Shown in pieces: positions 1-44,891 of a stretch of DNA of 44,891 nucleotides; positions within the stretch are counted from its first letter, which is position 1, and each line of letters starts with the position of its first letter. The stretch spans positions 1 to 44,891 of the IMG/VR virus record IMGVR_UViG_3300049847_000561. One strand, written 5' to 3'. A program made the translations under genes and the position numbers. The notes under the pieces are model-generated. The model was not told where the DNA came from and searched no databases. It was given only the letters and a program-made list of their open reading frames with translations. Source of the DNA: a virus.

Positions 1-133
1 ATAGCAAAAGCAACTACTGCGATGCTTTCTTTAAAGTTCCCTCGTGGAAAGTATCTGGTAAGCGGGGAGGCTCCGTTAACCATGCGCGCTGGCGGTTTAT
101 GGGTGATGGAGGGCGCTGAGTTCCTTCACACTA
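1..133. repeat. Left copy of the end-to-end overlap
   Basis: Bases 1-133 are the same as 44759-44891 except at position 7 (A here, C in the right copy). The tailspike reading frame runs straight through the join, which is what a circular or circularly permuted molecule looks like when written linearly. It is probably an assembly overlap, not a physical terminal repeat, because it lies inside a coding gene. Real terminal repeats cannot be excluded without read-end data. Confidence 0.93.
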
Positions 134-1341
134 CATCTACAGAATCGACGATCAAAGCCGACACTATTGATGATTGGAATATTCTTGGTGCATTTACCAT
201 CACGGGAAGCGCATCCACTGCTGGCACTGCGAAGGGCGTTTACGCAAAAGGCTGCAATCGCTGGCGCGTGGAAAAGCCTACTTTCAAAACTATTCGAGGA
301 TACGGGCTTTACATCGAAGGGGGAACGCCGTCCGGCACATACAGGGGCGATCAAGGCTACATCGAAAACCCGGTTGCGCTGCAATGCTATATCGGGATGG
401 ACGTTGAGACTGGAGCAGGGGCTGAATACTGCGTAATTAACAACCCGATGATAACCGGCTGCACCACTGGTGCGGTAATCAAAGGAGGAAATACGGTTGT
501 GGTCGGCGGGAACATCACTGATAACAACGATAACCTTTCTCTTGCGGCAGGCGGCAACCACGGGCATGGGATATTCTCCGGGACAAACATAAATCACGGA
601 GTACAATACAACGTAAGGGCGCTTAATGTAGTCAATGGATATTCTTTTGAGGGATGCCATCTTTACGGTAACGGTAGCGGAAGCGGTGCTATCTATCTGT
701 CAAACTGCAAGGGCATTGTTTTTAGTAGCGGCTACTTGGATTGTTGGATTTACAATGATAGTGGTGCTGATAGCGGTTGGAACTACGCTAAAAACATGTA
801 TTGCCCCGGGAGTTACACTGTAAAAGTAACGGATACTGGAGCAGGCAAAGAACAATTTATCGCGCTTGGGTTAACCGGGCCTGGCTCGCTTGATGGTGGG
901 CTTAACATATCAGACCCTAGTGAAGTTTATGTTCATGCAAGACGTATTACTACTCAATCGCTTACTAGCTCTTCCGCATCCATATTAGTATTTAATGACG
1001 TGCAAACTAATGGCGACCGCAGGCAAGCATACGATTCTGCAACTGGAACATTCACGGTGCCTGTGGAGCAAGGTGGGCAATACAGAATATTTGTTTGTGT
1101 AGTATTTGCGGGAACAGCAATCACGCCAAATTACTGTGATGTAAATGTAAATAGTGGTGCTGAATTCAACAACGTTCCACTGGTTAACATTGGGACAGGT
1201 TTTATTAGTGGCGCATTAACTACTGATGTGTTTTTGAACGCAGGGGAGACGATAGAAATTATTGGTAATATATCTGGCACTTCGCCGGTATTCGGCAGTG
1301 TAGCATATAAATCATGTTTGTCTATTGAAAAAATTTCGTAA
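1..1341 (+). CDS. Tailspike/tail fibre, C-terminal part (gene wraps from window end)
   Basis: This is the continuation of the gene that begins at 44453; the joined protein is about 548 residues. The frame is open from base 1, and the ATG at 22 is internal. The middle part has the short, Gly/Asn-rich repeating strands of a right-handed parallel beta-helix, as in receptor-binding and polysaccharide-degrading tailspikes. The last 130 residues or so (from about 950) look like a C1q/TNF-type jelly roll (AYDSATGTFTVPVEQGGQYR), a common C-terminal trimerisation knob. It sits at the end of the P22-like tail genes, where P22 gp9 also lies. The tailspike role is inferred from fold signs and position; the substrate cannot be read from the sequence. 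Confidence 0.85.
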   Translation: MAKATTAMLSLKFPRGKYLVSGEAPLTMRAGGLWVMEGAEFLHTTSTESTIKADTIDDWNILGAFTITGSASTAGTAKGVYAKGCNRWRVEKPTFKTIRGYGLYIEGGTPSGTYRGDQGYIENPVALQCYIGMDVETGAGAEYCVINNPMITGCTTGAVIKGGNTVVVGGNITDNNDNLSLAAGGNHGHGIFSGTNINHGVQYNVRALNVVNGYSFEGCHLYGNGSGSGAIYLSNCKGIVFSSGYLDCWIYNDSGADSGWNYAKNMYCPGSYTVKVTDTGAGKEQFIALGLTGPGSLDGGLNISDPSEVYVHARRITTQSLTSSSASILVFNDVQTNGDRRQAYDSATGTFTVPVEQGGQYRIFVCVVFAGTAITPNYCDVNVNSGAEFNNVPLVNIGTGFISGALTTDVFLNAGETIEIIGNISGTSPVFGSVAYKSCLSIEKIS

Positions 1342-1362
1342 CTTTTTGTTTAAGGAATCAAG

Positions 1363-1623
1363 ATGCTTCAAAAAAGTACATGGCACTTAGACAAAACGTT
1401 TAATATTAGTCATGCAATTACTACCATTGCGATAGTGGTATCCCTGTTCAGTTGGGGGAGTAAGATTGACACCCGGATTAGTCTTGTGGAACAGCAACTT
1501 GCGGCGCAAGCGCGTCTGGATGAACAGCAAGATAAGCGTATGAAAGAAGCAGTAGATAACATTAGATCGGATATTACTTTGGTATCTATGAAGCTTGATC
1601 GGTTAATTGAACGTAAATACTAG
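1363..1623 (+). CDS. Small membrane protein: one TM segment plus coiled coil
   Basis: 86 residues. A hydrophobic helix (about residues 17-33, AITTIAIVVSLFSW) is followed by a charged, Gln/Glu-rich region that should form a coiled coil to the C-terminus. AGGA lies 8-9 bases before the ATG. It is the first gene after the tailspike and heads a run of small genes that includes holin-like and lipoprotein genes. The layout, an N-terminal anchor with a helical periplasmic or cytoplasmic part, would suit an inner-membrane spanin or a holin-associated protein, but no family signature is clear. Lysis function is inferred only from location and topology. Confidence 0.7.
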   Translation: MLQKSTWHLDKTFNISHAITTIAIVVSLFSWGSKIDTRISLVEQQLAAQARLDEQQDKRMKEAVDNIRSDITLVSMKLDRLIERKY

Positions 1624-1632
1624 GAGATTCAA

Positions 1633-1932
1633 ATGATATTCCCTAAAGGCACGGTTAAGATGGCGACGGTGAAGTGGGTGGATGCGGATGGCGATGCAGC
1701 AGTGGTTGATGGGATTCCTGTTTGGGCAGTGTCCCCGCCGGAATTGGCAACACTGGTTCCGAATGCGGACGGGATGAGCTGTGTGATTACGTTAGGTCAT
1801 GCAGTCGGCACATTGCAATTATCCGTTCGTGCTGACGCCGATCTTGGCGAAGGTGTGAAAGAAGTGATCGCTACAGTGGATCTCGAAGTGGTCGCAGGAG
1901 AGGCGGTCGTTGGAACGCTAGTTTTGTCATGA
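1633..1932 (+). CDS. Hypothetical virion protein, Ig-like beta fold
   Basis: 99 residues, ATG preceded by AGGAG at good spacing. The sequence is a series of short beta strands ending in a repeated VEVVAGEAV-type strand, and starts with a KWVDADGD motif; the pattern resembles the small bacterial-Ig-like domains often attached to or found beside phage fibres. No catalytic residues or membrane segment are visible. Its stop overlaps the next start by 4 bases, so the two genes are probably coupled in translation. The Ig-like assignment is a judgement from strand pattern, not from a family match. Confidence 0.65.
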   Translation: MIFPKGTVKMATVKWVDADGDAAVVDGIPVWAVSPPELATLVPNADGMSCVITLGHAVGTLQLSVRADADLGEGVKEVIATVDLEVVAGEAVVGTLVLS

Positions 1933-2141
1933 GCACATCGAGCGACTTGCGTGCTGACGCAGATCGGCTCCAGTTGCTCGTTGGCCGCATCTCGGGCATT
2001 GAAGCAGATATCGAAGCGTTGAAGAGAGCAGAAGCTCCATTAGTGAAAGAAGCCGGGGAGGTAGCGAAGAGGATTGAGGTGGAGCTTGCATTGCTTGTAT
2101 CTTCCCGGCCAGCAGTTCGTGGAATTATTACTTTAACTTAA
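1929..2141 (+). CDS. Small coiled-coil protein
   Basis: 70 residues, starting in an ATGA overlap with the preceding gene. Residues 5-55 are rich in Leu, Glu, Lys and Ala with heptad-like spacing (ADRLQLLVGRISGIEADIEA), so it is probably one long helix or coiled coil. No signal peptide, membrane segment or known motif is seen. It lies between a predicted Ig-like protein and an unknown gene in the tail/lysis stretch; a structural or chaperone role is possible but unsupported. Confidence 0.65.
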   Translation: MSTSSDLRADADRLQLLVGRISGIEADIEALKRAEAPLVKEAGEVAKRIEVELALLVSSRPAVRGIITLT

Positions 2142-2151
2142 GGAGTTTACC

Positions 2152-2511
2152 ATGCATAAAATTGTCATTACTGCAGTGCATCCTTCAGTGCCAGCAGTGA
2201 GTGTTATATTTACAGGACTCACTCCGCTAGAAGCAGCGGAAGTAGAATCTGCCCTGGTTTGCGGCGCATCGGATTGCAATCAACTGTCAGCGATGCGTGC
2301 CGGGGGTCGGAATCTTCCAGTGGCTTCTACCAATCTGGGCACGGGTACTGCGGGTTATACTATAGAAAGTGACGATCCAGCAGTTACTTGGGGATATTCA
2401 GGGAACAATACTTACTCAAATGTTTCACAAGAAGATTTTATAGGCTACCTAGCTGCGATTGAAGTGCGGTTGAGTCGCATTTCTCCCGCGGCAAAAGCTA
2501 AACGGAGTTAA
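2152..2511 (+). CDS. Hypothetical protein
   Basis: 119 residues, ATG after a good AAGGAG site. The N-terminal 50 residues alternate beta strands and a helix (LTPLEAAEVESALV). The middle is Gly/Thr/Ser-rich (LGTGTAGYTI) and the C-terminus is a basic helix. No membrane segment, cysteine cluster or enzyme motif is seen. It directly precedes the holin-like gene, whose ribosome site lies in its last codons. I do not recognise the family. Confidence 0.6.
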   Translation: MHKIVITAVHPSVPAVSVIFTGLTPLEAAEVESALVCGASDCNQLSAMRAGGRNLPVASTNLGTGTAGYTIESDDPAVTWGYSGNNTYSNVSQEDFIGYLAAIEVRLSRISPAAKAKRS

Positions 2512-2515
2512 TAAA

Positions 2516-2665
2516 TTGCTTACTGCAGCATGGTTAGTTGTATTGAAGATAATTGCTATAGCTGCAGTAGGCGCTTCTATTCTTGTTCTTGCAACAGAGG
2601 AGAGTGTGCGGGTGCTCGCAGTTCTCGCTCTTGCAGGAATGCTGATGGTGTGGTATTGGTTCTGA
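2516..2665 (+). CDS. Holin-like small membrane protein (two TM helices)
   Basis: A 49-residue gene starting at TTG 2516. GGAG at 2504-2507 is well spaced for it, and no ATG lies near. The product is almost all hydrophobic: one helix near residues 5-25 (AWLVVLKIIAIAAVGASILV), a short charged turn (ATEESVR), and a second helix ending in LMVWYWF. Two helices with a polar turn is the layout of class II holins, which open the inner membrane at lysis. The next gene encodes a lipoprotein, which supports a lysis cassette. The role is inferred from topology and context. Confidence 0.65.
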   Translation: MLTAAWLVVLKIIAIAAVGASILVLATEESVRVLAVLALAGMLMVWYWF

Positions 2666-2674
2666 GGAAATGCT

Positions 2675-2842
2675 ATGGATAAATATGTGATTGTGCTATT
2701 ATTTCCTTTGTTTGGTTGCGCAGGACTGCCTTCGTATGATGCGTGTGAAACGCTTCGTTATGAACGCACAAAGGAGCAGATTGAAGTGGTGTGCAAGCGT
2801 AGTTCCGCTGTGATCACGCTTCCGAGTATCCCGGGACTCTAA
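2675..2842 (+). CDS. Small lipoprotein, o-spanin (Rz1)-like
   Basis: A 55-residue gene with GAGGAA just upstream. The N-terminus is a lipoprotein signal: MDKYV followed by a hydrophobic stretch and the lipobox LFGC, with Cys15 as the lipidation site. The mature peptide is about 41 residues, contains two further cysteines and ends Pro/Gly-rich (LPSIPGL). Short outer-membrane lipoproteins beside a holin are typical outer spanins, which complete lysis in Gram-negative hosts. No overlapping Rz-type partner is obvious; the coiled-coil membrane protein at 1363 is the nearest candidate. The stop TAA shares its last A with the next ATG. Confidence 0.65.
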   Translation: MDKYVIVLLFPLFGCAGLPSYDACETLRYERTKEQIEVVCKRSSAVITLPSIPGL

Positions 2843-3276
2843 TGGCCACTTTCCAGCCGCCGCCGACTTATGCCGAAGTCGTTCTTGTGGACGAGGCAGG
2901 AAAGCGGCCGCCCCGTTTTAACCCTATTTGGCTGAAATGGTTTGTGGATGTAGCAAGGGCACTTGCGGCGGCTGCGGGAGGCAGTGGAACGTTGGTGCAT
3001 AATTCTTTAACTGGAATTCAAGGAGGTGTAGCAGATGAAGCCTATCATCTTTCTGCGTCTCAACTCTCTGCAATTCTTGCTGCACTTCCGCCGAGTGGAG
3101 CATTGGCGCTTCCTCTGCACACAGTTGCTGGATTGCCGACTGGGTCAAAAGGATACGTGGCAATGGTAACAGATTCCACACAGACGTTGATTGTGGGACT
3201 GGGACTTGCAGTAGTTGGTGGCGGGGCAAACAACGTCCCTGTGTATCATGACGGAACCATCTGGAGAATAGGATGA
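2842..3276 (+). CDS. Tail fibre-associated structural protein
   Basis: 144 residues, start overlapping the preceding stop (TAATG). The motif HNSLTGIQGG followed by YHLSASQ is common in tail-fibre and fibre-tip proteins of many phages, where it forms a short repeat domain before the distal end. The N-terminus contains FNPIWLKWFVD, also seen in small phage structural proteins. The C-terminus is Gly-rich and ends VYHDGTIWRIG, typical of fibre tips. The gene lies between the lysis-like genes and a GNAT gene. The structural role is fairly likely; the exact place in the virion is unknown. Confidence 0.65.
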   Translation: MATFQPPPTYAEVVLVDEAGKRPPRFNPIWLKWFVDVARALAAAAGGSGTLVHNSLTGIQGGVADEAYHLSASQLSAILAALPPSGALALPLHTVAGLPTGSKGYVAMVTDSTQTLIVGLGLAVVGGGANNVPVYHDGTIWRIG

Positions 3277-3743
3277 TCAGTGAGATAGAAGGGGTATACT
3301 TCGCACGGGAGACTGCGGCGCAGGTGATGCAGGAAATTGAACCACTTATGAAAGCTCATGAGGAGGTGCTGAAGAATGATATCACGCAAGAGTGGCCACT
3401 GGATGTTGACTTCGCACGGTATAGAAGAGCTGAAACAAACGGCGCATTTCGAGCCTATACTGCCAGGCATAACGGGAAGTTGGTTGGGTATTGCACTTTC
3501 TTCATCGCGAGTGCTACGCAACGAAAGTCTCTGGTCATTGCACACGAGGATGCGCTCTATCTGGCTCCGGAATATCGAAAGATGGGAGTGGCGAAGGGAC
3601 TCATGAACTTTGCAAACGATGGGCTGAAGGATGTAGCTGAGCTAGTAATCTACCATGCGCCAGAGGCGAATCCTCGCTTCGGTGTGCTGCTCAAGAGGGC
3701 AGGGTATAAGAAATATTCTGAATATTACGCAAGGAGATTATAA
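3273..3743 (+). CDS. GNAT-family N-acetyltransferase
   Basis: 156 residues, starting in an ATGA overlap. The acetyl-CoA-binding motif A is clear: a strand (EDALYLAPEYR) followed by RKMGVAKGLMNFA, fitting the R/Q-x-x-G-x-G/A signature of Gcn5-related acetyltransferases. A following strand with an alpha-helix (AELVIYHAPEANPRFGVLLKRAGYK) fits motif B. The N-terminal half is helical and would form the substrate side. It is embedded in virion genes, directly before the ejection proteins, so it is expressed late; it might modify a virion or host protein. The substrate is unknown. Confidence 0.8.
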   Translation: MISEIEGVYFARETAAQVMQEIEPLMKAHEEVLKNDITQEWPLDVDFARYRRAETNGAFRAYTARHNGKLVGYCTFFIASATQRKSLVIAHEDALYLAPEYRKMGVAKGLMNFANDGLKDVAELVIYHAPEANPRFGVLLKRAGYKKYSEYYARRL

Positions 3744-4702
3744 TGGCTTGTGCAGCGGTGGGTGCGTTTTTTGCAGAACTGGGGGCGAGTGCGGCAGCTG
3801 AAGGAGCTGTTGCTGCGGGGGTAGGTGAGGCAGCGGCAGGAGGGGTAGCCCTTGGTGCAGGAGAAGCAGCGGCAGGCGGTGCGGCGATTGGCGCGGGGGA
3901 AGCAGCTGCGGGTGGTGCAGCAATAGGTGCAGGGGAAGCGGGTGCATTTGGAGCTGCTTCTGCGGGGGAGTTGGCGGCAGCGAGTGCGGCTGATGCTACA
4001 GCATACGGCACAGGGGCAGGAGCTTTTGGCTTTGACGCAGGAGCTTATGCGAGTACTGGTGCGGGACTAGCTGGATCAGATATTGGGTCGGTTGCTGGAT
4101 GGTCTACATCTCCGTCATTTGAAGCTCTTGGTGGATCCTATGGAAGCGGTGGCTTTGGTTTGAGCGATCTTGGATCGTTCTATAAGTCCTACGTTTCTCC
4201 GGCAATGAGTGCCTTTTCTGGAATTAACGGACTGATGAATGCGGAAGAGCAGAAGAAACGTGCAGCAATGGCGAGTATGCTAGCCGATCCGTATGGCGCA
4301 TCGGGTGGCAGGGCGCAGGCGCAGGGACAGTTAAGTAATCTGATGAATGATCCGAGCCAGGTCGCCGCGAATGATCCAGCGTATAAACTTCGTATTCAAG
4401 CAGCCCAGCGAGCAATGGCGACGCATGGCCAGGGCAGTGGAGCGATGGGCGTAGCAGCGGCGAATGCTTCAACGGACTGGTATAATGCGCGGTTGGCGCA
4501 ACTTGGGCCTCTTGCTGGTGCGCAATTCTCTCCGGCGCAAGCGCAGCAAATTGCGATGCAAGGATACCAAGGCGCAAGCAATACGACGAGTCAGGCGCTC
4601 GGTTCCCTCGGATTCGCCGGGCAGCAACTCGCAGGACAGAACACCGCTTCCATGCCCCCGGCAGTTCGCCAGTGGCTGGCCCAACAAGCGATGGTGGCGT
4701 AA
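3743..4702 (+). CDS. Ejection/internal virion protein, small (Gly/Ala repeat N-terminus)
   Basis: 319 residues. The start shares a base with the preceding stop. Residues 1-80 are extremely Gly/Ala-rich and include tandem 12-residue units (GEAAAGGAAIGA), giving a weakly hydrophobic, GxxxG-rich segment that could enter membranes. The rest is helical, with Gln/Ala/Ser-rich parts typical of podovirus internal virion proteins such as the small ejectosome component. It is the first of three consecutive large virion genes that end the late operon, the position of ejection proteins in P22-like and T7-like phages. The role is inferred from composition and place. Confidence 0.65.
   Translation: MACAAVGAFFAELGASAAAEGAVAAGVGEAAAGGVALGAGEAAAGGAAIGAGEAAAGGAAIGAGEAGAFGAASAGELAAASAADATAYGTGAGAFGFDAGAYASTGAGLAGSDIGSVAGWSTSPSFEALGGSYGSGGFGLSDLGSFYKSYVSPAMSAFSGINGLMNAEEQKKRAAMASMLADPYGASGGRAQAQGQLSNLMNDPSQVAANDPAYKLRIQAAQRAMATHGQGSGAMGVAAANASTDWYNARLAQLGPLAGAQFSPAQAQQIAMQGYQGASNTTSQALGSLGFAGQQLAGQNTASMPPAVRQWLAQQAMVA
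3824..3955 (+). repeat. Tandem 36-bp repeats encoding GEAAAGG(A/V)A(I/L)GA
   Basis: Three consecutive 36-bp units encode near-identical 12-residue blocks (codons 28-63 of the gene at 3743), followed by a decayed fourth unit (GEAGAFGA). The units differ mainly at third codon positions, so the protein pattern looks maintained. The array lies in the Gly/Ala-rich N-terminus of a predicted ejection protein. Confidence 0.85.
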
Positions 4703-5833
4703 ATGGCTGAACTATGGGGGGCACCAAACGGGATCATCGCTGCGGAGGAGATGCAGCGGAAGAACTTTCTTTCAGGATTAGAAGCGCAGAAGGTTCTTCT
4801 GGATGTGCAGGAGCAACCGGTTAAGCTGGACAAGATGCGGGCGGAGACGCTGCATCAATTGACGCTATCGGGATTGAATCAAGCACAGATTAACGAGAAG
4901 CAGCGTGTTGCGGAGATGCAGCGAGCGATGACCGAGGCGTCAGTTGCTGCGGATGCGGAACTGGCGAAGCGGGATCAGCTGATTGCAGGGGCGGCAGTGC
5001 AAGGAAGGAATGCGACCGTCGCTGACTTGGGAAAAGATGGGAAAGTTCCAGTTAATACGCGGACGGCGCGGCTGGAAGAGACAATTCGCCAAGCGGAGAA
5101 ACGTGGAGCGTCGGAGCTGGATCTTGTTCCGCTGCGAAAAGAACTGTCTACAATCCTTCAGCAAGATGCAAGCGCGCTGCATCAGACTGCGCAGGCGTTT
5201 GAGCAGCAGGCCCTCACGCGGATTAAGACGCAAGAGGAGCTTGCCTCTCTTGCCAACTACGCGAAGAAAGGACCAAGGCAATACGCGGAAGCGCTTCAAC
5301 AAGCGATGCAGATCCCTGGAGTTAACCTATCCCGCTTTCCGCCAGTGTGGAGTCCTGTGGTCATTCCAATGCTGGATGCGATTACTTCCGGCGTGCTGAA
5401 AGAAAAGGATCGAATTGATCTTCAGATCAAGCAGCAGCAGGCGAACGCGGCAAGTGCGCGAGCTGCTGCGGATCAGGCACGGGCTGGTACTGATGCGATG
5501 GTGGCAAGTGAAAGAGTGAAACTGATGCAAGCCCGAAGAGCACGAATTGAGGCGAGTATTGGGGATGGACCAGGGGAAGTGAGTGAAGCAAGGCGAGCCA
5601 CGACAGAACTGAAACGGCAGCAAATAGCCGCGAAGGATCGTGCAGAATTTCCACAGATTCCACTTGATCCCTCTGGAATCTCTATCAACCGTTCCTACAC
5701 TACAATGAACGGGGAGAAGGTTCGTGCTGTGCTTGATCCTAACGGAACACAGAAGAATGCGAATGGTCAGCGTTTCAGCTTGGTGAGAATTACAAAGGCC
5801 AAGAAACCGGTTGACGATGGAGAGGAGGATTAA
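4703..5833 (+). CDS. Ejection/internal virion protein, coiled-coil
   Basis: 376 residues, ATG one base after the preceding stop codon. Nearly the whole protein is predicted helical: long Gln/Ala/Lys/Arg-rich stretches with heptads in residues 10-100 and 180-310. The C-terminal 60 residues change to short strands (YTTMNGEKVRAVLDPNGTQK). It has no enzyme motif, membrane segment or signal peptide. It is the middle of three virion genes ending the late operon, so an internal or ejected protein is likely. The next gene's ribosome site lies in its last codons. Confidence 0.65.
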   Translation: MAELWGAPNGIIAAEEMQRKNFLSGLEAQKVLLDVQEQPVKLDKMRAETLHQLTLSGLNQAQINEKQRVAEMQRAMTEASVAADAELAKRDQLIAGAAVQGRNATVADLGKDGKVPVNTRTARLEETIRQAEKRGASELDLVPLRKELSTILQQDASALHQTAQAFEQQALTRIKTQEELASLANYAKKGPRQYAEALQQAMQIPGVNLSRFPPVWSPVVIPMLDAITSGVLKEKDRIDLQIKQQQANAASARAAADQARAGTDAMVASERVKLMQARRARIEASIGDGPGEVSEARRATTELKRQQIAAKDRAEFPQIPLDPSGISINRSYTTMNGEKVRAVLDPNGTQKNANGQRFSLVRITKAKKPVDDGEED

Positions 5834-5834
5834 A

Positions 5835-8800
5835 ATGGCTGATATCGTTTCGTGGGAGAGCGCAATTAAACCGGCAGTAACTGGCGGGGTGCCTTCAGCT
5901 AAAGGGGATATTGTAGACTGGAATACGGCGATTGGTGCGACTGAGAAGCCAGGGATGATCGAACGTGCAGCGGATACTGTGCTGAGGGCACTTGGCGTGA
6001 CGAGCTTCCGCGCGCAGGATCTCGGCGAGGCAGTTAAAGAATCGGTGAGAGGGCCGGTGCTGGCGAAGTCGGAAGTTGTAGGGAAGCGGGCGGAAAAGGC
6101 AGGTCGGTATCTTACGGGCAGTGCTGCGCAAGTAGCGGATATGCCAGTGCAAGCGATTGCTTCAGTGCCGCGGACGGTGGGGTTTTTTACCATGATGCCG
6201 GTATTGCAAGCACTCGGCGCCGATGCGAAGACTGCTGCAACCGGAGCGAAGATCCTCACGGAGAATATTCCGGAGGAAATTGCTTCTCCCTGGGCAAGCA
6301 CGGCAAAATCGCTAGGACTGGAGAAGCAATACAACGATAATCCAGTGGGATGGATCCTGCACGGACTTTCAGAGTTTGTAAGTAAAGGTGCAAGCAAAGC
6401 GGAAAAGTCCACTGGGATTCCGTCGGAAGTGCTGGAACAACTTGCCGACACGACGATGGGTGCGCTGGGGATTAAGGCGATTAAAGGTGCGGTGAAAGGG
6501 CGAGCAGACTTCAAAGCTGCGGAGCAGCTGAAAGCAGATAAAGCAGTCGCCGCTGCTGCGGAGAAGGCGGCGGCGGAGAAAGTTGCCTGGGTGGAAGAGG
6601 AGATGAATGCGCGGCGGGCTGAGTCGACGATGCAAGCGCGTCTAACGAATACTCCTTCGAAGATGCGGCAGGAAGCAGAGGCGAAATTCACGCAAGAGAT
6701 GAAGATGCAAGAGGCTGCGCTGAAGGATATGCAGCCGGACGTGAGAGCGATTATTGCAGAGGTGAAGAAGACTCCGGCGCCGACTCCGAAGGATGCAGGA
6801 GTGGCGTGGGTGGAGGATCTGTTTCAGAAGGCGAAGGAAGGGAAGCTGGAGGAGCCTGCTCCAAAGGTTGATTCTGCGAAACCGCTGACTCCGTTGGAGA
6901 GGGCACAAGCAGCAGATGCCATCAAGCTCCCCTCCACAAACGAATTGTATGTGCAGAGATTAGCAGAACGGGCAAGCAAAGGGGAGACCTTGCTTCCTAA
7001 TGAAGCAAGCATTCTGCGGACAGTGGGGGAGCAGTCCGGAATTGTGAAGGCAGGAAAGTCTACAGGGAAGATTGATCCGGAGTTGCTGACCGTGCTGGCG
7101 GGTGGAGCGACAGGGCTTGCAGTGGGATTGCCTCTTCTCCAAGCTGCCTGGAATCATTATAATCCAGATCAGCAGATTTCGTTGAAGGCTCTCGCAAATG
7201 GGGCTTCGTTGTGGGTGAAACAAGCAGGGCCAGGGGAGCAGGATAGGAATCTGACGCCGAAGAGGAAGATCCCGGAGGTGGTCGATCCTGGGATGGTGAA
7301 GGAGCCAGGGGATACTCCCCCCTGGATGCAGTATCGTAAGCCGGAAGCAGGCAGGGAAGTGATGGCGGAAGCATCAGATCTACTACCGGCAGTTGCAGGA
7401 GTTGCTGCTGCAGGAATGCTTAAAGGTAAGCTGCCGATTCTGGATAAGATTCCAGCTGCAGCCAAGGAAAGCTTACCGATACTCAAAGGTGAACAAGGAA
7501 ACATCGATCCGCGACTGGCTGCAGTGGGTGGCGGTGCAGCAATTGGGCTAGCAATCAATTCTTATTTTGAGAAGGACGCCCCTCTTCACAATATGCTCAT
7601 GGGAGCGGGACTTGCTGCGCTGGTGGCGTTTCCGAAGGGGCAGGAGCTTCTGAAGGATGGACTTCAATTCGCGGATAAGACACTAGGGGAAATCAGCACG
7701 CGGGTGAGGAATATTTCAGAAGAGTTGCTTCGTCCAATGCGGGCGCAGGAGCAACAGTGGATGGAAGGGACGCATAGGGATCTGGAAAGAGTTGATCCAT
7801 TCCTCAATCGACTGAATGCGAAGGAGATTCCTGCAGAAGTGAAGGGAGAACTTGACTCCGCACTGATGCGGAATGATCTGAGGGAAGTGGATCGCATTGC
7901 AAAGATTATTGGGCCGGAGGCACGGGCAGAATGGCAGGCGGTTAGGGATGTGTTGGAGCAGAAAGGGGAACAGCTGCAACAGTATTCTTATCTGACGAAG
8001 CTTCGGACGGATTATTTTCCCCTTGCAGTGAAGGATGTGGAAGGGCTGCTTAGTGCAGTGGGGAAAGAGTCACGGACGCGATTGGAGGATAAGCTTGCTG
8101 CGGCAGAGAAGAAATCGTTTAAGACGGCGGGAAGAGGACTGAATGAACTTGAACGGTCACTGATTGTGAATCAGGAACTTCGATCTTCTGCGCCTACGAG
8201 TGGAAGGGCAGGATTCCAGCGGCAGCGTGGAATAGAGATGTCGAAGGAACTGGAGCAGTATTATTATTCTCCTACTGAATCGCTTCATTCATATCTGCGT
8301 CAGGTGAATGCGGAGATTGCCAAGGCAGATTTCTTCGGTCGGGATGCCCAGATGGTGAAAACTGGCGGGGTTAGCTATCTGGATTTGGATGCCAGCATCG
8401 GATCGAAAGTGAGCGGGCTGTTGAAGGCAGGGGAAATTACTCAAGGGGAGATGGCGGAGCTGTCCTCCATGATCCGCTCACGATTCACCGGCGGGGAGCA
8501 AGGCGCATCTCGATGGGTGCAGGTGGCGAAAAATGTAGGCTACACCGGGACAATCGGGAATGTGCTGAGTGCGGTGGCCCAGGTGCAGGATGCACTGATG
8601 GCGCCATTTCACGCGGATGTGAGGGGAGCAGTTAGTTCTATCGCGCAGCAGATTACAGGTAGGCAACAGACCACTGCGAAGTCGTATGGAATGGTGGACC
8701 ATCTTTCGGAAGAATTTGTCAATACTTCCTCTTCCGCAAAGGCGCTAAATAGTATCTTCAAGATTAGTGGCTTCACCGCGATTGATTTGTTCGGGAAAGA

Positions 8801-9641
8801 CATGGTGCTGAATAGCTATTTGAACAAATACCAGCGCATGGCGAAGACGGAAAGTGGACAGATGAAACTTGCCCAGGAATGGGGGGACTATTTCACGGGA
8901 GATCTTGCGCAGTTAGTGCAGGACTTTGGAAGCGGGAAAGTCACGCCGTTGGTGAGGGAGGCGCTGTTCAGTAAACTGTCGGATATCCAACCAATCAGTA
9001 AACTGGAAGTTCCGCAGACTTATCTGGACAATCCGAATGGCCGGGCACTTTATATGCTGAAATCATTCGCGTTGAAGCAAGCGGATATTGCGCGGGTGCA
9101 AGGGTATAATCAGATTAAGAAGGGAGTGGAACAACATAATCCTGCACTGGTCGGGAAGGGGATGGCTTTCCTAGCCGGGTATGCTACATTCCTCGGAGTC
9201 TCTGGGGCGAGCATGGATATTATAAAAGACTGGATGCTCGGCCGCCCCTTCGATGCACGGTGGAAGGACATCCCGCTGAATATGATTAAAACCTTTGGCT
9301 GGACAGAATACACTATGGACATGGTAGCGAAAGGGGAGCCATTGAAGGCAGTAACTAACATTGCTATGCCCCCCTTTCAGATTCTGGATACGATAGTGAA
9401 GAATGATCCCAAGGCGTTGAATTACCTTCCCTTCATCGGCAAGATGGTTTATCCCCACACGGATACAGGGGAGTTGACGGAGGCAAAACGTCTTCAGAAG
9501 CGTCAGCGGGAGGAAGATTCGGAATACCAGGCAAAGAAAGCTGAACGGGCTCTCTTGAAGAAGGAGCGGATGAAAGATCCGGAGTGGCGGGATTACTATC
9601 TGCGGCGGGCACAGGGGGAGAATCCGGCGAGGCCGAGGTGA
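5835..9641 (+). CDS. Very large internal virion/ejection protein
   Basis: 1268 residues from ATG 5835, chosen because GGAGAGGAGG lies just upstream; an in-frame ATG at 5811 has no such site. The N-terminus carries two similar short elements (DIVSWESAI and DIVDWNTAI). Residues 50-330 are Ala/Lys/Glu-rich helices. Two Gly/Ala-rich hydrophobic stretches (near 420-440 and 570-610) could enter membranes, and the last 600 residues are helical with mixed charge. This build and position, last and largest late gene, match podovirus ejection proteins of the T7 gp16 or P22 gp16/gp20 type. I see no clear transglycosylase motif. The gene ends 11 bp from the convergent leftward operon. Confidence 0.7.
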   Translation: MADIVSWESAIKPAVTGGVPSAKGDIVDWNTAIGATEKPGMIERAADTVLRALGVTSFRAQDLGEAVKESVRGPVLAKSEVVGKRAEKAGRYLTGSAAQVADMPVQAIASVPRTVGFFTMMPVLQALGADAKTAATGAKILTENIPEEIASPWASTAKSLGLEKQYNDNPVGWILHGLSEFVSKGASKAEKSTGIPSEVLEQLADTTMGALGIKAIKGAVKGRADFKAAEQLKADKAVAAAAEKAAAEKVAWVEEEMNARRAESTMQARLTNTPSKMRQEAEAKFTQEMKMQEAALKDMQPDVRAIIAEVKKTPAPTPKDAGVAWVEDLFQKAKEGKLEEPAPKVDSAKPLTPLERAQAADAIKLPSTNELYVQRLAERASKGETLLPNEASILRTVGEQSGIVKAGKSTGKIDPELLTVLAGGATGLAVGLPLLQAAWNHYNPDQQISLKALANGASLWVKQAGPGEQDRNLTPKRKIPEVVDPGMVKEPGDTPPWMQYRKPEAGREVMAEASDLLPAVAGVAAAGMLKGKLPILDKIPAAAKESLPILKGEQGNIDPRLAAVGGGAAIGLAINSYFEKDAPLHNMLMGAGLAALVAFPKGQELLKDGLQFADKTLGEISTRVRNISEELLRPMRAQEQQWMEGTHRDLERVDPFLNRLNAKEIPAEVKGELDSALMRNDLREVDRIAKIIGPEARAEWQAVRDVLEQKGEQLQQYSYLTKLRTDYFPLAVKDVEGLLSAVGKESRTRLEDKLAAAEKKSFKTAGRGLNELERSLIVNQELRSSAPTSGRAGFQRQRGIEMSKELEQYYYSPTESLHSYLRQVNAEIAKADFFGRDAQMVKTGGVSYLDLDASIGSKVSGLLKAGEITQGEMAELSSMIRSRFTGGEQGASRWVQVAKNVGYTGTIGNVLSAVAQVQDALMAPFHADVRGAVSSIAQQITGRQQTTAKSYGMVDHLSEEFVNTSSSAKALNSIFKISGFTAIDLFGKDMVLNSYLNKYQRMAKTESGQMKLAQEWGDYFTGDLAQLVQDFGSGKVTPLVREALFSKLSDIQPISKLEVPQTYLDNPNGRALYMLKSFALKQADIARVQGYNQIKKGVEQHNPALVGKGMAFLAGYATFLGVSGASMDIIKDWMLGRPFDARWKDIPLNMIKTFGWTEYTMDMVAKGEPLKAVTNIAMPPFQILDTIVKNDPKALNYLPFIGKMVYPHTDTGELTEAKRLQKRQREEDSEYQAKKAERALLKKERMKDPEWRDYYLRRAQGENPARPR

Positions 9642-9652
9642 GTTGATGTTGA

Positions 9653-9826
9653 TTATTTTCGGATAATTGATGTGACATTGCGCGTCCTCTGTATTTTGAT
9701 GGTCTTGGAAAAAGTATCTCCGTCACTAGTTCGGTAGATGAGACAGATGTTTCCGTTATTAAGCCTGAATGCGTTGATGGGAACGCAAGTGAAAGGAACA
9801 TTCGGACTATATTTGCTTGGAGTCAT
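9653..9826 (-). CDS. Small hypothetical protein, last gene of leftward operon
   Basis: 57 residues. ATG 9826 overlaps the stop of the preceding gene as ATGA, and GAGG lies upstream at usable spacing; a longer frame from 9853 is possible but less likely. The sequence suggests a small beta-rich domain (FRLNNGNICLIYRTSDGD) with a basic C-terminus. No known family is recognised. It is the promoter-distal end of the leftward operon and converges on the late operon with an 11-bp gap. I see no strong terminator hairpin there. Confidence 0.6.
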   Translation of the reverse strand: MTPSKYSPNVPFTCVPINAFRLNNGNICLIYRTSDGDTFSKTIKIQRTRNVTSIIRK

Positions 9827-10260
9827 CTTGGCCTCACTACATCTACGCCGCATCCGCAGCTAGTTGAATAAATACTGGCAATTTTTACAGCCTCTTCAGC
9901 TGTTCCACCGCAGTCCATTGCAGCCATTGCATAAGGTGCATCTTCTCCCCAGGCCATGAAGGGTTCATCTATGTTTATTGGGACAGGAGTTTGGAAATAA
10001 CAGTGAAGTTGTGAGCCAAGCTTTTTCACAATCAACGTAGCCCAGGTATTTTTGTTGCTTTGGCAAGCTGGCCATTTCACGGGATCTTTTCCCTGGTGAT
10101 ACCAATCAATAAGAGCAGCACAAGAATCGCTATCCCCGCAAGCTCCTATTGCTGCACCATCTGCTGCAAGGTGAATCTTTGTAACACGCACCTTCATTCC
10201 GTTGAGTGTCATCTGCTTATCTGCAGCCAAACACATTCCATCCCAAGCAATTACAGTCAT
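9823..10260 (-). CDS. HslV/proteasome-like Ntn-hydrolase peptidase
   Basis: 145 residues, beginning MTVIAWDGMCLAADKQ. Removal of Met1 would expose Thr2 as the N-terminal nucleophile; Asp14 and Lys28 (VRVTKIH) fit the Asp17 and Lys33 positions of HslV and proteasome beta subunits, and GACGDSDS fits the following Gly-rich turn. These residues define Ntn-hydrolase threonine peptidases, which form ring-shaped chambers working with unfoldase ATPases. No HslU-like ATPase is encoded, so it may act alone or with a host partner. Its length is close to a single HslV core, slightly short. It is coupled by ATGA overlaps on both sides. The peptidase fold is likely; activity is inferred. Confidence 0.75.
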   Translation of the reverse strand: MTVIAWDGMCLAADKQMTLNGMKVRVTKIHLAADGAAIGACGDSDSCAALIDWYHQGKDPVKWPACQSNKNTWATLIVKKLGSQLHCYFQTPVPINIDEPFMAWGEDAPYAMAAMDCGGTAEEAVKIASIYSTSCGCGVDVVRPR

Positions 10261-11462
10261 GCTACTGCTCCTTTCCTGGTTGATTGAAGTTCCATTCCGT
10301 TTACTGTGTTGAGCATTTTTATCTGGCCAGATTGAATGGCCCCGGCGACTATTCCCTCGAAGTCGCGGAAGTCGGGGAAGTAAAGATGAATGTTCTTGTA
10401 GGCTTCAGCGTAAGGGACGCTGCCTTTTGTATGGATGTATTCGATAAAGCGAGTAGCCTGCAGTGATTCATCGGTTCGGCCAATAGCAGAGAAGATCCGG
10501 GGCATATCCTTTTCGAGATCCTCTAGCATAGTGTTGGCGAGGATAAGGTCATCCTTGGTGATGATGAGGGATTCGCCGCGTGCGGCGGAGAGCACCATAG
10601 CTACCTTATGCAGATGGGTTTGCTTCCTTGCGCCGTAGCCTGCCATCATCGGATCATCCATACGAAGATGAGCGGTTTTCCAAAAGCGCTCATACCATTC
10701 CTCCCCCCAGGATTCAGCATCAGAAGTCAGTCGGAACTCTCCGGTGAGGAGGGAGATCTTGGAGAGGTCTTCCACGAGTTGCTCACGCAGGCGGCTGTCG
10801 AGATCGCGAGATACACTCTTGTGTGGATAGGCGACATAGCGTTCTTTCTGATCTCCGTAGACGAAAAGAATACGAGAGGATAATCCCCCACCGATCATCC
10901 CCGCGGGCATGTTCCGAGCGATCCAATCTGGGGTGGTGCCAGCTTGCATGTGGATGAATGGAGCCTCAATCATATCATTCCCGCTCATCTTGGTTTTCTT
11001 TTCATAAGATTTCTTCCCATCCCAGAGTTCGATGAGCAGGTTAATCATCTGGCCGTCTTTCAGGTCGAGAAGGGAACCGAGTTCACTGGCGACAAGAGTG
11101 ATGGGAGACATCGGGTAGAATTCCCCCTTGTATTCGAAGGCTTCTGATGCGTCGGCAAAGGCGGAGACAAGGGCCTGCCAGGTGACTGCGTTGGGACCGA
11201 ATTTAATTCCAGGAATATCGCGGAGGATATCGGTGGATATGTCTACTGTAGTGGACTTGGCGACGACCCCAGGGGGGCCAACAAAAACGATGTAAAAGGA
11301 AGGATACCACATGAAGCGAACTTCATCAATCCAGACCCGGCGACGAAGCGCTCCTCCGATGGTTCCAACCGCTGACCAGAAGTGCATTCGACGAGGAGCC
11401 TCAGTGACGGAGGCGTATTTGAGATACGCAGTGATCCAGTCAGCGTGATGGCGCGGGGTCAT
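10257..11462 (-). CDS. DUF3987-like P-loop ATPase (predicted replication helicase/primase-associated)
   Basis: 401 residues. The Walker A loop is GPPGVVAKST (residues 62-71). A run of hydrophobic residues ending in SELGSLL (about 130) probably provides Walker B. The opening HADWITAYLKYASVTEAPRRMHFW and the overall layout resemble DUF3987 proteins, common in phage and plasmid replication modules and thought to act as helicase- or primase-like ATPases. It lies directly downstream of the DNA polymerase in the operon, with ATGA overlaps to both neighbours. The genome has no other recognisable replicative helicase, so this is the best candidate. The helicase role is inferred. Confidence 0.7.
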   Translation of the reverse strand: MTPRHHADWITAYLKYASVTEAPRRMHFWSAVGTIGGALRRRVWIDEVRFMWYPSFYIVFVGPPGVVAKSTTVDISTDILRDIPGIKFGPNAVTWQALVSAFADASEAFEYKGEFYPMSPITLVASELGSLLDLKDGQMINLLIELWDGKKSYEKKTKMSGNDMIEAPFIHMQAGTTPDWIARNMPAGMIGGGLSSRILFVYGDQKERYVAYPHKSVSRDLDSRLREQLVEDLSKISLLTGEFRLTSDAESWGEEWYERFWKTAHLRMDDPMMAGYGARKQTHLHKVAMVLSAARGESLIITKDDLILANTMLEDLEKDMPRIFSAIGRTDESLQATRFIEYIHTKGSVPYAEAYKNIHLYFPDFRDFEGIVAGAIQSGQIKMLNTVNGMELQSTRKGAVA

Positions 11463-11647
11463 TTGTAGAATTCGTCATAAATAATTGATGTAATCTTACG
11501 ACCTTGTATCTTATTCCCAAGAAACTTTACACTATAAAAATTTTTATTGATTTTCTTTATGATGCGAGTACCCGCCGCGTTAAATACATGCACAGTGTTT
11601 CCTGTTTCAAGTAATCTTTTTAGCTTGAGCTGCCAAGGATAAATCAT
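11459..11647 (-). CDS. Small basic hypothetical protein
   Basis: 62 residues, between the polymerase and the DUF3987-like gene with ATGA overlaps on both sides, which strongly supports it as real. It is rich in Lys/Arg (calculated by eye as strongly basic) and has short strands (NTVHVFNAAGTRIIKKI), so nucleic-acid binding is possible. No known motif is seen. The base composition is more AT-rich than its neighbours. Confidence 0.7.
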   Translation of the reverse strand: MIYPWQLKLKRLLETGNTVHVFNAAGTRIIKKINKNFYSVKFLGNKIQGRKITSIIYDEFYK

Positions 11648-14121
11648 TTACATTCTCCCCAGGAGACGGTGCTGGTCTTAATGCCAGATGGAATAATCAA
11701 CGGCGTTTCGTAAGGGATGTTGATGCGAGAATGTTGCTGCATGAGTGGAAGCACATAATGCTCGCGGTGCGTGGGGAATTGGCCAGCTAGTGAATCGTGA
11801 ACCTGCAGCAACACCTGACACTCTGGAATGTGATTGTGGAAATTCATCCAGGCACGATTGATTACGCAGCCCACCGTGCTCTGCGGAATCCACGCCACTG
11901 CCTCTGGAATAATTCCATCCTTCCGATCAAAGATATACCAGCGATAGCCAAATCGATTCTCCACGAATCCTCGCTTCATCACACTTTCCTCTACGCGGGA
12001 ATGCCATTTCTTGATGCCGGGGTGGATGGAGAACCAGCGCTTTTGAGCTTTGTCTACTTCATGAACCGAGCGCCCGATGTTCGCTGCAATAGTGCTTGCG
12101 CCTCCAACGTAATTCGTAGCATAGGCGAATACCTTTTGGAATTCTCTTTTATATTTCCGGGGACCACGATGATCGGGATACTTTGGGTGATCCTCCACCA
12201 ATTCCTCTAGAGGCGGCGGCTCCTGCCCGTCCATATCAAACACTCCAAGCAAGTGCATATCTACTCCAGCTTTCATCGCCTTCATCCAGTCCGTTTCTCC
12301 TGACTCCCAAACTACCACCTGGAGATCCGCTCGATCCAGATCCATATCGAAGAAGGTGAATCCAGCATCAGGTCCATACATGCTGCGAATGTTAGGGAGA
12401 GTAAAATCCATACTGCCTCTCGCCGCCGCCTTGCCCGCAGACTTTGACTTCTCACTTGGAATAGTCTGGAGATTTCCTCCGCTTCCAAAGGGGTTCTTGG
12501 AGGAGCTGAGGCGATAGGAGTAGGGCGCACTTTTTCCACCGGCGTCTCCGGCTATGTTGAAGGAGCAACGCATCCGGCCATCGGAGTCAAGTTGCATGAG
12601 GACAAAGTCCCGGAGGAACTTGCCGAGGGTGCGGATGTCTGCGATTGCGTTGGTGATAGGAAGAAGAAGGGGTTCCCTTGCAGCGATCTTCTGAAGAGCT
12701 TCGTCATCGCAAGTCGGCGCCATTACTGTGCGGCCGTTTTTGATTGTCCGCTTGAGGATGGGTTTCTGTTTCAGATCTTCGTAGAAGAGAGTTGCCATTT
12801 GTTTGGAAGAGCCGGGATTGATTTGGTGGCCGAGGACATCGAAGAGGAAGGCTTCCCGGTGGGATAGTTCTTCCTGTATATCCTGCGCCATTTGATCTCG
12901 GACTTCAGGGATTACTCGAACACCGCGCAGCATGGCGGAAAGGACAGGGTAGAAGAGGGCTTGTTGGGATTGATCGACTGTTGATAATCCCATCGCAGTG
13001 AGAGTGTTGATTAAGACTTCCCCGGCTTCCCTTGTATAAACACAATCTTGGAGATTGTATCTCCAGCGTTGATCTTCTGGTTCGCCGGTTGCTAGCTTTC
13101 CCTCATCCTTCCAATACACATACCAGTCTGCGTACATGGAAGCGAGGAATCCAAGGCCTTTTGGCAGCGCACAGAATGCGGAATGCTGACTGATCATGGT
13201 ATCCTGGCCGTGCTTCGGGATGAAGTGCCAGTGACGATAGATATACTGTGCATCGAATAGACCATTCTGCCAACGGATCTTCACGCGATCATGAGAAAGA
13301 AGTTTGGTGAGGAGCCAAACAATCTCCGTTTCTTCTTCGAGCGACCAGTAGCCTTCCTTATTCGCCGTGGTCATGAAGGGGATGCAGATGGCGTCTTGAC
13401 GCGACCAAGAGAAGCCTATGCAATCTATATGATTTGCCTTCGTCTCAATGTCGAAATCTAACCAGTGATCCCAGGACTGATCATCCGTGTCGAGCTTCCG
13501 AATTAGGTCGATGATACAATCCTGCACTTCATCGAAGCGGGGGCGGACGGTGAATCTCCAATCAGGGCGATTTGTCCATTCTTTCCCAGTGATATGACGC
13601 TTTACTCGACGGAGGTCGTTAAGGACAAGTCGGCGATTACTCCACTCTTTCTGGATTGCAGCAGGATGGATGGTGGGGATTATCTTCTGTCCATCCATAG
13701 AAGTTAACTGGCTGCCGCGCCATTTTAAGATTCCCCATTTTCCTGTGAGCACCCACAAGGGAAGATTCCCAAAGGCGACGATAATATTTGGCTGGACTTG
13801 CTCAATCTCCAGCATCAATTCCCTATATCCATCAATGACGGGAGGAAGGACATATTTATCCTGGAATAGAACATGCGCGGGAGTAATGTCTTTCTTTGCC
13901 TTGGCGATCCAAGAAAAGAGATTATTCTCCGGCGGACGCACTCTACAGACGTTGGTGAGATAACACTCACTGCGCATGATGCCGCATTCTTGTAGCATCC
14001 TGTTCAATTCTACGCCAGAGTAGCTGGAGAAGGGCTGCCCAGTGTCCTCGTCCTCTGAAGAGGGATGCTCCCCGACGAGCATGATGCGAGAAGGAATTGG
14101 CCCGGTGCCGTGGACTTTCAT
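11644..14121 (-). CDS. Uracil-DNA glycosylase / family A DNA polymerase fusion
   Basis: 825 residues with two parts. Residues 12-175 match the family 4/5 uracil-DNA glycosylase fold: GEHPSSEDEDTGQPF (17-31), TNVCRVRPPENN (56-67) and IHPAA (151-155); the usual N-terminal iron-sulphur cysteines are missing. Residues 215-825 form a proofreading family A polymerase: exonuclease motifs DFDIETK (222-228), N286xxxD290 and YNLQD (355-359); polymerase motif A DMDLDRADL (592-600), motif B around KREFQKVFAYATNY (658-671) and motif C QVHDS (773-777), where the usual Glu after His-Asp is Ser. It copies phage DNA and may remove or sense uracil in the template. ATGA overlaps couple it to the methyltransferase gene upstream and to the 62-residue gene downstream. 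Confidence 0.9.
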   Translation of the reverse strand: MKVHGTGPIPSRIMLVGEHPSSEDEDTGQPFSSYSGVELNRMLQECGIMRSECYLTNVCRVRPPENNLFSWIAKAKKDITPAHVLFQDKYVLPPVIDGYRELMLEIEQVQPNIIVAFGNLPLWVLTGKWGILKWRGSQLTSMDGQKIIPTIHPAAIQKEWSNRRLVLNDLRRVKRHITGKEWTNRPDWRFTVRPRFDEVQDCIIDLIRKLDTDDQSWDHWLDFDIETKANHIDCIGFSWSRQDAICIPFMTTANKEGYWSLEEETEIVWLLTKLLSHDRVKIRWQNGLFDAQYIYRHWHFIPKHGQDTMISQHSAFCALPKGLGFLASMYADWYVYWKDEGKLATGEPEDQRWRYNLQDCVYTREAGEVLINTLTAMGLSTVDQSQQALFYPVLSAMLRGVRVIPEVRDQMAQDIQEELSHREAFLFDVLGHQINPGSSKQMATLFYEDLKQKPILKRTIKNGRTVMAPTCDDEALQKIAAREPLLLPITNAIADIRTLGKFLRDFVLMQLDSDGRMRCSFNIAGDAGGKSAPYSYRLSSSKNPFGSGGNLQTIPSEKSKSAGKAAARGSMDFTLPNIRSMYGPDAGFTFFDMDLDRADLQVVVWESGETDWMKAMKAGVDMHLLGVFDMDGQEPPPLEELVEDHPKYPDHRGPRKYKREFQKVFAYATNYVGGASTIAANIGRSVHEVDKAQKRWFSIHPGIKKWHSRVEESVMKRGFVENRFGYRWYIFDRKDGIIPEAVAWIPQSTVGCVINRAWMNFHNHIPECQVLLQVHDSLAGQFPTHREHYVLPLMQQHSRINIPYETPLIIPSGIKTSTVSWGECK

Positions 14122-15425
14122 TTCAGCTCCTGTATCCGTGCCACGGCCTTTCCATAGCTCACTGGGTCTTTCTCAATCCCGATTGCTTTGCATAGAAGTT
14201 CATGCGCCGCCGGGAAGATGGGGCCAGTGCCGCAGAAGGTATCGAGGACCGTGTCGCCTGGTTGGACGGAGCGGGCAAGAAGATCTTTGTAAAGGGAGAC
14301 TGGTTTTTGAGCACTATGATCCATCTGCGCGTCAGGGCCATGGTAGAGCACATCCCCCGACATTGTGTTCACTGGACGTTTCCCCTTCACCGCGTAGAGG
14401 ATTGCTTCCCATTTTCTCTGGGGACCGTAGAGTGGCCAAGGTGCGCGGGAGCCTTGTGGCTTGTGCCAGATAAGCGGGGTGCGGAATACTTCCCATCCCT
14501 CGTCGATAAAGCAATCTCGGTCTTTGAAGAAAGTCTCGATGTCGCAGAACCAGTAGAGATGAGCTTGATCTTTAGCAACACGATAGAATTCGAAGGCGCA
14601 GTTGGTTACGAGCTTGTGATGATAGGCTTCATCATCGGAGTAGGCGTGAGCGCCTACGCTGCCTATTCCGCCGGAGTCGCCGAAGGAGTCTGCTCCCATT
14701 CCATACGGCGGATCAGTGAGGATTACATCTATTGAGTCGGTAGGTGCTTGTTCTAACCATTCAAGACAATCAACATTAATGCACTGGTGTGCTGCGGCGG
14801 AGAAATCCTTTCCGACCAACTCCCCAAGCTTCACTGACTTCGCTCGGCGTTCCAGCTTAAGCACAGCTTTAAACGCTTCCTTCACTGACTTCGCCGCGGC
14901 GACTTCTGGATGGGAGAGATGGCGGGAGACGATAATTTCCTTTCGTGTCTTATCAGTGAAGAACACGCTGTCGCTTCCCTTCGTTTCCGCGGCGATGGAG
15001 GAATAAGAAGGAGCGGGGGCGCCAGAGGCGACGGCTTGCTTCGTGCGAAGGTCGGAGAGTCTGGCGACAGCGGTTGCTTGCTCGGCCCAGGTTAGATCCT
15101 TCCGGCAGACATTCTCCTCGAGTTCCGCCTCTTCTGCAGCGAGAGGGTCGAGGTCGGAGAAGAGAGTATAAGGAATCTCCCCCTCCGGGACTGGCTGGCT
15201 GTCATGGGAGATACTCCCTCCCATATCATAGATATTTGTGATCGCACGAAGCCTCCGCTCCCCGGCGACAAGGACAAAGTCGTCCCCTTCCTTCCGCAGG
15301 ATAATCGCGTGGAGAAGCCCCCTCTCCTGGATGCGTTCGGAGAATTCGTGTGTGTCTTCGAGGGAGAACTCCTTCCGCTGGCGGTTGGGAGAGATGACGA
15401 TCTGGGAGAGGGGGAGGGTTTTCAT
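14118..15425 (-). CDS. ParB-like nuclease domain / DNA methyltransferase fusion
   Basis: 435 residues. Residues 1-120 are a ParB/Srx-type domain with the GERRLRA motif (55-61). Residues 215-435 are an N6-adenine/N4-cytosine methyltransferase with DPPYGMG (238-244) before FCGTG (397-401), the beta-class order. Such fusions are frequent orphan methyltransferases in phages and mobile elements, protecting DNA from host restriction or acting in regulation. No restriction endonuclease gene is nearby. The start lacks a strong ribosome site and lies immediately after the previous stop; the end overlaps the polymerase start (ATGA). The methylated sequence cannot be predicted. Confidence 0.88.
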   Translation of the reverse strand: MKTLPLSQIVISPNRQRKEFSLEDTHEFSERIQERGLLHAIILRKEGDDFVLVAGERRLRAITNIYDMGGSISHDSQPVPEGEIPYTLFSDLDPLAAEEAELEENVCRKDLTWAEQATAVARLSDLRTKQAVASGAPAPSYSSIAAETKGSDSVFFTDKTRKEIIVSRHLSHPEVAAAKSVKEAFKAVLKLERRAKSVKLGELVGKDFSAAAHQCINVDCLEWLEQAPTDSIDVILTDPPYGMGADSFGDSGGIGSVGAHAYSDDEAYHHKLVTNCAFEFYRVAKDQAHLYWFCDIETFFKDRDCFIDEGWEVFRTPLIWHKPQGSRAPWPLYGPQRKWEAILYAVKGKRPVNTMSGDVLYHGPDAQMDHSAQKPVSLYKDLLARSVQPGDTVLDTFCGTGPIFPAAHELLCKAIGIEKDPVSYGKAVARIQELK

Positions 15426-15749
15426 TTAGATATACTCTATTGGAATGTTATTCTCTTCAGCAAACGCTTTTTCTGCAGCTACGCCTTTGGACTGTTTAAG
15501 TCTATCAGTGCGTAAGATTAGTAATTTACTCGCTTTTTCAAGCATTGCTTTGTCATATGCTAGCCAAAAATCAATTTCTTTGGGGAGGTCAGCAATCAAG
15601 GATAGATGGTGGCAATGCACAATTGGAGAGTAAATCCACATGCCCAATTTAAGAAGATGCACTGTCGCCTGGGCTGCTTGTAAGTATCGCCGTTCTCTTT
15701 CGAACGGGTCAGGGTGGTAATAAACGGAAGCTAGATAGGCGTAGCTCAT
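15426..15749 (-). CDS. DUF1937 protein, nucleoside deoxyribosyltransferase-like
   Basis: 107 residues. The sequence fits DUF1937: YLASVYYHPD at the start, a middle GMWIYSPIVHCHHLS, PKEIDFWLAYDKAMLEKASKLLIL and the end KGVAAEKAFAEENNIPIEYI. The family belongs to the nucleoside 2-deoxyribosyltransferase-like superfamily, with a Rossmann-like fold that handles nucleosides or nucleotides. It lies directly before the methyltransferase and polymerase genes, which suits a role in nucleotide salvage or modification during replication. The enzymatic activity of this subfamily is not established, so the substrate is unknown. Confidence 0.8.
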   Translation of the reverse strand: MSYAYLASVYYHPDPFERERRYLQAAQATVHLLKLGMWIYSPIVHCHHLSLIADLPKEIDFWLAYDKAMLEKASKLLILRTDRLKQSKGVAAEKAFAEENNIPIEYI

Positions 15750-15907
15750 TTATTGAGGCCTTGCTCGATTAGATCTGCGAGGGAGAGAAGAAAACGGCGT
15801 TGGCGTTGGAGTTCGTGGATAGCGTCGGCTACGGCGAGTTGAAGGAATTCAAACGTCTTCGCGGATTCAAGCTTGGTGATTAATGCTTGCAATTCATGTG
15901 CACGCAT
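15746..15907 (-). CDS. Small helical protein
   Basis: A 53-residue gene starting at ATG 15907 with AGGAG six bases upstream; the stop overlaps the next start (ATGA). The protein is almost all amphipathic helix (MRAHELQALITKLESAKTFE) with basic residues in the second half (HELQRQRRF). No known domain is seen. The clean ribosome site and overlap make it likely to be translated. Confidence 0.65.
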   Translation of the reverse strand: MRAHELQALITKLESAKTFEFLQLAVADAIHELQRQRRFLLSLADLIEQGLNK

Positions 15908-15915
15908 GGGGGCTC

Positions 15916-16146
15916 CTAGTAATTCATTGCTTGGTGAAGATCTTCAATGCGAATATCAAGAAGGGAACTTCCAGATTCTAATTGCTTCTTGACGCGTTCG
16001 AGTCGCGCTATCTCTGCTCGATAGTGAGCGATGCGAATCTCTATATTGTATCCAATTGTGCGAGACATGGATCTTTGTTTTTCTTCAACATCACTAATCA
16101 CTGCTTGCTTGAAACTTGCTTCACCTGTTCCGTATATCTGTTCCAT
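15916..16146 (-). CDS. Small coiled-coil protein
   Basis: 76 residues from ATG 16146, chosen because AAGGGG precedes it and this avoids overlapping the upstream gene; a longer frame from 16239 would overlap it by about 80 bases. The C-terminal half is a Lys/Glu/Arg-rich helix (IAHYRAEIARLERVKKQLES) with heptad spacing. No known family is recognised. It lies directly downstream of the Acb2-like gene, with an 11-bp gap, and may be co-translated with it. Confidence 0.65.
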   Translation of the reverse strand: MEQIYGTGEASFKQAVISDVEEKQRSMSRTIGYNIEIRIAHYRAEIARLERVKKQLESGSSLLDIRIEDLHQAMNY

Positions 16147-16157
16147 GCTCAATCCCC

Positions 16158-16385
16158 TTAAAAGCTCGTTGGTTGGGCGACCGCACGCGTAAGCGCCATA
16201 AGCCCAGTTTGCAAGTCTGTGGCGCCAATGCTTACCCATCGCTTATCCAAGCCCTCAATGGCACGCAGCCGCTCAACCAGCGTCCCTAATTCAACGCCTC
16301 GCGCTTTTATTTCATTCATCAACCCTGCTTCTACTTCAGTCAATTGCCGATAGCCAGTGATTTTCGGCTGTGTAAAAGTTTCCAT
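16158..16385 (-). CDS. acb2: Acb2/Tad1-like cyclic-nucleotide sponge (anti-CBASS/anti-Thoeris)
   Basis: 75 residues from ATG 16385; GGAG seven bases upstream supports this start over ATG 16391. The sequence follows the Acb2/Tad1 hairpin family: ITGYRQLTEVEAGLMNEIKA, a second helix GTLVERLRA, then RWVSIGATDLQTGLMALTRA and a C-terminal Phe. Tyr12 and Lys27 sit where, as I recall, Tyr11 and Lys26 of phage Acb2 bind cyclic dinucleotides. Acb2 proteins form hexamers that soak up CBASS signals, and some also bind Thoeris-type molecules. It lies among replication genes, so it would be made early, as expected for anti-defence. The family call is strong; which signals it binds is unknown. Confidence 0.82.
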   Translation of the reverse strand: METFTQPKITGYRQLTEVEAGLMNEIKARGVELGTLVERLRAIEGLDKRWVSIGATDLQTGLMALTRAVAQPTSF

Positions 16386-16429
16386 ACTCATCTCCAAAAA
16401 ATGGGAGGGTTTCCCCTCCCAAGGGTTAA

Positions 16430-16921
16430 TTAAGCCGCGGCAACTACGCCGGGTTTTTCCAGCATCACACCGTTGTAGAGCTCATGGACGATCTTCACCT
16501 TGATTGTCCGGCCTTGCAAGTGGCGCCAAGCGAACGGTTTGCCGGGGACATTCTCTCCAGTGGCATCGCGGTAGTCCTTCTGGCGGCGATTTTTTCCTTT
16601 CGAGTTATCAATGGTGCCTTGGGGGGTCAGGTCGATGAAGGCGCGATCAGTGAGAGTGACTTGCTGAGGCAGATCCATCGACTGTTGAAGGGAGGAAGGA
16701 ACTTGAACCAGCAGAGGAATAACCATGCTGGCCCAGGGATCTCCTGCACGCTCCCCCTTTCCGATGGTGCCGGATGCTGTGGTGATCTCTCCGATCAGCG
16801 CCAGATACATCCCGTTCGGATCTTCTGGATTCTCCGTGGGAAGAAGAGGCCGGCGTTCGTTTGCTTCTGTCTGCTCTGCGTCGAGGAATACTGCGGGGTC
16901 GAATTGCGATGGTGCGTTCAT
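16430..16921 (-). CDS. Conserved phage protein, possibly single-stranded-DNA-binding-like
   Basis: 163 residues, ATG after AAGGAG. The middle contains patterned strands (ASMVIPLLVQVP, TLTDRAFIDLTPQGTIDNSK) followed by GKNRRQKDYRDATGENVPGK and a final beta region (RTIKVKIVHELYNGVML). The strand order and the conserved Gly/Asn/Arg segment resemble small phage proteins near Sak4-type ATPases that may bind single-stranded DNA, but I cannot name a family with confidence. It lies between the recombination genes and the Acb2-like gene. The DNA-binding suggestion is an inference. Confidence 0.7.
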   Translation of the reverse strand: MNAPSQFDPAVFLDAEQTEANERRPLLPTENPEDPNGMYLALIGEITTASGTIGKGERAGDPWASMVIPLLVQVPSSLQQSMDLPQQVTLTDRAFIDLTPQGTIDNSKGKNRRQKDYRDATGENVPGKPFAWRHLQGRTIKVKIVHELYNGVMLEKPGVVAAA

Positions 16922-16974
16922 TTAATGCTCCTTAGTTAGAATGAGCAGATACGCCCTGCTCGTTGCGTTAGTGC

Positions 16975-17145
16975 TCAGTCACGTAGTACTTGAGGAATCT
17001 TAAACAATATCCATTCTTGTAACACATCGGTAGGATATAGATTTAAAGGCGTGTGATCTCGATCTGCTAGATTATGTATAGCTATACACAACGCTTCCAT
17101 AGATGCGGCAGATAACTCTACACGTTGAAGATGCGCGGTGGTCAT
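16975..17145 (-). CDS. Small hypothetical protein
   Basis: A 56-residue gene whose ATG overlaps the preceding stop as ATGA; GGAG lies about 11 bases upstream, longer than usual, so coupling may help initiation. The sequence is mixed helix (ELSAASMEALCIAIHNLADR) with no known motif. The following 53 bases before the next gene contain only its ribosome site. Real gene status rests on the overlap and the uninterrupted frame. Confidence 0.55.
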   Translation of the reverse strand: MTTAHLQRVELSAASMEALCIAIHNLADRDHTPLNLYPTDVLQEWILFKIPQVLRD

Positions 17146-17321
17146 AGATAATGCGTCTCCTTTCCAACTAGTTTGATGATGGCTTCATGAGTGAGGAAGC
17201 CCTTCGCATCTAATGCCTGGATGTGATAACAGATTACTTCCACGGCGGCTTTCTGTGTCATATCGACAGGGAGTGGCATGCGGATAGAGAGGTGGAGGGT
17301 TGTGCGCTGCTTTCTAGACAT
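17142..17321 (-). CDS. Small hypothetical protein
   Basis: 59 residues from ATG 17321, with GGAG eight bases upstream. It begins with a basic stretch (MSRKQRTTLHLSIRMPLPVD), followed by an amphipathic helix and a short Lys-rich end. The start lies within the last codons of the preceding gene and the stop overlaps the next start (ATGA). No known family is seen; the basic N-terminus could bind nucleic acid, but this is speculation. Confidence 0.6.
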   Translation of the reverse strand: MSRKQRTTLHLSIRMPLPVDMTQKAAVEVICYHIQALDAKGFLTHEAIIKLVGKETHYL

Positions 17322-17526
17322 TACGTTTCTCCACGGCTGGCTTACACCAGCAATCTGTCGACAAGTGATGAATACCGAGTCGCCTGCACTCTACATGTGC
17401 CCCGGCAATCGCTGCGCCTTTGCTGTTCCATGCAGCAGCTATTACTTCTCCATTAATTCTAATTTTCCACGCTTCTCCTGAAAGCACAAACACTTCAACG
17501 GGAGAAGTATAATCCTCAATCTTCAT
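17314..17526 (-). CDS. Small hypothetical protein
   Basis: 70 residues from ATG 17526, chosen because AAGGAG sits just upstream and ATG overlaps the preceding stop (ATGA). The first half is beta-like (VEVFVLSGEAWKIRINGEVI) followed by a Gly/Ala-rich helix. Three cysteines and two histidines (HVECRRLGIHHLSTDCWCK) in the C-terminal half could bind a metal, though spacing does not match a standard zinc finger. It overlaps the next gene by 8 bases. The family is unknown. Confidence 0.65.
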   Translation of the reverse strand: MKIEDYTSPVEVFVLSGEAWKIRINGEVIAAAWNSKGAAIAGAHVECRRLGIHHLSTDCWCKPAVEKRNV

Positions 17527-17735
17527 GGCAGCTCCTTCGCAATCCATTCCTTCGTACTGTCATTGAAGAGCCAAGAGATGTCAAGATAATCTAACTTCCC
17601 TGCCTCTGGTGCGCGGATGGAGAGGATCTCTGTTTCACTTGGCTGGTGAATATAAGATACTTCTACTTTTATTTCTTGCTCAACCCCTGCGATGGAGAGA
17701 AGGAGACCCATGCCGTGCTTCTGAATGATGCTCAT
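17523..17735 (-). CDS. Small hypothetical protein
   Basis: 70 residues, flanked by ATGA overlaps with the AAA ATPase gene upstream and the next small gene. The sequence has two halves: a beta-rich start (LLLSIAGVEQEIKVEVSYIH) and an acidic C-terminus (YLDISWLFNDSTKEW). It has no cysteine cluster or enzyme motif. Position directly after the recombination ATPase suggests an accessory role, but nothing in the sequence proves it. Confidence 0.65.
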   Translation of the reverse strand: MSIIQKHGMGLLLSIAGVEQEIKVEVSYIHQPSETEILSIRAPEAGKLDYLDISWLFNDSTKEWIAKELP

Positions 17736-18607
17736 TTCCCGCCTCCCCGCTTCACCCAGGTGTCGAAGATGGGGGCGAAACTCGGATTAATTTTGCTGCG
17801 GTAGCCGAGAGATCGCGTCTTGGTATCCACGCCGAAAGCTGCCGTGTCCCAAGTGAAGGTGCTGCCTTCCCTCACGGCGTAGATCACGTCGGAGAAGAGG
17901 GTGGGGATCTCAGTCGCCAGCGCACGACCAATTGACTTAATCATGATCTTAGTAGTCTGGGTGATCTGATCTGTCTCTCGATCTACATGCGCAGTGATGA
18001 TGACCGGGCATTCCATTCCCTGGGTGCAGAGGCGTAGAAAGTTCATCAGATTATTCTGCGCGATGCCGTAGTCAGGGAGAGACGCTGTTGGCTTGCTCCC
18101 CACTACCATCTTCATAGCAGCATTGGAGAGTTCAGTCAGGGAGTCAATCACAAAGACTCGATTCGCGGGGAATTTGTCCACGCTGCCGAGATCCTTCCCA
18201 GTCCTATCATCTACGAATTTTCCGCAGGTTTGCAGGATTTTCCAGAACGCGTTGGACTCCCCACCGCGAGCGCCATCTTGCATCTTGGTGACGGCTTCGT
18301 AGGATAGCTTCCCGACATTATCTGCTGTCCGCATAAGTGCGTCGAGGGAGATGGGCTTGGTGACTTGCTGATGCCAGTAGACGCAGGGCGGCGGCTCCTT
18401 TCCTTTATCCCGGAAGTATCCGAGGAAGGTTTCTGTGGAATTCTCTGTAAAAAGAACTGCCATTTCGAATTTATTCTCTTCACACCAGTCGGCTAAGGTG
18501 CCGAGAGAATAGGTCTTTCCTGTGCCGCCTAAGCCCATCAAGATAATCTTCGGCCCGACAAGTCCGCGGATATCTGTCTCTGGCTTAATTGCTGTTATCT
18601 GATTCAT
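17732..18607 (-). CDS. AAA_24/Sak4-like recombination ATPase
   Basis: 291 residues with a RecA-type core. Walker A is GLGGTGKT (25-32) and Walker B is RVFVIDS (150-156). Downstream are a conserved Gln/Asn-rich loop (IAQNNLMNFLRL) and PVIITAHVDRET, where the His resembles the sensor position of RecA-like enzymes. Phage Sak4 and AAA_24 proteins are shortened Rad51/RecA relatives that promote strand annealing with an SSB partner. Here the gene shares an operon with a Cas4-like nuclease and a protein with an SSB-like tip, forming a plausible recombination set. Start ATG follows AAGGAG. ATPase assignment is firm; annealing function is inferred. Confidence 0.82.
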   Translation of the reverse strand: MNQITAIKPETDIRGLVGPKIILMGLGGTGKTYSLGTLADWCEENKFEMAVLFTENSTETFLGYFRDKGKEPPPCVYWHQQVTKPISLDALMRTADNVGKLSYEAVTKMQDGARGGESNAFWKILQTCGKFVDDRTGKDLGSVDKFPANRVFVIDSLTELSNAAMKMVVGSKPTASLPDYGIAQNNLMNFLRLCTQGMECPVIITAHVDRETDQITQTTKIMIKSIGRALATEIPTLFSDVIYAVREGSTFTWDTAAFGVDTKTRSLGYRSKINPSFAPIFDTWVKRGGGK

Positions 18608-18611
18608 GCTA

Positions 18612-18785
18612 CTACTCCTTATCTCTGTGATACACTGTGAGGAAATCTAATCTGGTTTGGTCGTAGTCCTTCCACTCACTCATTCCCGCTGCGTGGAGAA
18701 AGGCGAGGAATGCCTCGGCTTCACGGAGACGGAAGTAATCTATGCGCGACACCATGATGTGAGTTGGTTGAAGCTCTTCGCTCAT
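18612..18785 (-). CDS. Small hypothetical protein
   Basis: A 57-residue gene. Its ATG overlaps the stop of a 22-codon frame as ATGA, and its last codons (AAGGAG-TAG) contain the ribosome site of the ATPase gene, so translation of the two is probably linked. The protein is helical, with Arg/Glu-rich segments (IDYFRLREAEAFLAFLHAAG) and an acidic-basic end. No known family is seen. Confidence 0.65.
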   Translation of the reverse strand: MSEELQPTHIMVSRIDYFRLREAEAFLAFLHAAGMSEWKDYDQTRLDFLTVYHRDKE

Positions 18786-18850
18786 TCCCCACTCCCGAAG
18801 ATTGCTTCAATAGTTGCCTGACGTTTCGCTTCTGCTTCAATTAATCTCAT
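18782..18850 (-). CDS. 22-residue micro-ORF in an ATGA-ATGA chain
   Basis: A 22-codon frame (MRLIEAEAKRQATIEAIFGS then GE). Its ATG overlaps the preceding gene's stop and its own TGA overlaps the following ATG, and AAAGGA lies seven bases before the start. The peptide is one amphipathic helix. It may be a real micro-protein or simply a coupling leader that carries ribosomes to the next gene. Confidence 0.45.
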   Translation of the reverse strand: MRLIEAEAKRQATIEAIFGSGE

Positions 18851-19194
18851 CTGTATTCCTTTCTTGACAGTTCAGTGGACAGTTCGTAGGTTAATAGGTC
18901 GTTATCGGCATAGCACAGGTATTCGGTGGGCACTAAAACTCCTCCATTATGCTGTTCACACCCGATGACTTCAACTTTCCATTTAGCAACCGGCAAGGGG
19001 GAGTAATCGAAATGATATTCATTTCTTCCTTCTGCCCAAATCCTCCCGCAAGTATCGCAGAAGTAGGCCAGGTGGGGCCAATGAGCTGAGTAGGACTGTC
19101 CTCCCTCGGAATACCCACAGGCATGAAAAGTGAGCTGTCCCAGGGGAAGAGCATCAAGGTAATATGTTCGGGTGATGAGTCCATTGAGGATCAT
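18847..19194 (-). CDS. Hypothetical protein with CxxC motif
   Basis: 115 residues, coupled by ATGA overlaps at both ends. Residues 40-60 contain a CDTCGR motif, and other cysteines and histidines are scattered around it (HACGYSEGGQ, EVIGCEQHNGG), so a zinc site is plausible. The rest is beta-rich with many aromatic residues. I recognise no family. It lies between the Cas4-like nuclease side of the operon and the Sak4-like ATPase. Confidence 0.65.
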   Translation of the reverse strand: MILNGLITRTYYLDALPLGQLTFHACGYSEGGQSYSAHWPHLAYFCDTCGRIWAEGRNEYHFDYSPLPVAKWKVEVIGCEQHNGGVLVPTEYLCYADNDLLTYELSTELSRKEYR

Positions 19195-19403
19195 TCTGTA
19201 ATGGTAGGAACTTTTACGGAATAGATGCGAGCATTTTTTACTCCAATCCAGTCTTGTAAACGTCCGAAGAGCTTTTCTTTATCGTAGTCTCCTGGGCCAG
19301 CAAACCAGACTCCATTTGAGTAGCTAATGATGCTGATATGGAATAAGCACTCCGTCGGAGGTGTTTCGTAAGAGGTGAGTTCTCCTGCATCAGTGATTTT
19401 CAT
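19191..19403 (-). CDS. Small hypothetical protein
   Basis: 70 residues from ATG 19403, chosen because GGAGG precedes it and the ATG overlaps the nuclease gene's stop (ATGA); a longer frame from 19445 lacks this. The sequence forms alternating strands (CLFHISIISYSNGVWFAGPG) and a helix (EKLFGRLQDWIGVK), compatible with a small alpha/beta domain. No motif identifies a function. It is translated between the Cas4-like nuclease and the CxxC protein. Confidence 0.65.
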   Translation of the reverse strand: MKITDAGELTSYETPPTECLFHISIISYSNGVWFAGPGDYDKEKLFGRLQDWIGVKNARIYSVKVPTITE

Positions 19404-20314
19404 TCTTCCTCCACTAGTTTTTCCGTGCGTTCTACTGGATCCCATCTCCGGCGCTCGAAGCGAGAGGAAAGAAGGGACTGTGGATCGCGCATCTGGCAGA
19501 CATCGCGGAAAGTGCAGCCGCCGAATTCTGTGCAGGCGTGATCGAGGTTATAATCGAAATAGCCGGACTCCCAACACTGGATCATTCGCTGGATATCTCG
19601 GCGAGTCTGCTCCAGCCACCGATCAATCTGCCAGCTTGGACGGTAGGTGATTGCTTGCTGCGTATCATACTTAGTCTTAAGAATAGACACTCCCCGAATT
19701 AAAAAACCATTCAGCTCGATCCCCGCTTGCAGTGCACCCCAGACATACCCTGTGAACTGGGAACGGAGCTGCCACTGGTTGCTCCAGGAAGCTCCGAGGG
19801 AGGAAGTGGTCTTATCATCCTCCCCGAGCTTCATCCCTTCGAAATCGCAAAGCATATCCATGCGTCCAGAATAGAGAAGGGGATCGCCGGAGACTGGATG
19901 GGGGATGCCCAGGGGCTCGAGAAAGGAGAACTCAATCCCCCTCTTCCCGCCGGGGAGGGTCATGGGAATAGCCGCGTCGCTGCCGAGGGGGTAGGAGGAG
20001 AAATAGAATTCTAATGCTCCCGCAGTGCGAGTGGGAGACTTGGCAGAATCTGAAGGACATTGGAAATCCCCGTAGGATTCAAGTAGAGCGGAAATACCGT
20101 CAGCTACTGCATCGTCGGGATGCTTTCCGTCGATGTAGAAAGAAGTCCTGGCGACTTCAAGGCCCTTGGCGTAGGCTGCTCCGGCGACGAGATGGACGGA
20201 CTCGGATTGGGGCTTCCAATGTTGAAGATACGCTAGCTCCGCCTTCCGGGGGCAGGAACGGAACGCGCCGAGAAGGGTGCTGTCGAGGACAGACGGGAAA
20301 GGAGGGCGGGTCAT
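19400..20314 (-). CDS. Cas4/RecB-like PD-(D/E)XK exonuclease
   Basis: 304 residues with the features of the Cas4/RecB nuclease family: an N-terminal Cys in FRSCPRKAELAY (Cys21), GRMD (Asp153), the core D-x-K in GEDDKTTS (Asp166, Lys168), QFTGY (Gln186, Tyr190), and a C-terminal CTEFGGCTFRDVC (Cys261, 267, 273). The four cysteines fit a 4Fe-4S site. Such enzymes resect DNA ends; in phages they pair with annealing proteins for recombination. Here the Sak4-like ATPase and the SSB-tip protein are in the same operon. It is not linked to any CRISPR genes. Nuclease family is confident; polarity and substrate are unknown. Confidence 0.87.
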   Translation of the reverse strand: MTRPPFPSVLDSTLLGAFRSCPRKAELAYLQHWKPQSESVHLVAGAAYAKGLEVARTSFYIDGKHPDDAVADGISALLESYGDFQCPSDSAKSPTRTAGALEFYFSSYPLGSDAAIPMTLPGGKRGIEFSFLEPLGIPHPVSGDPLLYSGRMDMLCDFEGMKLGEDDKTTSSLGASWSNQWQLRSQFTGYVWGALQAGIELNGFLIRGVSILKTKYDTQQAITYRPSWQIDRWLEQTRRDIQRMIQCWESGYFDYNLDHACTEFGGCTFRDVCQMRDPQSLLSSRFERRRWDPVERTEKLVEEE

Positions 20315-20323
20315 GAGGATTCC

Positions 20324-20650
20324 TTAGAAAGGAATTGAGTCGTCAAGACCGTGAGCAGGCGTCGTTTCGTCGTCCTGCTTCGGCGCCGGAAGAGCTAGAA
20401 GATTATCTGCTTTTTCTTGCAGTCCCTGCGCCTTCACCCACGCTTCTGCAAGGACTTTGTTCTTCTGGGCGATCAATGCCTGGGCAACTTTGTTCCGCAA
20501 GACTTCATTGCCGGGGGAGTTGACAGGGAGTTCCACCACTTCAATTGTGTGATAGCCATACTCTGTCATATCGCAGTTATGCGCAGAGAAATCAAATTTC
20601 TCTGAATACTTATTCCAACTTGCCACGACATAAACCTTAACTGTTTCCAT
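20324..20650 (-). CDS. SSB-tip protein (C-terminal DDSIPF), possible SSB
   Basis: 108 residues after a good AAGGAG site. The C-terminus ends DETTPAHGLDDSIPF, matching the acidic tip of bacterial SSB (DDDIPF), which docks ExoI, RecO, PriA and other repair proteins. Residues 1-50 are beta-like (VKVYVVASWNKYSEKFDFSA) and may form a small OB-like or alternative binding domain; 50-90 is a helical and Pro-rich linker. It may be a divergent single-stranded-DNA-binding protein partnered with the adjacent Cas4-like nuclease and the Sak4-like ATPase. The tip is plain in the sequence; the N-terminal fold is uncertain. Confidence 0.7.
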   Translation of the reverse strand: METVKVYVVASWNKYSEKFDFSAHNCDMTEYGYHTIEVVELPVNSPGNEVLRNKVAQALIAQKNKVLAEAWVKAQGLQEKADNLLALPAPKQDDETTPAHGLDDSIPF

Positions 20651-20686
20651 CTCAAGACTCCTTATCTCGCAGGGAAAGGCCCCTGT

Positions 20687-20989
20687 TTACCTGCCGCGAA
20701 GTGCGGCCCATACTCGTTTGAAGTAACTCCCGCGTTTGATTCTTATTTCTTCGTGTAAATCCAGTCTTCCTTGCGTATGAAGCATGTATTTGCACTCTGG
20801 ACAAGTCTCGTGCTGCCCAAACCATAGATTATGCTGTGTGCAGTAATTTCTAACTTGCGCCCGGACTTTTTTGTCTCTGGTAATTTCTTCCGGGGATAGC
20901 GGTTCGTCAGAAAGCTTCGCCATGTTATTCAGAATTGCTGTGCCGCGGCTTTTCCTGCGTTCGAGTTCCTGTTGGCGCATAATTTCCAT
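20687..20989 (-). CDS. Small zinc-finger-like protein
   Basis: 100 residues. The central part has a Cys/His cluster, NYCTQHNLWFGQHETCPECK, that could bind zinc, flanked by a basic helical N-terminus (QQELERRKSRG) and a basic C-terminus (RIKRGSYFKRVWAALRGR). Such small basic zinc proteins often bind nucleic acid. The start is uncertain: ATG 20989 has a poor ribosome site and ATG 20980 three codons later is possible. It lies between the SSB-tip gene and a Lys-rich small gene. Confidence 0.65.
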   Translation of the reverse strand: MEIMRQQELERRKSRGTAILNNMAKLSDEPLSPEEITRDKKVRAQVRNYCTQHNLWFGQHETCPECKYMLHTQGRLDLHEEIRIKRGSYFKRVWAALRGR

Positions 20990-21006
20990 TAATAGACTAT
21001 TATCTA

Positions 21007-21210
21007 TTATTCCTCCATATCGGCGAGCAGATCGTCCGCGTTGGGGATAGCCTTGCTTACTTTTTTCTTCGCTGCAGCAGAAGATGATGCTGCCATTAGT
21101 CGCCCCTGGCGGAGATGAATGACGGCTTGCCGCATCTCCTCCTTCGTGATTGTCTTGTCTGCGATCTTCATTCGCCAGAGTTCAACCTGTGATGCAAGTT
21201 CCGGGGTCAT
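21007..21210 (-). CDS. Small helical protein with acidic tail
   Basis: 67 residues, coupled by ATGA overlap to the gene upstream. It is nearly all helix: a mixed N-terminus (LASQVELWRMKIADKTITKE), a basic middle (RQAVIHLRQGRLMAA), a Ser/Ala/Lys linker and an acidic end (DDLLADMEE). No domain is recognised. A linker followed by a short acidic tail suggests protein-protein docking. Confidence 0.65.
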   Translation of the reverse strand: MTPELASQVELWRMKIADKTITKEEMRQAVIHLRQGRLMAASSSAAAKKKVSKAIPNADDLLADMEE

Positions 21211-21455
21211 GAGGGGATCTCCACTACGTCAAGTCCTTCCTCTATATTAAAGACGAATTCTTTAACACTTTCCAAAGAAAAATTACTTTCAGTTACACAA
21301 TTCTTATAGTCTTCAGGCCATTCTGCAAAATTCTCCCAGAAACCTGAGAATAAAGAATGAAGACCAATCGCTTCTTTCCAACTTTCTGCGGTGACGATTT
21401 CAATCTTTAACTCATTAGTGTGCATATTATAATGCCCTACTGCGAATCTAGCCAT
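21207..21455 (-). CDS. Small hypothetical protein
   Basis: 82 residues. It begins with a beta strand (RFAVGHYNMHTNELKIEIV), continues through SWKEAIGLHSLFSGF and an acidic, Asn/Glu-rich C-terminal half. The start overlaps the preceding gene by 8 bases and the stop overlaps the next ATG. It resembles small phage proteins with a single alpha/beta fold, but I cannot assign a family or function. Confidence 0.6.
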   Translation of the reverse strand: MARFAVGHYNMHTNELKIEIVTAESWKEAIGLHSLFSGFWENFAEWPEDYKNCVTESNFSLESVKEFVFNIEEGLDVVEIPS

Positions 21456-21735
21456 TGGGGATTTCTCCTTTCAGTGTTTTTTCAAGAATAGCGAGAGTTT
21501 CCGGGGAAGCTCGTACCACACAGGAGCCGGGGTCGGTTCCTGCCCAGGGAGCTAGGTCAAGAAGCTTATGGTCAAAGAATTCTCGGATCAGACGAGTGAA
21601 GAATCCTTGGTAGGCGCCGTAGGGAACCTTGCCTTCCGCCGGGGAGAAGAGAAAGAGAGTTGCCTTGGCCATTACATCCTCTGGGATATACGTGGTGAGG
21701 GGAACAGTAGGGATGATATTCCGGCGCTTGGTCAT
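21448..21735 (-). CDS. Small hypothetical protein
   Basis: 95 residues, coupled to the gene upstream by ATGA. A basic start (MTKRRNIIPTVPLTTYIPED) is followed by PEDVMAKATLFLFSPAEGKV and a helix QGFFTRLIREFFDHKLLDL. The region IPEDVMAKATLFLFSP suggests a ribbon-helix or beta-helix unit as in small DNA-binding regulators, but spacing is not decisive. No catalytic motif is seen. Function unknown. Confidence 0.6.
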   Translation of the reverse strand: MTKRRNIIPTVPLTTYIPEDVMAKATLFLFSPAEGKVPYGAYQGFFTRLIREFFDHKLLDLAPWAGTDPGSCVVRASPETLAILEKTLKGEIPNG

Positions 21736-21911
21736 TCTTCCTCCCAGTCGATCTCTTCGAAGTCTTCGTGGCCGTAGGCGGCTTGGCCTTCCCAGCTGTT
21801 TTCAAGTAAGAACACACTGAATAAATGGGCGAGAATGTCTTCATGCTCTCCGTCGAAGGAAGCAGAGTGCCATTCGACAGAATCTGTGGGCCTGACGCGG
21901 AAGGAGATCAT
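21732..21911 (-). CDS. Small acidic hypothetical protein
   Basis: 59 residues from ATG 21911, chosen because the ATG overlaps the preceding stop (ATGA) and AGGA lies nine bases upstream; a longer frame from 21950 lies inside the neighbour. The protein has a beta-like start (ISFRVRPTDSVEWHSASFDG), a hydrophobic helix (ILAHLFSVFLLE) and a very acidic tail (HEDFEEIDWEEE). The tail could mimic DNA or bind a basic partner; this is inference only. Confidence 0.6.
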   Translation of the reverse strand: MISFRVRPTDSVEWHSASFDGEHEDILAHLFSVFLLENSWEGQAAYGHEDFEEIDWEEE

Positions 21912-22396
21912 AGGCGGATGTCCTGTAATTGGGCGGAGAGAGACTCGCATTCTGCTTCGACATAGGGAAGCTCTCGGACTATGTCGTCTGGATGATTTGG
22001 CCAGCGAGGGTCGGTTGCTATCTTCCCATCTCCTGCGTGCGTACAGTCAAATCCGAACCACCAGAGATCGGATTCTACGGGATACTTTCCGTTTCCATTA
22101 GAATAAGTGAGTCCTCCGTGGACATCTATCAGGATGTCGAGAGAACGGCGGAGCTTGTTTTCTGCGTCAGAGCGGCAAAAAGCGGTTATGGTGAGCATTG
22201 GAGATTTCTTTCCGATAGTGAAGCGGTCTACTTGACTCTGCTTAATGAAATTGACAGAATCGAAATAGCCTATTCCGTAGCAGAGGTGGGCGGAAGGAAC
22301 TCCGACGTAGCCACAACGATACTCTCCGTCTATGATAACCGCGACTGCGCGGAGATCTGTTGCAGTGATCCAGTCTTTCTCGACGATGAAACTCAT
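21908..22396 (-). CDS. Conserved phage hypothetical protein
   Basis: 162 residues, with ATGA overlaps at both ends. It has a mixed alpha/beta pattern and the motif WWFGFDCTHAGDGK (about 112-125), found in a widespread but uncharacterised phage protein family. An earlier GYVGVPSAHLCYG also recurs in that group. The motif residues Asp, Cys, His and Asp could be catalytic or metal-binding, but no function has been established to my knowledge. It lies in the middle of the early operon. Confidence 0.7.
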   Translation of the reverse strand: MSFIVEKDWITATDLRAVAVIIDGEYRCGYVGVPSAHLCYGIGYFDSVNFIKQSQVDRFTIGKKSPMLTITAFCRSDAENKLRRSLDILIDVHGGLTYSNGNGKYPVESDLWWFGFDCTHAGDGKIATDPRWPNHPDDIVRELPYVEAECESLSAQLQDIRL

Positions 22397-22974
22397 TCTT
22401 CTTCCTTTCCAAGTTCTGCGCGCAGGGCGATCTTACAATCTCTTCCCATCACCGGGAGGATGTTGACACCCTTGGGGAGGTGGAGAAGCTGTTCAGGGGT
22501 GCTATCTATCTGTGCAAACATGGTGTCTTCGATTAGTTCTACCCTGACAATTCCTCCGTGGGCGAGATGGACAGATACTTCCACCGCCGGGGATTGAACG
22601 GCGAGGCAGTCTAGCTGAACCGGGATGAAGAGAACACGCTTCTCATGCCAGGATTCCGGAGAAGCTATCTCATGCCGCGGGGCAATCCACCAGTCGCCAG
22701 ATACGCGTTCGACTTCCATGACGGAGATGGGAGCGGGTTCGGCGATTAGTTTCCGGGTGCCGGACTCGTGGATATGCACCCATTCTCCGAAGTTGCCGAG
22801 GAGGGTTCCCGTTTCTTCGTGGACCACGACAACTCCGCGGGTGCGCTTCCAGTTGTCCGGGGATGTGTAATAAGAAGAGGCTTCGGGAGATGGGGCCTTC
22901 TTTGCCGGGGCCTTAGCTTGCTTGATGCTGGCAATGGCGGAAGAAATAAGATCTTCTACTTCGGGATCGAACAT
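22393..22974 (-). CDS. Conserved hypothetical protein
   Basis: 193 residues from ATG 22974, chosen for its AAGGAG at eight-base spacing; a longer frame from 23022 would start in the upstream leader. The first 60 residues are helical and Lys/Pro/Ala-rich (a flexible linker), then a beta-rich domain begins with TRGVVVVHEETGTLLGNFGE, with repeated short strands up to the Glu-rich tail. It could be a binding domain, but I do not recognise it. It is the first gene after the structured RNA block, so its translation may be controlled by that leader. Confidence 0.65.
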   Translation of the reverse strand: MFDPEVEDLISSAIASIKQAKAPAKKAPSPEASSYYTSPDNWKRTRGVVVVHEETGTLLGNFGEWVHIHESGTRKLIAEPAPISVMEVERVSGDWWIAPRHEIASPESWHEKRVLFIPVQLDCLAVQSPAVEVSVHLAHGGIVRVELIEDTMFAQIDSTPEQLLHLPKGVNILPVMGRDCKIALRAELGKEEE

Positions 22975-23077
22975 GGCGAGACTCCTTGGAGTGTTGATGT
23001 TTATTATGCGGGGATAATGCACATTAATTTGACAATCCGCACATTATTTAGTTCCCCACTACTGCAATCCAATTATC
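22975..23077 (-). promoter_or_regulatory. Leader of the 22393 gene with shared TAATTNGACAATCCG motif
   Basis: No gene fits here. Next to the ribosome site lie GGGGATAAT (23011-23019) and TAATTTGACAATCCG (23025-23039), read on the plus strand. A 14-of-15 match to the second motif and the same GGGGATAAT occur in the perfect hairpin at 24676-24725. A shared operator or processing site is possible; the sequence alone does not decide. Confidence 0.35.
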
Positions 23078-23244
23078 GAGACTCAGAACCGAGGCGGCGG
23101 ATGGAGCGTTTTGGCTGCTCTAACGAAGGGTGGCCTTTCCCTTCCATCCGCCTCTCAAGCCGCCCCTGGCGGAAGGACAAAGGCGGAGTCTCACGTCTTC
23201 CTTTGTCTACTCAGGGACTCGGGAAAGGCTTTACGCGTTTTCCC
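23078..23244 (-). ncRNA. Candidate structured RNA: hairpins, three-way junction, possible pseudoknot
   Basis: About 165 nt, mostly intergenic, can fold densely. A long stem joins 23091-23105 with 23143-23154 (12 pairs, one 3-nt bulge). Inside are hairpins GAGC/GCTC (23104-23107 with 23117-23120) and AAGGG/CCCTT (23126-23130 with 23139-23143), making a three-way junction. Next to it are CCGCC/GGCGG (23160-23172), GACAAAGG/CCTTTGTC (23176-23207) and GGGAAA/TTTCCC (23221-23244). GAGACTC (23078-23084) can pair with GAGTCTC (23186-23192), which lies in the loop of a hairpin: a pseudoknot. It follows an HNH endonuclease, so an intron core or a control element is possible. No RNA family is recognised. 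Confidence 0.5.
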
Positions 23245-23686
23245 TAAAACGATTTTCCCAAGATTTTCTTGCGCAACACGCTTCAAAAAAATCTTTTCCG
23301 CGATAAAGTGTTATGCCGTTATACTGTACACTTCCAATCACCCGCCAAGTTTTTTGTTCTTTTATATATTCTATGCCTTTTAGCTTAGCTTTACTTGTTA
23401 TTCTTTTTCTGGCATTAAAGTTTTGTATTGAACGCGTTGCCCATACACAATTATCTTTGCAATAATTTTTATCGTTATCTTTTCTTTCTAACGACAATTC
23501 ATCTACTTTTTCAGGCTTCATGCCCATGTCCGCTAAAAACACTTCAAATCTTTCCCAAGAAGGATCGTATGTTATACCTCTTCCTCCGTAATTTTTATAG
23601 TTACTTTTGTTTGGATTGTTACAACGAGCTTTCATGTCTGCCCAAGCTCTGTAAGTTGGTGTATTTCTTTTTCCGTGCGTTATCAT
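23231..23686 (-). CDS. HNH homing endonuclease with AP2-like C-terminal domain
   Basis: 151 residues from ATG 23686, preceded by AAGGA at good spacing; an upstream in-frame ATG at 23710 lies just past a hairpin and is less likely. The N-terminal part is typical of free-standing phage HNH endonucleases: THGKRNTPTYRAWADMKARC, NYGGRGITYDPSWERFEVF and LERKDNDKNYCKDNCVWATR, with the Cys/His/Asn residues of the HNH core. Residues 105-150 resemble an AP2 DNA-binding domain (GIEYIKEQKTWRVIGSVQYN). The region is more AT-rich than its neighbours, as for a recently moved element. It presumably cuts uninfected or rival phage genomes to spread itself. Its position between two small genes shows no split gene. 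Confidence 0.88.
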   Translation of the reverse strand: MITHGKRNTPTYRAWADMKARCNNPNKSNYKNYGGRGITYDPSWERFEVFLADMGMKPEKVDELSLERKDNDKNYCKDNCVWATRSIQNFNARKRITSKAKLKGIEYIKEQKTWRVIGSVQYNGITLYRGKDFFEACCARKSWENRFRENA

Positions 23687-23714
23687 TTTAATTCCTTCAT
23701 TAAGGGACATTACT

Positions 23715-23774
23715 AAAAACCTCTCGGCAACAGGGCAATGAATCCTGCTTTTGGAAGCGATCCTAGCCGAGAGG
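23715..23774 (-). terminator. Terminator-like hairpin upstream of the homing endonuclease
   Basis: On the minus strand CCTCTCGGC (23774-23766) pairs with GCCGAGAGG (23728-23720), a 9-bp stem followed at once by TTTTT (23719-23715). The 37-nt loop holds a small GCTT/AAGC hairpin. It lies between the 23790 gene and the endonuclease and could limit readthrough. The loop is longer than in most intrinsic terminators, so efficiency is uncertain. Confidence 0.55.
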
Positions 23775-23789
23775 GGGTCTGTTTAAATA

Positions 23790-24464
23790 CTACGCATCAG
23801 CCAACAACGCGTCCGTATCCACCTTGACTCCTTTCGCTGCTTTCTCTTCCTCCATTCGGCGGATAATAACGCCGGTTTTGCTGCCGGGGGCTTTGAATGC
23901 TTTGTAAAGCGCAGCGTGGGTAAGTTCCGGGTCGGCGTCGAGCTTCTTCTGCAGCATTGCCTTGACATCTGCGACGGTCATCGGAGCGAGACCTTTCGCC
24001 ACGCGACCTTCGGAGGTGGCTTCGATGATGGCCAGAATCACGTTGCTTGCGCCGGCCATGCTCCCAGTGCCTGCTGCGCGTTCCTTGCCCCAATCGCCCT
24101 TCGCGAGAACATCCCCGATTTCTTCGATCGCGAGAACCATGTCTTCCACGGACATCGGATCTTTTACAGTGGAAGCGCATTCATCGCCAGCTTTCTGGGA
24201 AATGCCATGGCCGACTGCTTTGGCGAAGGCTTTCACCGAAGGCGTGATAGTGCGAGTTTGCCCATTCACAAAGTCGAAACGGACGGAAATTGCACCTTGT
24301 TGGAACTGAACTACGCCGTCGCCTGAATCAATCTTTGATTCATCTACCAGAACGTCCTTCGACATCTTCCTCTTTCCTGCGAACTGCACAGTGCGGCCAT
24401 CTTGCATCTGCACCGCGGTATACTCCGTCTTGCTCTTCGTTGCTACTTCAGTTACTTCACTCAT
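23790..24464 (-). CDS. Conserved phage hypothetical protein
   Basis: 224 residues, ATG after AAGGAG. The N-terminal 100 residues are beta-rich (QMQDGRTVQFAGKRKMSKDV, then ISVRFDFVNGQTRTITP). Residues 100-200 are helical and Lys/Ala/Met-rich (VEDMVLAIEEIGDVLAKGDW and PMTVADVKAMLQKKLDADPE), and the end is acidic (DTDALLADA). Proteins of this build occur in many phages that carry Sak4-type ATPases, but their role is not established. It ends just before a terminator-like hairpin. A DNA-binding or replication accessory role is only a possibility. Confidence 0.65.
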   Translation of the reverse strand: MSEVTEVATKSKTEYTAVQMQDGRTVQFAGKRKMSKDVLVDESKIDSGDGVVQFQQGAISVRFDFVNGQTRTITPSVKAFAKAVGHGISQKAGDECASTVKDPMSVEDMVLAIEEIGDVLAKGDWGKERAAGTGSMAGASNVILAIIEATSEGRVAKGLAPMTVADVKAMLQKKLDADPELTHAALYKAFKAPGSKTGVIIRRMEEEKAAKGVKVDTDALLADA

Positions 24465-24519
24465 GATTACTCCTTGTAATGTGTCCCTTTAGGCTGGCGA
24501 ACACGGATTCCAGATTGGG

Positions 24520-24654
24520 CTATTCTTTAGGCAGGAGACTTTCTAAGTATTCCCGCATTTTCTCCATGCTATTGTCGTGGAGACGAATGGCGATTAGTAG
24601 GACAACTAACACCAAGGTGTCGAGTATTCCGAGAATGTCTGAAAGGGATAACAA
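24520..24654 (-). CDS. 44-residue single-TM membrane protein
   Basis: Starts at TTG 24654 with AGGAG eight bases upstream; no ATG is near. The product has one hydrophobic helix (ILGILDTLVLVVLLIAI) followed by a charged helix (RLHDNSMEKMREYLESLLPK). Small single-pass proteins are common in early operons, where some interfere with host membranes or entry. It stands apart from its neighbours by short gaps, with a perfect 19-bp hairpin just before it. Confidence 0.55.
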   Translation of the reverse strand: MLSLSDILGILDTLVLVVLLIAIRLHDNSMEKMREYLESLLPKE

Positions 24655-24675
24655 GGTGAGACTCCTGTGGGTTGT

Positions 24676-24725
24676 AATAATTGGACAATCCGGGGATAAT
24701 ATGGTTCCCGGATTGTCCAATTATT
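24676..24725. repeat. Perfect 19-bp inverted repeat (hairpin)
   Basis: AATAATTGGACAATCCGGG (24676-24694) and its exact complement at 24707-24725 surround a 12-base loop (GATAATATGGTT). It begins two bases after the stop of the gene at 24727 and precedes the ribosome site of the 44-residue gene. Leftward it has no U-tract; rightward it is followed by TTTTCATTTTT-like sequence. It could be a terminator or RNA stability element, or a binding site for a dimeric protein. Confidence 0.8.
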
Positions 24726-24726
24726 T

Positions 24727-25410
24727 TCATTTTTCTGCCAATTGCTGCCGCAACTTCCTGCACTCTTGCTCAAGTTCGTTGATGCGAAGTTGTGATTTGT
24801 TTAATACGAGCCGTGTAGCGTCTAGCTTCCGCTCCGTCTTGCCAAGTTCGAGGCTTAGCCCTTCAAGCCACGTTACTTCTTCTTCATAACTTTGCTGCTT
24901 GGCATCATGTTCCCGCATTGCCTCGTCTCGTTGGGGTTTGAGTTTGCGGGCAAGTTCGGGCATTAGAAGAAATCTATCTTCAATTGATGCCATCTGTAAT
25001 ATTGCATCCGTCTCCGGCGTGTCTCCGCATCCAGTAGCAGCTTGGTGATTTGACGGTATATCGAGCCTTCCTAGATTGTGACCTTCTGGCAAAATGCAGA
25101 ATCCCCCTACTGCTAAAGCGCCACACAACTTTTGTCCTGCTACTGGCGCTGAAATTTCCTTAAATAAATTTTTCTGTTCTTCAGTAAGGGGTTCGTATTT
25201 ATCGATCAATAAAGTCAGTCTTTCAAATATCCTAGTTATTGCGCTTTGCGCGGAAGATACTGAAACACCCTTATGAAACATTACATCGCCGACCCTCAGA
25301 TTGCAAGGTAGCTTTGGTTCTTCTGACTCCGTTACTGGCGCGGAGTCGACTGGCGTGTCGTGCCATGATAGGTCTCCACGGTTGCTCCCGCATCTTGGGC
25401 AGTAGCTCAT
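24727..25410 (-). CDS. Zinc-ribbon plus coiled-coil protein
   Basis: 227 residues after GAGGAA. The N-terminus MSYCPRCGSNRG is a zinc-ribbon knuckle; CGALAVGGFCILPEGHN (about 96-112) could provide further ligands. PETDAILQMA leads into a long coiled coil (residues 150-227, LGKTERKLDATRLVLNKSQL). Proteins ending in this PETDA-type helix are common in phages and prophages of Proteobacteria but have no agreed function. ATGA overlap with the next gene indicates coupled translation. A structural or DNA-binding role is possible. Confidence 0.65.
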   Translation of the reverse strand: MSYCPRCGSNRGDLSWHDTPVDSAPVTESEEPKLPCNLRVGDVMFHKGVSVSSAQSAITRIFERLTLLIDKYEPLTEEQKNLFKEISAPVAGQKLCGALAVGGFCILPEGHNLGRLDIPSNHQAATGCGDTPETDAILQMASIEDRFLLMPELARKLKPQRDEAMREHDAKQQSYEEEVTWLEGLSLELGKTERKLDATRLVLNKSQLRINELEQECRKLRQQLAEK

Positions 25411-25598
25411 GGCTGTTTCCTCGCGGCGAGCATGGCTTTAAATACTCGGATAGTGTGCTCTCCCCATCCATTATCTGCTACAGGGGAATAATGTGTTTCG
25501 CCTATTGCTCTGTACCCAGCATCAATCATTTCTTTTGTAGGCTCAACCGGCGCAACGCAGTGCGTAGGCGGTAGGGTGGAGAGGGTGGAATCGGCCAT
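25407..25598 (-). CDS. Small hypothetical protein
   Basis: 63 residues from ATG 25598, which shares a base with the preceding stop (TGATG). The sequence contains EPTKEMIDAGYRAIGE and VFKAMLAARKQ, the layout of a frequent small phage family with a helical middle and a conserved AMLAA near the C-terminus. The middle has a Tyr/Gly-rich stretch (ETHYSPVADNGWGEHT). No function is known to me. The stop is shared with the zinc-ribbon gene's start. Confidence 0.65.
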   Translation of the reverse strand: MADSTLSTLPPTHCVAPVEPTKEMIDAGYRAIGETHYSPVADNGWGEHTIRVFKAMLAARKQP

Positions 25599-26182
25599 CA
25601 CAGCGCTTCCGATAACTCGACGAACTTGTCGCGCATATCAAAGTGTACCCATGCCGCCGCTGTTGCTGCCGCCTTCATTGCCGTTGCTGCTGCCGCCTCC
25701 GTTGCCGTTGCCGCCGCCGTTGCTGCTGCCATCGACGGCGGCGGCGGCAACGGCATCCTTGCCGCCTCCCATGCCGCCGCCGCACTGCGATCTGCGCCCG
25801 ACAGCCATCCATTCGCCCACGCTAGCCAGGCAGGAGCTGTGCAAACCTGCATCGCGCAATGAATGGCGAATGTTGTTGCTTGCTCTATTGATAACACAGG
25901 CAGGGGCAGTTCTTCAACGATGCGTGCTGTTTTGCACCAACCTTTGAGTCCATCGTGTCCGATTTCATCGCGGGTTTCAAACGTCCATAGCCGTGGTGAA
26001 GTAATATTCGCATGTACAGGATTGAACATTACAGCCAACCGTGGCGAATCGTAATAATGCACTACGCCTGTTGTGCATGGCAGGTTACTTTTTTCGGTTG
26101 CGGTAAACCACTCTCCCGGCGTCCATAGGTGCCTGCCATTATTCGTTCGGATTTCGGCATCTGTTAACTTATAGCGGATCAT
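25598..26182 (-). CDS. DUF7666-like protein with Ala-rich repeat tail
   Basis: 194 residues after GAGGAA. The first 120 residues resemble a family found in many prophages (GEWFTATEKSNLPCTTGVVH and ARIVEELPLPVLSIEQ). Residues 125-175 are very Ala-rich (AAATAAATATEAAAATAMKA), coded by GCN triplets with a near-perfect inverted repeat in the DNA. The end is an ordinary helix (AAWVHFDMRDKFVELSEAL). Triplet expansion is common in this family and likely varies between relatives. Function unknown; the first domain may bind a ligand. Confidence 0.65.
   Translation of the reverse strand: MIRYKLTDAEIRTNNGRHLWTPGEWFTATEKSNLPCTTGVVHYYDSPRLAVMFNPVHANITSPRLWTFETRDEIGHDGLKGWCKTARIVEELPLPVLSIEQATTFAIHCAMQVCTAPAWLAWANGWLSGADRSAAAAWEAARMPLPPPPSMAAATAAATATEAAAATAMKAAATAAAWVHFDMRDKFVELSEAL
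25704..25754. repeat. GCC/GGC-rich inverted trinucleotide repeat
   Basis: GCCGTTGCCGCCGCCGT (25704-25720) faces ACGGCGGCGGCGGCAACGGC (25735-25754), a perfect complement apart from one extra GGC. It codes for Ala/Thr/Met-rich helix in the gene at 25598. The triplet run is prone to slippage and hairpin formation, so its length may vary between isolates. Confidence 0.7.
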
Positions 26183-26192
26183 TGCTGTTTCC

Positions 26193-26267
26193 TCAGTAGA
26201 AAATAAACCAAAGCAACCAAATTCCGATTGCTATGCCGGAGAGGAAGAAGAGAGCGTCTTCTTTCAT
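26193..26267 (-). CDS. 24-residue membrane micro-protein
   Basis: ATG 26267 overlaps the stop of the preceding gene as ATGA; a purine-rich GGGGAAGAG lies upstream. The peptide begins MKEDALFFLSGIAIGIWLLW and is one hydrophobic helix with a charged start. It ends eleven bases before the next start. Tiny TM peptides of this kind occur in many phage early operons. Translation is plausible but unproven. Confidence 0.5.
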   Translation of the reverse strand: MKEDALFFLSGIAIGIWLLWFIFY

Positions 26268-26437
26268 TTCTCTTCCCCAATAAAATGCGACAGTGCTTCC
26301 CTTCTCTGCCTCAGTTCAATCGTCCAGAGGGCGACATTCTTCTCCGCTTCGTTGATGGAGAGTTGAAGATGCTGCAATTTCATCCCTTCCTTTGTTTCTT
26401 CGTGGATGAGAGAACACCAGAATGATCTGAGTTTCAT
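26264..26437 (-). CDS. Small helical protein
   Basis: 57 residues from ATG 26437, chosen because GGAGG precedes it and the ATG overlaps the preceding stop (ATGA); a longer frame reaches 26530 but lies in its neighbour. The sequence is one long helix rich in Glu, Lys and Leu (EGMKLQHLQLSINEAEKNVA). No motif is seen. A coiled-coil partner role is possible. Confidence 0.6.
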   Translation of the reverse strand: MKLRSFWCSLIHEETKEGMKLQHLQLSINEAEKNVALWTIELRQRREALSHFIGEEK

Positions 26438-26583
26438 ACTTCCTCCGTTAGGTAATCCTGCATTGCGAGAATTGCGTCGGGCAAATGGGCGAAGATAAGA
26501 TGATATTTCCCTTCCGCCCAAATTCCCCAATAATTGGACACTTCACCATCTTTGCTAGTTTCGGAATAGGGGAAGATGGTCAT
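26434..26583 (-). CDS. Small hypothetical protein
   Basis: A 49-residue gene whose ATG overlaps the stop of the broken gene upstream (ATGA) and whose stop overlaps the next ATG. The sequence has beta-like strands (YWGIWAEGKYHLIFAHLP) and an acidic end containing the next ribosome site. If the upstream gene is prematurely terminated, coupled translation of this gene could be reduced. Confidence 0.55.
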   Translation of the reverse strand: MTIFPYSETSKDGEVSNYWGIWAEGKYHLIFAHLPDAILAMQDYLTEEV

Positions 26584-26756
26584 TCTACTTTCTCTTGAAA
26601 TGTTCCAGGTAAAAGCACTTTTCCGTTGTGGGAGTCGAACTCGGCTACAGAAGTAGGCCCATAGCCGAGACTGCCTCCGAAGTTAAGGTCTTCATATTCA
26701 ATTTCCGTGTCATCTGAAAATTGTGCTAATCAAGTTTTCAGTTGTCCGATGGTCAT
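26580..26756 (-). pseudogene. Small gene interrupted by an in-frame TGA at codon 9
   Basis: The frame starts at ATG 26756 (ATGA overlap, GGGGG upstream) and ends at 26580 in another ATGA overlap, so it fits the operon tiling exactly. Codons read MTIGQLKT, then TGA (26730-26732), then LAQFSDDTEIEYED onward for 49 residues. The joined sequence resembles a common small phage family that starts like MTVGELKELL..FPDDTEV. A single base change, a sequencing error or readthrough could explain it. Many genes here end in TGA, so TGA is not generally reassigned. Confidence 0.7.
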
Positions 26757-27061
26757 TCCAGATACCCCCTTTTCTTGGCTTCGGATTCTCCTTCGCCCTC
26801 CGTGAGAATTTCCGTAGCGACAACCTGCACCTGACGTGTCTTTGCAATGGCGAGTTGGAGCTTCTCAAGAGAGGATTCTGCACTTGGCACAGCCGCAACT
26901 TCTCGGACAATCCAAGTATCTCCGCGGACTGCTCGGCGAATAGTCTCCGTGGCAACTCCATACGTCTGCGCTGCTGCTTTCGTATTCAGAATGCCTTGCT
27001 TCTCTAACTCTCTGAGATGCGCGACTGCCTCACTGGACAGTCGACTGTTCGGCTTTCTCAT
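26753..27061 (-). CDS. HTH DNA-binding protein
   Basis: 102 residues, linked to both neighbours by ATGA overlaps. Residues 8-50 contain a helix-turn-helix: SSEAVAHLRELEKQGILNTK then AAAQTYGVATETIRRAVRG, the spacing of MerR/Xre-like or small winged HTH proteins. The N-terminus is basic; the C-terminal half is a Glu/Ala-rich helix (QVVATEILTEGEGESEAKKR) for dimerisation. It is the third gene from the start of the early operon, so it is a candidate early transcription regulator that may bind the operator-like sites at the divergent promoters. Confidence 0.72.
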   Translation of the reverse strand: MRKPNSRLSSEAVAHLRELEKQGILNTKAAAQTYGVATETIRRAVRGDTWIVREVAAVPSAESSLEKLQLAIAKTRQVQVVATEILTEGEGESEAKKRGYLE

Positions 27062-27309
27062 TGGGGAAATTTCCCATTACCCCTGCCCCCGCCTACGGCG
27101 GACTTTTCACTGATTCCTGCCTCCGCGTTCCGCGGACTGGGAGAAAGTGCCGGGGGCAGTCCGTTGAGAAATAGCCGCGCGGAAAGTGGATGCCGCCGGC
27201 GGATGCTTGCGAAGATTGCCTGCGCATCTGCTTCCCAAGATTCAAATGGAATCTCCTTCAATCGAAGAATGATCCCCTCTGCAAGTTCCTTTTCCAACGC
27301 CCACTTCAT
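27058..27309 (-). CDS. Small hypothetical protein
   Basis: 83 residues from ATG 27309, which has AAGGAG six bases upstream; a start at 27330 is less likely. The first half is helical (ALEKELAEGIILRLKEIPFE, then WEADAQAIFASIRRR); the second half is Pro/Gly/Arg-rich and likely disordered. It is coupled to the HTH gene by ATGA. It follows a 580-bp stretch without a credible gene. Confidence 0.6.
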   Translation of the reverse strand: MKWALEKELAEGIILRLKEIPFESWEADAQAIFASIRRRHPLSARLFLNGLPPALSPSPRNAEAGISEKSAVGGGRGNGKFPQ

Positions 27310-27895
27310 AATGACTCCTTGATTAATCACTGACGGGTGCTCACGCCTACGGCGCAGGTGGTGAAATGCGCCGGGGGCATGAAATTACGATATTATTATG
27401 ACCCGGTGAATGGCGAATGGTTCCGAAGTATTGGATGAATGCCACACCTACCACCACAACCGCACCATTTAAATAACTCCGGCAATTGAGGCAATTGGAA
27501 CGGATAAAATGAATATCGCCCCTAATTGTCCGCGACAAACACCACAACCCCCACTCCCACTCCCACCCCCCACAACCCTATCCGAGGTGCCTCAAACCGG
27601 CCCCAGATTTCCTTCCCTCTGTCTCTCTCCTTACTACACACACACAATATATACATATACAGAAGAGGATAGAGAGAGGGGATCTGGGCGGGAAATAGAT
27701 AGGGGTTGGATAGGGTTGTGGCGGGTTGTGGTTGTTGTTGCGGGCGTGGCGCGAAACGGGGGCAATTGGGCGAGTTATTGGGAAAATTCCGCCTAATTGC
27801 CCCGTTTACGGGCGATATTTAAATGATGCGGGAGCGGGTGCGGATGTGGTGTTTAGTTCAAACTGCCCAATTCCAACGGCCGTCCGCCCCTCAAA
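27310..27895. other. Noncoding block with large imperfect inverted repeat; possible origin
   Basis: No convincing gene is present. The core is an imperfect stem: CCACAACCCTATCC (27570-27583) with its exact complement at 27708-27721, CCCAGAT (27602-27608) with ATCTGGG (27682-27688), and a roughly 13-of-15 pairing between 27615-27630 and 27667-27681. The loop (27631-27666) is rich in A/T and AC repeats (ACACACACAATATATACATA). Short AATTG-type elements recur (27485-27500, 27516, 27757, 27792). The layout suits a replication origin or another DNA-structure site; direct evidence is lacking. Confidence 0.55.
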
Positions 27896-28279
27896 TCAGC
27901 TCAATTCCGCCAACATTCGGCGCGCAATTTCTGCCTCGGCTTCGGAATAGGTGATTCCGAGCGAATTTGCGATTTTGCGGATGGTGGGATTTTCCGCTGC
28001 GACCTTCGCCGCGCGGATTGCCCATTCGCCGCCGGATTCTAGGTGTGTAATCATTGGAAGAACCGCATCCCGGCGCATTTGTTCGGTGATGGCGATTATT
28101 GTGCCATCCTTTCTCTTCCGTTCTAACGCAGCACAATCGCGAAGTTTATTGGAAAATCCGAGTATCATTGCGGAATGTTTGACGTTCTCACTCGTGACCT
28201 TGCTCGCGTCGAATGTCAGTCCCTCGACCTCGTCCGCGAATGTGAATTGAATTGAATTGCCACTGATTGCTAGTTTCAT
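27896..28279 (-). CDS. Early hypothetical protein, possible DNA-binding C-terminus
   Basis: 127 residues from ATG 28279, chosen for AGGAG at seven-base spacing; a long upstream frame to 28507 lies over the promoter region. The first 60 residues form a beta domain (LAISGNSIQFTFADEVEGLT). The C-terminal 60 are helical, with ENPTIRKIANSLGITYSEAE resembling a HTH recognition segment. It is the second gene after the leftward promoter. A regulatory role is likely but unproven. Confidence 0.65.
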   Translation of the reverse strand: MKLAISGNSIQFTFADEVEGLTFDASKVTSENVKHSAMILGFSNKLRDCAALERKRKDGTIIAITEQMRRDAVLPMITHLESGGEWAIRAAKVAAENPTIRKIANSLGITYSEAEAEIARRMLAELS

Positions 28280-28358
28280 TTTGAGACTCCTATTGATTAA
28301 GAATGGGAATATTCCCGTCATGCGCACTGTTAGGCAATGCGCATTGCGTGAAGTTTTG

Positions 28359-28430
28359 TTAGTCGGGTAAGTAATCCAGCCACTCATCCACATCAAACGG
28401 CATATCGCCTTGGTCATTATCGGTTTGCAT
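28359..28430 (-). CDS. 23-residue acidic micro-protein, first leftward gene
   Basis: ATG 28430 follows AGGAG at seven bases, one of the best ribosome sites in the arm, and the sequence ATAGGAG(C/T)TCACAATG resembles that of the next gene. The peptide MQTDNDQGDMPFDVDEWLDY-LPD has about eight acidic residues and no basic ones. Short, very acidic early peptides can bind host enzymes by mimicking DNA. A leader peptide for the operon is also possible. Confidence 0.55.
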   Translation of the reverse strand: MQTDNDQGDMPFDVDEWLDYLPD

Positions 28431-28860
28431 TGTGAGCTCCTATTAATCATGGCCGCGTTATTGCTGCCATGTATAATGATAGACATGGGGTTGTGGCATT
28501 GGTTCAATCAGTTTCGTAAATAAATGAAAAACAATTGAGGGATGCTGAATGGTGCAGCGCACCACATCATTTATGTTTAATCGCGCCGTGGCGTATCGGG
28601 GCATCCGGCAATATCGACGCATCACCTCGGTGCGCCGTCGCCGCCATGCCACCGTCCGGCAACACGTCGCCCCATCCGTCGCCGCCATCCCGTCCGCGCA
28701 TCCCGCCCCGGCCTCTCGCGTCCACGCCCCGGACTCCCGTGCCGCCCCTTGCCCGAATCTCCCCAATAAGGAGGGGTGGGGGGCAAAAAAACTTTTCATC
28801 ATCACGCGCGAATACGATGTATAGTAGATGCGGCTCGTGTATAATTAACGTTAATTATGT
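28431..28860. promoter_or_regulatory. Divergent control region between the two arms
   Basis: No gene is supported. Leftward, an inverted repeat CCATGT/ACATGG (28467-28472 with 28483-28488) surrounds TATACAT and TATCAT elements suited to a -10 box. GGTGC/GCACC (28551-28563) forms a small hairpin. Positions 28600-28780 are C-rich and GC-rich, unlike the rest. Rightward, TATAAT lies at 28840-28845. Both arms must start here, but the -35 elements are not clear. Confidence 0.6.
28841..28858. promoter_or_regulatory. Perfect 18-bp palindrome overlapping rightward -10 box
   Basis: ATAATTAACGTTAATTAT is fully self-complementary and overlaps TATAAT (28840-28845) of the rightward promoter, ending three bases before the first start codon. 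A dimeric repressor or activator bound here would block polymerase; the HTH proteins at 26753 and 27896 are candidates. Transcription would start near 28852, giving a leader of under 10 bases, so the small terminase mRNA may be effectively leaderless. Confidence 0.6.
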
Positions 28861-29427
28861 ATGGATAACCAACATCATCTCCTAAGCATGGAACTTCCTT
28901 CCGTACCCGTTGTCCAACCCCGGTACCCACCCATCACTGAGGCCATCATGGGCGCAGTTCAGGCGATAGACAGCATTAGATACTCCCATCAGGATATGAT
29001 TGATTTTATCCTAGCCAATCCTGGCATTACGCAGCGGGATGTTGCGAAGCGATATGGCTACCATGAGTCGTGGGTATCGCAGGTGATGAGTAGCGATGCC
29101 TGGCAATCTGCGTTTGCAGCTCGACGGGAAGAGATGGTTGACCCGACTCTCACTGCGACAATTGAGGAGCGCTTTCGTGGAATCACCCAATTTTCCTTGC
29201 TAAAGCTCCAAGAACGGCTCGAGCGGCCGGCTTGCCCGGACAATGTGATCCTTAAAGCGGTGGAACTTGGCGCCAAGGCAATGGGCCTAGGAGGAAACCT
29301 GTCGCAGCAAGCACCTGCGCCTCCTGTTGACCACCTCGCCCAACTCGCCAACCGTCTTCTCGATCTTCAATCGCAGGTAACCCAAGGAGCAACCATCAAT
29401 GGTCACGCCCAAATCGTTTCCGAATAA
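28861..29427 (+). CDS. terS: Terminase small subunit
   Basis: 188 residues. The ATG has no ribosome site, and the predicted promoter leaves under 10 bases of leader; a downstream start at 28888 is no better. Residues 42-75 form a helix-turn-helix (ANPGITQRDVAKRYGYHESW then VSQVM), as in small terminases that recognise phage DNA before packaging. The middle is helical (LKLQERLERPACPDNVILKA), fitting an oligomerisation domain. It starts the late operon and the large terminase lies 3.8 kb downstream. The HTH is clear; the terminase role is inferred from order and fold. Confidence 0.72.
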   Translation: MDNQHHLLSMELPSVPVVQPRYPPITEAIMGAVQAIDSIRYSHQDMIDFILANPGITQRDVAKRYGYHESWVSQVMSSDAWQSAFAARREEMVDPTLTATIEERFRGITQFSLLKLQERLERPACPDNVILKAVELGAKAMGLGGNLSQQAPAPPVDHLAQLANRLLDLQSQVTQGATINGHAQIVSE

Positions 29428-29533
29428 GCCCGCGCAGGGTGGAACTTTTCGTCCGAATCCGCCGAAGGCCCAACTTCCCCCGACTACCGCTGAGCCCATG
29501 CGCCAGCGGTATAAAATGGCTGGGGGATGCTAA
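29399..29533 (+). CDS. Small proline-rich protein, overlapping small terminase end
   Basis: 44 residues from ATG 29399 with AAGGAG about ten bases upstream, overlapping the preceding gene by 29 bases in another frame. The peptide is Pro/Lys/Arg-rich (MVTPKSFPNKPAQGGTFRPN) with a conserved-looking MRQRYKMAGG end and a Cys C-terminus. It could be a real small protein linked to the terminase or a chance frame; the ribosome site favours the first. Confidence 0.45.
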   Translation: MVTPKSFPNKPAQGGTFRPNPPKAQLPPTTAEPMRQRYKMAGGC

Positions 29534-29539
29534 TAGTTC

Positions 29540-29623
29540 CGCTTGAACGAGCCCCTTTTTCGAAGAGGCCGTTCAAGCGCACCCGGACGACTTGCTTCTC
29601 TTCGTCGTCCGCCCTCGAAAAAG
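29540..29623 (+). ncRNA. Predicted pseudoknot and hairpin in the late leader
   Basis: CGCTTGAACG (29540-29549) pairs with CGTTCAAGCG (29570-29579). The loop holds CTTTTTCGA (29555-29563), which is exactly complementary to TCGAAAAAG (29615-29623) downstream. Between them GGACGAC (29585-29591) pairs with GTCGTCC (29604-29610). Together this gives an H-type pseudoknot enclosing a hairpin. It lies in the gap before the gene at 29651. It could control late expression, act as a processing site or mark a packaging site. Confidence 0.6.
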
Positions 29624-29650
29624 TAATCCTATAACTATTAAGGCATACTT

Positions 29651-30145
29651 ATGGCTCAAACAATCCCGCACGCTTTTACGTCCACGGAAATTTATAATTC
29701 CATTGGCCCTGCGCGTCGAGCGACGTTTGTCGCGTGGCGCTTTTTCTCGTTATACGAGCAAATGATCGCGCAAGGTTCGCGTGATGCGGTTCGGATGCTG
29801 ACTAATCTTGCCAACACTGAATTTGCGCCGGACGGCACCACAAAGATTTTAACTAATACGGATGCCGCGCAGATTATCGCGCTGCTGGATCAATTGGATT
29901 CGCCAGTGCAAGCCACCCCAAAAGGCGTATGGAGTGCGCGAACAACCGGCATAACGCGCAACGGCAGTAACCTCGAGGTGTTGGTGGACTTCATTAATGA
30001 CACGCAGATAATCTCGCGTCCATACATCACCGGCAACGGCGATCTTTCGCAATTGCCACAATGGGCGAAAAATATCATCCTTGCGTTTGATCAGCAGGAT
30101 GCGGCAACAGCAGCGTTTGTCCCCGGCCCGGTAGCACTGCCGTAA
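29651..30145 (+). CDS. Hypothetical structural protein
   Basis: 164 residues, with AAGG about nine bases before the start. The first half is helical (ARRATFVAWRFFSLYEQMIA, then MLTNLANTEFAPD) and the second beta-like (LEVLVDFINDTQIISRPYIT), ending in a Pro/Ala-rich tail. It precedes several beta-rich, probably virion-surface proteins. I recognise no family, and no enzymatic motif is visible. The leader before it contains the pseudoknot. Confidence 0.6.
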   Translation: MAQTIPHAFTSTEIYNSIGPARRATFVAWRFFSLYEQMIAQGSRDAVRMLTNLANTEFAPDGTTKILTNTDAAQIIALLDQLDSPVQATPKGVWSARTTGITRNGSNLEVLVDFINDTQIISRPYITGNGDLSQLPQWAKNIILAFDQQDAATAAFVPGPVALP

Positions 30146-30148
30146 AAA

Positions 30149-30835
30149 ATGGCCGTAGCATTTGACGCCAAGGCGTTTGGAACAGCAACCACTTCGAGCG
30201 CAGTGACCTGCTCGTTAGTGGCTGGAACGCCATCTGGCGTCGTTGTTGCGCTATCCGTTGTAGACACGGGCGGCGCAACCATATCAAGCGTTACCGCAGG
30301 ATCGAAATCTTGCACGCTGGTTGGCTCGCAGGCAATCAATTCGTTCTGGAAAGTGTTTGTTTACCAGACTACTGCGACGCCTGATGCCGGCACGCAAACG
30401 ATCACTTTTAACCTGTCGGCTGGCGTGTCTCACGGAGCTGTTGCGCAAGCGGTATCGGTCACTGGCGGCGATGGCACAACTCCAGCGTACAACTTTGTCA
30501 GTAGCGCAATAGCATCAAGCAACGCACCAAGCCAGGCGGTAACTTGCACCGCAAGCGAGGGCGCTGCGTCATTCTGCTCAACGGGCAACGGCACCGGCAT
30601 GAGTACTACGCCGGGCGGTAGCGCAACGCTAATCGGCAATACAGATATTGGCGCTGGTATTGGCTACGGCTCTTATTTGTTCGGAACCGCTAACCCTACG
30701 CTGTCGTTTAGCAATAGTCAGACGCTTGATACTGCCATTGTTGCGATTGCTTTTAAAGAAGCTTCCGCTGGTTCTCCCGTTTTTATGCCAGCGGTTTCTG
30801 GCGCAGCTCTTCCAAACATTATGGTGACGCAATGA
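30149..30835 (+). CDS. Putative virion decoration/surface protein
   Basis: 228 residues, start four bases after the preceding stop. The sequence is dominated by Thr/Ser/Gly/Ala beta strands (SVVDTGGATISSVTAGSKSC, then TITFNLSAGVSHGAVAQAVS), with a Cys in several strands. The style resembles secreted or surface-exposed beta-sandwich proteins such as head-decoration domains. It lies between unknown structural genes and a zinc-finger gene in the late operon. The family is unknown; the decoration role is an inference from build and place. Confidence 0.6.
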   Translation: MAVAFDAKAFGTATTSSAVTCSLVAGTPSGVVVALSVVDTGGATISSVTAGSKSCTLVGSQAINSFWKVFVYQTTATPDAGTQTITFNLSAGVSHGAVAQAVSVTGGDGTTPAYNFVSSAIASSNAPSQAVTCTASEGAASFCSTGNGTGMSTTPGGSATLIGNTDIGAGIGYGSYLFGTANPTLSFSNSQTLDTAIVAIAFKEASAGSPVFMPAVSGAALPNIMVTQ

Positions 30836-31137
30836 AGCAAGGAGGTTACCTGCTCTTCGATAACCGGAATTCCCAAGGCGTCCCGGACGAAGTGATTCGT
30901 CCGCTTGGGCTTCCGTCGGGGGCGGGCAAGGGAGTATTTGAGACAGCAACATACACGTGTAATCACTGTAACTCAGTGGTAATTATGAACCCCCTACGCA
31001 TCCGAGCGCGCACAAAATGCAGTGGATGCAGGTCCTTCATCTGCGACGGATGCGCGGCAATTCGGGAATTTTCTCCCTGCCGCACGTTCGATCAAGTCGT
31101 AGATGAAACACTTTCTTTATCCTTAAGGAGCACTTAA
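30832..31137 (+). CDS. Small zinc-finger protein
   Basis: 101 residues, start overlapping the previous stop (ATGA). It has paired cysteines typical of a double zinc ribbon: CNHCNSVV (43-46 region), CSGC (about 63-66) and CDGCAA (about 71-74), with ETATYTCNHC at the front. Many podoviruses carry this small protein near the terminase or head genes; its function is not known. The C-terminal 25 residues are acidic and helical. A structural or assembly role is possible. Confidence 0.7.
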   Translation: MKQGGYLLFDNRNSQGVPDEVIRPLGLPSGAGKGVFETATYTCNHCNSVVIMNPLRIRARTKCSGCRSFICDGCAAIREFSPCRTFDQVVDETLSLSLRST

Positions 31138-31629
31138 ATGGCAAAATATGCAATGACCTGGCAATCGACTACTAACGTGGCGGTTGCCGATACAGCAAAC
31201 ATGACAGATGCAGGCTACGCAGGATTCTTGCAGGGCGGCAGTTCCACCATGCGCCTAGTGGTCAGTGAATTCTACATCGGCGGGGAAGACACTGCGAGCA
31301 CCGTTAATACAACAGTGGTTGGTCGAGACTCCACTGTTGCGGCGACAGGCATCTCGGGTAACAAGAATGCTCTACTCGACGGCAGCGGCATTGCCCCCGG
31401 CACTATCGCGGTATTCGGCAACACTTCCACTACCAAACCTCAGCGTTCATCGACACTGCACTTGCTTCAATTGTCCTTGAATAGTTTCGGCGGCATTGTT
31501 CGATGGGTAGCGGCGCCGGGAAGTGAGATTTCCGTAGTCGGCAACACCGCATCCCTCGGGGAGATTTCTATCTCCAACGTAACCGGCACGGGCAAGACCT
31601 CCGGCCACGTGATATACGAAGTAGTCTAA
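31138..31629 (+). CDS. Putative head decoration-like protein
   Basis: 163 residues after a good AAGGAG site. It is beta-rich with short Gly/Ser/Thr turns (TANMTDAGYAGFLQGGSSTM; STTKPQRSSTLHLLQLSLNS) and ends with strands typical of trimeric decoration domains. There are no cysteines or enzyme motifs. It sits before the DWP-repeat protein. The precise role is unknown. Confidence 0.62.
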   Translation: MAKYAMTWQSTTNVAVADTANMTDAGYAGFLQGGSSTMRLVVSEFYIGGEDTASTVNTTVVGRDSTVAATGISGNKNALLDGSGIAPGTIAVFGNTSTTKPQRSSTLHLLQLSLNSFGGIVRWVAAPGSEISVVGNTASLGEISISNVTGTGKTSGHVIYEVV

Positions 31630-31630
31630 G

Positions 31631-32710
31631 ATGAATCCCGCCGGTCGCCAGCACTCGATAGAACTAAGGACGTGGCTTCAACGCCCGTCCCTGGGACTTC
31701 TCGCGCCGGCGGCCGTTCCGGGGAATCAGCTCGACTGGCAGAACCCTGTTCGAGCGAAAACCCCGGGACTTTCTTATTCCCTGCCGGAATTCCAAGGGGC
31801 AGACACTTTCTTTGGCCTTGCGGGGCATCCGCAGTATGATTGGCAAAATCCCAAGGGTCCGCGCAGAGCAGTCTATCTGCTCACTTGGACGCACGGTTTC
31901 GATGTAACTGTTCTTTCCCCGCCAGTCGTCGGCCCGGTGGGAGGAATCAATTTCCAAACAGACTGGCCCGTTCCAAAAGGCCCCCGCCGTCCGCTGGAAA
32001 ATTTAACATTCCTGGAAAACCTAACTTATATAATCGGAAAGGACTTCCTTGCATTCTCCCAGAATGACTGGCCTGTGCCTCGTGGCCCGGCGCGCGCAGA
32101 GGCCCTTCGTACCTGGGCACACAACAACAATCGCTATATCGTAATCGGCCCGACGCCTCTTCGTCCGTATGAATGGACAGTTCCTCCAGCCCCGCGTCGT
32201 TCTATCGAGCTGCGTTCGTGGCTAGAGAATCTCCAGCAGACTACTCTCAAGCCACCCGTCTTCGGGCCTCTCGGCGTATTGTCTCTATTCACCGACTGGA
32301 CCGTTCCCCGCGGATACAGGGGATTGCTTCAGGGATTCTGGGACACCCGGATTCTTCTCCTTCCACCAACGCCGCCTGTGGTCGCGGGAAATGCAGGGAG
32401 ATCCGGCAGGCAAGTCATCCCGGCAAAAGTCCCCGCCTCCACCTATCGGGAGACTTGGGATTTTACTTCCCTTCTTCCTCTCGGCGAGACGTTGACTGCT
32501 GCGGAAATGTCGGTTTCTCTCTGTTCCGGCGACGTAGACGACACGGCGACTTTCTTCATCGGCCTGCCCACAATCCGCGCGCATCAGGTAGATCAACTCC
32601 TTGGCCCCTGTGCGGCAGGGAATACCTATCTGATTCGCTGTATGGCCGTCTCTGACCTTGGCCACGTCTACATGTTAGTCAGTTTCCTCTCCACCTCCAT
32701 CCTCCAATGA
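31631..32710 (+). CDS. DW(P/Q/T)xP tandem-repeat virion protein
   Basis: 359 residues. Residues 1-240 are six tandem units spaced 35 or 41 residues, each with D/E-W followed by xxPRGPRR-like residues and an aromatic-rich turn (Trp36, 71, 112, 147, 182, 223), as in YDWQNPKGPRRAVYLLTW and NDWPVPRGPARAEALRTW. The N-terminus HSIELRTWLQ is a truncated extra unit matching residues 190-199. The last 100 residues are a beta-sandwich-like domain (GETLTAAEMSVSLCSGDVDD) that recurs in the next gene. Repeats of this type are found in phage virion proteins, without known function. A fibre or head-surface role is inferred. Confidence 0.7.
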   Translation: MNPAGRQHSIELRTWLQRPSLGLLAPAAVPGNQLDWQNPVRAKTPGLSYSLPEFQGADTFFGLAGHPQYDWQNPKGPRRAVYLLTWTHGFDVTVLSPPVVGPVGGINFQTDWPVPKGPRRPLENLTFLENLTYIIGKDFLAFSQNDWPVPRGPARAEALRTWAHNNNRYIVIGPTPLRPYEWTVPPAPRRSIELRSWLENLQQTTLKPPVFGPLGVLSLFTDWTVPRGYRGLLQGFWDTRILLLPPTPPVVAGNAGRSGRQVIPAKVPASTYRETWDFTSLLPLGETLTAAEMSVSLCSGDVDDTATFFIGLPTIRAHQVDQLLGPCAAGNTYLIRCMAVSDLGHVYMLVSFLSTSILQ

Positions 32711-33006
32711 TCTCCCCGGCAAAGCCTCAGTCTACGCCCCTTGCCGCCAGGTTCATATACGAGCTGGCGGTTGGAGAGACCATTACTTCCGCGGCCTCCG
32801 TTGCGACGGTTTATTCGGGGGCAGATACTGATCCCTCCGCAATCCTCGATGGCGATGCAGTAATCATAGGGAGCGAGGTGGAGCAGGACATCAAAGATGG
32901 TGTGCTCGGCGTGGTGTATGAAGTAGCCTGCACTGCGACGACGAACCGGGGGCAGATTCTTCCCCTTTCCACACTCATCGCGGTAGTTCAGGATGAATTC
33001 GCATGA
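32707..33006 (+). CDS. Small Ig-like/fibre-adaptor protein
   Basis: 99 residues, start overlapping the preceding stop. The single domain (VGETITSAASVATVYSGADT) resembles the C-terminus of the DWP-repeat protein, so the two genes share a duplicated beta-sandwich domain. Similar domains occur in small phage head or fibre adaptor proteins. It has no cysteines beyond one near the centre. Its stop overlaps the next zinc-protein start. The structural role is inferred. Confidence 0.65.
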   Translation: MISPAKPQSTPLAARFIYELAVGETITSAASVATVYSGADTDPSAILDGDAVIIGSEVEQDIKDGVLGVVYEVACTATTNRGQILPLSTLIAVVQDEFA

Positions 33007-33194
33007 TCAGGATAACGTATACACATGTCTGCGATCGGTGCATGGAAGTGGCATACCAGGAAGTGTACTCCCTTCCTTACGCACGGGCGGCGCTTCCTGT
33101 TCCAGATTCTTATAAAGGAATCGGGGATTACTCTTTATGCCACGAATGCGCAGCAATTGTAGGTAAGGCCTTTCAAGAGGCCATGCAGAAATGA
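33003..33194 (+). CDS. Small zinc-binding protein
   Basis: 63 residues, coupled by ATGA overlaps at both ends. It has CDRC near residue 10 and CHEC near residue 46, forming a probable zinc site, flanked by a Tyr/Pro-rich middle. The next gene is the large terminase. Its role could be in packaging or DNA binding, but only the cysteine pairs are visible. Confidence 0.65.
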   Translation: MIRITYTHVCDRCMEVAYQEVYSLPYARAALPVPDSYKGIGDYSLCHECAAIVGKAFQEAMQK

Positions 33195-34765
33195 GCGAGT
33201 CTGTTCAACTAACTGCCAAGCTTATCGAATCTTTCGCGGGGATGTTCATCTCCCAACGATACGATAATCCCAAGCCCACTCCTCCTTTTCACAGGACTGC
33301 GTGGGCACTTTATTCCAGTGACGCTCCGGCCGCGGTAGTGGTTGCTCCGCGGGATCATGCGAAGAGCACGGGGCTGACTACGGATTATATCCTGGCAGAA
33401 TGTTTGTTCCGTTCCTCTGATTATGTGATCCTGGTAGGCAGCACTGAAGAGGGCGCATCAGAGCAATTGGGAAATATTGCAGAGGAACTAACTGAAAACG
33501 ACGATCTCGTCCGTGAATTCAAGATAAAGAAGTTCATAAAGTCCTCTGCATCAGACATCATCGTGGAAATGCAGGATGGGCACAGATTCCGAGTGCTTGC
33601 AAAGGGCGCGGAACAGCGGATTCGTGGACGGTTGTGGAAGGGGAAGAGGCCGAATCTGGTAGTATGCGATGACATGGAAGATGACGAACAGGTAGAAAAC
33701 CCAGAGCGCCGGATGAAATTCCGCCGGTGGTTCTTCCGCGCTGCGAAGCAAGCCCTAGGCAAACAAGGAAAGATTCGAGTGCACGGGACAATTCTGCAAG
33801 AAGATTCCCTCCTTGCTCGCCTCATCGCGTGTCCGACTTGCAAGATTCGCACGCAAGATGTTGGCGATGGTCCTTGCCCAAAATGCGGAACAGAGAAGTC
33901 CTGGAAACATCTCTATTACAAAGCCCACGCAAGCTTCGACGATTTCTCTAATATCCTCTGGCCACAGCGATGGACGGAGAAACAACTCCGCGCACGGCGG
34001 CAAGAATTTATCGAAGACGGCGATAGTGCGGGCTATTCCCAGGAATTTCTTAATGACCCCCAAGACAACGCAGAATCGTATCTCCGGCGCCAAGACTTCC
34101 TCCCCATGTCAGATGAAGATAGGGAAGTGGACAAAAAAATCTCCGTTGGATGGGACTTCGCAGTCAGTAGATCCGACATGGCTAATAGAACTAGTTATAC
34201 TGTCGGTGGGCCGGATCTCCAAAATACGATCCACTTCTTAGATTTCCACGCCGCTCGCCTCAGCCCAACCGTTTCTCCCGCGGAAAAGGCTGCAGGTGAG
34301 TACGGGTGGATCGATCTGATGTTTGAAGTGGATGAACGGTGGCACCCAGGGGTGCATTTTGTGGAGGGAGGGACAATCTGGAAGTCAGTGGAAAACACTG
34401 TCTACACGGAAATGGCGGCAAGGGGAAAGTTTCTCAATCTCCAGGTGCTTAATCCGGTGAAGGATAAGGCGGTTCGGGGGATTCCACTGAAGAAACGCCA
34501 TCGTGCCGGAGCTACTCGGTGGAATACCCGTGCTGATGGCTATACCAGCGCGAAGGAAGAGATGCTTCGCTTCACTGGATTCGCCGCGGCAAGACTGGAC
34601 GATCAATTTGACTCCGCAGCTACTCTTGTCCTAGGCATAGAACAGCACCCTGCGGTGGAAAAGGAAGATTTCTTCACTGATGAAGATTTTGAAATGGAAC
34701 GCGGGTTTTGGAATCGGAAGGAATTGGATAACTCCGGAGGGCGATCGCGTGTCACTGGATATTAA
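33191..34765 (+). CDS. terL: Terminase large subunit with internal zinc ribbon
   Basis: 524 residues. The ATPase carries Walker A APRDHAKST (52-60), Walker B VVCDDMED (157-164) and coupling residues after it; the nuclease half begins with VGWDFAVSRSD, where Asp322 is a likely metal ligand, with later acidic residues (IDLMFEVDE). Between them is an inserted zinc ribbon, CPTC (214-217) and CPKC (229-232), that most large terminases lack. It pumps DNA into the prohead and cuts the concatemer. The end overlaps the TnpB-like gene by 17 bases. The function is confident; the ribbon's role is unknown. Confidence 0.92.
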   Translation: MSESVQLTAKLIESFAGMFISQRYDNPKPTPPFHRTAWALYSSDAPAAVVVAPRDHAKSTGLTTDYILAECLFRSSDYVILVGSTEEGASEQLGNIAEELTENDDLVREFKIKKFIKSSASDIIVEMQDGHRFRVLAKGAEQRIRGRLWKGKRPNLVVCDDMEDDEQVENPERRMKFRRWFFRAAKQALGKQGKIRVHGTILQEDSLLARLIACPTCKIRTQDVGDGPCPKCGTEKSWKHLYYKAHASFDDFSNILWPQRWTEKQLRARRQEFIEDGDSAGYSQEFLNDPQDNAESYLRRQDFLPMSDEDREVDKKISVGWDFAVSRSDMANRTSYTVGGPDLQNTIHFLDFHAARLSPTVSPAEKAAGEYGWIDLMFEVDERWHPGVHFVEGGTIWKSVENTVYTEMAARGKFLNLQVLNPVKDKAVRGIPLKKRHRAGATRWNTRADGYTSAKEEMLRFTGFAAARLDDQFDSAATLVLGIEQHPAVEKEDFFTDEDFEMERGFWNRKELDNSGGRSRVTGY

Positions 34766-35204
34766 ATCAGGGAACTTTTCTAAAAGACCAAGGTCTAATG
34801 ATCGTGCGGTCGGTGTTGATGCGGGGTATAAAGATAAAGTTGTGCTTAGTGACGGGATTCGCTTGAATAAAAGTTTTGATGAAATTGCAGAGTATCTGGC
34901 GAAGGAATACACGACGGTTTGCGTGGAATCGCTTTCGCCAGAATTGTCCTATCTACAAATTCTGCTGAAGCGAATTGAATCCGCGTGCTTGGCAGCAAAA
35001 GTTACCTTTATCAAAATTGATCGTTTCTACCCCTCAACCAGGCTTTGTTTCGATTGCGGGAAGCTGACCGGCCCTACACAACTCCACGTGAGAAAGTGGG
35101 TATGTGGAAACTGTGGAGAGAAGCACGATCGTGACATCAACGCAGCTCGGAACATCCGGGCAAGGGGACTTAAATTGCAGGCACTGGCGGCAAAATCATG
35201 CTAG
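34749..35204 (+). CDS. Miniature TnpB-like RuvC nuclease with zinc ribbon
   Basis: 151 residues from GTG 34749, chosen because GGAGGG (34736-34741) is ideally spaced; an ATG at 34680 lies deep in terminase. The RuvC motifs are VGVDAGYK (Asp24), TVCVESLSP (Glu60) and DRDINAARNI (Asp129). The ribbon STRLCFDCGK...WVCGNCGEKH supplies Cys100, 103, 119 and 122, and the whole C-terminus reads like TnpB/Cas12f. Only 36 residues separate the first two motifs (about 87 in ISDra2 TnpB), and the REC/WED half that binds guide RNA is absent. It overlaps terL and portal, leaves no room for transposon ends or an omega RNA, and no tnpA exists. Perhaps a junction-resolving packaging nuclease. Confidence 0.82.
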   Translation: MSLDIKSGNFSKRPRSNDRAVGVDAGYKDKVVLSDGIRLNKSFDEIAEYLAKEYTTVCVESLSPELSYLQILLKRIESACLAAKVTFIKIDRFYPSTRLCFDCGKLTGPTQLHVRKWVCGNCGEKHDRDINAARNIRARGLKLQALAAKSC

Positions 35205-37270
35205 AATTAGAGATGAAGATTGAGCTGACCAAGGACGTGATTGAATCACCAAATCTCTGCGGGATGCTTTCCGATTCAGATCTCGCTGCGATTGGAGCAG
35301 AGTGCAAAGAGGGTTATGACCTAGACGAGCAGTCCCGCATGGACTGGCTCAAGCGAAATGAAGCAGGGATGAATCTTGCTCTGCAAATTCAAACAGCGAA
35401 AACCTTTCCTTGGCCGGATTGTGCGAATGTGAATTTTCCGCTGGTCACTATCGCAGCGATGCAGTTTCACGCTCGGGCTTATCCCTCCATTATCAATGGC
35501 ACTAACATAGTCAAGTGCGCAGACTATGACGAGTCCGAGCAAATGACTGCTCGTGCGCGCAAAGTCAGCAAGCACATGAGCTGGCAATTGCTGGAGCAGG
35601 ATAAATGCTGGGAAGAGCAAGAGGATAAGGCTATCCTCAATCTTTCCATTGTCGGGACGAATTTTAAGAAATCGTATTACTCTGCCGCCAAGCATCACAA
35701 TGTGAGTGAATTGGTGCTTGCGAAAGATTTGGTGCTAAACTACTGGTCGAAGTCGGTAGAAGAATGCCCCCGGAAGACTCACATTATTCCGATGGACAGG
35801 AATGAGATTTATTCCGGCGTGAAGCAAGGTATCTATCGAGATGTGCTGGAGGAAGAATGGTATCGTTCCGCTCAGGCGCCGATGCCGAATATGATCTCCG
35901 CCGGGGAAGATAAGCGCCAGGGCACAACTCCCCCGCGCCCGGATCAAACAGCCCCCTTTACTATTCTCGAACAACACGTATCTCTGGATCTCGATCAGGA
36001 TGGTTATGCTGAACCATACATCGTTACCTTTGATAAGGCTACTGCGCACGTGCTGCGTATAGTTACTCGCTTCAACGACGAGAAGGCAATCGAACGAGTC
36101 GCCGGGGGAAAGTATAAAAATCAGATCCTTCGCATTCATCCTGATGAATACTTCACTAAGAAGACCTTTATTCCTTCCCCTGACGGCGGCATTTATGACA
36201 TTGGTTTTGGTGTATTCCTTGGCCCTCTTAATGAGGCTACTAATTCCTTGGTTAATATGCTCCTCGATTGCGGCACGTTGCAGACAACGGGCGGTGGCTT
36301 TTTGGGACGTGGCGCTAAGATACGAGGTGGGACTTATACTGTTGCCCCCTTCGAATGGAAGCGGGTGGATTCCACTGGCGATGATCTTAGAAAATCGATC
36401 TTTCCATTACCCGTCAACGCTCCATCCGACGTACTATTTCAACTGCTGTCTCTTCTGATCAACTATGCATCGCGTATCTCCGGCACCACGGACATAACAG
36501 TAGGAGAGAACCCCGGCCAGAACACCCCCGCTTCCACCACTCAGACTATGGTGGAGATGGGACAGAAAATCTACACGGCGATATTCAAGCGTATCTGGCG
36601 TGCGTCAAAGTCGGAGTTTCAGAAGCTTTACTTGCTTAACCGCCATTTCCTTCCAGTAAACAAAACCTTTGTTGGCGGAGCAACACTTCTCGATTATCTC
36701 GGCCCATCTGATGCAATCTGCCCTGTTGCCGATCCGAATCTGACGAGCGAATCTCTGCGCCTTCAACAGGCGATGGCACTGAAAACTGCGGCGGCAACGA
36801 CTCCTGGATACAACAAAGATGCAGTGGAGCGCCGGTTCCTCACGGCACTGCGAGTCGAAGGTCAAGCGGAACTATTTCCTGGCACTGAAGGTCAGCCGCC
36901 GGCGAAAGACCCGAAGCTTGTTATTGAAGAAGCAAAGATCGCAGGAGCGGCGGCTATGCAGGATAAACAACTCGCTGCTGATAGAGAGCAATTCTTGATT
37001 GGACTGCAGGAAGAGCACGTTCTGAACATGGCGAAAGTGGTAGAGCTGACTGCGAAGGCTGAAGAAGCCGCGGCCAATGCACAGAATGAAGCAGCGTATG
37101 CACAGGTCGCTCTGATCAATGCGCAAATTTCCGATGTGCAAGAGGCGGATAAGCGGCTGAATACTCGTATTGAGCATTTCTTGCGACTGTCTGAACTGAA
37201 ACTCAAGCATGTCTTGGAAAGCAAGAAACTCGCTATTGAAGAAAAGAAGTTATCTAAGGAAGCGGCATGA
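35198..37270 (+). CDS. Portal protein (P22-like)
   Basis: 690 residues. Position after the terminase and the layout fit a P22-type portal: an N-terminal region DWLKRNEAGMNLALQIQTAK, PDCANVNFPLVTIAAMQFHA, a central beta/stem region, GTTDITVGENPGQNTPASTT (about 430-450) and a long helical C-terminus (barrel-like, AEEAAANAQNEAAYAQVALI). The portal ring is the DNA entry channel and the terminase docking site. The start overlaps the TnpB-like gene by 7 bases; a second ATG at 35213 is also possible, and neither has a strong ribosome site. Portal identity is well supported by context. Confidence 0.85.
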   Translation: MLELEMKIELTKDVIESPNLCGMLSDSDLAAIGAECKEGYDLDEQSRMDWLKRNEAGMNLALQIQTAKTFPWPDCANVNFPLVTIAAMQFHARAYPSIINGTNIVKCADYDESEQMTARARKVSKHMSWQLLEQDKCWEEQEDKAILNLSIVGTNFKKSYYSAAKHHNVSELVLAKDLVLNYWSKSVEECPRKTHIIPMDRNEIYSGVKQGIYRDVLEEEWYRSAQAPMPNMISAGEDKRQGTTPPRPDQTAPFTILEQHVSLDLDQDGYAEPYIVTFDKATAHVLRIVTRFNDEKAIERVAGGKYKNQILRIHPDEYFTKKTFIPSPDGGIYDIGFGVFLGPLNEATNSLVNMLLDCGTLQTTGGGFLGRGAKIRGGTYTVAPFEWKRVDSTGDDLRKSIFPLPVNAPSDVLFQLLSLLINYASRISGTTDITVGENPGQNTPASTTQTMVEMGQKIYTAIFKRIWRASKSEFQKLYLLNRHFLPVNKTFVGGATLLDYLGPSDAICPVADPNLTSESLRLQQAMALKTAAATTPGYNKDAVERRFLTALRVEGQAELFPGTEGQPPAKDPKLVIEEAKIAGAAAMQDKQLAADREQFLIGLQEEHVLNMAKVVELTAKAEEAAANAQNEAAYAQVALINAQISDVQEADKRLNTRIEHFLRLSELKLKHVLESKKLAIEEKKLSKEAA

Positions 37271-37506
37271 TTGAAGCTGTAGAATTCACTGAATGGAAAG
37301 AGCACCCGGTAACTAAGGCGCTCCTTCTTGCACTGAACGCAAAGAGAGAAGAGTTGCGACAACAATGGGAAGGTGGAAGCTTTGGGGATTATTCTAAAGA
37401 TACCACTATCCTTCTTAATGTCGGCAACCTGGGCACCTGTAAAGGGTATGCTTGGGTTACTGATTTAACGTATGAAGAATTGATCGGAGAATTAGGTGGA
37501 AAATAA
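37267..37506 (+). CDS. Small hypothetical protein
   Basis: 79 residues, overlapping the portal stop (ATGA). It is helical at first (VTKALLLALNAKREELRQQW) then has a short beta region (YSKDTTILLNVGNLGTCKGY). The last codons contain the next gene's ribosome site and start. It resembles small phage proteins between portal and scaffold; function unknown. Confidence 0.65.
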   Translation: MIEAVEFTEWKEHPVTKALLLALNAKREELRQQWEGGSFGDYSKDTTILLNVGNLGTCKGYAWVTDLTYEELIGELGGK

Positions 37507-37819
37507 CAGTGGACTTGAGCCAGTGGGAGTTGCCGTGCTGATTAAGATGTATGAACCCGAGCGCAAAGATGGGATGATTGTTATTCCTGACGCAGTGCAA
37601 GGGAAAATGGCACAAGTGGACGTTCGGGCTACTGTGGTAGCGGTTGGGCCGGGCGCCTGGGAAGAAGAAAAGCGTCCTCGCGCAGTTCCAGGGGATCGAG
37701 TTATGGTGACGAAATTCGCTGGATTCATTGCGAAAGGGCCAAAGGACGGGCAGCTCTACCGGCTTATCAATGATCGGGATATTTTCTGCAAGATTGTAGA
37801 GGAAAATGAAAATGTCTGA
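37496..37819 (+). CDS. GroES-like co-chaperonin
   Basis: 107 residues from GTG 37496, with GGAG six bases upstream. The sequence tracks the Cpn10 fold: PVGVAVLIKMYEPERKDGMI, VIPDAVQGK (mobile-loop region, residues 29-37), ATVVAVGPGAW, VPGDRVMVTKFAG and a final strand DIFCKIVEE. Co-chaperonins cap GroEL and some phages replace GroES with their own version (such as T4 gp31) to fold their capsid protein. Here it lies between portal and scaffold, close to the capsid gene. The interaction with host GroEL is inferred. Confidence 0.85.
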   Translation: MENNSGLEPVGVAVLIKMYEPERKDGMIVIPDAVQGKMAQVDVRATVVAVGPGAWEEEKRPRAVPGDRVMVTKFAGFIAKGPKDGQLYRLINDRDIFCKIVEENENV

Positions 37820-38654
37820 GCAAGACACTCCTATCGTTGAAAGCAAGGCGACGCCGGAAGTGCGTGCACAGGCGGAGCAAATGGGCTGGATTCCTGACAC
37901 ACGGTATAAGGGCGATCCGGAGAATTTCGTTGATGCAGATGAATATGTGCGTCGAGGGGAGACTGTCCTTCCGATTATCAAGAAAACGAATGAGAATCTT
38001 CGGAATGAACTGACTCAAACTCGTGCTGAAGCAAAGAAGATGGCAGAATCTCTTGCAGCGGCGCAAGCGGCGATTAATGAGATGCAAGCTCGTCACGTGG
38101 TGGAGACACAGAAAGCTGTCGCGAAAGCCCGTGCGCAAGTTCGTGCGGATCTTGCCAAGGCTAGTGAAGAAGGCGACCACGTTCAAGTGGCGCTGCTCAC
38201 AGATAAACTCGTCGAGATGGCGCAACCGGAACCGGCGCCAGTTCAAAAACAGGTTGCCGCCGCGAAAGAGTGGACTCCTCCCGCAGAAATGGTGGCATGG
38301 AATGCGGAGAATGAGTGGTTTGGGAAAGACCAAAAGCGAACCGCTCTTGCGGTAGGAATTGCGCAGGAGTTGAAAGACGCAGGAGAAATCCCCGGCACCC
38401 GTGCATTCTTTGACAAGGTGAAAGCACAGGTGGATGAGATCCTTCCTTTCAATCCGCAGCGTGTGGATAAAGTTGTCTCCGCTCGTGGTAGTCCGAGTGA
38501 GAACGTCGCTAAACCGAAGTCCTATTCTGCCATGCCCGCTGATGCGAAGGCAGAATGTGACGCAGAGGCATTGAACTTCGTCGGCAAGGGTAAAGCATTC
38601 AACACAAAAGCAGAGTGGCAGGCGCATTACGCAAGCATTTACTGGGAGGCATAA
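37812..38654 (+). CDS. Capsid scaffolding protein
   Basis: 280 residues from ATG 37812, with GAGG nine bases upstream; ATG 37806 is too close to that site. The N-terminus (MGWIPDTRYKGDPENFVDAD) resembles podovirus scaffolds. The middle is a long coiled coil (residues 60-140) with Ala/Gln/Glu heptads, followed by a Pro/Ala linker and a helical C-terminus with a conserved Trp (EWQAHYASIYWEA). Scaffolds guide capsid assembly and leave before packaging. It is between the co-chaperonin and head genes. The role is inferred from order, helicity and the N-terminus. Confidence 0.8.
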   Translation: MSEQDTPIVESKATPEVRAQAEQMGWIPDTRYKGDPENFVDADEYVRRGETVLPIIKKTNENLRNELTQTRAEAKKMAESLAAAQAAINEMQARHVVETQKAVAKARAQVRADLAKASEEGDHVQVALLTDKLVEMAQPEPAPVQKQVAAAKEWTPPAEMVAWNAENEWFGKDQKRTALAVGIAQELKDAGEIPGTRAFFDKVKAQVDEILPFNPQRVDKVVSARGSPSENVAKPKSYSAMPADAKAECDAEALNFVGKGKAFNTKAEWQAHYASIYWEA

Positions 38655-39166
38655 TGGAAAAGTTAAACGTAGCAACACCTGCAGCAAAGGCGGAAAGAAA
38701 ACGCATACCGATGAGTGTGCAGGTGCAACGGCTGGAAGCGCAGGAAATTCCGGGGTATCATTTGCATTGGTTCACCGGCGACTCCGCGCGTATTGCCCGC
38801 GCCCAGGCTGCTGGATATGAATTTGTAGGTGCGGACGAATTAAGTATTAACTCTGTAGGAATTGGCACCGACTCCATCCATTCAGGTAACACTGACATGG
38901 GCAGTCGAGTAAGTATTGTATCAGGGCAGGAGGTTGGCAAGGACGGTCAACCCATGAGGTTAGTATTGATGAAGATAAAACTTGAGCTTTATGAGGAAGA
39001 TCAATCCCTCGTGGAAGCGCAGAATGAGAAGGTTGCTGCATCAATTCGTGGAGGCTACATTGGCTCGGAGAAAGATGCACAAGGAGACAGACAACATCGA
39101 TACGTGGATGAGAAGAGGACGAATATCCCCAACTTATTCACCCCCAAGCGGTCTCGCACCGCCTAA
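38654..39166 (+). CDS. Conserved head protein
   Basis: 170 residues from ATG 38654 with GGGAGG upstream and overlapping the scaffold stop. The conserved core is RIPMSVQVQRLEAQEIPGYH followed by LHWFTGDSARIARAQAAGYE, seen in many podovirus head genes beside the scaffold. The C-terminal half is Arg/Glu-rich and ends basic (FTPKRSRTA). It could be a head-assembly factor or minor capsid protein. The family is recognisable, the function is not. Confidence 0.68.
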   Translation: MEKLNVATPAAKAERKRIPMSVQVQRLEAQEIPGYHLHWFTGDSARIARAQAAGYEFVGADELSINSVGIGTDSIHSGNTDMGSRVSIVSGQEVGKDGQPMRLVLMKIKLELYEEDQSLVEAQNEKVAASIRGGYIGSEKDAQGDRQHRYVDEKRTNIPNLFTPKRSRTA

Positions 39167-39183
39167 CACATGGAGATCTTTGA

Positions 39184-39795
39184 ATGGCAAATTCAAACAG
39201 ACCGTCCGGGTTTTCTCCTGTTCAGTATTTGAACGGAGCCCCCTGGAACGGCCAAAGCCGAATCTACTCGATTGCGGCAAGTTATGGAACGGCGCTGGCA
39301 ATCGGTGACCCGGTTATCAGCAGTGGTACGGCAGACACCAACGGAGTTCCGGGGATTGTTCTCGGCGCAACGACTGGCGCGCTGCGCGGTGTTATCGTGG
39401 GACTGGGGAAGTATGAGAATTTGCTTGCTAATCCGAGCAATCTCGATATTACTTACCGTCCAGCGAGTGATCCGGCAGTGTGGTATGCTGCGGTGGTCGA
39501 TGATCCGAATGTTCTCTTCAGTGTGCAGGAAGAGTCGAACGGAACACAATTAGCTGCGACGGAAGTGGGTCTGAATACCATTTCGAAAACAGGCGTGAAC
39601 AATGGCTTTGTTTCGGGATGGCAGATTCCTTCCGCCACCGGCGCAACCCCGGCGACTACTGCTACTTTGCAACTGCGCCTCTTCGGTCTCGAGCGTAAGC
39701 CTGCTGGCACGAATGCTTTCGGCGCGTATGCAAGATGGCTGGTTCAGATCAACGTCCATGAGCTTGCTCACGGCACAGGCGCCGCTGGCGTATAA
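39184..39795 (+). CDS. Putative head decoration/capsid-associated protein
   Basis: 203 residues, beta-rich with little charge. It begins MANSNRPSGFSPVQYLNGAP and continues with Gly/Thr/Ser strands (GTALAIGDPVISSGTADTNG; NNGFVSGWQIPSATGATPAT), ending with an Ala-rich strand. This resembles capsid-associated proteins placed just before the major capsid gene in P22-like phages. No enzymatic motif is seen. The decoration role is inferred from place and composition. Confidence 0.65.
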   Translation: MANSNRPSGFSPVQYLNGAPWNGQSRIYSIAASYGTALAIGDPVISSGTADTNGVPGIVLGATTGALRGVIVGLGKYENLLANPSNLDITYRPASDPAVWYAAVVDDPNVLFSVQEESNGTQLAATEVGLNTISKTGVNNGFVSGWQIPSATGATPATTATLQLRLFGLERKPAGTNAFGAYARWLVQINVHELAHGTGAAGV

Positions 39796-39807
39796 GGAGA
39801 ATAAATC

Positions 39808-40728
39808 ATGCCCGGTGGAATTATTAATACTGCTAGCCATCCTAAGCTACTGTGGCCAGGAATCTTTACTACCTGGGGTCAGATGTATAACCAATACGCA
39901 ACAGAATATACGGATCTTTATGACATCCGCAATTCTGCTCGCGCGTACGAGCAAGGCGTGCAGATCACGCCGTTCGGCCTGGCGCCTGTTAAAGGCCAAG
40001 GCGCTCCGGTGCAATACGACGGTGAGGTGCAGGGTGTTGTAACTACCTACTCCCACATTGCGTATGCGCTTGGCTACATTGTAACTTACGAAGAGCAGCA
40101 AGATAACCTGTATAAGGAAGTCGCTACTCGTCGTGCGCAAGCAAATGCGTTTTCCATGAGCCAGACTGTGGAGCAAGTTGCTGCGTTCCTCTACAACAAC
40201 GCATTTTCCACCACCTACTTCACCACAGGTGATGGTGTAGCGTTGTGCAGCGCTTCCCACGTTAACGCAACCGGCGGCACGTTTAGTAATACGCTGACAC
40301 CTGCTGCTGACTTGTCCGAGGCGGCGCTGGAAGATCTGACTATCCAGATCATGGGTGCGCAGAATGATACTGGCTTGCTGATCAACATCATGCCGGAATC
40401 GCTTCACATCTCCCGTAATGAGTGGTTCAACGCGAATCGGATTCTGCAATCAGTTCTGCAGGCTGACAGCGCGAACAACAACATCAACGTGCTTAAGGCG
40501 ACGAATGCGTTTCCGAAAGGCATTAAGATGAATCATTACTTCTCGTCCGCGCATCCCTGGTTCATCCGAACCAACTGCCCGGAAGGGATGACGATGTTCT
40601 GGCGCCAGCAGCCCACCTTCGATCAGGACAATGATTTTGATAATAAGAACCTGAAGGCCGCCAGCTACATGCGATTCTCCGTGGGCTGCACTGACCCGCG
40701 CGGCATCTACGGAAGCAATGGGCCTTAA
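39808..40728 (+). CDS. Major capsid protein
   Basis: 306 residues. The gene follows the scaffold and decoration-like genes and encodes a typical HK97-fold capsid: an N-arm (PKLLWPGIFTTWGQMYNQYA), an E-loop-like region (GAPVQYDGEVQGVVTTYSHI) and the spine helix plus P-domain (EQVAAFLYNNAFSTTYFTTG), with a conserved C-terminal PTFDQDNDFDNKNLKAASYM. Several short motifs match Mu-gpT-type and podovirus capsids. It is the most likely abundant late protein, and a hairpin after it may stabilise or end the transcript. Confidence 0.88.
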   Translation: MPGGIINTASHPKLLWPGIFTTWGQMYNQYATEYTDLYDIRNSARAYEQGVQITPFGLAPVKGQGAPVQYDGEVQGVVTTYSHIAYALGYIVTYEEQQDNLYKEVATRRAQANAFSMSQTVEQVAAFLYNNAFSTTYFTTGDGVALCSASHVNATGGTFSNTLTPAADLSEAALEDLTIQIMGAQNDTGLLINIMPESLHISRNEWFNANRILQSVLQADSANNNINVLKATNAFPKGIKMNHYFSSAHPWFIRTNCPEGMTMFWRQQPTFDQDNDFDNKNLKAASYMRFSVGCTDPRGIYGSNGP

Positions 40729-40789
40729 TTAGGGTAGCAGTTCGGGAGGATGGAGGAAGTCCGTCCTTCCCTGCGGTTGTCCTAAGCGT

Positions 40790-40807
40790 GCTAGGCGCAT
40801 TCCTAGC
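40790..40807 (+). promoter_or_regulatory. Hairpin after the capsid gene
   Basis: GCTAGG (40790-40795) pairs exactly with CCTAGC (40802-40807) around a 6-base loop; an earlier imperfect stem GGATGGA/TCCTTCC lies at about 40747-40770. No T-run follows either, so an RNA-processing or stability element is more likely than an intrinsic terminator. It lies between the capsid gene and the next structural gene. Confidence 0.45.
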
Positions 40808-40827
40808 TGACTAGAAGAGGAGTTATC

Positions 40828-41583
40828 ATGCGTAATGGAGTTGGATTACCTGAATCAATCACTATGTCCCCGGCGCCAGCGAGTGGTTATCGCTACCGCA
40901 CCCAGATGGGGATGGTGTCGAGTATGGAATATGCAGTGGATTTTAATGATTTCCTGGGGAAGGTGACGACCAATGTTCCCTTTGGCTATTCCGCAGCAAT
41001 TATTGATGTCAGTGCAACAATGGTCACGGCGACAACGGCGGGGAGTCTCGGAGCTTCCGGTGTCTTGATTGCGTCGGGCGCGGGCACGTCAGAGGGCGCT
41101 GCGTTCTACGGGGAGAAATCAATTCAACTCACCGCGAATAAGCGTTTCTTCATGGAAGTACGTGTGCAGACTTCCCTCGCGGCGAACACGGATTTGCAAT
41201 TTGGCTTATCTTCCCTCACGGCAACGACGAATCCAGAGGATCTGTGGACAACGACTTCTGACAGTCTAGTAGCTTTCGGCATTCTCGCCGGCAGTGCAAC
41301 GCCGAAAATGCTGGCGGATAAGTCGAATTCTGGTAGCACGGCGGAAACGGCAGTTTCTCCAGGGACACTGGTAGATAGCACCTGGACTGTCCTGGGTATT
41401 CACTATGATGGTCAATTCCTATCTGGCTATCAAGACGGACAGAAGATCCTCGATTGGTCCCAAGCCGTCGCCACCACAGTGCCCACTGGTGTAGCCCTTG
41501 CCCCTTTCTTCGGCTTTCGCACGGGCAACTCTGCTTCGAATAAAGGTTACATCGACTACGCTCGCATCGTTATTCAGCGATAG
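40828..41583 (+). CDS. Structural protein, beta-sandwich-like
   Basis: 251 residues, ATG after AGAGGAG. After a short N-terminus (PASGYRYRTQMGMVSSMEYA), the rest is beta-rich with repeated Thr/Ser/Gly/Ala strands (KSIQLTANKRFFMEVRVQTS, ITATTNP-like turns). This pattern, with an aromatic last strand (GYIDYARIVI), resembles lectin-like or jelly-roll head proteins. It follows the capsid gene and precedes the connector gene. A decoration protein is likely; I cannot name the family. Confidence 0.62.
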   Translation: MRNGVGLPESITMSPAPASGYRYRTQMGMVSSMEYAVDFNDFLGKVTTNVPFGYSAAIIDVSATMVTATTAGSLGASGVLIASGAGTSEGAAFYGEKSIQLTANKRFFMEVRVQTSLAANTDLQFGLSSLTATTNPEDLWTTTSDSLVAFGILAGSATPKMLADKSNSGSTAETAVSPGTLVDSTWTVLGIHYDGQFLSGYQDGQKILDWSQAVATTVPTGVALAPFFGFRTGNSASNKGYIDYARIVIQR

Positions 41584-41592
41584 GAGAGGGAA

Positions 41593-42006
41593 ATGGCTAA
41601 TAGAAGTCAAATCACGATCCTGGAAGAAGGCCCTCGCAATGCGAAGGTTGCTATTGTGGGGGTTCTGGACTCTTCGAATTATTCGGGGAATGTTAACATT
41701 TCTTCGTTTACAAATAACGAGCCAAATCAAGCGGGGACGTTTCGCTACTTTGCGATCCAAAAAGCGGAATACGCGATTAACAGTCCGCTGACCTTCGTAA
41801 TAGATTGGCATGCCACGACGAATCAGTTAGCCCTTGCCATAGCTGATTCGAATGACATCAACTTCGGAAAAGGGGGCGGTCTATTACCAAGTAATGCAGC
41901 TGCGGCGGGGTTCACGGGGAACTTTGACCTTTCTACTGTGGGATATGCAGCTGCAAGCACAGTCGGTTTTACCATTCTTTTGACATTGAAGAAAATCTAC
42001 TCATGA
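41593..42006 (+). CDS. Hypothetical structural protein
   Basis: 137 residues after a GAGAGGG site. It has a basic start (MANRSQITILEEGPRNAKVA) and then Asn/Gly-rich beta strands; the final stretch (AAAAGFTGNFDLSTVGYAAA) is Ala-rich. The stop overlaps the connector gene start (ATGA). No catalytic or metal-binding motif is seen. Position suggests a head or head-tail protein. Confidence 0.6.
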   Translation: MANRSQITILEEGPRNAKVAIVGVLDSSNYSGNVNISSFTNNEPNQAGTFRYFAIQKAEYAINSPLTFVIDWHATTNQLALAIADSNDINFGKGGGLLPSNAAAAGFTGNFDLSTVGYAAASTVGFTILLTLKKIYS

Positions 42007-42716
42007 CCATCCCTAATGATAATACTCCGGCGTCTATTATCCAGGATGCTTATTTTGACGCCGGGCTTATTCAAGAGGGAGAGACAGCTAACTCTGAAAA
42101 GATCGCTAATGGCATGCGGAAGCTGCGGGATTTAATCAATCTGTGGCAGACGCAAGGACTTAAGCTTTGGCTGAATCAGGATACAACTGTTACTCTCGTT
42201 GCTGGAACGGGGACGTATACCTTTGGGCCGACGGGTAGCGTGGTTATGGTGAAGCCGGAACGGGTAATTGATGCGTATTATTTGGATATAAATAACGTTA
42301 GTCGCCCGCTCATCTCTATATCTCGTTCCGAATGGGATCGCTTGGGGAATAAAACAAACCAAGGCGCGATTAATTCTTACTTCGTAGACAAGCAACAGAC
42401 TTATCTCGGAGTGAAATTCTACAACGTGCCTGATGCAACGACAGCGGCAGGAACGGTTCATTTGATTTTCCAGATGCAAGTGACGAATTTTTCTACGCTT
42501 ACTGAAACGATGAACTTTCCGGTTGAGTGGAGGATTGCTCTGCGTTGGGGACTTGCAGATGAACTGGCGACGGGCCAGCCACAGTCCATTATGGATCGTT
42601 GTGCGCAGAGAGCACTTGCTTATCGCACGGCATTGGAAGACTGGGATGTAGAAGACGCAGATACCCGAATTGCTCCTGATTCCCGCGCCCATCGTTTCTC
42701 CGGGACGTTCAGCTAA
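42003..42716 (+). CDS. P22 gp4-like head-tail connector (adaptor)
   Basis: 237 residues. The N-terminal half is the helical pattern of gp4-type adaptors (SIIQDAYFDAGLIQEGETAN, then KLRDLINLWQTQGLKLWLNQ), followed by a beta region and a helical C-terminus containing FPVEWRIALRWGLADELATG. In P22 twelve gp4 copies extend the portal and start the tail. The next gene is gp10-like, the same order as P22. The start overlaps the preceding stop. Identity is inferred from fold pattern and order. Confidence 0.78.
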   Translation: MTIPNDNTPASIIQDAYFDAGLIQEGETANSEKIANGMRKLRDLINLWQTQGLKLWLNQDTTVTLVAGTGTYTFGPTGSVVMVKPERVIDAYYLDINNVSRPLISISRSEWDRLGNKTNQGAINSYFVDKQQTYLGVKFYNVPDATTAAGTVHLIFQMQVTNFSTLTETMNFPVEWRIALRWGLADELATGQPQSIMDRCAQRALAYRTALEDWDVEDADTRIAPDSRAHRFSGTFS

Positions 42717-44128
42717 TGGCTCAGTCTGAATCAGTTATTCTTCCCAAGCGTATCCCGCTGGTGCTTCGTCCAGAGAATAGGGATGAGACTAGTCTGAAAG
42801 ATGCGAAGTTAATTAACTGTTATGTAGAGAAAGATAAGGAGACTGGGGAACACTGGGTGTTCAAGCGTCCAGGGCTTCGTCAATACGGTAGCACAAAGTC
42901 CGGGAATGGCTACGGCGTGTATAATTGGCTAGGAGACATCTATGAAATATTCGGAGATACCCTTTACAAAAATGGAACCTCTGTTGCTGCACCACTCAAT
43001 ACTGCAAATGGAGTGTATCGGTTCTCTTCCTGCAAAGGGACGACCCCTCGATTACAGTTAGGGAACGGACTTACTGCCTACAATTACGACTCAGGTGGAG
43101 GATTGGTTCCTATCGCAGGAGCAAACTTTCCGGCTCCTTTTGTCAAAGGATGGTCATATCTGGACGGAACCACCTACGTCATGGACTTTGATGCGTCGAT
43201 CAGAGGATGTGATAGTCTCAACGCGCCAGACCTATGGACAGATATCCTTAATCGAATTGACGCTCAGATTGAACCCGACGGGGGAATTGCCCTGGGAAAA
43301 CAGCTTGTCTACGTAGTTGCGTTTAAGCAGTGGACAACAGAAATCTTCTACGACGCGGCGAATCCTTCTGCCTCTCCACTGAGTCCAGTGCAAGGCGCAA
43401 AAATTAATTACGGATGTGCTAACGCTGACTCTGTGCAGGATATTGATGGCACGTTGTTTTGGCTTGGAACGAATCGCGGGGCGGCGCCGCAAGTGATTAT
43501 GTTGGAGGGACTGAAAGCTAGCATCGTTTCCACTAAACCCATTGAGCGTCTGTTTGGAGAAGCCGACTTAACGGATATCATGTCCTTCGGCATTAAATAC
43601 GAAGGCCATCGCTTCTACGGGCTCACTCTGCGCAGCAAGAACATAACTCTTGTGTATGATATGACGGAAAATCTCTGGGCGCAGTGGACGGATACGAACG
43701 GGGATTACTTTCCGATTGTATCGAATAACTTTCTATCGGGCGCGACCGGGGGGCGGATTCTCCAGCACGAGACGAATGGGAAGAGCTACTTATTCGACTC
43801 CACCTACACCAGTGATGCTGGAGATGTAATCACTGCGGATCTCTATATTCCAAACTTCGACGGCGGAACGCGGAGAAGGAAGCAACTGAATAATCTCGAA
43901 TTTATCGGAGACCGAGTGACAGGTAGCACCCTCCTCGTCCGCTGTAACGATAACGATTATGATGCGAATTCTTGGAGTAATTTCCGTCGAGTAGACATGA
44001 GCATGGAGCGTCCGATGCTTACTAACTGTGGCACCTTCCGTCGGCGCGCCTACCACATTCGCCACGAGTCAAACACTCCCATGCGTCTCCAAGCAATGGA
44101 AGCACAGATCGATCTGGGGACGCTCTGA
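42716..44128 (+). CDS. P22 gp10-like packaged-DNA stabilisation protein
   Basis: 470 residues, start sharing a base with the preceding stop (TAATG). The sequence matches the gp10 tail-accessory family: KRIPLVLRPENRDETSLKDA, INCYVEKDKETGEHWVFKRP, FSSCKGTTPRLQLGNGLTAY, TNRGAAPQVIMLEG and a C-terminal RRVDMSMERPMLTNCGTF-type strand, with repeated beta blades suited to a propeller. In P22 it forms the middle tail hub and helps keep the DNA inside. It lies between the gp4-like adaptor and a small zinc protein. Confidence is good. Confidence 0.85.
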   Translation: MAQSESVILPKRIPLVLRPENRDETSLKDAKLINCYVEKDKETGEHWVFKRPGLRQYGSTKSGNGYGVYNWLGDIYEIFGDTLYKNGTSVAAPLNTANGVYRFSSCKGTTPRLQLGNGLTAYNYDSGGGLVPIAGANFPAPFVKGWSYLDGTTYVMDFDASIRGCDSLNAPDLWTDILNRIDAQIEPDGGIALGKQLVYVVAFKQWTTEIFYDAANPSASPLSPVQGAKINYGCANADSVQDIDGTLFWLGTNRGAAPQVIMLEGLKASIVSTKPIERLFGEADLTDIMSFGIKYEGHRFYGLTLRSKNITLVYDMTENLWAQWTDTNGDYFPIVSNNFLSGATGGRILQHETNGKSYLFDSTYTSDAGDVITADLYIPNFDGGTRRRKQLNNLEFIGDRVTGSTLLVRCNDNDYDANSWSNFRRVDMSMERPMLTNCGTFRRRAYHIRHESNTPMRLQAMEAQIDLGTL

Positions 44129-44451
44129 TGGGACGCGCGGATTTCTATCAACCAGGTGACTGGAACGCTGTATGCTACGAATGTGGAAGGAAGAGAAAAG
44201 CATCCCAGATGAAACGCCACTGGCAGGGATACTATCTCTGCCCAGAGCATTGGGAAGTTCGCCAGCCGCAAGACTTCGTCCGTGGGGTTGCTGATCCCCA
44301 GGCTCTCCCCTGGAGTCAACCAATGCCAGAGGATAATTTTGGCCTTATGTGTACGCCGAATGGAAGTAGTGCAGTCCCCGGAACTATGGAACCTGGCTGT
44401 ATAATTCCCGGCTATCTTAGTCCTATGTTCAATCCTACTTTGGATTTTTAA
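44128..44451 (+). CDS. Small zinc-binding tail-region protein
   Basis: 107 residues, sharing a base with the previous stop (TGATG). CYECGRKRKASQMKRHWQGY followed by LCPEHWEVRQPQDFV gives two Cys pairs typical of a small zinc domain (CxxC and C..H). This family accompanies gp10-like genes in many podoviruses. The second half is Pro/Gly-rich (VADPQALPWSQPMPEDNFGL). Function is not known; a tail-assembly role is possible from its place just before the tailspike. Confidence 0.7.
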   Translation: MGRADFYQPGDWNAVCYECGRKRKASQMKRHWQGYYLCPEHWEVRQPQDFVRGVADPQALPWSQPMPEDNFGLMCTPNGSSAVPGTMEPGCIIPGYLSPMFNPTLDF

Positions 44452-44452
44452 T

Positions 44453-44891
44453 ATGCCTTTACACACTCCGCCTTTTATAGATCGAGATTTGTCTACCTCT
44501 AATATAGTCACCGCTGACTGGTTAAATGGAGTTAATGTCGGGGTTTATACCGATCTTCCATTGAAATTAAGCAGTGCGACACTTGCAGCACCTAACAGTG
44601 CGGAATTACTCAATGTTTTAAATCCTGGAACAGGTGGAAAAGCCAGGGACTTAGACGAAAAATTATTGCAAGATCTGCCTTCAGTATTTGATATGATGAC
44701 TGCTGCGCAGATTGCAGATATTACAGGTCTTACCGGCGCAATTGACGTTACGGCAGAAATAGCACAAGCAACTACTGCGATGCTTTCTTTAAAGTTCCCT
44801 CGTGGAAAGTATCTGGTAAGCGGGGAGGCTCCGTTAACCATGCGCGCTGGCGGTTTATGGGTGATGGAGGGCGCTGAGTTCCTTCACACTA
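44453..44891 (+). CDS. Tailspike/tail fibre, N-terminal part (continues at base 1)
   Basis: The gene starts at ATG 44453, two bases after the previous stop, with only a weak ribosome site. The window cuts it; joined with 1-1341 it has about 548 codons. The N-terminus (MPLHTPPFIDRDLSTSNIVT and KARDLDEKLLQDLPSVFDMM) would attach to the tail machine, and TAAQIADITGLTGAIDVTAE leads into the beta-helix. Codon 105 is CAA (Gln) here and AAA (Lys) in the left-end copy. Tailspike identity comes from the C-terminal part and the gene order. Confidence 0.82.
   Translation, partial: MPLHTPPFIDRDLSTSNIVTADWLNGVNVGVYTDLPLKLSSATLAAPNSAELLNVLNPGTGGKARDLDEKLLQDLPSVFDMMTAAQIADITGLTGAIDVTAEIAQATTAMLSLKFPRGKYLVSGEAPLTMRAGGLWVMEGAEFLHT
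44759..44891. repeat. Right copy of the end-to-end overlap
   Basis: Matches bases 1-133 except at 44765 (C here, A at position 7). It lies within the tailspike gene and allows the genome to be closed without a gap at about 44,758 bp. Confidence 0.93.

What the first reader, a model, noticed from the sequence alone, without database searches (positions are those of the whole stretch)
34749..35204. Miniature TnpB-like RuvC/zinc-ribbon nuclease locked into the terminase-portal operon
The 151-residue product keeps Asp24, Glu60 and Asp129 in TnpB/Cas12f-type RuvC contexts (VGVDAG, VESLS, DRDINAARNI) and the C4 zinc ribbon, but has no REC/WED half and a very short gap between RuvC I and II. It overlaps terL by 17 bp and portal by 7 bp, so there are no transposon ends, no tnpA and no space for an omega RNA. 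The genome shows no RusA, RuvC, T7 endonuclease I or endonuclease VII. A domesticated, guide-free TnpB descendant that resolves branched DNA for packaging would be a new use of this family.
Basis: partly seen in the sequence, partly recalled or inferred. Interest (0 to 1): 0.87.

Follow-up and report, generated by a model that had tools for sequence, protein, structure and literature searches.

The report
Stripped-down TnpB nuclease beside phage terminase
An uncultured phage carries, wedged between its two DNA-packaging genes, a tiny nuclease that looks like the cutting half of the transposon enzyme TnpB (an ancestor of CRISPR Cas12) without any of the parts that hold a guide RNA, which would be a new way of using this enzyme if it cuts DNA on its own.

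Summary
Window 34749-35204 (+) encodes 151 aa (GGAGG ribosome site 8 nt upstream, inside terL) that overlap terL by 17 bp and portal by 7 bp. It matches TnpB profiles in two collinear blocks, keeps the Asp24/Glu60/Asp129 triad and the four zinc cysteines, and lacks everything N-terminal of RuvC-I (WED/REC). D-to-E spacing is 36 residues, against 82-92 in 124 full-length TnpBs; the lid behind Glu60 is also shortened. It keeps 27 of 33 conserved TnpB positions but only 27 of 115 others, so it looks selected, not decayed. An alignment-based AlphaFold model (pLDDT 89) is an RNase H core: best match TnpB (Z 17.9), then RuvC and poxvirus resolvases bound to junction DNA (Z 9.8). In 60 sister loci terL and portal often abut, and none has this gene; one sister carries an Endonuclease VII gene in the same slot. 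No second such mini protein was found. Best reading: a phage-exapted, guide-free RuvC/zinc-ribbon nuclease acting on branched or distorted DNA around packaging. Structure and descent are well supported; catalysis, guide independence and the resolvase role are inferred. The 'phage lacks a resolvase' argument is weak: most sisters also lack a recognised one.

The parts
34749..35204 (+). Mini TnpB-derived RuvC/zinc-ribbon protein gene, 151 aa, GTG start
34736..34740 (+). Shine-Dalgarno GGAGG, 8 nt before the GTG, inside the variable tail of terL; not present there in the sisters compared
34818..34820 (+). RuvC-I Asp24 codon (VGVDAG)
34926..34928 (+). RuvC-II Glu60 codon (VESLS)
35046..35114 (+). 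C4 zinc ribbon, Cys100/Cys103 and Cys119/Cys122
   Evidence: PF07282
35133..35135 (+). RuvC-III Asp129 codon (HDRDINAARNI)
33191..34765 (+). terL, terminase large subunit; full length relative to sisters
35198..37270 (+). Portal (head-to-tail connector); its ATG overlaps the mini stop (ATGCTAG)

Best explanation
A TnpB gene fragment was captured between terL and portal in one phage lineage and kept as a stand-alone RuvC/zinc-ribbon nuclease. It lost WED/REC, most of the helical hairpin between RuvC-I and II, and much of the lid that in TnpB covers the active site until a guide-target duplex forms; it kept the RNase H core, the metal-binding triad and the zinc ribbon. The most likely mode of action is two-metal cleavage without a guide RNA, with specificity from DNA structure (branches, distorted or single-stranded segments), made together with terminase and portal so that branched replicating DNA can be packaged, as proposed for T4 endonuclease VII and phage RuvC. 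Shown here: descent, domain loss, conserved triad, predicted fold, operon position, slot shared with an Endonuclease VII gene in a sister. Inferred: translation, catalysis, guide independence, substrate, role in packaging.
For: Two collinear TnpB-profile blocks. Spacing D-E 36 vs 82-92, E-C 40 vs 51-74, C-D 29 vs 28-30 in 124 TnpBs: the hairpin and lid segments are shortened, the core is not. 27/33 conserved against 27/115 other positions kept (Fisher p 1.7e-9). Model pLDDT 89.3, pTM 0.83; Z 17.9 to TnpB 8h1j, 9.8 to RuvC-junction and fowlpox resolvase-junction complexes. Private GGAGG and ATGCTAG overlap. Phage-like codon-position GC. pI 9.3. Sister L102: Endonuclease VII (PF02945 E 3.4e-22) in the same slot. 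Literature: T4 gp49 binds the portal and frees packaging stalled on branched DNA (PMC9958956); phage RuvC proposed to clear branches before packaging (PMC3864405); phage resolvase types displace one another (PMC7824862); the TnpB lid blocks the RuvC site (PMC11844463).
Against: No homologue with the same architecture was found, so selection within a family cannot be tested. Most sister phages have neither this gene nor a recognised resolvase. The sister with Endonuclease VII in the slot has a second copy elsewhere, so the slot copy may be a mobile nuclease. TnpB acts as a monomer whereas junction resolvases are dimers (general knowledge); no dimer was modelled. The model rests on an alignment of full-length TnpBs, which favours a TnpB-like fold; without an alignment confidence was low (pLDDT 45).
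Confidence: 0.45

Rival explanations
1. A relic: a TnpB insertion trimmed by deletions that happens to be still open, with no function of its own.
For: Singleton among 60 sister loci; several genomes hold TnpB remnants of similar length; the terL/portal slot also holds unrelated inserts.
Against: Selective retention of conserved positions, two in-frame shortenings that leave the core intact, intact triad and cysteines, ribosome site and tight overlaps, high-confidence fold.
Confidence: 0.17
2. A free-standing selfish or host-directed nuclease that uses the terL/portal junction as a landing place, like HNH endonucleases between phage genes, with no role in packaging.
For: The slot is an insertion site; a sister has an HNH-fold Endonuclease VII there plus another copy elsewhere; this phage also carries an HNH endonuclease.
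Against: Homing needs site specificity; without a guide-binding half none is apparent. GC 46.5% is near the phage's 51%, unlike the HNH gene at 35%, so it is not obviously a recent arrival.
Confidence: 0.2
3. A DNA- or RNA-binding accessory or regulator (a terminase or portal partner) that uses the RuvC/zinc-ribbon fold for binding and not for cutting, like TldR among TnpB descendants.
For: Nuclease-dead TnpB descendants with phage roles are known (TldR, PMC13418256); the protein is basic, pI 9.3.
Against: All three catalytic acids are kept; the nuclease-dead descendants lose them and keep the guide-binding parts (general knowledge).
Confidence: 0.12
4. A guide RNA supplied in trans still directs it, making it a minimal RNA-guided nuclease.
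For: Parts of the TnpB RuvC/zinc-ribbon surface touch the omega RNA (general knowledge).
Against: No WED/REC, hairpin or full lid; no non-coding space and no Rfam hit around the gene; no full-length TnpB elsewhere in the record.
Confidence: 0.04

Closest known systems
TnpB of IS200/IS605 elements (RNA-guided nuclease; solved ISDra2 TnpB 8h1j, 8exa)
   Same: Collinear RuvC-I, II, III and C4 zinc ribbon; up to 60% identity over 60 residues of the zinc ribbon/RuvC-III part; fold Z 17.9
   Different: 151 aa instead of 359-426; no WED/REC; D-E spacing 36 vs 82-92; lid shortened; no omega RNA, IS ends or tnpA seen
RuvC-family Holliday junction resolvases (bacterial RuvC, phage bIL67 RuvC, poxvirus resolvase)
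   Same: Same size class and RNase H core with an acidic active site; Z 9.8 to junction-bound RuvC and fowlpox resolvase
   Different: No hit to the RuvC family PF02075; extra zinc ribbon; of TnpB descent by sequence
T4 endonuclease VII (gp49) and PF02945 relatives
   Same: A PF02945 gene sits in the same terL/portal slot in sister L102; proposed analogous packaging role
   Different: Unrelated HNH/treble-clef fold
TldR, phage-encoded TnpB-derived RNA-guided regulators
   Same: A TnpB descendant put to use by phages
   Different: TldR keeps guide binding and loses catalysis; this protein does the reverse

Membership tests
TnpB (RNA-guided nuclease) | RuvC D-E-D triad in TnpB motif contexts | tested here: met
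   D24, E60, D129 in invariant TnpB columns
TnpB (RNA-guided nuclease) | C4 zinc ribbon between RuvC-II and RuvC-III (TNB domain) | tested here: met
   PF07282 E 7.5e-17; C100, C103, C119, C122 aligned
TnpB (RNA-guided nuclease) | N-terminal WED/REC half that binds omega RNA and the TAM | tested here: not met
   Nothing before TnpB profile position 172; D24 against a median D position of 185
TnpB (RNA-guided nuclease) | Helical hairpin and full lid around RuvC-II | tested here: not met
   D-E 36 vs 82-92 and E-C 40 vs 51-74 residues
TnpB (RNA-guided nuclease) | Omega RNA at the 3' end and IS200/IS605 ends | tested here: inconclusive
   No Rfam hit, no end repeats, portal start directly abuts; not every omega RNA is in Rfam
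RuvC Holliday junction resolvase | Match to the RuvC family | tested here: not met
   No PF02075 match in the record
RuvC Holliday junction resolvase | RNase H fold with an acidic active site | tested here: met
   Model m4296ad2b279b, Z 9.8 to RuvC 6s16
RuvC Holliday junction resolvase | Dimer that cuts four-way junctions | not testable with these tools
   Needs biochemistry
Endonuclease VII (PF02945) | HNH/treble-clef family match | tested here: not met
   No PF02945 hit in the record

The most novel reading that the evidence does not exclude
A TnpB descendant stripped to its RuvC/zinc-ribbon core works without a guide as a phage branch- or junction-resolving nuclease made with the packaging motor: the reverse of the accepted path from RuvC-like nuclease to guided TnpB and Cas12, and the smallest functional member of the TnpB lineage.
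Probability: 0.33. Interest if true: 0.85.

Novelty: new variant of a known kind. Interest (0 to 1): 0.62.

Why it matters
Characterised TnpB, Fanzor and Cas12 nucleases depend on a guide RNA, and the known phage exaptation (TldR) keeps the guide and loses the cut. A naturally occurring 17-kDa core that keeps the cut and loses the guide would test whether the RuvC/zinc-ribbon module is active on its own once the lid is gone, and would bear on how guided nucleases arise from, and return to, structure-selective RuvC enzymes. It would also add a type of nuclease to the phage packaging toolkit.

Tried and rejected
Chance or misread ORF: rejected (two-block profile match). Ordinary full-length TnpB with a misplaced start: rejected, as upstream is conserved terL. 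Transposon insertion: no end repeats, no tnpA, no RNA family. These searches need exact short peptides or codons, so distant minis may exist; metagenome contigs could not be scanned. phrog_17087 (profile 141 positions, unknown function, E 2.6e-15) might hold short TnpB-like proteins; its members could not be read here. Single-sequence structure prediction failed (pLDDT 45). Papers on stand-alone or RuvC-only TnpB: none found.

Full report
Observation. Window 34749-35204 (+) is a 151-codon ORF starting with GTG, overlapping terL (33191-34765) by 17 bp and portal (35198-37270) by 7 bp. An in-frame ATG at 34680 would lengthen it to 174 aa, but GGAGG at 34736-34740 lies 8 nt before the GTG; the 17 sister terL tails compared do not have it there. 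The stop overlaps the portal start as ATGCTAG. Codon-position GC is phage-like. The window is an IMG/VR virus record of 44,891 bp (G000), with no end repeats found, so completeness is unknown.

Identity. Pfam TNB domain PF07282, E 7.5e-17. TnpB family models match below their cut-offs. Solved TnpBs are the best sequence matches in the PDB. A profile built from 138 full-length TnpBs matches in two collinear blocks, RuvC-I (mini 14-40, profile 172-198) and from helix B through the zinc ribbon to RuvC-III (mini 72-146, profile 291-365). All 171 profile positions before that, the WED/REC half, are absent.

What was removed. Across 124 full-length TnpBs the distance from the first Asp to Glu is 82-92 residues and from Glu to the first zinc Cys 51-74; here they are 36 and 40, while the Cys-to-last-Asp distance, 29, is unchanged. 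The lost pieces are the helical hairpin between RuvC-I and II and much of the segment behind the catalytic Glu. The latter is the lid, which in TnpB blocks the RuvC site until a guide-target duplex forms (PMC11844463) and regulates cleavage in Fanzor (PMC11423790). Reading its loss as an uncovered active site is inference.

Selection. Of 40 columns at least 90% conserved in 50 TnpBs, the mini has residues in 33 and keeps 27, including the triad, the four cysteines and HDRD.NAA.NI. In the other 115 aligned columns it matches the majority in 27 (Fisher p 1.7e-9). Full-length TnpBs typically match about half of such columns, so the mini is strongly diverged yet kept where it matters. This argues against a decaying remnant, though without a close homologue it is not proof. 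On a tree it is a long, weakly placed branch.

Fold. Without an alignment AlphaFold2 gave pLDDT 45; with 43 TnpB rows 89.3, pTM 0.83. The element order b1-b2-aA-b4-aB-b5-zinc ribbon-aC is an RNase H core. Best PDB matches are TnpB 8h1j (Z 17.9), other TnpB/Cas12f/Fanzor chains, then RuvC and fowlpox resolvase in complex with Holliday junctions (Z about 9.8). The alignment biases the model towards TnpB, and a shared fold does not show function.

Context. In 60 terL-related loci with both genes, terL and portal abut within 5 nt in 28, and none has a mini-like match; 29 sister records have none anywhere. The nearest annotated phages also have terL and portal adjacent. The gene is therefore an insertion in this lineage. 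The slot takes other genes too: an ATP-grasp protein (L121/L122), unassigned small proteins, and in L102 an Endonuclease VII-family gene (PF02945, E 3.4e-22). Across the group Endonuclease VII occurs in 8 of 30 records (7 over the cut-off), while RusA and RuvC occur in none of 26. Thus most phages of this group manage without a recognised resolvase, and its absence here says little. L102's second Endonuclease VII copy also weakens the inference from the shared slot.

Mechanism. The combination of an intact metal site, no guide-binding half, a shortened lid, expression with terminase and portal, and a slot shared with an Endonuclease VII gene makes a guide-free, structure-selective nuclease acting around packaging the best single explanation (about 0.45). 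T4 gp49 associates with the portal and releases packaging stalled on branched DNA (PMC9958956); phage RuvC is proposed to clear branches before packaging (PMC3864405); resolvase types replace one another in jumbo phages (PMC7824862). Rivals are a mobile or host-directed nuclease, a relic, a non-catalytic accessory, and a protein guided in trans.

Novelty. The papers searched describe no stand-alone RuvC/zinc-ribbon TnpB (open-licence papers only). By descent it is a TnpB relative; by membership it fails TnpB's guide-binding features, so it is filed as a new variant, not as a TnpB. As a single example with untested activity it is interesting but not established.

Noticed in passing
L102:6469-6915 (sister phage record G005): Endonuclease VII-family gene exactly between terL and portal, in a phage that has a second PF02945 gene elsewhere (G005:C1:31834-32082).
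   Followed up: partly
window 23231-23710 (-): HNH endonuclease with GC 35% against 51% for the phage; the family match in six frames reads through one TAA; looks like a recently acquired endonuclease.
   Followed up: no
L121:6085-7020 and L122:6500-7435: ATP-grasp (RimK-like) protein gene inserted between terL and portal in two sister phages.
   Followed up: no
L406 (MW202785.1) 2246-3878: terL annotated as two adjacent pieces with a 133-nt gap; possible intron, insertion or frameshift.
   Followed up: no
L408 (OR260089.1) 665-3468: Caulobacter phage GB2A has two CDSs annotated terminase large subunit with a DNA methyltransferase between them.
   Followed up: no
window 37496-37819 (+): 107-aa protein that by eye resembles phage GroES co-chaperonins, at the place where annotated relatives have a GroES gene after the portal.
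   Followed up: no
window 14118-15425 (-): Fusion of a ParB-like N-terminal domain with a DNA methyltransferase.
   Followed up: no
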